Assembly (NCBI GenBank): GCA_022600175.1
Contig: JAHZKW010000025.1
Span: 1 to 34,680 of the forward strand
Direction of reading: 5' to 3'
Origin: Campylobacterota bacterium
GTDB taxonomy: Bacteria; Campylobacterota; Campylobacteria; Campylobacterales; QNZT01
Length of the DNA stretch: 34,680 nt
Made by a program: the position numbers and the translations under genes. Within the stretch, counting starts at the first letter, position 1; every line of letters begins with the position of its first letter. Positions 1-34,680 of this stretch are shown one piece after another. The notes beneath the pieces are model-generated. The model made no database searches and was not told the DNA's origin. It saw only the letters and a program-made list of their open reading frames with translations.

Positions 1-330
1 ATCTATTTTATATCCTATAAGATTTAGTGTACCCACTTGGTTCAGACACTCAATACTATGACACTTCTTACAGATAAAGTGTGCATGTTTAGTTTTGCTA
101 AGTTCATAATAGCGCTTTTTACCATCTGACTCAAAACCATTAATGATTCCTGCCTCTTCAAATGTTGTCATGTTGCGATAAAAAGTGGTTTTATCCATCT
201 TTAGATCTACTTTTACTTCATCATAACAGAGTGGTTTATCACTCTTTAGAAATAGCTCTAAGAGTGAGGTTCTAGGGGCTGTCATTTTCAAATTGTGTTC
301 GTTTATAATCTCTTTTGCATTCATCATCAT
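1..330 (-). CDS. Fur-family metal-responsive regulator (partial; C-terminus beyond window start)
   Basis: Not in the ORF track because it runs off the window. Reverse strand from ATG at 330 reads MMMNAKEIINEHNLKMTAPRTSLLELFLKSDKPLCYDEVKVDLKMDKTTFYRNMTTFEEAGIINGFESDGKKRYYELSKTKHAHFICKKCHSIECLNQ..., with Fur winged-helix architecture, HxHFxCxxC and a further Cys. Confidence 0.85.
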   Translation of the reverse strand, partial: MMMNAKEIINEHNLKMTAPRTSLLELFLKSDKPLCYDEVKVDLKMDKTTFYRNMTTFEEAGIINGFESDGKKRYYELSKTKHAHFICKKCHSIECLNQVGTLNLIGYKID

Positions 331-352
331 ATTATAGCAAAAAATTTAGAAA

Positions 353-381
353 GTTTAAATGCAACTAAGTATCATTTAAAC
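353..381. promoter_or_regulatory. Perfect 9-bp inverted repeat (GTTTAAATG-N11-CATTTAAAC), candidate Fur/Zur-family operator in divergent promoter
   Basis: Direct reading: gtttaaatg caactaagtat catttaaac, between the Fur-family gene and the lipoprotein gene. Confidence 0.55.
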
Positions 382-421
382 TAAGATGGTTTATAATTCA
401 CAAAAATTTAAGGAGTAGAAT

Positions 422-1354
422 ATGCCATATAAATTATCGATGTTAATTTCAGTATTGGTGACAACAATGACATTTAGTGGATGTGGAGGAGATAGTGGGA
501 GTGATAATAATGTTACTAGTAGTAGTGTAGACCTTCCAGATGGAAAGACGTTGATTTTTTATGACGCAAAAAGTTCTAAACAGTATAGTTATGATACGGA
601 AACAGAGCGTTATACACAGATGAATGTTGCAGAGAAAAACTACGACATGGAGGGGAAAAGTGGAAATATTTTCACTTGGTTTGATCCTACAAATGGTACA
701 GCCATAGATCAAAAAATCATCATGTTTAAAGATACCTATGACTATAGTGTAGATGGTAATGTCACATATGATGACTTTCACTATTTAGGTCATTTCCATA
801 CAGAAGATGATGCACAGGTTTTTGCTGCACATAGTGCAAGTGAATTTGATCCAGATAATAATGCAAGTGTTAAAAAATTAGCAGCTTTAAAGAGACTTAG
901 TAGTGCACTCAATGAGAGAGAGTTGCAAAAAGAGAAGATTTTAGAAGTATTACCTGCTGACAAAGTACTCTGTAACTACTATCAAATTGAGCATACTGAA
1001 GTTGAAGAAGAGGAAGAAGCATTACCTTATATTGCATTGACAACCAATGGTCAGATCTATATCTATAGTGAAAATAATGAAACACTTTCTCAGATACAAG
1101 CACCGATTCAATTAGAGGGTGTGACTGAGTGTAAAGAAGATGAGAGTGCAATAGCCCATTATAGTGAAGAGGGTGTGTTAGTTTTTAGTGCGCAGACACA
1201 AAAACTCTATCTTGTGGATAGTCATGGCGATGATTTCCATCAACATTCAACCTTTACGATATCAAGGTTTCTTCCTGAAGATTTTACACCGACACAAATG
1301 GCAGGGATAGGTGAAGGAGAACATGATCACGATGAAGATGGTTATGAAGAGTAG
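422..1354 (+). CDS. Putative lipoprotein, acidic/His-rich C-terminus
   Basis: Signal peptide plus lipobox (TMTFSGC), RBS-like aaggag upstream, C-terminal GEGEHDHDEDGYEE; stop overlaps the start of the TonB receptor gene. Confidence 0.75.
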   Translation: MPYKLSMLISVLVTTMTFSGCGGDSGSDNNVTSSSVDLPDGKTLIFYDAKSSKQYSYDTETERYTQMNVAEKNYDMEGKSGNIFTWFDPTNGTAIDQKIIMFKDTYDYSVDGNVTYDDFHYLGHFHTEDDAQVFAAHSASEFDPDNNASVKKLAALKRLSSALNERELQKEKILEVLPADKVLCNYYQIEHTEVEEEEEALPYIALTTNGQIYIYSENNETLSQIQAPIQLEGVTECKEDESAIAHYSEEGVLVFSAQTQKLYLVDSHGDDFHQHSTFTISRFLPEDFTPTQMAGIGEGEHDHDEDGYEE

Positions 1355-3422
1355 TGCCTTTGGTATTTCTCTATTTTTGATGGTACCAGCACTCTATGCT
1401 GATACCCTCTCTCTTGAAACAATTACCGTAGAGGGAGTAGAAGTTGATGATAACGCCTTAGATTATACGATCTCAAAAAAGAGTGAAGTGCTTAGTAAAA
1501 CTGCTAAAGGCGAAACTTTAGGGGATTATCTAGAGGCAATTCCAGGGATTGAAAATGCGAGCTATGGTCCTGCTGTCGGTCGTCCTGTAGTACATGGTAT
1601 GGAGGGGTATCGTGTCGGTATTTTGCAAGGAGATATGGTACTTAATGACCTCTCTGCAATGAGTCAAGATCATGCTGTAGGTCTCACTCCTAAAGCATCA
1701 AAACGATTAGAGTTGATTAAAGGTCCCTCAACATTACTTTATGGCACTTACAGTGGAGGGGTTATACGTGCACTAGGTGAAGAGCATGAAGAGACACTTT
1801 TAACAGGCACTCATGGTGAGATATATATAGGAAGTGGTACGACGGGTACCGCTACTAACTATGGTGCTAAAGTTGAAGTAGGTGATCATAATCTCTCGGC
1901 ATTTATACACCATTTTCATACAGAGAGTGATGATTATGAAAGTGCTGGAGCGCGAATAAAATATAGTGATACTAAGACAGATTCGACACATGTTGTTTTA
2001 GGTTATCAAGCCTCTTCAAACCAACTTATCAAACTCTACGTCGATAATCTTGAAAAATCGTATGCAATCCCAAATTTAACTCCTGAAGAGACACGTATTG
2101 AGATGGAACAAAGACGTTATGGTGGGGTACTTCATACCCAGTCACTTTTTGATATTTTGTATGGTATACGTACTGAATTACAGTATAGTGATTATCGCCA
2201 TTATGAGACTGAAGGTGGACGTTATGATGGGCTTTTTGATCAGGAACAAAGCAGTCTCTCTACCTTATTTCACTTTGATATTGGATCATGGGAAGGCGAG
2301 AGTCGTATAAGCTTTGAACATAATAAACTTCGTGTTTGTCATGAACATGGAGAGTGTAAAGAGTTCTCTACACCTGTGCGTACTTCGGCTGAAGATGGTG
2401 CTTCTTTATTATCTTATTATGAAGATAGGGGTATCCCTTATGCACATGGACATCCTATGCCTGATACCTCGTATAATCTTTTTTCTACGGGTATGACTCT
2501 AAAAAAAGTCTTGGAGATTGATGAACTCAGTGTAGCTACTAATATTCAGTATCGAAAACTGAAAGCTAATCCTGATAATATGCAGGAGACTTGGTTGATG
2601 CCAGCTTCCATCGATCCAGACTATTATGATGAAGATGAGAAGTTTGCAGCGAGTCTATCTGTGGGATGGTGGAGAGTCTGGAGTGATACTTTAAATTCTC
2701 AACTCTCTCTCTCCTATCTTGAGCGTCTTGCTTCTAGTCAAGAGCTGTTTTGGAATGGTTTTCATCATGCTACAGAGAGTTATATCATAGGAGATCGTGA
2801 TTTAGATAAAGAGCGATCACTCAATATTGATCTAGATGTGCAATATACTTTAAATGGCTTTGAAACGATAGCAGGTCTATATTATTACCATTTTGATAAC
2901 TACATCTACCAAGCACCACTTGCTGATGCTCAAGGTAATGTAACCCTTGATCCTTTTCATCTAAGCCCAGTATGGCAGATGAGAGAGGTGGGTGCAAAAG
3001 TGTATGGTGCAACATTGGAGGAGAGTTATACACATCTATTTTTTGATCATAAATTACGGTATGGTGTAGCCTTTGAACTACTGCGTGGAGAGCTTGAAGG
3101 AGGAGGTAATATACCTCGTATGGCACCTTTTAACACAACACTTTCAGTTAATGATAGTTATAAAGATTTTAAGGCGAGTCTTCGTTACAAAATCGTAGAT
3201 GAGAGTCGCTACGAAGCAGACAATGAGACGAGAACAAAAGGGTATGATTGGTTAAGTGCTTCTCTTTCTTGGGAGAAAAAACTCTCTTCAGGTACACTAG
3301 AGTTGTGGCTCAAAGGAGAGAACCTTACCGATAGTATAGCAAGAAATCACCTCTCTTTTCTTAAAGCAAGTGCACCACTTACTGGACGTCAAGTCAGTGT
3401 AGGTGGTAGTTTTAAGTTTTAA
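1344..3422 (+). CDS. TonB-dependent outer-membrane receptor, possibly zinc/metal (ZnuD-like)
   Basis: ORF 1311..3422; best start is ATG 1344 (MKSSAFGISLFLMVPALYADTLSLETITVEGVEVDD). Plug domain (GIENASYGPAVGRPVVHGMEGYRVGILQGD, LELIKGPSTLLYG), C-terminal beta-strand ending in F, and His-rich segments CHEHGEC and YAHGHPMP. Confidence 0.85.
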   Translation: MKSSAFGISLFLMVPALYADTLSLETITVEGVEVDDNALDYTISKKSEVLSKTAKGETLGDYLEAIPGIENASYGPAVGRPVVHGMEGYRVGILQGDMVLNDLSAMSQDHAVGLTPKASKRLELIKGPSTLLYGTYSGGVIRALGEEHEETLLTGTHGEIYIGSGTTGTATNYGAKVEVGDHNLSAFIHHFHTESDDYESAGARIKYSDTKTDSTHVVLGYQASSNQLIKLYVDNLEKSYAIPNLTPEETRIEMEQRRYGGVLHTQSLFDILYGIRTELQYSDYRHYETEGGRYDGLFDQEQSSLSTLFHFDIGSWEGESRISFEHNKLRVCHEHGECKEFSTPVRTSAEDGASLLSYYEDRGIPYAHGHPMPDTSYNLFSTGMTLKKVLEIDELSVATNIQYRKLKANPDNMQETWLMPASIDPDYYDEDEKFAASLSVGWWRVWSDTLNSQLSLSYLERLASSQELFWNGFHHATESYIIGDRDLDKERSLNIDLDVQYTLNGFETIAGLYYYHFDNYIYQAPLADAQGNVTLDPFHLSPVWQMREVGAKVYGATLEESYTHLFFDHKLRYGVAFELLRGELEGGGNIPRMAPFNTTLSVNDSYKDFKASLRYKIVDESRYEADNETRTKGYDWLSASLSWEKKLSSGTLELWLKGENLTDSIARNHLSFLKASAPLTGRQVSVGGSFKF

Positions 3423-3614
3423 GTATATTTTTTAGATTATGTGTATCTCTCTTTTTATGTAAAATATTTCACTAGAGAGATGCATGTGCAATAGATTATC
3501 TTTTTATGGAAATTTTGATCTTTTTGCATTTTACCTGATCTACTACGATACTACTTCTTAAATATTGTAATAAAAGTAGGACAACTTTCTCTCTTTAAAA
3601 AAATAAAAAGTTCT

Positions 3615-3668
3615 TTGCTGTTTTAAAATGGATAATATTTGAGTATCGCTGTATTGTGATTTCTTCAT
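3615..3668 (-). pseudogene. IS3-family transposase OrfA N-terminal remnant
   Basis: Reverse strand has an RBS (AAGGAG) and ATG giving MKKSQYSDTQILSILKQQ, matching the characteristic OrfA N-terminus (MKKS[KR]YSDxQIxxILKQ). Homology then stops abruptly. Confidence 0.55.
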
Positions 3669-3739
3669 AGAAAAGCTCCTTATTGTATTTTACTGGAATT
3701 TTCTACTTTTGAAAAGATTGCTTTTTCGGGAGGATTACC

Positions 3740-3904
3740 CACCGATTACAAGTTGCCAAAAGATTGCTGCAAGATAGTTATTTAAATGTCAATGAAATAT
3801 CCCAGCAGATAGGATATAAATATACCCAAAACTTTTCAAATGCTTTTTATAAAAGGTTTGGAGTACGACCTAAAGAGTTAATGAAAAGTAGAAATAATTA
3901 TTAA
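3740..3904 (+). pseudogene. AraC-family regulator C-terminal HTH remnant
   Basis: Frame reads HRLQVAKRLLQDSYLNVNEISQQIGYKYTQNFSNAFYKRFGVRPKELMKSRNNY*, the second AraC HTH; no N-terminal part is present upstream. Confidence 0.8.
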
Positions 3905-4062
3905 TTTAAGTATATTTATCTATATATTAGACTCTACAAGACCATGCCCTTGAAATACTAGAGTTACAGGGTATAAAAGATGATGCATACAACTTTTGAA
4001 TCAAAAAGGGTAGGTAAGTTGATAAAAAACTTAAATAAATTATTAAGCTAAGTGACCCAAAA

Positions 4063-4980
4063 TTAGTAATAATACTTTCTACTTTTTAGAAGATCAATCG
4101 GTCTTAATCCATGTTTCTTGGTAAATGCTTTTGAAAAACTAGATAGAGATTTATATCCTATAAGTGTGGCAATTTCTCCTATGCTCATATCACTACTTTT
4201 TAGAAGTTCTACTGCATATTCTAATTTATGATGCAAAAGGATATTATAAGGGGTATCGTTAAAAACTTTTTTAAACCCACATTTTAATTTAAACTCGTTT
4301 AGACTTACTTGTCGAGAGAGTTCTAGGATACTTGGAGGGTTTTGCATATTTTTGATAAGTATCTCTTTTGCTTTTTTAATCGCTTCTATATCATAGTCGT
4401 CTAGTTTAAGTTTATTGGTTTTATTTGGTTCTATATCTATAAGACTTTGAATCTCTAATGAGATAATTTCCAGTATTTTTGACTGAGCATAAAGTTCATC
4501 TAGTTGATTATTAAAAGGATTATGGTATATATTGTTTAGTATAAGTTGTATCTGAGGATTGATATCTTTTTTTGTTAATAATTCTGTCGGTTTGTTTGTC
4601 TCAAGATGTTCTATAATATTTTCTTTGCTCTTTCCTTCTGGTAGATTTTTAAGTAAAAAATCTTTTTCTAAAGAAATACTCGAATCTTTAATTTCCCCTT
4701 TTGTAAGAAGAGAATCAGTTTTATCATAATTTAAAGTATATATACAAAGTTGATTTTTATGAGATAAGTTTTGGCAAATTGGTTTTATATTATTTTGCTT
4801 GTAATAAAAGGCTAATCCACTAATTGGTATCTGAGCTGTGTATCTAATATCTTCTTGTAAAGATAGTTGATTTTTTATAAAAAAGATATCATTATTGATG
4901 TTTCTTTCAAATGAATTGTTCACAATATAATCTGCATTATAATATGGTTGAAATTGCTCGAGTATACTTATATCTGACAA
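4063..4980 (-). CDS. AraC-family transcriptional regulator (PchR/YbtA-like)
   Basis: C-terminal AraC HTH (LNEFKLKCGFKKVFNDTPYNILLHHKLEYAVELL...IGEIATLIGYKSLSSFSKAFTKKHGLRPIDLLKSRKYYY); divergent from a TonB receptor. Confidence 0.88.
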   Translation of the reverse strand: MSDISILEQFQPYYNADYIVNNSFERNINNDIFFIKNQLSLQEDIRYTAQIPISGLAFYYKQNNIKPICQNLSHKNQLCIYTLNYDKTDSLLTKGEIKDSSISLEKDFLLKNLPEGKSKENIIEHLETNKPTELLTKKDINPQIQLILNNIYHNPFNNQLDELYAQSKILEIISLEIQSLIDIEPNKTNKLKLDDYDIEAIKKAKEILIKNMQNPPSILELSRQVSLNEFKLKCGFKKVFNDTPYNILLHHKLEYAVELLKSSDMSIGEIATLIGYKSLSSFSKAFTKKHGLRPIDLLKSRKYYY

Positions 4981-5027
4981 AAAAGCTCCTTATAGGTCTA
5001 CAAAAACTCCACAGACAACAAATTAGA

Positions 5028-5059
5028 TATTGATTTCAATAATCGTTACTAGTATACTA
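5028..5059. promoter_or_regulatory. Shared AraC/TonB-receptor promoter element, Fur-box-like
   Basis: TATTGATTTCAATAATCGTTACTAGTATACTA, almost identical to 13318..13349 in the second cassette. Confidence 0.6.
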
Positions 5060-5095
5060 GGGTAAAATAAAGTATAACTTAAAAAAAGGCAACAT

Positions 5096-7156
5096 ATGAA
5101 CAAACAAAAAACGTTAAGTTACTCTATTGCTACATCTTTACTTTTTGGTAATCTTCTCTATGCACAAGAGTCTCAAAGTTTAGATATTGTAACAGTAACC
5201 GCAAATAAAATGGAGGAAAATATCAAAGATATTCCTCAAAGTATTACAGTAATGACTGATGTAGAGATTGAAGAAAGAGGGATAAAAAATATTAGTGATT
5301 TAATTGAATATATACCAAATCTTAACTCCTCTGGCACAATAAATTTTAGAGGTCTAAATTACTCTCCATTTACTAATACTAGTCCGATGACAATTTATGT
5401 TGATGGTGTTCCTTATACTCACATGTGGGGCTTTGATAAAACTATATCAAATATATTAAGAGTAGAAGTTTTAAGAGGTCCACAAGGATCAATCTATGGA
5501 AAAGATTCTATGGGTGGGGTTATCAATATCGTTACAAAAGACCCTTCAAATACTCTAGAGGGAAGTATATCAGCAGAATATGGTTCACACAATACTAAAG
5601 AGACAGCTTTTGATATAAGTTCTCCATTAATTGATAATAAACTTTTTGTAGGAATTAATGGTTTTTATTCTCAAAGTGATGGTGATGTTACAAATCATTA
5701 TGTGGGGAGTAGAGGAGACAAAGCCAATGAAAAAGATCGATATCTTGGTAATGTTAAATTGTTATATAAACCAACAGATAATTTAAGTGTAAAGTTTCAA
5801 GTCTCTAAAGAGAATCATACAAGACATGGTCTTGAAGGTGTAGCAGTGCCTAGAGATACAGATATTAATATCTATGAAAGAGATGATTTTAAAGATGTAA
5901 CTTATGATCAAGAAAGCTATAGAAAAGACAAGTCTAACACTCAGTCACTTCATGCAGATTATGATTTTGATGGTATGACACTTTCTTCTTTAACAACACA
6001 TAAAGTATCAGGCATTGATGCACATTTAGATGCCGATAAATCCTATGGAACTCCAAGGGATGGAGCGTATTATTACATGGAGTTTGATACAAAGAATTTG
6101 ACACAAGAATTTAGACTTTCCAGTGATAGTAAAAGATTAAGGTGGGTTACGGGTGTCTATTTTGAAAAAGAAGAAAATGACATTGTAGTTCATTCTGTGT
6201 TTCCTATGGGAGGAAATGTATTTGTGTATGATGCATCTTCTGAAAATACAAGTAATATTATGGCTACTTTTGGGCAAGTTATTATTCCATTTTCAGAAGA
6301 TTATGAATTAACCTTAGGTGGGCGTTATCAAAGTATTAAAAAAAAGATAGATTTAGAACAGCGTTTTTATCCTCAAGGTAATTTGGGAGATCCTAATTTT
6401 ATCTTAGATGAAGACAAGACCATGAACGCTTTTTTACCAAAAGTTGCACTATCTTATAAGATAAATAATGACCTAAATTCTTACTTTAGTATTACTAAAG
6501 GATATCTTGCGGGTGGATATAACTATAATGCCAGCGATGGAAGAGCTGTCAATAGTTTTGATGCCCAAAAGTCTACGAACTATGAGCTAGGAATGAGAGG
6601 GGATTTATTGGATAATAGGTTATATCTTTCAGCAGCAATTTTCTATATGGATATAAAAGACTTGCAGGTTTTCTCTATGGATGAATCAGGTATTAGATCC
6701 GCATCAAATGCAGGAAAAGCTCATTCTCAAGGGATAGAGCTAGAGCTTGGATATACGATAAATGATAATTGGAGAATTGATAGTGCTTTAGGACTTGTAG
6801 AAGCAAAATATGATGATTACATCACTACAAACGGAATTGACCTTAAAGATGAGAAAATACAGAAGACTCCCTCACATACAGCAAATATAGGAGTGTCATA
6901 TTTTAATGATAATGGAGTTTACGGCAGATTTGATATCAAAAATCAAGGAAAGATATATTTTGATGAAACAAATAAGTATAAAGGAAACTCATATACTCTA
7001 GCCAATATCAAAGTTGGTTATCTATTTGATGACTGGGATATTTATGCTTATGCACATAATGTAACGGATGAAAGTTACATCACAGATGGAACTGTTAACT
7101 CTGTAACTTTCGGAGATGGAAGTTTTATAAGTGTCGGTGCAAAATATACCTTTTAA
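5096..7156 (+). CDS. TonB-dependent siderophore receptor (FyuA-like)
   Basis: Signal peptide, TonB box (LDIVTVTANK), plug (DIPQSITVMTDVEIEERG, RVEVLRGPQGSIYGKDSMGGVINIVTKDP), C-terminal SVGAKYTF. Confidence 0.92.
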   Translation: MNKQKTLSYSIATSLLFGNLLYAQESQSLDIVTVTANKMEENIKDIPQSITVMTDVEIEERGIKNISDLIEYIPNLNSSGTINFRGLNYSPFTNTSPMTIYVDGVPYTHMWGFDKTISNILRVEVLRGPQGSIYGKDSMGGVINIVTKDPSNTLEGSISAEYGSHNTKETAFDISSPLIDNKLFVGINGFYSQSDGDVTNHYVGSRGDKANEKDRYLGNVKLLYKPTDNLSVKFQVSKENHTRHGLEGVAVPRDTDINIYERDDFKDVTYDQESYRKDKSNTQSLHADYDFDGMTLSSLTTHKVSGIDAHLDADKSYGTPRDGAYYYMEFDTKNLTQEFRLSSDSKRLRWVTGVYFEKEENDIVVHSVFPMGGNVFVYDASSENTSNIMATFGQVIIPFSEDYELTLGGRYQSIKKKIDLEQRFYPQGNLGDPNFILDEDKTMNAFLPKVALSYKINNDLNSYFSITKGYLAGGYNYNASDGRAVNSFDAQKSTNYELGMRGDLLDNRLYLSAAIFYMDIKDLQVFSMDESGIRSASNAGKAHSQGIELELGYTINDNWRIDSALGLVEAKYDDYITTNGIDLKDEKIQKTPSHTANIGVSYFNDNGVYGRFDIKNQGKIYFDETNKYKGNSYTLANIKVGYLFDDWDIYAYAHNVTDESYITDGTVNSVTFGDGSFISVGAKYTF

Positions 7157-7245
7157 ACTAAAAAGAAACGAACTAAAATAATAGGGTTTTCCCTATAACT
7201 CCGCGGCTTTAATCGATCGCGTTACTTTTTCCCAAGGAGATATAA

Positions 7246-8127
7246 ATGACAAATAATTTGATAGTAAAAGGTTTAAAAAAAACTTACGCCAATGGCGTAC
7301 AAGCACTTGATGGTGTAAATTTAGAAGTTAGTTCTGGCTTGTATGGGCTATTAGGACCAAATGGTGCAGGTAAAAGCACCCTGATGAGAACCCTTGCCAC
7401 ACTGCAACAGCCAGACAGTGGCAGTATCACATTAGATGGTATTGATATACTGATCGATCCTGATAAACTACGCCAACAACTAGGCTATTTACCACAACAA
7501 ATAGGTGCGTACCCTGGGGTATCTGCTCAAAGCTTGATGGAACGCTTTGCTTGGCTTAAAGGGCGTACGGACAAAGTACAACGCCAGCACGAAATCAACC
7601 AACTGCTTGAACAAGTTAACCTGAGTGATGCCGCACATCGAGCCGTATCCGAGTATTCAGGTGGTATGTTACGCCGCTTTGGTATTGCGTTGTCTTTAAT
7701 CGGTTCTCCTCGTCTACTGATTGTCGATGAGCCAACCGCAGGACTAGACCCCTCAGAGCGTAACAAGTTTCATCGTGTACTTGCAGATGTAGCGACCGAA
7801 GCAGTTGTACTACTCTCAACCCATATTGTCGAGGATGTAGAAAACTTGTGTAGCGAGCTTTCTATCTTGACAGATGGACGCATCGTTGCTTCTGGTTCAC
7901 CCTCACAACTCATAGAACCCTTGCATGGGTGTTTGTGGTCTAGCGTGATTCCAAGAGATGAGGAACCACCTGTAGATGCATTACGCATTTTGGCACACCC
8001 AAATGGTCTGCGTGTTATAGTGCAAAGCAAAGAGAAGCCAAAGGGAGATTATGTAGTTCATCAACCTAGTCTTGAAGATGCTTACCATATAGCTCTCAAA
8101 ACATCTAGTAAGGAGAGTAACCTATGA
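7246..8127 (+). CDS. ABC transporter ATP-binding protein (CcmA/ABC-2 exporter type)
   Basis: Walker A GPNGAGKST, signature YSGGMLRR, Walker B LLIVDEP, H-loop STHIVEDVE; RBS aaggag upstream. Confidence 0.93.
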   Translation: MTNNLIVKGLKKTYANGVQALDGVNLEVSSGLYGLLGPNGAGKSTLMRTLATLQQPDSGSITLDGIDILIDPDKLRQQLGYLPQQIGAYPGVSAQSLMERFAWLKGRTDKVQRQHEINQLLEQVNLSDAAHRAVSEYSGGMLRRFGIALSLIGSPRLLIVDEPTAGLDPSERNKFHRVLADVATEAVVLLSTHIVEDVENLCSELSILTDGRIVASGSPSQLIEPLHGCLWSSVIPRDEEPPVDALRILAHPNGLRVIVQSKEKPKGDYVVHQPSLEDAYHIALKTSSKESNL

Positions 8128-11100
8128 GTGGGCTTTCAGTTTACTGGGCGGAGTTTCGTCATGAGATTCGTGCTGGATTGAGAGGACCCTTATTTATCAT
8201 TGCTGCAATCGGTTTTACACTTTATATTCTCATGATGCTCACTGGTGGTGATGCTATGCGTGGTTTTGGTGTCGTTCGTAATTCATCATCTATGGTGTAT
8301 AAAATTTCTACAGGTATGTCTATATATCTGTTTTTTGTTTGGGCTTGGATCTTTGCTCAGGTAGTGATGCGAGACCACACTGTGTATTTGAGTGAAAATG
8401 TGCTAAGTTCTCCTATACACTTACCTAGTCTGCTATTTGCACGCTATCTAGGTGCTTCTGTAGTAGCATTTTTGCTTGGTGCTGTTATACCGCTGAGTGT
8501 ATTTCTCATGCCGATAACAGCTTTGTTGGGGCTGGTACCACCTGCAGATATTGGTGTCGCACCAGTATCTGCAGTATTGTTAAGCTTACTACTTTTTGTT
8601 CTGCCTAGCGCACTGGGTATTGGTGCCTTATTTGTCAGTAGTTCATTATGGACACGCTCAACGGCAGGGTCTTTTGCTCTTTCCGCATTCTTGATGCTAA
8701 TTTGGATGTTAGGCTTAATTGTCGTTCGTAATGGTGATATCAGTGATACTTTTGCAGTACTAATCGACCCAACGATGTTTAGTGAAGTTGGTCGCCAAAT
8801 ACAGGATTTAACGGCAAACGAAAAAAATAATTATTTTATAGATGTGACATCCGCTTATCTAATGAACCGCTTGGTGTGGTTTGTATTACCGATAGGTTTA
8901 CTATTGATGGTGTTAGGACGCTTAAAACGTGAGCATTTGTTACTGGAAAAGAGTAAGAAAAAAGTGCATGAAAGTACTGTTAAACAAATTTTTAACATCA
9001 ATAAAACACCCAATAGAGTATTTGCAGGTACTAAGCCTTCCTGGTTAAAGGCACTATTTAGTGAAACACTTTGGCATTTGAAACTCTCTTTGCAAAACAA
9101 AGCTCTATTGCTGGCATTTGGTGTTTTACTAATTATGAGTGTGGGTAGTTCTGTTTTGTTTGTACTTAAAAACGGTCAAGGTCCTATGGTAGCGCATGTA
9201 GAGTATTTATTATCATTTTCTGGTGGCTTTTTCTATCTATTCACCCTTTTTACTGTGGCTGGGTTTGTCGGTGCATTAATGCGTCGTGATCAGCATAGCG
9301 GATTTGACGAGATGTTTGATGCTACATCCTCACCGCTTGGTACACGAGTAATTGCGAGGATTATAGCCGCTTTTTTATTGACGACGGTTATAGCTCTATT
9401 TCCAGCACTCAACACTTGGATAGTTATGCTTATCGGCGGAATGGATATCTCTTGGGGGAGTCCATTAGTATTTCAGCTAATTGTGATTATGCCTGCTATG
9501 CTAGAAATAGCAGCCCTAAGTGTATTGAGTCATAGTATCATCCGAAATGTAGGTGCAGCGTATGGGGTCTCAATGATGTTTGCCTTTATTGCTATTATGA
9601 ATCACGAATTAGGTCTAGTTACTTACCCACCAGCAGAGATTGGTATAGCAGTTCATACATCACTCTCATCTTTAAGCGGCTGGCAACCTTGGTTAATTGA
9701 GCTAATCAGCACCGACCTGCTGAAGCTTGGTGTCGCTATCATCGTTGTAGTGTTGGCTTGGCTAAGCTGGCAACGCGGAGTGGATACAGGTTTTTCAAAG
9801 CGTTTGGGTATGGCTCGTTCACGCATTCGTAGTGTTACTCCGTTAGCTATTATTGGTTTATTATTGATTGCAATACCTGGTACAGTGCTATATCAAAAAC
9901 TGGTAATTCACGGTGAGTATCTCTCACTAAAAGATGAGATAAAAGAAGATGCTGCTTGGGAAAAACAATGGTGGAATAAAGGTAGTGCTTATTTACTAGA
10001 GGGTGGAGAGGTCCGTGTTAAAGTAAACCCATCTAAACGAACATTTACGGCACAGTGGACATTGGATAATGTTAAGAGTGATAAAAACCTTTTAGATGGT
10101 AGTTTGCCTCATAGTGTTAGCATAAGTTCTGCATTGGTTGAGGGTCAAAAAGTGATTCCAAATACAGCTTATGGACATTTTACCTTGCCACTAGAAAATT
10201 GTCCTACTGAGGGTTGTGATATAGAGCTAAATTTGACAGCTGAGTTTAATGATTGGTCAGCAGATGATACACAATCTTGGTTACTTCCATCAGGTGTATG
10301 GTTGAGGGCTGTTGATGTTTTACCGACATTGGGACTTGATCCAAATCGCCGTCTTGGCATACCTGCTGAGAGAGCGAAATTTACTTTGCCTAAACGAGAA
10401 GATAACCTGCCTCGACATGCTATGCAGACAGCTGAGGGTGTCGCGCCCAAAGGGTCTTGGACTTGGAGTGTAGAGATTGAGGATGAGGGTGAAAGTACAC
10501 AAAACTTTGGTTCATTGAACGCTCCTTTGGATTTTGCTATGGCTTGGTTACCTAAAACACCACAACAGATTACTCAAAACGGTATAGAGGCTTGGCATGG
10601 GAATGAGTACCAACAAACGGCTAAAGATATCATAGAAGATCAACAGCTCATGGCACAATGCGTTGGTGATATACTAGGAGAAGTACCTGATATTCGTTAT
10701 GTTATACAATCACCTCGTAAACTGGGAGAAATTGCACAGTATGGTGAGCTACTTTGGCTACCCGAAAACCTTGGTTGGGACATCGCTAGTGAAGGTCCAG
10801 GACGAAAACGACGACGCGCTGCCATAGCCTCAGCTTTAAGTCGGCATGTGTTGATTCAATCTACAAATCTGCGTGCCGAATCAGGTGCTGAGTGGTTACT
10901 CTCTGGAGTATCTGGTTGGGTTGGTATGGAGTGTCTTCGTCGTAGTGATGGACCACAAGCTTGGATTGCTGAGCAAGACTGGCAGGCAAAAGAACTCTCT
11001 AAGGCACTAGGTAAAGGACTCAAAGCACCAGTTGCTAGGGTAGCTGATGCTGGAAAAGCGGACTGGATTAAACCTTATACAACACTAAGCACACTGAACT

Positions 11101-11510
11101 GGGCAGCTTCGCAAGGCACGGAAAGAACTGTTACTATGATTAAGTCACTACTTAAACAACTTGAAAATGATGAACCTTTGCCTAAGGCTTTGATCTCCGT
11201 AGCAGGAGAAGAAGCTGCTGAGCATTTACTAGGTATGCCGATGGTTTCTGATATCGCACTGCATCTAGATGACAAACAACAAGTGCAAATAAAAGCAAAA
11301 CGTTGGCAATGGCATAATAATGGTTGGCAACTAATGGAAGCACCAAGGGAAGTTTTACAGCTTGTAGGTGAGAAGATGCGGATGCTTGATCTGCAAAACT
11401 CTTCGGAGATAAACGCTACGCAAGATTTTATGGTTCTAGATAGCTGGTCTAGTGTTGAGAGAACACCCAAAGATAATGTCTGGAGAGGTAGGACAGCTAC
11501 TAAACCTTAG
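8124..11510 (+). CDS. ABC-2 type permease fused to a degenerate M1-aminopeptidase-like periplasmic domain
   Basis: ATGA overlap with the ATPase gene. Two sets of ABC-2-like TM helices (about residues 1-600) are followed by a soluble M1-like region with AEWLLSGVSGWVGMEC but no HExxH. Confidence 0.75.
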   Translation: MSGLSVYWAEFRHEIRAGLRGPLFIIAAIGFTLYILMMLTGGDAMRGFGVVRNSSSMVYKISTGMSIYLFFVWAWIFAQVVMRDHTVYLSENVLSSPIHLPSLLFARYLGASVVAFLLGAVIPLSVFLMPITALLGLVPPADIGVAPVSAVLLSLLLFVLPSALGIGALFVSSSLWTRSTAGSFALSAFLMLIWMLGLIVVRNGDISDTFAVLIDPTMFSEVGRQIQDLTANEKNNYFIDVTSAYLMNRLVWFVLPIGLLLMVLGRLKREHLLLEKSKKKVHESTVKQIFNINKTPNRVFAGTKPSWLKALFSETLWHLKLSLQNKALLLAFGVLLIMSVGSSVLFVLKNGQGPMVAHVEYLLSFSGGFFYLFTLFTVAGFVGALMRRDQHSGFDEMFDATSSPLGTRVIARIIAAFLLTTVIALFPALNTWIVMLIGGMDISWGSPLVFQLIVIMPAMLEIAALSVLSHSIIRNVGAAYGVSMMFAFIAIMNHELGLVTYPPAEIGIAVHTSLSSLSGWQPWLIELISTDLLKLGVAIIVVVLAWLSWQRGVDTGFSKRLGMARSRIRSVTPLAIIGLLLIAIPGTVLYQKLVIHGEYLSLKDEIKEDAAWEKQWWNKGSAYLLEGGEVRVKVNPSKRTFTAQWTLDNVKSDKNLLDGSLPHSVSISSALVEGQKVIPNTAYGHFTLPLENCPTEGCDIELNLTAEFNDWSADDTQSWLLPSGVWLRAVDVLPTLGLDPNRRLGIPAERAKFTLPKREDNLPRHAMQTAEGVAPKGSWTWSVEIEDEGESTQNFGSLNAPLDFAMAWLPKTPQQITQNGIEAWHGNEYQQTAKDIIEDQQLMAQCVGDILGEVPDIRYVIQSPRKLGEIAQYGELLWLPENLGWDIASEGPGRKRRRAAIASALSRHVLIQSTNLRAESGAEWLLSGVSGWVGMECLRRSDGPQAWIAEQDWQAKELSKALGKGLKAPVARVADAGKADWIKPYTTLSTLNWAASQGTERTVTMIKSLLKQLENDEPLPKALISVAGEEAAEHLLGMPMVSDIALHLDDKQQVQIKAKRWQWHNNGWQLMEAPREVLQLVGEKMRMLDLQNSSEINATQDFMVLDSWSSVERTPKDNVWRGRTATKP

Positions 11511-11542
11511 TAAACTTGGGATCTATATATATGATAGCGGAG

Positions 11543-11581
11543 GAAAATTAAATTAGGCAGTTTTTACTTGATTTAATTTTC
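11543..11581. terminator. Inverted repeat GAAAATTAAAT...ATTTAATTTTC, putative terminator
   Basis: Perfect 11-bp stem with 17-nt loop just after the ABC permease stop. Confidence 0.45.
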
Positions 11582-11785
11582 TTAGTGATTAAAAGTGGGT
11601 TTTGATTTGGCTTGTATCTTATAAACACCTTTTTTGCTATCCTCTTTTAAAGCAATTTTTTGTAAACCGATATCTGCAGGATAGAGATCAAAGTTAGTGG
11701 TTTCTAAAGTGGGATCAACAGTTTTATTTTCAGGGATATGAAGTTTAATTACTTCACCATCTGGAGTTGTATTTGTTTTAATTCC
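11582..11785 (-). pseudogene. C-terminal fragment of an unidentified protein
   Basis: Reverse strand open frame GIKTNTTPDGEVIKLHIPENKTVDPTLETTNFDLYPADIGLQKIALKEDSKKGVYKIQAKSKPTFNH* with no plausible start; looks like decayed coding sequence. Confidence 0.4.
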
Positions 11786-11872
11786 GAGACAGTATATTAT
11801 TTTTATTGTAAGTGTATTAAACTCAAATCAGGTAATTGGAAATTTTAGTGATTATCTCTCATCTAAGGTATG

Positions 11873-11898
11873 GATTCTAGGAAAATTATCCTAGAATC
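11873..11898. repeat. Perfect 10-bp inverted repeat (GATTCTAGGA-aaatta-TCCTAGAATC)
   Basis: Direct reading; in the intergenic decay zone upstream of the AraC remnant. Confidence 0.6.
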
Positions 11899-11981
11899 TC
11901 TCAACTCGTAGATTTATCACTTTACTTGACATAAAATGTAATTGTTGCGCATTCATCAATACTGTTGCTTTACCATATAGT

Positions 11982-12265
11982 CAAAATCCACCCTCATTAA
12001 GTGCTTTGTCAAAGCGTGTAAAGCTCAATGAGTTCAAATTAAAAACAGGGTTTAAAAAGATTTTTGAGATGACACCTTATGGGATGTTGTTTGTGCATCG
12101 TATGAATTATGGGAAATATTTATTGGAAAAGAGTGAGTATAACATTAAAGAGATTGCTGCCATAGTAGGGGGTATACCCATGCCGGGAACTTTACCACAG
12201 CTTTCACTAGACACTTTGGCATTAGTCCTACATCATTGATGCAAAAGAGAAGTTACTATTATTAA
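11982..12265 (+). pseudogene. AraC-family regulator C-terminal remnant with frameshift
   Basis: QNPPSLSALSKRVKLNEFKLKTGFKKIFEMTPYGMLFVHRMNYGKYLLEKSEYNIKEIAAIVG, then a frameshift at GGGGG (12168-12172), then GYTHAGNFTTAFTRHFGISPTSLMQKRSYYY*. Confidence 0.85.
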
Positions 12266-12280
12266 AACTTTGGGGAGTAT

Positions 12281-13249
12281 TCAGTGGTAATACTTACGAC
12301 TTTTCATCAGCTCTTTAGGTTGTATGCCAAAATATCCGATAAATACTTTTGTAAAATTACTTTGATGTTTGTAGCCTACACAGTGTGAAACTTCATAGAT
12401 ATTCATATCTCCTGTCTCAAGCAGTTCTTTTGCTTTTTGCATTCTGTATTGGGTTAATAATTTATAAGGAGTGAGGTTGAACTTTTGTTTAAAACCTACT
12501 TTTAGTTTTAATTCATTGAGGTGTACCAGTTTTGAGAGAGCGTTGATAGAGGGAGGGTTTTGCATGTTATTTATAAGAATCTCGCGTGCTTGATAAAGAG
12601 CTTCTATATCATAATCGTCTAATTTTATTTTATCATTGTCTTTTAGTTGATTATTTAAAATGTCACCAAATTCATGATAAATGATCTCTAATACCTTACT
12701 CTCTTTATATAGGTGGTTTAAAGCTCCTGTATAGGGAGAGTTAAAGAGTTCATTTGCACACATTTGTGTTTTTATATTTGTTGGAGCGTTTTTAAATATT
12801 GTAATAGGTTTAGCGTAGATATCTTTTGTATTTTTGAGCTGATCAAAAAAATTTTTTTGAAGAAAAGAATCTTTAATAACGATACCAATACTTTGAAACC
12901 TTGTATCTTTTTTCTTCATATTGAGATTTTTCTCTTCATTGACAAAAGAGCTCATAGTATGTCCAGCCATTACATTTAATTCACAGTTAGTAAGTTTATG
13001 TTGGTGGTATGTATCACCTGTTAAAACTATTTGTATATGAAAAATATTTTTATTTATAGAGTTAAACGAAACCTCTTTATGTATATGATGATCGTATTTA
13101 AATAAAAAAATATCTTCACATAGTTTTGTTTTTTGGATTATAAATTGTCCTATGTTTTTAGGTAAAAGTACTTGTTTTGTTGAATCCTCTTTTGTATAAC
13201 TTTCAAAAGAAAACTCTCCAATATCCTCCATATTCAAATTATATGACAC
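12281..13249 (-). CDS. AraC-family transcriptional regulator (PchR/YbtA-like)
   Basis: C-terminal HTH (MQNPPSINALSKLVHLNELKLKVGFKQKFNLTPYKLLTQYRMQKAKELL...YEVSHCVGYKHQSNFTKVFIGYFGIQPKELMKSRKYYH); divergent from a TonB receptor. Confidence 0.88.
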   Translation of the reverse strand: MSYNLNMEDIGEFSFESYTKEDSTKQVLLPKNIGQFIIQKTKLCEDIFLFKYDHHIHKEVSFNSINKNIFHIQIVLTGDTYHQHKLTNCELNVMAGHTMSSFVNEEKNLNMKKKDTRFQSIGIVIKDSFLQKNFFDQLKNTKDIYAKPITIFKNAPTNIKTQMCANELFNSPYTGALNHLYKESKVLEIIYHEFGDILNNQLKDNDKIKLDDYDIEALYQAREILINNMQNPPSINALSKLVHLNELKLKVGFKQKFNLTPYKLLTQYRMQKAKELLETGDMNIYEVSHCVGYKHQSNFTKVFIGYFGIQPKELMKSRKYYH

Positions 13250-13317
13250 TGTTAATCCTTTATATTGTCAAAATAATACACCACACATAAAAATTAATAC
13301 ATGAGAGATTAAAATAG

Positions 13318-13349
13318 TATTGATTTCAATAATTGTTATCAGTATACTA
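13318..13349. promoter_or_regulatory. Shared AraC/TonB-receptor promoter element, Fur-box-like
   Basis: TATTGATTTCAATAATTGTTATCAGTATACTA, near-identical to 5028..5059. Confidence 0.6.
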
Positions 13350-13385
13350 AAAGTCAATTAAAATCAACTAAAGGAATAAAGTCTC

Positions 13386-15155
13386 ATGTTTTATAAAAAG
13401 CATATTACATTATCTGTTGTACCCATATTGATCTTTACAAATAGTATGAATGCAAAAGATTTACAAAGTTTAAATACTGTGACAGTGACAGCACAAAAAG
13501 TAGAGGAAAATATCCAAGAAGTACCTATCTCTATGACGTTTTTTGATACCTATTCCATAGAAGATAAACAGATAAAGTCTGTAAAAGATATTGCACCCTA
13601 TACGCCAAACTTGATGTTGTTTGATAATAGTGGTGGAGGGAGTTTTACGCCTACTATGAGAGGGGTAAAAGCTAGAAATACGCTTTCTACTGCTGTAGGA
13701 ATGTATATAGATGGAATTCCCACTTTAAATATTAATGGTTTTGATGAGACACTTATGGATATAGAGAGAATAGAAGTGTTAAAAGGTCCTCAAGGTACTT
13801 TGTATGGTAAAGGTACTATTGCTGGTGCAATCAATATTATTACAAAAAAACCAGACAATGAAGTAAGAGGAAAACTGGGACTAGAGCTAGGAAGTGATAA
13901 TAAAAAAGAGTATTTTTTTAATACTAGTGGTCCTATTGTCAAAGATAAGTTTTATATAGGAGTCTCTGCAAAACATTATGAAAAAGAGGGTTTTATCACA
14001 AATACCAATGGAGGAAAGATTGACGATAGGGCGCATGCGTATGGTAAAATAAACTTTAGATATACACCGACTGATCATCTCGAATTTTCATTGCTATCTT
14101 CTATATTAAAGCGAGATGATGGTGATAATATTGTCAATGGCAAGGATTCTGAAGATAGAGTAGTCACGAGTGATCTAGATGGTTATGATAAATCTGAAAC
14201 AACGACCCATGCACTTAAAATCAAATATGATATCAATGATTATCTTTTTGAATCAATCACTACCAATAGAGAATTTAAATATGTAAATTTGTCTAACTAT
14301 CATTTTACAAAAAATACAGATTTTCATGCAAAAAGAGATGATACGTATACTAAAATATCTCAAGAGTTTAAACTAAGTCATAGTTTAGATACTTTCAAAT
14401 ATTTAGTAGGCTTTTATGCTGATAAAGATGATAATAAAATTGATTATATCTCATATTATCCTTCAGCTACTTACCCCACAAATCAAGATGCAGATGGAGA
14501 CTCTATAGGTTTGTTTATACATAGTGAGTATGATATCAATGATAAAATATCATTGATGTCAGGGATTAGATATGATAAAGATGAACGGGAACTACAAGAT
14601 ACATCGATGCGTTTAAATTTATCTAAATCAGATAGTGCAGTGAGTCCCAAAATCTCTTTAAAATACCAACAAGATCAACATAATATGTTTTATGCCACGA
14701 TTGCAAAAGGATATATTTCAGGTGGATTTAATATCTATTCATCTCCTGGATACTCAAAAAAGTTTGACAAACAAACGTTATGGAATTATGAAGTAGGGGC
14801 TAAAAATTCATTTTTTGATCATAGACTTTTTTTAAATAGTGCTCTATTTTATATGGATATAAGTGACTTGCAGGTGAAAACCTCTCCAGAACCTGGTAAA
14901 TCATATATCTCAAATGCTGCTGAAGCTACTTCTAAAGGTTTTGAATTAGAATTAAATGCAAAAGTAACACAATCATTAGAACTTTTTGCTTCATATGGGT
15001 ATACAAATATAGCTTTTGATAAGTTTGAAGATGTCAATGGCAACTATAAAGGTAACCAAAACTCTTATGCCCCAAAACAGCTCATCATTGCAGTATGTGC
15101 AAAAGCACTTGTAGAGAGTATAGATATCATTAAAAATTTACGAAACATAAAATAA
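13386..15155 (+). pseudogene. TonB-dependent siderophore receptor, probably C-terminally truncated
   Basis: Good signal peptide, TonB box (LNTVTVTAQK) and plug (RIEVLKGPQGTLYGKGTIAGAINIITKKP), but ends NSYAPKQLIIAVCAKALVESIDIIKNLRNIK* without the last beta-strands and terminal aromatic residue seen in the 686-aa paralog. Confidence 0.7.
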
Positions 15156-15276
15156 CCTTTTTTTAGTGACAATACTAACTGAATCAATAAGTATAATCAA
15201 TATCAAAATAATGCAATAAGTATTTTTTTTTATGATGAAAGTATTTTTATAAATCTAGAGAGATATGTGCACATGA

Positions 15277-15290
15277 TTGACATATATCAA
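15277..15290. promoter_or_regulatory. CRP/FNR-family-like site TTGACATATATCAA
   Basis: Matches TTGAT-N4-ATCAA with one mismatch; upstream of the ABC-nnrS operon. Confidence 0.45.
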
Positions 15291-15295
15291 TGAAA

Positions 15296-15320
15296 ACTAA
15301 TATCATTATCGATATAATTT
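15296..15320. promoter_or_regulatory. Fur-box-like sequence
   Basis: aactaatatcattatcgatataatt resembles the GATAATGATAATCATTATC type of consensus; just upstream of the SBP gene. Confidence 0.4.
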
Positions 15321-15356
15321 TCTTAGTTAAAATTATAGAGGTAATAGGGGAATATT

Positions 15357-16334
15357 ATGTTTAAAACAAGTCTAATGATTTTAGGTATCTTGAGTGGGGT
15401 TTTGTTTGCAGAGTCCAAAGTAGATAAGTTGGTCCTTGCAGGACCTTTTGCAACTGTCTCACATCCGCTTATTCATATGGTAGAGAGTGGTGCACTCAAA
15501 GATGTGGCTAAAGAGGTAGAGTTTCGTTTGTGGAAAAATCCTGATGAGTTAAGGGCATTAGTACTAAAAGGGGAGGTTGATTTTATCGCGGTACCGACTA
15601 ATGTTGGTGCAAATCTCTATAACAAAGGTATTGACATCAAACTCTTAAATGTTTCGGTATGGGGTATTTTAGGACTACTTACGAGAGATAAAAACTTAAA
15701 AACACTCAAAGATTTTAAAGGTAAAGAAATTGCAATGCCTTTTAGATCGGATATGCCTGATATTATCTTCGAAGAGATCGTTAAAAGGTATGGGTTAGAT
15801 CCCAAAAAAGATTTTAAACTTCGTTATGTTGCCACACCCATTGATGCAATGCAGCTTTTAATCATGCGTCGTGTAGACCATGCTTTGTTAGCAGAGCCTG
15901 CGATCTCTATCGCGCTTCGAAAAACAGGCTCTTTCCCTTTAAAATTGGTTGCACCTGATCTGTATAGAAGTAATATGTTAGAAAATGAGTGGGGTGAAGT
16001 GTTTAAAACTGAAGCCAAGATTCCCGAAGCAGGTATGGCATATCTTGGAAAAAGTGAAGGCAAAGAACATATTATAAGACGTTTTTTAGAGGCATATAAG
16101 AGTTCTTTAGCTTGGTATAAAGAGAATCCTAAAGAGGCTTCAAAAATGGTCGTAAAAGCGATACCGATGTTAGAAGCAGAGGGGCTTGAAGACTCCATAT
16201 CACGTGTGCAGTTAGAAGCAGTCTTGGCACAAGAAGCAAAAACATCACTGCAGTTTTTTTTCGATGTTTTACAGCAAAATAACCCAAAAGTAATTGGTGG
16301 GAAACAGCCTAGCGATGGATTTTATTATCAATGA
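15357..16334 (+). CDS. NitT/TauT-type (NMT1/SsuA-like) ABC transporter substrate-binding protein
   Basis: Signal peptide; periplasmic binding protein pattern (LKGEVDFIAVPTNVGANLYNKGIDIKLLNV...); ATGA overlap with the permease gene. Confidence 0.85.
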   Translation: MFKTSLMILGILSGVLFAESKVDKLVLAGPFATVSHPLIHMVESGALKDVAKEVEFRLWKNPDELRALVLKGEVDFIAVPTNVGANLYNKGIDIKLLNVSVWGILGLLTRDKNLKTLKDFKGKEIAMPFRSDMPDIIFEEIVKRYGLDPKKDFKLRYVATPIDAMQLLIMRRVDHALLAEPAISIALRKTGSFPLKLVAPDLYRSNMLENEWGEVFKTEAKIPEAGMAYLGKSEGKEHIIRRFLEAYKSSLAWYKENPKEASKMVVKAIPMLEAEGLEDSISRVQLEAVLAQEAKTSLQFFFDVLQQNNPKVIGGKQPSDGFYYQ

Positions 16335-17113
16335 AATTTATACTAAAAATTTTTAAGGATTTTCCTGCCTTTTTATGGAGTGGATGGGGTGCAATTGCTT
16401 CTATTTTACTTTTTATTGGGGCATGGGATCTTGGAAATCAACTCTATGGTGACTTAGTACTGCCTTCGCCAACTCAGACCTTTGATACACTTTTTTTAAT
16501 GTTGAAAGATCCAGAAGTTTGGGAAGCGATTCAGATTACACTCTATCGTGCAGGTGTGGGGTTTGGAGTCTCTCTTTTATTGGGTACTTTTTTAGGTTTA
16601 CTTGCAGGATCATTTGCTACGGCTTCTATCATGAGCCGTCCAATTGTCACTATTTTAGTAGGGATGCCACCTATTGCATGGATCGTTTTAGCAATGATTT
16701 GGTTTGGTATGGGTGATTTGACGGTGATTTTTACTGTGGTTGTTGCCTCTTTCCCTATCGTTTTTGTTGGTGCCTTGCAAGGGGCTCGTACGTTAGAGGG
16801 GGACTTGACGGAGATGGCGAATAGTTTTAAACTCCCTTTTATGATGAAGGTATTTGATATCTATTTTCCGCATATCTTTTCTTATATATTTCCTGCTTGG
16901 GTTTCAGGACTTGGAATGGCATGGAAGATCGTAGTGATGGCAGAACTCCTTAGTACAAGTGATGGTATTGGTGCGAGTTTAGCTGTAGCTAGAAGTCAAC
17001 TTGATACACCTACTGCCTTAGCATTAGTTGTGATTATGATCGCTTCCTTGATGATTGTTGAGTATATTATATTAGAGCCTATTAAAAGAGAGGTTGAACT
17101 ATGGAGAGAATAA
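16331..17113 (+). CDS. ABC transporter permease (NitT/TauT type)
   Basis: Binding-protein-dependent permease EAA-like region (EMANSFKLPFMMKVFDIYFPHIFSYIFPAWVSGLGMAWKIVVMAELLS). Confidence 0.9.
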   Translation: MKFILKIFKDFPAFLWSGWGAIASILLFIGAWDLGNQLYGDLVLPSPTQTFDTLFLMLKDPEVWEAIQITLYRAGVGFGVSLLLGTFLGLLAGSFATASIMSRPIVTILVGMPPIAWIVLAMIWFGMGDLTVIFTVVVASFPIVFVGALQGARTLEGDLTEMANSFKLPFMMKVFDIYFPHIFSYIFPAWVSGLGMAWKIVVMAELLSTSDGIGASLAVARSQLDTPTALALVVIMIASLMIVEYIILEPIKREVELWRE

Positions 17114-17838
17114 GTGTTAAACAGGTTAATCATCACTTTGGTTTTACCGAGATCCTACGTGATATCAATTTTGATTTAAAACAGGGTGAAGTTGTTTCGA
17201 TTGTAGGACCAAGTGGCGGGGGAAAAACAACACTTCTTCATCTTGTTGCAGGGCTTTTAGATTTAGAAGAGGGGAAGATAGAAAATAGTTTTAAAAGTAG
17301 TGCATTTGCTTTTCAAGAAGCACGGTTGTTACCATGGAAAAATGTGATAGACAATATCATGTTAGGTCTTTTGGCTAGAGGAGATGATCGTGAACTTGCA
17401 CAACAAGAGGCTGAAAAAATAGCGTTAAAGTTTGGCTTAGAAGAGCGAGACTTTACCAAGTTTCCTAAAGATTTGAGTGGTGGTATGAAACAGCGTGTTT
17501 CATTTGCTAGAGCATTGGTTTTAAAACCAGCACTGCTTTTTTTAGATGAACCTTTTTCTGCACTTGATATTGGACTTAAAAAAGAGTTACAGACCATTTT
17601 AATTGAGATGGTAGATCAAAAAGAGATCTCCATTCTTTTTATTACACATGATTTGATGGAGGCGATCAGGCTTAGTGATAGGGTACTGCTTTTGGCTGCT
17701 GATCCAGGGCGTATTGTGAAGTCATTTGATTATGACTTATCTCAAGCTGATCGTGATGATAGTTATGTCTATGCCAAAAGTGCATCATTGCTCAGTGATC
17801 CTGAGATCATTAATACTTTTGAATTGGAGTTAAAGTAA
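17101..17838 (+). CDS. ABC transporter ATP-binding protein (NitT/TauT type)
   Basis: Walker A GPSGGGKTT, signature LSGGMKQR, Walker B LLFLDEPFSALD; overlaps the permease gene. Confidence 0.93.
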   Translation: MERISVKQVNHHFGFTEILRDINFDLKQGEVVSIVGPSGGGKTTLLHLVAGLLDLEEGKIENSFKSSAFAFQEARLLPWKNVIDNIMLGLLARGDDRELAQQEAEKIALKFGLEERDFTKFPKDLSGGMKQRVSFARALVLKPALLFLDEPFSALDIGLKKELQTILIEMVDQKEISILFITHDLMEAIRLSDRVLLLAADPGRIVKSFDYDLSQADRDDSYVYAKSASLLSDPEIINTFELELK

Positions 17839-19073
17839 TGCAAGAAGAGAAGTTAAATGCTACCAATCATTATCTATATTATCCTGATGATAAAGGGGTT
17901 CCTCAATTTTTAGCGTATGGATTTCGTCCTATCTTTTTGCTCTTAGCCCCTTACATGATCATCTCTATGGTGTTATGGGGACTTGTTTGGAGTGGGACGG
18001 TCACTATCCCTTTTATGTCTGATACCTTAAATTGGCATATGTATGAGATGCTATTTGGTCTTGCCACTGCAGGGATTATGGCATTTTTATTTACAGGTTT
18101 GCCTGAGCTTTATCCTGGATGGGTACCGCTGATTGGGTGGAGATTGTTTGGGATTGTACTTTGGTGGTTAGCAGGTCGTGTGACATTTTGGATGATAGAT
18201 ATTGTCGGGGTTGAAGTGGTTGCTTTTACTAATATCTCACTACTAGTTTGGATCATCTGGTTTGCCAAAGATGTTGTGTTAGATCCACTACAGCGTCATG
18301 CCTCTATCGCTTATACTGTAGTTGTGATTTTGGGGATAGAGATCTGGTATTTTGCTGCACAGCTTGGATATGCTAAGAGTGCTTCTATCGATATCCTTAA
18401 AATTGCGGTAGGTGCATTTGTAGTATTGACACTACTTGCACTTAGACGTGTCAATATGGAAGCTGTGAATGAAACGATGGAAGATCAAAATATTGATGAT
18501 ATATTTATCTCTCCGCCACCTAGGTATAACTTAGCCATATTTACAGTTACCCTCTATACTGTTGCAGAGTTTTTTTATCCAGACAATAGTATCACTGGAT
18601 GGATTGCACTGGCAAGTGCAGCCGCACTGTTAGGAATACTTAATGATTATATATTAAAAGATGAATCTATACTTGATCAACCTTATGTTTGGTATCTTGG
18701 TGTGATTGTTATTATGTTGGCTGTGGGGTATGGTTTAATAGGGTGGGATATTTTAACTCCTGATTTTTATGGGATTAACCACTTTAGGCATTTTATCACC
18801 AGTGGAGGGATTGCAATGGCTTATTTGGTGGTGATGATTATTATCTCTTATATCCATACGGGAAGACATTTACAATATACCATCTGGACACATTTGATGG
18901 TAGGATCTATGACTCTTGCTTCAATTCTTCGTGGGGTGATTGCTTTTTTTGAAGGGTATGCTTCTCTTTTGCATATACTTTCTGCATTTTTTTGGGTTGT
19001 ACCATTTGTCATCTATATCGGTCTATTTTTTAACTACTTGGTCAGTGCACGTGCGGATGGTGTAAAGGGATAA
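17838..19073 (+). CDS. NnrS-family membrane protein
   Basis: FRPIFLLLAPYMIISMVLWG...WHMYEMLFGLATAGIMAFLFTGLPELYPG and multiple TM helices typical of NnrS; TAATG coupling to the ATPase gene. Confidence 0.82.
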   Translation: MQEEKLNATNHYLYYPDDKGVPQFLAYGFRPIFLLLAPYMIISMVLWGLVWSGTVTIPFMSDTLNWHMYEMLFGLATAGIMAFLFTGLPELYPGWVPLIGWRLFGIVLWWLAGRVTFWMIDIVGVEVVAFTNISLLVWIIWFAKDVVLDPLQRHASIAYTVVVILGIEIWYFAAQLGYAKSASIDILKIAVGAFVVLTLLALRRVNMEAVNETMEDQNIDDIFISPPPRYNLAIFTVTLYTVAEFFYPDNSITGWIALASAAALLGILNDYILKDESILDQPYVWYLGVIVIMLAVGYGLIGWDILTPDFYGINHFRHFITSGGIAMAYLVVMIIISYIHTGRHLQYTIWTHLMVGSMTLASILRGVIAFFEGYASLLHILSAFFWVVPFVIYIGLFFNYLVSARADGVKG

Positions 19074-19136
19074 ACGTATTTATTGTATGATGGAGTGATA
19101 TAATTATAGACTATGGATTAGGAGATAGGAGGTCAA

Positions 19137-19544
19137 ATGAAAGTTGACATTATACTCAATGGTACAATATCTGAGAAAGAGGTAGTCTCACTCTATAAAG
19201 CCAATGCATGGTCATCTGCTAATAATCCTCAAGCTTTATTGGCTGGACTTCGAAACTCACATACCTTAGTAGTTGCACGAGCAAAAGGAAAGTTAGTAGG
19301 GATTGCCAATGCTATATCAGATGGACATTTGGTGGTTTACTACCCACATATGCTAGTAGATCCTACGCATCAAGGTAGAGGGATAGGGAGAGAGATGATG
19401 AAAGCAATGCAAAGCGTTTATCATTCTTTTCATCAGCAGATGTTGACTGCGGATAGTCAGGCAGTAGCATTTTATGAGGCAGTAGGTTTTCAACGTGCTG
19501 GAGAGACATCTTCTATGTGGATTTATGATGGAGATGAGCATTAA
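19137..19544 (+). CDS. GNAT-family N-acetyltransferase
   Basis: Acetyl-CoA binding pattern PHMLVDPTHQGRGIGREMMKAM, then AVAFYEAVGFQRAGE. Confidence 0.88.
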   Translation: MKVDIILNGTISEKEVVSLYKANAWSSANNPQALLAGLRNSHTLVVARAKGKLVGIANAISDGHLVVYYPHMLVDPTHQGRGIGREMMKAMQSVYHSFHQQMLTADSQAVAFYEAVGFQRAGETSSMWIYDGDEH

Positions 19545-19553
19545 ATTAGCTGT

Positions 19554-20519
19554 ATGAAGATGAAAAAGTATATTGATGAAGCAAAGTTTTTAACAATTGG
19601 TGATGTTGATCAGTTTGTGTTGATTAGAGGTCAAGATATCAATAACCCATTACTTTTGATTTTACATGGTGGGACTACTGAAACGGCACATTTTGCAAAA
19701 TTTAATAGAGATTTAGAAAGTGAGTTTACAGTTGTTTATTGGGATCAACGTGGTGAAGGGAGATCAAAACATCAAGGTATTGATCTCTCCTCTTTAACAC
19801 TGCAAAGGTATCTTGAGGATATTCATATACTTACATGTTATTTAAAAGATAGATTTTGCCAACAAAAGATTTTTTTGTTAGCACACTCGATGGGAACGCT
19901 CTTTGGGATGAAAGTGATTGAAAAATATCCTAAAGATTATATTGCTTATATTGCGATCTCTCAAGTTGCTGATCCTATTAAGAGTGATAATTTCGGTTAT
20001 GATACACTACTTCAAACTGCAAAAGAGAGTAATCATCTTAAAGATGTTCAAAAAATAGATGCTCTCAAACGTATTACTGATAAAAATTTATCAACATTAG
20101 ACCTTATCAAGAGAACAAATGGTTTGATTGGTTTGAGTCTTAATTATGGAGGGCTTTATTATCAGAGTAGTTTTTTTAAACTTTTAAAGCTTGCACTTTT
20201 TCCTATTTTAACTTTCAAACCATATAGCTTCTATGATAAAGTAAAAGCACTTAAAAAAGATAGACAAAGAATAGCCCTTTATTATCAACATAATCTTATA
20301 GATACTATTTTTACAGTGGAAGTGCCTATATTTTTTATCCATGGGAGAGAGGATTTTATTATCAATTATGCACTTACCAAAGCGTATTATGAAAAGTTAG
20401 AGGCGCCTTATAAACGTTTTATAACGTTTGAGAAGTCTGCTCACTTTCCTCCATTTGAAGAGGTTGAAAGATTTAACAATATATTACTTGAGGTAAAACA
20501 GAGATATGTTGAGAGATAA
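19554..20519 (+). CDS. Alpha/beta-fold hydrolase (proline iminopeptidase-like)
   Basis: LILHGGTTETAHF oxyanion region, YWDQRGEGRSKH, nucleophile LAHSMGT, IHGREDFII, SAHFPPFEE. Confidence 0.85.
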   Translation: MKMKKYIDEAKFLTIGDVDQFVLIRGQDINNPLLLILHGGTTETAHFAKFNRDLESEFTVVYWDQRGEGRSKHQGIDLSSLTLQRYLEDIHILTCYLKDRFCQQKIFLLAHSMGTLFGMKVIEKYPKDYIAYIAISQVADPIKSDNFGYDTLLQTAKESNHLKDVQKIDALKRITDKNLSTLDLIKRTNGLIGLSLNYGGLYYQSSFFKLLKLALFPILTFKPYSFYDKVKALKKDRQRIALYYQHNLIDTIFTVEVPIFFIHGREDFIINYALTKAYYEKLEAPYKRFITFEKSAHFPPFEEVERFNNILLEVKQRYVER

Positions 20520-21225
20520 AAAAGCACTTTTACTTGATATGAACAGTACTTTCATGTTTGGTGAAGATAGGTTTAGTATAGATGAAGATTTTTCAATTTA
20601 TTATAAAGCACTTGGTGGCACATTGTCTGACAAAGAGATCAATGAAGTTATTCGTGTCATCTATGATTATTTAGGTGATTTATATCCAAAAGAGGTCTAT
20701 AGGGAAGACTTTCCTACATTAGAACAGGGTATTGAAAAATTTTTTAAAGATCGATTTACACAAGAGGAAGTAGAGAAGATTATAAAGACGTTTTCTTTTC
20801 ATGAGAGAGGACACATTCCACAAGCATATGTTGAAGCGTTATATACATTAAATCAATATTTTGTACTCTCTGTTGTTATCGATATTTGGGCACCTAAAGA
20901 GATGTGGATTGAAGAGTTTAAGTCATATGGGCTTGATCAACTTTTCATAGCATCATCATTCTCTTCAGAGTGTGGTATGGTGAAGCCATCACCTAAACCA
21001 TTTGAACAGGTTGTGAAGCAGCTAGGTTTACAAAGAGAAGCATGTGTGGTGATTGGTGATAGCATAAGAAGGGATCTTGGGGGTGCTACTCAAGCGGGTA
21101 TTGATTGTATTTTGGTTGGCGGACAAAAAGATAAAAAGGCGTTAGCATGTTTTGAAAGTTTGCTAACATTTAGAGATCAGGTTTTAAAAGAGTGTAAAAA
21201 AAGAGAAGGTTTAAAGTTCCCATGA
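20506..21225 (+). CDS. HAD-superfamily hydrolase (noncanonical motif I)
   Basis: LLLDMNSTFMFG motif I, motif III/IV region GMVKPSPKPFEQV...CVVIGDSIRRDLGGATQAGIDCILV. Confidence 0.82.
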   Translation: MLRDKKALLLDMNSTFMFGEDRFSIDEDFSIYYKALGGTLSDKEINEVIRVIYDYLGDLYPKEVYREDFPTLEQGIEKFFKDRFTQEEVEKIIKTFSFHERGHIPQAYVEALYTLNQYFVLSVVIDIWAPKEMWIEEFKSYGLDQLFIASSFSSECGMVKPSPKPFEQVVKQLGLQREACVVIGDSIRRDLGGATQAGIDCILVGGQKDKKALACFESLLTFRDQVLKECKKREGLKFP

Positions 21226-21245
21226 AAGGGGTATTGTTCTTTAGA

Positions 21246-21332
21246 TGGTACCGAGGGCCGGACTCGAACCGGCACGAGCGTAAGCTCATCAGATTTTGAA
21301 TCTGACGTGTCTACCAGTTTCACCACCCCGGC
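21246..21332 (-). tRNA. tRNA-Leu (anticodon CAA)
   Basis: Reverse strand GCCGGGGTGGTGAAACTGGTAGACACGTCAGATTCAAAATCTGATGAGCTTACGCTCGTGCCGGTTCGAGTCCGGCCCTCGGTACCA: anticodon loop TTCAAAA, long variable arm, encoded CCA. Confidence 0.95.
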
Positions 21333-21337
21333 AGTCA

Positions 21338-21367
21338 TTTAGAGTTTAATTTTCACCAAACTCTAAA
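21338..21367. terminator. Inverted repeat TTTAGAGTTT...AAACTCTAAA between HU gene and tRNA-Leu
   Basis: Perfect 10-bp stem downstream of the minus-strand HU gene. Confidence 0.5.
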
Positions 21368-21379
21368 TTATTATCATTA

Positions 21380-21658
21380 TTATGAATTAGCTACAGCTTC
21401 TTTAAGTTTTTTACCAACTTTAAATTTTACTGCTGTTGATGCAGGTACTTCTACAACTTTATCTGTACCTGGTACTCTTGCGCTTCTAGCAGCTCTTGGT
21501 GCTGTTGAAAAAGTTCCAAAACCGATAAAACTTACTGTTTTCTTAGCGACTAATGCGCCCTCAATTACTTCTAATGCTGCATCGATAGTTGCAGTTGTAT
21601 CTTTTTTAGATAGACCCGTTTTATCAGAAATTGCTTGAATTAATTCAGCTTTTTTCAT
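21380..21658 (-). CDS. hup: HU-family DNA-binding protein
   Basis: MKKAELIQAISDKTGLSKKDTTATIDAALEVIEGALVAKKTVSFIGFGTFSTAPRAARSARVPGT...; start trimmed from the ORF-track upstream start (21757). Confidence 0.95.
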   Translation of the reverse strand: MKKAELIQAISDKTGLSKKDTTATIDAALEVIEGALVAKKTVSFIGFGTFSTAPRAARSARVPGTDKVVEVPASTAVKFKVGKKLKEAVANS

Positions 21659-21799
21659 AAATTTAACCTTCCTTTTTTTGATTTCAGGGTACATACTACA
21701 ATTTTTTTTATTAAAAAAAGACAATCTGTTGTTAAAAAGGTGCATTTTTTTCGTCACGGGTCGATAATTCTCTTAGAAAAGTCAAAGCTGGAGTTTACA

Positions 21800-23722
21800 A
21801 TGAGAGTAACCAATCAATTTTTGTTTGACAATTTTAAAAATGACCATAATAGAGTGCTTAAAGAGATCAATAGACTCACTTCACAAGTAGGGAATGGTCA
21901 AAGAATTCAAAATAGTTATGAAGATAGTGCTGTATATACAGATATTCTTCGTTTAGAGTCCGAATCAAGTGAGCTTGAACAGATCAAAGAGAGATCAGTA
22001 CAAGGGAGATCATTTGCAGATGCAAGTGATAGTGCACTAAGTGAATTTAACCAGACCTTACGTGATTTTCAAACTAAGCTTATTGCAGCAAGTAATGACA
22101 CACTTAATCAAGATAACCTAGAGTCAATTGCAAATGAACTGGATGAGTTAAAAAAGCATATGATCTCTATATCAAATTCACAAATCAATGGGCAATATCT
22201 TTTTGCAGGCAGTGCTGTAGGTACAAAGCCCGTAGATGCCGATGGAAATTATCATGGTAATGGTGATGCAATGATGACGCTTGTAGGGCAAGGTGTCTCT
22301 GTACAACATAATGTTGATGGAGAGTCACTTTTTTTAGGTGAGGATTTAAGTACGCAAAAAAGAGTTGAAACCAATGTACGTTTAACAAATCAAATCTCTG
22401 ATGATGCACTAAATGAAAATAGTACAATTCAAGAGATGGTAGGTGATAATAGTGTCAATCCTGCAAATCCTAATACCTTCTTTTTTATCTCTGGTGTGCA
22501 AAGAGATGGTACTGCATTTAAAGATGTGGTAGAGATGCAACCTAATGCACAGATCAAAGACCTTTTAAATAATATTAGTACAAATTTTGGTGATGATGTA
22601 AAAGTTGAACTTACTGATAATGGTAATATTGCTGTTACTGATTTGAAAAGCGGATATAGTCAACTTTCATTGCAAATGGTAGGTGTACAAGGTATTGCTG
22701 ATCCTTTGGAGCGAAATTTAAATAGTGTCACAGGAGATAAGATTATACCCCTAACTAAAAGTGGGTTTGATAAAGTTAATTCTGCTATAGATGAGTCTTT
22801 GCAAATGGATCAATTTTATTTTGAGAAAAATGGTGGGATTTTAGAGGGAAATGTACCACTCATATCTGCTGGTGAGTTTGCTGATAATACAACAAAATTA
22901 TATGATGTTATGGGGATAGATCCCGCGTCTGCTCCAATGCCGACAAAACAGTTTAATATGGAGCTTACTGATATTCATGGTAATGCGCAAACACTCTCTT
23001 TGGATCTCTCAAATAACTCCAGTTTCACTATAGGGGCTACAACCTATAATGTAATGAGTGCTGATGGTAGTGTGACGAGTGAAGCAGATTTTACTGTAGG
23101 CCAATTAAACAATATTATTGCGATGGCTCTCTCAGATAAATTACCAAGTCCTAATTATAATGATGCCGTTAAAGATGCTAAAGCACTTGTAGATGTTTCT
23201 ATCAATGACAATGGAAATCTCAAGATTGTTGATAAATCAAATAATCTTAGCAATATTGAGTTTGCACTCTATGATAGTGCTGCCAATGATTTTTCAACTA
23301 CAAGTACACCTACACTATCATTTATGTCCAATAATGCAGTTACAACACAAAAGGCAGATATCAATTTTTTTGATGAAATTGATAATATTATAGAAGCTGT
23401 ACGAACTGGGGCAAAAACGTTGGATGCTGATGTAGGTGAAGCAAGAAGTATTGGTATTGACAATGCGATTGCTTCCTTGGAACAGATGAATACACACTTT
23501 AATAACGCACAAGCCAAAGTAGGTAGTAGATCAAAATCCTTAGAGTTAGCAGAGCAGAGAGCTGCCGCTTTAGAAGTGAATGTGATGCAAGTTAAAGCAC
23601 AAACGACAGAAGTAGATACTGCTGAGACTATTTTAAAACTAAATCAAATATCACTTAGCTATCAAGGTATGTTGCAGAGTATCTCTAAAGTTAATTCTTT
23701 GACACTTTTAAACTATATGTAA
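21800..23722 (+). CDS. flgL: Flagellar hook-associated protein FlgL (flagellin-like)
   Basis: MRVTNQFLFDNFKNDHNRVLKEINRLTSQVGNGQRIQNSYEDS N-terminus and flagellin-type C-terminal helix (LNQISLSYQGMLQSISKVNSLTLLNYM). Confidence 0.88.
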   Translation: MRVTNQFLFDNFKNDHNRVLKEINRLTSQVGNGQRIQNSYEDSAVYTDILRLESESSELEQIKERSVQGRSFADASDSALSEFNQTLRDFQTKLIAASNDTLNQDNLESIANELDELKKHMISISNSQINGQYLFAGSAVGTKPVDADGNYHGNGDAMMTLVGQGVSVQHNVDGESLFLGEDLSTQKRVETNVRLTNQISDDALNENSTIQEMVGDNSVNPANPNTFFFISGVQRDGTAFKDVVEMQPNAQIKDLLNNISTNFGDDVKVELTDNGNIAVTDLKSGYSQLSLQMVGVQGIADPLERNLNSVTGDKIIPLTKSGFDKVNSAIDESLQMDQFYFEKNGGILEGNVPLISAGEFADNTTKLYDVMGIDPASAPMPTKQFNMELTDIHGNAQTLSLDLSNNSSFTIGATTYNVMSADGSVTSEADFTVGQLNNIIAMALSDKLPSPNYNDAVKDAKALVDVSINDNGNLKIVDKSNNLSNIEFALYDSAANDFSTTSTPTLSFMSNNAVTTQKADINFFDEIDNIIEAVRTGAKTLDADVGEARSIGIDNAIASLEQMNTHFNNAQAKVGSRSKSLELAEQRAAALEVNVMQVKAQTTEVDTAETILKLNQISLSYQGMLQSISKVNSLTLLNYM

Positions 23723-23731
23723 AATAGGACT

Positions 23732-23755
23732 CTATTAAAAAGAAATAGTTTTTTT
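23732..23755 (+). terminator. Short hairpin followed by T-run after flgL
   Basis: CTATT aaaaaga AATAG TTTTTTT. Confidence 0.35.
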
Positions 23756-23819
23756 AGTATAATCTTTTAAAATTCATTCGTTTTAAGGAAAAACTATTTT
23801 AAGACTTTTCAAATATATT

Positions 23820-26096
23820 TTGACTATTTCTATTTTACTTTTTTTAGGTGTCTCAACAATTGCCCCTGATGCACCTATGGTTGGTTCTATCGGTGAGACT
23901 ATCGGGACTTATAATAAAGTCTATTTTGGATATCTCTCATTTATCTATCCTTTTGTACTTATTGGACTTCTCTTTTTACTATTTCAAAATAGACATATTG
24001 ATCTTGGGCGTTTAAATGTTATCTTACCTACATTTTTAATATTGATTTCCATATTAGTATTTCAATCTCATATTGTAGATGGTTACTATTATGGTGCCTT
24101 AGGTGGGTTTATTGTTAGCTTTTTAAAAGCCTATATCGGTGGAGCTGGTATTTGGATATTTATCCTCTCTACATTTATTTTAGGTTCGATTTTAATCAGC
24201 GATGCTCTTGAGCTAGAACTTCCAGAACAGTTTAGCTTTTCGGGATATTTTAGACAAATTAAAGCACGTATAGATGATTTTCTCTATAGAGACAATAGTG
24301 AAGATCTCTACCCTATAGCCTCAGAAGAGAGGGTCGTGAGTCAGACTAAGCCTACTAAACAGATCAAACAGTTACATAGTTATGAAGAAGCTCCTATTGA
24401 AACACAAACACATGAAGTATTAGCACTGCCAGACTCTATTGAGACATTACTGCATCATCAAGAGGAGTATAGTGTAGAGCATGAAGTTCAAAAAGTACCT
24501 GCAGATACTAAACTAGAAGCAATTAAACAAGAGTCTCAAACACTCATACATGAAGAAGAGCGTGTGGAACCTGCCCCTAAGAGTACAACCCAAAAAGCCA
24601 AAGTAGTTAAAGAGTTAGAAGAGAATAAAAAGCTTTTAAATGAGATCAAGCAGGGAAAAACAAAGAAACCTAAAAATTTTAAACTTCCCTATTTTGATTT
24701 TCTTAAATCCGCACCAAAGAAAAAGTCAAATATTAATGAAAATGAGATCGATGAGAAAATTGCCAATCTATTAGAGAAGTTGAAACAGTTTAAGATTGAA
24801 GGTGATGTGGTTCGTACGTATTCAGGTCCTGTTGTTACTACTTTTGAGTTTAGACCAGCTGCGCATATCAAGGTCTCTAAGATCTTAACACTACAAGATG
24901 ATCTTGCTATGGCATTGAAGGCTCAGACGATTCGTATTCAAGCACCAATTCCTGGAAAAGATGTGGTGGGAATTGAGATTCCTAATAAATCAATAGAGAC
25001 AATCTATCTTAAAGAGATACTGCAAACAGATCTTTTTCAAAAAGCATCTTCACCATTAACAATGGTTGTGGGTAAAGATATTGTAGGGAATCCATTTGTA
25101 ACAGATTTAACAAAGCTTCCTCATTTACTAATCGCAGGTACTACAGGGAGTGGTAAGAGTGTGGGAATCAATGCAATGTTGGTTTCATTGCTCTATCGGA
25201 ATTCTCCAGATGATCTAAAACTTCTCATGATCGATCCAAAAATGCTGGAATTTTCTATATATAATGATATCCCACATCTTTTAACACCTGTTATTACACA
25301 AGCAAAACAAGCCATTTTAGCGTTGGCAAATATGGTGGTTGAGATGGAGCGTCGTTATAAGATGATGAGCAAAACTAAAACCAAGAATATTGAAAACTAT
25401 AATGAAAAAGCAAAAAAAGAGGGCTTTGATACTTTTCCTTATATTATTATCATTATAGATGAGTTAGCAGACTTGATGATGACAAGTGGTAAAGATGTGG
25501 AGTTTTATATCGCACGTTTAGCACAGATGGCAAGGGCGAGTGGTATACATCTTATTGTTGCAACGCAAAGACCTTCAGTAGATGTTGTGACAGGCCTTAT
25601 TAAGGCGAACCTCCCAAGCCGTATCTCTTTTAGAGTAGGGCAGAAGATTGATTCTAAGGTTATCTTGGATTCAACAGGTGCAGATAGCCTGCTTGGACGC
25701 GGTGATATGCTCTTTACTCCTCCTGGAAGCTCTGGGCTTATTCGTCTGCATGCGCCATTTGTTACTGAAAAAGAGATAGAGACAATTGTTGAGTTTTTAA
25801 AAGTGCAACGTGAAGTGGTTTATGATCCATCCTTCTTGAGTGAACCCAGTGGAAGTACCGTGAGTGAGTCACCGGCACTTAGTATGAGTGATTCCAAAGG
25901 GGGAGATGGTGATTTTGATGAACTCTATGAAGAGGCAAAAGCAGTCGTATTAAATGATAAAAAAACATCAATCTCCTATCTACAGAGAAAGTTACAAATT
26001 GGGTATAATCGATCTGCTAGAATCATTGAACAGTTAGAGATGATGGGTGTGATTTCTGCACCTAATACAAAAGGTCAGAGGGAGATTTTGGAATAG
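23820..26096 (+). CDS. ftsK: DNA translocase FtsK/SpoIIIE
   Basis: N-terminal TM helices, Walker A AGTTGSGKSVGINAML, IIIIDELADLMM, C-terminal gamma winged-helix (KTSISYLQRKLQIGYNRSARIIEQLEMMGVI). TTG start, exact start uncertain. Confidence 0.92.
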   Translation: MTISILLFLGVSTIAPDAPMVGSIGETIGTYNKVYFGYLSFIYPFVLIGLLFLLFQNRHIDLGRLNVILPTFLILISILVFQSHIVDGYYYGALGGFIVSFLKAYIGGAGIWIFILSTFILGSILISDALELELPEQFSFSGYFRQIKARIDDFLYRDNSEDLYPIASEERVVSQTKPTKQIKQLHSYEEAPIETQTHEVLALPDSIETLLHHQEEYSVEHEVQKVPADTKLEAIKQESQTLIHEEERVEPAPKSTTQKAKVVKELEENKKLLNEIKQGKTKKPKNFKLPYFDFLKSAPKKKSNINENEIDEKIANLLEKLKQFKIEGDVVRTYSGPVVTTFEFRPAAHIKVSKILTLQDDLAMALKAQTIRIQAPIPGKDVVGIEIPNKSIETIYLKEILQTDLFQKASSPLTMVVGKDIVGNPFVTDLTKLPHLLIAGTTGSGKSVGINAMLVSLLYRNSPDDLKLLMIDPKMLEFSIYNDIPHLLTPVITQAKQAILALANMVVEMERRYKMMSKTKTKNIENYNEKAKKEGFDTFPYIIIIIDELADLMMTSGKDVEFYIARLAQMARASGIHLIVATQRPSVDVVTGLIKANLPSRISFRVGQKIDSKVILDSTGADSLLGRGDMLFTPPGSSGLIRLHAPFVTEKEIETIVEFLKVQREVVYDPSFLSEPSGSTVSESPALSMSDSKGGDGDFDELYEEAKAVVLNDKKTSISYLQRKLQIGYNRSARIIEQLEMMGVISAPNTKGQREILE

Positions 26097-26129
26097 TGTT
26101 ACAAAAAGTATCAATGTCTATTTTTTGGT

Positions 26130-26144
26130 GTTACTTTTAGTAAC
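26130..26144. promoter_or_regulatory. Palindrome GTTACTTTTAGTAAC upstream of acnB, candidate TCA-cycle operator
   Basis: Perfect 6-bp half-sites with 3-nt spacer; identical to 29819..29833 upstream of icd. Confidence 0.6.
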
Positions 26145-26207
26145 TTTTAAACATGATGAAATTTTCCAGATGTATAATTTACAGATAAATATTTTTAAGG
26201 AGAATTA

Positions 26208-28781
26208 ATGAGCTTAATTAATGAATATAAAGCACATACTGAAGAGAGAGCAGAACTGGGTGTTCCTCCATTGGCTTTGACAGCTGATCAAGCTGCACAA
26301 CTTGTTGAATTACTGAAAGCATCACCTATCGCGGATATAGACTATGCTATGGATATGTTTGAGAGTAAAGTTCCAGCGGGTGTTGATGATGCGGCATATG
26401 TAAAAGCAGCATTTTTAAATGATATCGTGCAAGGAAATGCAACATGTGAAGCAATTGATGCAGTAAAAGCGTGTAAAATCTTAGGAAAAATGCTTGGTGG
26501 ATTTAATGTAAAACCACTTGTTGAAGCACTAAAGGTTGATGGTGAAGTTGCAGATACAGCAGCAGAACAACTTAAAAATACACTACTTGTATATGATTCA
26601 TTTAATGATGTAAAATCCTTAATGGATGGTGGTAATGCTAAAGCAAAAGAGATTGTAGAGTCTTGGGCAAATGCAGAGTGGTTTTATAACAAACCTGAGA
26701 TGGAAAAAGAGATCACAGTGACTGTGTATAAAATTCCAGGTGAGACGAATACAGATGATTTATCTCCTGCAAGTGAAGCGTTCACTAGACCAGATATTCC
26801 ACTACATGCAAACTCATTTTTAATCAATAGAATGGATAATCCACTTGATACTATGAATGAGTTGAGAAAAAAAGGGAATCCTTTAGCATATGTTGGTGAT
26901 GTAGTTGGAACGGGAAGTTCAAGAAAATCAGGTATCAACTCACTGCAATGGCATATGGGGGTTGATATTCCAGGAATTCCAGGAAAAAGAACAGGTGGTA
27001 TCGTTATTGGTGATATTATTGCTCCAATTTTCTTTAACACAGCAGAAGATGGTGGATGTATCCCTATCCAAGCGCCTACAGCTAACTTAAATACTGGTGA
27101 TGTTATTACAGTTAAACCTTACGAGGGTGTAATTGAGTGTGATGGTAAAGTGGTTTCAGAATTTGAAATTCAACCAAATACACTTCCAGATGAGATGAGA
27201 GCAGGCGGACGTGTTCCATTAATTATTGGTAAAGGTCTTACGGCTAAAGCTAGAGAAGCATTAGGTATGGACGCAGGAGATATCTTTATGGCTCCAGCAC
27301 AGCCAGATGATAATGGTAAAGGATATACATTAGCGCAAAAAATGGTAGGTGGCGCTTGTGGACTTGAAGGTGTAAAACCAGGTATGTATTGTGAGCCAGT
27401 ATGTACCACAGTTGGTTCTCAAGATACAACAGGTGGTATGACAAGAGACGAGATTAAAGATCTTGCAGCATTAAGTTTTGGTGCTGACTTTGTTCTTCAA
27501 TCATTCTGTCACACATCAGCTTATCCAAAACCAGCAGATATCAAGCTTCACCATACACTTCCACAGTTTATGACTGAGAGAAAAGGTTTTACACTTCGTC
27601 CGGGTGATGGTGTTATTCACTCATGGTTAAATAGAATGTGTATGCCAGATACTGTTGGTACAGGTGCCGATTCACACACAAGATTTCCAATAGGTATCTC
27701 ATTCCCAGCTGGTTCTGGTCTTGTTGCTTTTGCAGGTGTTACAGGTATGATGCCTCTTACGATGCCAGAGTCTGTACTTGTAAGATTTACAGGTGAGATG
27801 CAACCAGGTATTACACTGAGAGATATGGTAAATGCGATTCCTCATCAAGCGATTAAAGATGGTCTTTTAACAGTAGAGAAAGCGGGTAAGAAAAATATCT
27901 TCTCTGGACGTGTTTTAGAGATTGAAGGTCTTGAAACGTTGAAGTGTGAGCAAGCATTTGAGCTTTCAGATGCATCAGCAGAGCGTTCAGCAGCTGCGTG
28001 TACAGTAAAACTTGACAAAGAGCCAGTGATTGAGTACTTAGAGTCTAACATCGCTCTTATTGAAGAGTTGATTGCACAAGGGTATGAAGATAAAGCAACG
28101 TTAGAGAGACGTGCACAAAAGATGAGAGACTGGGTTGCTAATCCAGTATTGATGGAAGCTGATGCTGATGCTGATGCTGAGTATGCAGCGGTGATTGAGA
28201 TCAACATGTCAGAGATTAAAGAGCCGATTGTTGCTTGTCCAAATGATCCAGATGATGTTAAAACACTTTCAGAAGTACATGCAGCAGGTTTAAGAACTGA
28301 AGTTGATGAAGTATTTGTTGGTTCTTGTATGACAAATATCGGTCTTTTTAGAGCAAATGCAGAAGTACTTAGAGGTGAAGGTCAAGTAGATACAAAACTA
28401 TGGATATGTCCTCCAACGAAAATGGATGAGAAGACATTGACCGAAGAGGGTTATTATTCAGTATTTGGCATGGCGGGTGCGAGAATTGAGCCACCAGGGT
28501 GTTCACTATGTATGGGTAACCAAGCAGCAGTTAAGCAAAATGCATGGGTATTCTCTACAAGTACAAGAAACTTTGATAACAGACTGGGTAAAGGTTCTCA
28601 GGTTTATTTAGGTTCTGCTGAACTTGCTGCTGTGGTTGCACTCAAAGGTAAGATTCCAACTGCTGCTGAGTACTTAGATATTGTTGCAGATAAAATCACA
28701 CCTGAAATGACAGATGATGTTTATAAATATCTCAATTTCCATAAAGTGAGTAAAGACGATCTTTCGGCAATGGTTGAATAA
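26208..28781 (+). CDS. acnB: Aconitate hydratase B
   Basis: [73 protein letters not shown]; full-length AcnB pattern. Confidence 0.96.
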
Positions 28782-28791
28782 AGACGACACT

Positions 28792-28822
28792 ATTATACCC
28801 TGTAATGTTAACAGGGTATAAT
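28792..28822. terminator. Perfect 12-bp inverted repeat hairpin between acnB and mltG
   Basis: ATTATACCCTGT-aatgtta-ACAGGGTATAAT. Confidence 0.6.
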
Positions 28823-28829
28823 GATACTT

Positions 28830-29795
28830 ATGATTAAAAAAATTCTTAAATATTTTCTGATTCTTATTCTCGTAATTCTTATTTCTGTGGGTGCTTTATA
28901 TAGCTACATACAAAATCATTTAGATACTTCCGTTAAAACTTCAAAAGTACTTTTTATCCCTAAAGGGTCAACTAAATCTGTGATACACTATTTAACCAGA
29001 GAGGGTATAGAGATGCAGTTTTTTGATTATTATCTTCTAAAGTATTATGGTTATCCACAAGCAGGTTGGATTGATTTAGGTGCCCAGTCAATGACACGCT
29101 CAGAGTTTTATTACAAAATTACACACTCCAAAGCTGCTGTTAGAGAAATCACTTTAATCCCTGGGGAGACAAAAGAGATCTTTTTTGCACAAATTTCTGG
29201 AAAATTAGATCTTAATCAAACAAAACTTTTAAACCATTATCAAAAGATTGCACCATTTTCTGATGGCGTTATTTTAGCAGATACTTATAGTGTACCAATT
29301 GGAATTGATGAAGTGAGTTTAATAGAACATTTGTTAGAGAGCTCATTAAAATCTCATCGTTTGTATGCAAAAGAGGCATTAGTCTCTTTTGACACCGAGA
29401 AATGGTTTAAAAAGTATATTACTATGGCTTCTATTATTACTAAAGAAGCTGCAGGAAAAGATGAATTTCCATTGGTATCAGCGGTCATCTATAATCGTCT
29501 TAAAATTAATATGCCATTACAGATGGATGGTACATTAAATTACAAATATCAATCACATAAAAAAGTGACTGCAAAGATGATTAGAGAAGATGATTCTATT
29601 TATAATACGTATAAGCATCATGGATTACCACCTCACCCAATTTGTGCTGTTACCAAAGAGGCAATTATGGCAGCTATTCATCCAAGTGATGTGAATTATC
29701 TCTACTTTGTAAGAGAAAAAAATGGAAAACATTACTTCTCAAATAGCTATAAAAAGCATCTACAAGCAATAAAGCGATCCAATAGTGTGAAATAA
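28830..29795 (+). CDS. mltG: Endolytic transglycosylase MltG (YceG-like)
   Basis: Single N-terminal TM helix, MASIITKEAAGKDEFPLVSAVIYNRLKINMPLQMDGTLNY, GLPPHPICAVTKEAIMAAIHP. Start ATG 28821 or 28830. Confidence 0.92.
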   Translation: MIKKILKYFLILILVILISVGALYSYIQNHLDTSVKTSKVLFIPKGSTKSVIHYLTREGIEMQFFDYYLLKYYGYPQAGWIDLGAQSMTRSEFYYKITHSKAAVREITLIPGETKEIFFAQISGKLDLNQTKLLNHYQKIAPFSDGVILADTYSVPIGIDEVSLIEHLLESSLKSHRLYAKEALVSFDTEKWFKKYITMASIITKEAAGKDEFPLVSAVIYNRLKINMPLQMDGTLNYKYQSHKKVTAKMIREDDSIYNTYKHHGLPPHPICAVTKEAIMAAIHPSDVNYLYFVREKNGKHYFSNSYKKHLQAIKRSNSVK

Positions 29796-29818
29796 AGTAA
29801 CACAAGCCACTTTTAATA

Positions 29819-29833
29819 GTTACTTTTAGTAAC
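29819..29833. promoter_or_regulatory. Palindrome GTTACTTTTAGTAAC upstream of icd, candidate TCA-cycle operator
   Basis: Identical to 26130..26144; extra half-site GTAACAC at 29797..29803. Confidence 0.6.
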
Positions 29834-29913
29834 ACTCCTCATTTTTTTATGAAAGATAAACATTATAAAAGATAATATTATTCTTACAAATTTCAAAAAT
29901 ATGAGGACAGAAC

Positions 29914-32085
29914 ATGGCAAAAATTATTTGGTCAAAAATTGATGAGGCTCCAGCTTTAGCAACTTATTCACTACTACCAATCGTTAATGCTTTTACAAAA
30001 GAAGCAGGTGTAGAAGTAGTGCTTAGTGATATATCACTAGCAGGTCGTGTGTTAGCGAGTCAAGGTCTAGCTGAAGATGAATTATCAAAACTAGGTGAAG
30101 TGGTACTTCAAGAAGATGGAAATATTATTAAACTTCCAAACATCTCTGCGTCTGTTGGTCAGCTTAAAGATTGTATTGCTGAGCTTCAAAGCCAAGGTCA
30201 CGATATCCCTAACTATCCAGAAAACCCTGCAAATGCTGAAGAAGAAGAGATTCAAGCAAAATATAGTGTATGTTTAGGTTCAGCGGTTAACCCAGTTCTT
30301 AGAGAGGGTAACTCAGACAGACGTGCAGCTGTAGCAGTTAAGAATTTTGCTCAGAAAAACCCACACAGACTTAAGCCATTTGCTGAAGACTCAAAAGCAT
30401 ATGTAGCCCATATGGGTGGAAAAGGTGACTTTTTTGCACATGAAAAATCAGTAACATCTGCAAAAGATCAAAAAGTGACTATCGCACTTAACGGTAAAGA
30501 GTTAACATCTATTGATGTACTTGCTGGAGAAGTTCTTGATGGTACTTTTATGTCAATTTCTGCTTTAAGAGCATTTTATAAGCAAACAATTCAAGATGCT
30601 AAAGACAAAGGTCTTATCTGGTCACTACACCTTAAAGCAACAATGATGAAAATCTCTGATCCAATTATGTTTGGTCATGGTTTTGAAATCTTTTTTGAAG
30701 ATGTATTCGCTAAGTATGCTGATACGTTCAAAGCGTTAGGTGTTAATCCTAACATGGGTATGAGTGATTTAGAGAAGAAAATCGCTGGTCATGCTCAAGA
30801 AGCTGAAATCAAAGCAGCTTTCCAAGCAGTTGTAGATGCTGATGCTCCTAAGATTGCAATGGTTGATTCTGATAAAGGTACAACAAACTTTAATGCATCT
30901 AACGATGTTATTATTGATGCTTCTATGCCAGTTGTTGTTCGTGAAGGTGGTAAACAATGGGATAGAAATGGTGACGCCCTTGAAACTGTTGCTGTTGTTC
31001 CAGATTCTACATATGCAATGTTCCACGAAGAGATGGTTGCTGATTGTGTTAAAAATGGTCAATATGATGTATCTACTATGGGTGCAATGCAAAATATCGG
31101 TCTTATGGCACAAAAAGCAGAAGAGTATGGTTCTCACCCAACTACATTTGAATTAGCTGAAGCTGGTACAGTGACTGTAACAGGTGAAGATGGGGAGCTT
31201 ATGAGCTTTGAGTGTGAAGCTGGTGACATCTGGAGACTAGCACGTACTAAAGATATTCCAATTAGAGACTGGGTACGTTTAACTGTTGAAAGAACAAGAA
31301 TCGAAGGTATTCCTGCTATATTCTGGTTAGATGAGAACAGAGCGCATGATGCGGAACTTCTTAAAAAAGTAAACGAGTATCTTAAAGATCATGATACAGA
31401 TGGTTTAGATATTCAATTTATGAAAGTGACTGATGCTACACGTTTTACAAATGCACGTGTTAGAGAAGGTAAAAATACTATCGCTGCAACTGGTAACGTA
31501 TTAAGAGATCACTTAACTGATATGTACCCTATTTTAGAGCTTGGTACTTCAGCAAAAATGCTTTCTATCGTTCCACTTATTGCTGGTGGTGGTCTATTTG
31601 AAACGGGTGCTGGTGGTTCTGCTCCTAAGCACGTTGATCAGTTCAATGAGACAGGTCACTTAAGATGGGATTCTCTTGGTGAGTTCTTGGCACTTGCGGA
31701 GTCATTAAGAATGATCAATCAAAAGAACGCTAATGACAAACTAACTGCTATGACTGCTGGGCTTGATGCTGCGAATCAAGGTTATCTTGATAACAACAAA
31801 GCTCCAGGAAGAAAAGTAGGTCAGCCAGATAATAAAGCATCTCACTTCTATGTGGCACAATACTGGGCAAATGCACTTGCAAAATCTGATAATGCAGAAT
31901 TAGCAGCGAAATTTGCTCCTGTAGCTGAAGCGTTAACTGCTAAAGAAGAACAAATTATGTCTGAGCTTATGGCTGTTGAAGGTAAGGCTCAAGATGTTGG
32001 TGGTTACTTTAATCCAGATGACGCTAAAGCGGAAGCTGCGATGAGACCATCTGCAACACTTAATAGCATTATTGACGCTATATAA
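29914..32085 (+). CDS. icd: Isocitrate dehydrogenase, monomeric NADP-dependent type
   Basis: MAKIIWSKIDEAPALATYSLLPIVNAFTKEAGVEV..., 723 aa, SDRRAAVAVKNFAQKNPHRL; characteristic of monomeric IDH. Confidence 0.95.
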   Translation: MAKIIWSKIDEAPALATYSLLPIVNAFTKEAGVEVVLSDISLAGRVLASQGLAEDELSKLGEVVLQEDGNIIKLPNISASVGQLKDCIAELQSQGHDIPNYPENPANAEEEEIQAKYSVCLGSAVNPVLREGNSDRRAAVAVKNFAQKNPHRLKPFAEDSKAYVAHMGGKGDFFAHEKSVTSAKDQKVTIALNGKELTSIDVLAGEVLDGTFMSISALRAFYKQTIQDAKDKGLIWSLHLKATMMKISDPIMFGHGFEIFFEDVFAKYADTFKALGVNPNMGMSDLEKKIAGHAQEAEIKAAFQAVVDADAPKIAMVDSDKGTTNFNASNDVIIDASMPVVVREGGKQWDRNGDALETVAVVPDSTYAMFHEEMVADCVKNGQYDVSTMGAMQNIGLMAQKAEEYGSHPTTFELAEAGTVTVTGEDGELMSFECEAGDIWRLARTKDIPIRDWVRLTVERTRIEGIPAIFWLDENRAHDAELLKKVNEYLKDHDTDGLDIQFMKVTDATRFTNARVREGKNTIAATGNVLRDHLTDMYPILELGTSAKMLSIVPLIAGGGLFETGAGGSAPKHVDQFNETGHLRWDSLGEFLALAESLRMINQKNANDKLTAMTAGLDAANQGYLDNNKAPGRKVGQPDNKASHFYVAQYWANALAKSDNAELAAKFAPVAEALTAKEEQIMSELMAVEGKAQDVGGYFNPDDAKAEAAMRPSATLNSIIDAI

Positions 32086-32101
32086 TTACGTTATTAGAAT
32101 A

Positions 32102-32130
32102 TAAAGATTGTGATTTTTTCACAATCTTTA
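32102..32130. terminator. Perfect 12-bp hairpin TAAAGATTGTGA-TTTTT-TCACAATCTTTA between icd and mdh
   Basis: Direct reading; terminator or attenuator-like. Confidence 0.6.
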
Positions 32131-32185
32131 TTCTCACAGGTCTCTTATTCAGATTGAAAACATAAAAAATAGTTGGAGCGATAAC

Positions 32186-33142
32186 ATGAGAAAGAGTAAA
32201 AAAGTCACTGTTGCTGGTACAGGTAATGTTGGTTCGACTGTAGCTTTTATTTTAGCTATGAATGGTTTATGTCATGAGGTGGTACTTCGTGGACGTGATA
32301 TAGATATAGCTAAGGGAAAAGCGCTTGACATGTCTCAAGCTGCTAATGCTGCTAGACAACATACTGTTGTAAGAGCTGCTGAAAAACCTGAAGATATTGC
32401 TGGTAGTGATATTGTTGTTATCACTGCAGGTGCTCCTAGAACACCAGGTATGAGTCGTGATGATCTTCTGGTCAATAATGCTGCGATCTCAAGAAAAATT
32501 GTTAAAGATGTTGTAAAGTATGCCCCTGACGCAATCATAATTACGGTTGCAAACCCACTAGATGTTATGACCTATGTTGCTTTAAAAGAGAGTGGTTTTC
32601 CACGGGAGCGTGTTATGGGGATGGCAGGAATATTAGATAGTGCACGTATGGCGCACTTTATCTATGAAAAACTCCAATTTGGTGCAGGGCAGATTAGAGC
32701 ATCTGTGATGGGTGGACATGGTGATGCTATGGTTCCACTTCCAAAATTTACCACCGTTGCAGGTGTACCTATTTCGGATCTTTTAACTCCTGCTGAGATT
32801 GCTGAAGTGGTTGAGAAGACGAAAAATGGTGGTGCGGAAATTGTTGGATTACTTAAAACGGGATCTGCTTATTATGCGCCCGCTAAGTCTGCTGCTTTAA
32901 TGGTTGAAGCGATACTAAAAGATACAAAACAGATTCACTCATGTGCTGTCTATTTAGATGGTGAGTTTGGATATAAAAATGTTGTGAGTGGTGTACCAGC
33001 GATGATTGGTGCAAATGGTGTTGAAAAAATTGTAGATGAGATCAATCTCAACGATGAACAGATTGCATGGTTTAAAAATTCAGTTGCGTCTGTACAATCT
33101 TTGATAGATGTACTTTATGAAAATAAGTTTTTTGAGGAATAG
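32186..33142 (+). CDS. mdh: Malate dehydrogenase
   Basis: [19 protein letters not shown]-binding motif, [26 protein letters not shown]. Confidence 0.94.
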
Positions 33143-33144
33143 GA

Positions 33145-34536
33145 ATGGAATTTAGAATAGAAAAAGATACAATGGGGGAGATGCGAGTTCCCAAAGATGC
33201 TTATTGGGCTGCACAAACACAACGAAGTATCCAAAACTTTAAAATTGGTGAAGAGACAATGCCGTATGAAATTACAAGAGGTTTTTCATACCTTAAAAAA
33301 GCAGTCGCTTTAGTCAACAAAGATCTTGGGAATCTTGATGCTAATAAAGCTGATGCTATAGCACAAGCAGCTGACGACATGTTGGCTGGTAAGCTTGATG
33401 GAAACTATCCTTTGGTTGTATGGCAGACAGGTTCAGGTACACAATCGAATATGAATAACAATGAAGTGTTAGCCAATCGTGCAACGGAGATTTTGGGAGG
33501 AGATTTTAGAGTAGAGAAATTGGTACACCCAAATGATGACGTCAATAAATCACAAAGTTCAAATGATACCTATCCAACAGCCCTTCATGTTGCGGCAATC
33601 ATTGCAGTAGAAGAGCAGCTACTTCCAGCAATTGAGAAACTTAAAAACACACTTGATGAAAAGTCTGCAAAATTTGATACGATTGTAAAGATTGGTAGAA
33701 CACATCTACAAGATGCAACACCGTTAACGCTTGGTCAAGAGATCAGCGGTTGGTCTGAAATGCTTAAAAAATCACACAAAATGGTCATTGATTCGCTTGA
33801 TGCCGTACGTGAACTGGCACTTGGTGGTACAGCTGTAGGTACTGGGCTCAATGCTCATCCTGAACTTGGAGAGAGAGTAGCAAAAAAACTTAGTGAATTA
33901 ACAGGACATGATTTTATTACCGCACCAAATAAATTCCACGCACTTACTTCTCATGATGCTTTAGTCTTTACACATGGTGCTATTAAGGCACTCTCTGCAG
34001 ATATGATGAAAATAGCTAATGATGTTAGATGGTTGGCTTCAGGTCCAAGATGTGGTATTGGTGAAATTGAAATTCCTGCAAATGAGCCAGGGAGTTCTAT
34101 CATGCCTGGTAAAGTTAATCCTACACAGAGTGAAGCAGTAACAATGGTGACATGTCAGGTAATGGGGAATGATACAGCTATTGGTATTGCAGCAAGTCAA
34201 GGTAATTTTGAACTCAATGTTTTTAAACCTGTTATTGCGTATAACTTTTTACAATCTGTACGACTTATGACAGATTGTATTATCTCATTTAACGATAATG
34301 CAGCTGTAGGGATAGAGCCAAATATTGAGAATATTGATAACTTCTTACATAACTCATTGATGTTAGTAACTGCATTAAATCCACATATTGGTTATGAAAA
34401 TGCAGCGAAAATTGCAAAAACTGCACATACTAATGGCACTACTTTAAAAGAAGAAGCGATTAATTTAGGACTATTGACTTCAGAAGAGTTTGATAAATAT
34501 GTTAAGCCAGAAGAGATGATTGCCCCAAAAGCTTAG
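33145..34536 (+). CDS. fumC: Fumarate hydratase class II
   Basis: [59 protein letters not shown]. Confidence 0.96.
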
Positions 34537-34600
34537 TTTTCTGTGAGAAGCGTAAAAAATGCTTAAAAAAGTTTTCACTTAAGTTAAGACTTATACAATT

Positions 34601-34613
34601 TCGCATTTTGCGA
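34601..34613. terminator. Short hairpin TCGCA-TTT-TGCGA between fumC and next gene
   Basis: Direct reading; a T-run follows after a few nt. Confidence 0.3.
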
Positions 34614-34667
34614 GAAGAATTTTTTAGCAATTTTTCTGATGAAAAAAATTATACAAAAGGAGAATAT

Positions 34668-34680
34668 ATGAACATACATG
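34668..34680 (+). CDS. sucC: Start of next gene, probably succinyl-CoA ligase beta subunit (partial)
   Basis: aaaggag RBS then ATG AAC ATA CAT G = MNIH(D/E...), matching the SucC N-terminus MNIHEYQ; TCA gene context. Only 4 codons visible. Confidence 0.5.

Follow-up and report, generated by a model that had tools for sequence, protein, structure and literature searches.

A ZnuD-type TonB-dependent receptor encoded with its own propeller-like lipoprotein in Campylobacterota: a possible two-component outer-membrane zinc importer

A few Campylobacterota encode a ZnuD-type TonB-dependent receptor together with a lipoprotein of its own. The pair was analyzed in a window of 34,680 nt (the whole stretch of DNA considered here), which comprises in full one contig (C74) of a 2.5 Mb genome. 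The start of this contig, positions 1-3422, contains a divergent Fur-family gene followed by the lipoprotein and TonB receptor genes, and all three were found where the original prediction had placed them (Table 1). We consider it probable that this module is a zinc-starvation unit, in which a Zur-controlled lipoprotein captures zinc outside the cell and delivers it to the ZnuD-like receptor. Zinc as the substrate is well supported by four lines of evidence, that is, the receptor homology, the zinc ligands, the shared operator, and a gene island of one Sulfurovum locus (L010). More tentatively, and with somewhat less than even confidence, the two proteins may constitute a two-component outer-membrane zinc importer of Campylobacterota, with a previously undescribed family of propeller-like lipoproteins capturing zinc at the surface and lidding or feeding a ZnuD-type receptor. 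The original prediction, of a metal acquisition module with a possible hand-over from lipoprotein to receptor, was correct in its observations, and our results support most of its reading.

Table 1. Features of the regulator-lipoprotein-receptor module in the window
Feature	Position	Strand	Remarks
Fur-family regulator gene, probable Zur	1..330	-	Pfam FUR, E=1.2e-15; truncated at the contig end, with 110 of about 121 codons present
Predicted regulator-binding site TGCAACTAAGTATCA	360..374	.	7-1-7 palindrome with one half degenerate; divergent promoter; pattern matched exactly
Candidate -10 box TATAAT	392..397	+	Inferred by direct sequence reading; 17 bp downstream of the operator
Propeller-like, His-rich lipoprotein without a named family	422..1354	+	310 aa; lipobox FSGC; AF2 pLDDT 78.7
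Shine-Dalgarno sequence AAGGAGA of the receptor gene	1314..1320	+	Direct sequence reading; inside the lipoprotein gene
ZnuD-like TonB-dependent receptor	1332..3422	+	Likely start ATG 1332; longest frame from GTG 1311
CHEHGEC...HGHPMP coding segment	2337..2462	+	One long loop joining barrel strands 9 and 10, according to a low-confidence AF2 secondary structure

Loci related to the module (nine were compared, with L009 and L011 being near-identical) all belong to Campylobacterota. The nearest one comes from "Campylobacterales bacterium BB8", the remaining ones from metagenome genomes of Sulfurovum and Sulfuricurvum. The receptor gene lies directly downstream of the lipoprotein gene in all nine, and in eight of them, with the exception of L013, the two genes overlap. 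The overlap in the window, described in the original prediction, is confirmed by the coordinates, with a length of 44 bp if translation of the receptor starts at GTG 1311 and 23 bp if it starts at ATG 1332. As the Shine-Dalgarno sequence is well placed for ATG 1332, this start, and hence the shorter overlap, is more probable. Profiles of the lipoprotein and of the receptor (the latter regarded as present at E<=1e-80) were each found in four genomes of a sample of 298 from the class, and these are the same four; the counts were obtained on equal-sized class samples, with one further search on a phylum sample. The original prediction had called for a check of gene neighbourhood and co-occurrence, and both show that the lipoprotein gene stays with that of the receptor. 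Neither of the two is present in one genome of the same genus, and so the distribution of the module is patchy. In L010, the genes for ZnuA, ZnuC, a COG0523 protein, a second Fur-family protein, the regulator, the lipoprotein, and the receptor form one continuous island of ~9 kb.

Several further observations concern the surroundings of the module. In seven of the nine loci (L007:689-1048, L008:3470-3823, L009:3024-3365, L010:5592-5945, L011:18-413, L012:5488-5841, L013:5670-5939), a small protein (90-131 aa), absent from the window and from BB8, is encoded directly in front of the lipoprotein gene. Its N-terminal part includes a hydrophobic stretch, and it contains His residues and, in most cases, a CxxC pair. 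It does not belong to any Pfam or NCBIfam family where members were checked, and is a possible third component. In the window itself, what looks like a leftover of the C-terminal part of an AraC-type regulator, lacking a start, lies at 3690-3903; next comes an intact gene of the AraC type, encoded on the opposite strand (4063-4980). Another TonB receptor frame (13386-15155, 589 aa) apparently misses the last barrel strands, possibly due to a frameshift or decay.

The lipoprotein has no accepted sequence match in Pfam, NCBIfam (none at E<=1) or PDB. Two weak Pfam matches, Glyoxal_oxid_N and DUF3048_C, were rejected, as they fall below the cut-off and differ between members. One candidate relative (L005, E=0.001) turned out to be an unrelated 773-aa protein with no receptor gene, and a search of plasmids yielded no relatives. 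The AlphaFold model consists mostly of beta structure, plus a single long helical insert. Its Foldseek matches are propellers (E about 1e-4, probability near 1), but the superposition is poor (TM 0.2-0.36, with 0.36 the best listed), and for this reason the protein is called here propeller-like and not a propeller.

His residues in positions 124, 137, 268, 273, 275 and 303 of the lipoprotein are invariant in the nine loci, H120 and H126 are retained in eight of them, and the Cys pair C184, C237 is invariant. The C-terminal end, HDHDEDGYEE, reads as originally quoted. The DNA encoding this His-rich tail also serves as the ribosome-binding site and start codons of the receptor gene, and hence its codons are constrained and the tail should be interpreted with caution. 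Still, the tail in L013 is rich in His and acidic residues though the genes there do not overlap, which favours selection on the protein. The lipoprotein probably binds zinc, and its proposed role beside the receptor is deduced from the fact that the two genes always go together and are translationally coupled, from the lipid anchor, and from the conserved His residues. It probably faces outward, while surface exposure is a property that the sequence considered here cannot show.

A different orientation seems unlikely, though it is the most probable of the alternatives: the module would be the same zinc module, but with the lipoprotein facing the periplasm and carrying zinc from the inner side of the receptor to ZnuA, in the way AztD supplies AztC. 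AztD, a propeller that binds zinc, has a disulfide, His ligands in the pore, and a C-terminal His ligand (PMC6689063), and the lipoprotein, whose model is propeller-like and which has a conserved pair of Cys residues and a C-terminal His, is similar to it in these respects; moreover, AztD genes too adjoin Fur-family and COG0523 genes. However, the lipoprotein does not match the AztD model NF038015, and its obligate partner gene encodes an outer-membrane receptor and not an ABC transporter, which is found nearby only in L010. The same model identified no AztD in the 298 sampled genomes of the class, and plasmid operons with AztB-like permease matches contained no recognisable AztD. It is less probable still that what the lipoprotein recruits is a carrier of zinc, either a zincophore or a foreign metalloprotein, from which the receptor would strip the metal, in analogy to TbpB and transferrin. 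Bipartite lipoprotein-receptor systems of Neisseria do operate by carrier recruitment (PMC6965322), but the conserved His residues of the lipoprotein fit direct metal binding, and no zincophore synthesis genes were seen adjoining the module.

The receptor was originally predicted to be ZnuD-like, and both sequence and fold place it with ZnuD, apart from siderophore receptors. In particular, its best NCBIfam match is ZnuD (E=4.8e-53), followed by the copper receptor model (E=1.2e-16), while siderophore models score 0.004 or worse. The sequence search of PDB gave ZnuD (4rdr) first (E=3.6e-34) and OprC second (E=1e-8). ZnuD is also the top Foldseek match (E=2.5e-22), with OprC the second-best structural match, the AlphaFold model of the receptor being weak (pLDDT 56.6). 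With 180.8 bits, the receptor is below the cut-off of NF038289 (950 bits), which is a narrow "exception" model; judged by its sequence, it is a ZnuD-like relative outside this model.

In the structure of Neisseria ZnuD, zinc is held by Asp99, His100, Glu340 and His499 (PMC4557270). After correction for the deposited sequence being offset by 14 residues, these ligands align with D120, H121, E299 and H485 of the receptor, all invariant in nine of nine relatives, with E299 situated in the weakest-scoring aligned stretch. The segments CHEHGEC (residues 343-349) and HGHPMP (residues 379-384, numbered from GTG 1311), which had been pointed out in the original prediction, are present, and the Cys and His residues of both are invariant in the nine relatives. 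In the low-confidence model there are 22 strands, and long loops occur at odd-to-even turns, so that the loop between strands 9 and 10 would be extracellular.

The complete ortholog of the regulator truncated in the window (L006:5537-5902, 121 aa) contains both CxxC pairs of the Fur family. The regulator differs from the four other Fur-family proteins of its genome, and its NCBIfam matches fall below all equivalog cut-offs, with Fur, PerR and Zur not told apart. As the protein cannot be named Zur from its sequence alone, the argument for this assignment is the shared operator.

The 7-1-7 palindrome layout is typical for operators of Fur-family TFs. Three exact matches to the pattern TGCRACTWAGTNNCA are present in the genome (0.3 expected by chance): one is that of the window, and contig C154 has the other two, along with a third site that has one mismatch. 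Both exact sites of C154 belong to the zinc island of the genome, where they precede the COG0523 GTPase and ZnuA-ZnuC-ZnuB genes. BB8 has TGCCACTAAGTATCA at the position equivalent to the operator of the window, and TGCAACTTAGTCGCA precedes the orthologous regulator in Sulfurovum L010 and L012. In the genomes of relatives (n=5), five sites with at most one mismatch were found, compared to none for the reversed control, and four of the five are located at a COG0523 gene or at the regulator-lipoprotein-receptor operon; the palindrome pattern is seen upstream of the COG0523 gene in BB8 and upstream of the orthologous regulator operon in two Sulfurovum genomes. When up to two mismatches are allowed, the pattern is not more common than the reversed control, and hence only near-exact sites count. 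The two mismatches in the right half of the window operator relative to perfect palindromes count against it. An AT-rich inverted repeat of 10 bp (352-381), a longer operator candidate, was dropped, since it is not retained in L006, where the nested TGCAACT-A-AGTATCA is nearly retained.

The position of the site and the operator shared with zinc genes suggest that the regulator acts as Zur; it would respond to zinc and is itself the likely binder of the palindrome. The operator of the divergent promoter, common to the znu/COG0523 island of the genome, favours zinc over iron. Import of another metal (copper, nickel or iron) is very improbable, since, though both structure and sequence put the copper receptor OprC in second place and the NCBIfam copper-receptor model matches as well, ZnuD scores far above the copper model, the zinc ligands of ZnuD are retained while the alignment with OprC is limited to the plug and the first strands, and the operator is common to znu and COG0523 genes.

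The zinc island on C154 (L043, G000:C154:5000-20000) encodes the following behind its operator sites: the COG0523 GTPase, a HisI-RibA fusion, another TonB receptor, a binding protein resembling ZnuA/AztC, and a further ZnuA along with ZnuC and ZnuB. This second receptor is of the heme/siderophore type by model and could serve a zincophore. The island also contains genes for a diverged RibA-like paralog and an extremely His-rich protein of 118 aa. In Sulfurovum L010 (3310-4140), palindromes of a second type, TGCAATTTGATTGCA and TGCAATTAATTTGCA, were observed by the COG0523 gene and the gene for a 142-aa Fur-family protein, and hence L010 may harbour two regulators of the zinc type whose sites are related.

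Many of these Campylobacterota inhabit sulfidic environments, where zinc is likely scarce. In the proposed mechanism, the zinc-bound Fur-family protein (Zur) would occupy the palindrome, over the -35 region, and keep the operon off. Upon zinc scarcity, the lipoprotein and the receptor would be co-produced by translational coupling, with the gene overlap itself being observed. The lipoprotein, anchored in the outer membrane, would bind zinc or a zinc-carrying ligand via its conserved His residues and hand zinc to the extracellular His/Cys loop of the receptor, from which it would proceed to the buried Asp/His/Glu/His site. TonB energy would then pull zinc through the receptor towards ZnuA and the ABC transporter ZnuBC, whose genes lie at another place in the genome. 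We infer both the contact between the lipoprotein and the receptor and the metal hand-over. If true, lipoprotein-assisted TonB transport, otherwise concerned with large ligands (glycans, vitamin B12, siderophores, transferrin), would also cover a single metal ion, and another phylum would have a zinc counterpart to the propeller lids seen in Bacteroides. Moreover, the analysis provides a predicted zinc-regulon operator for one group of Campylobacterota, and a directly testable system.

The module shares features with several known systems. As in the case of ZnuD/TdfJ from Neisseria and Acinetobacter, there is homology of the TonB receptor, a buried Asp/His/Glu/His site, a zinc-regulon context, and, if the strand count of a low-confidence model holds, a His-rich external loop. 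The receptor differs in that it is about 20-27% identical to these proteins and in that its His/Cys segments are found in the strand 9-10 loop, not in loop 3 as in ZnuD. According to a review (PMC6965322), TdfH and TdfJ/ZnuD, the zinc receptors of Neisseria, work without a lipoprotein partner, and our literature search, with subscription journals mostly outside its coverage, found no zinc receptor-lipoprotein pair.

AztD, a propeller transferring zinc (PMC6689063), is comparable to the propeller-like lipoprotein in its link to zinc, His ligands, disulfide, and C-terminal His, but it is longer, mostly soluble, periplasmic in Gram-negatives, and often accompanied by a ZnuA-type ABC transporter. 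The exoprotein ZepA of Anabaena and others participates in Zur-linked extracellular zinc acquisition and is encoded near COG0523 and TonB receptor genes (PMC10957091); it differs in being a secreted PEP-CTERM protein instead of a lipoprotein, and the likeness is drawn from its description, not from sequence.

In Bacteroides, BtuG and XusB are propeller lipoproteins that form lids on TonB receptors for vitamin B12 (PMC10404256) and siderophores (PMC13142918), respectively. These systems differ from the module in ligand and phylum, and the lipoprotein has no sequence match to solved chains. As in BtuB-BtuG and XusA-XusB, however, the lipoprotein gene adjoins its TonB receptor gene, here in all nine loci, and by analogy we read the module as a two-part zinc importer that would work like BtuBG or XusAB.
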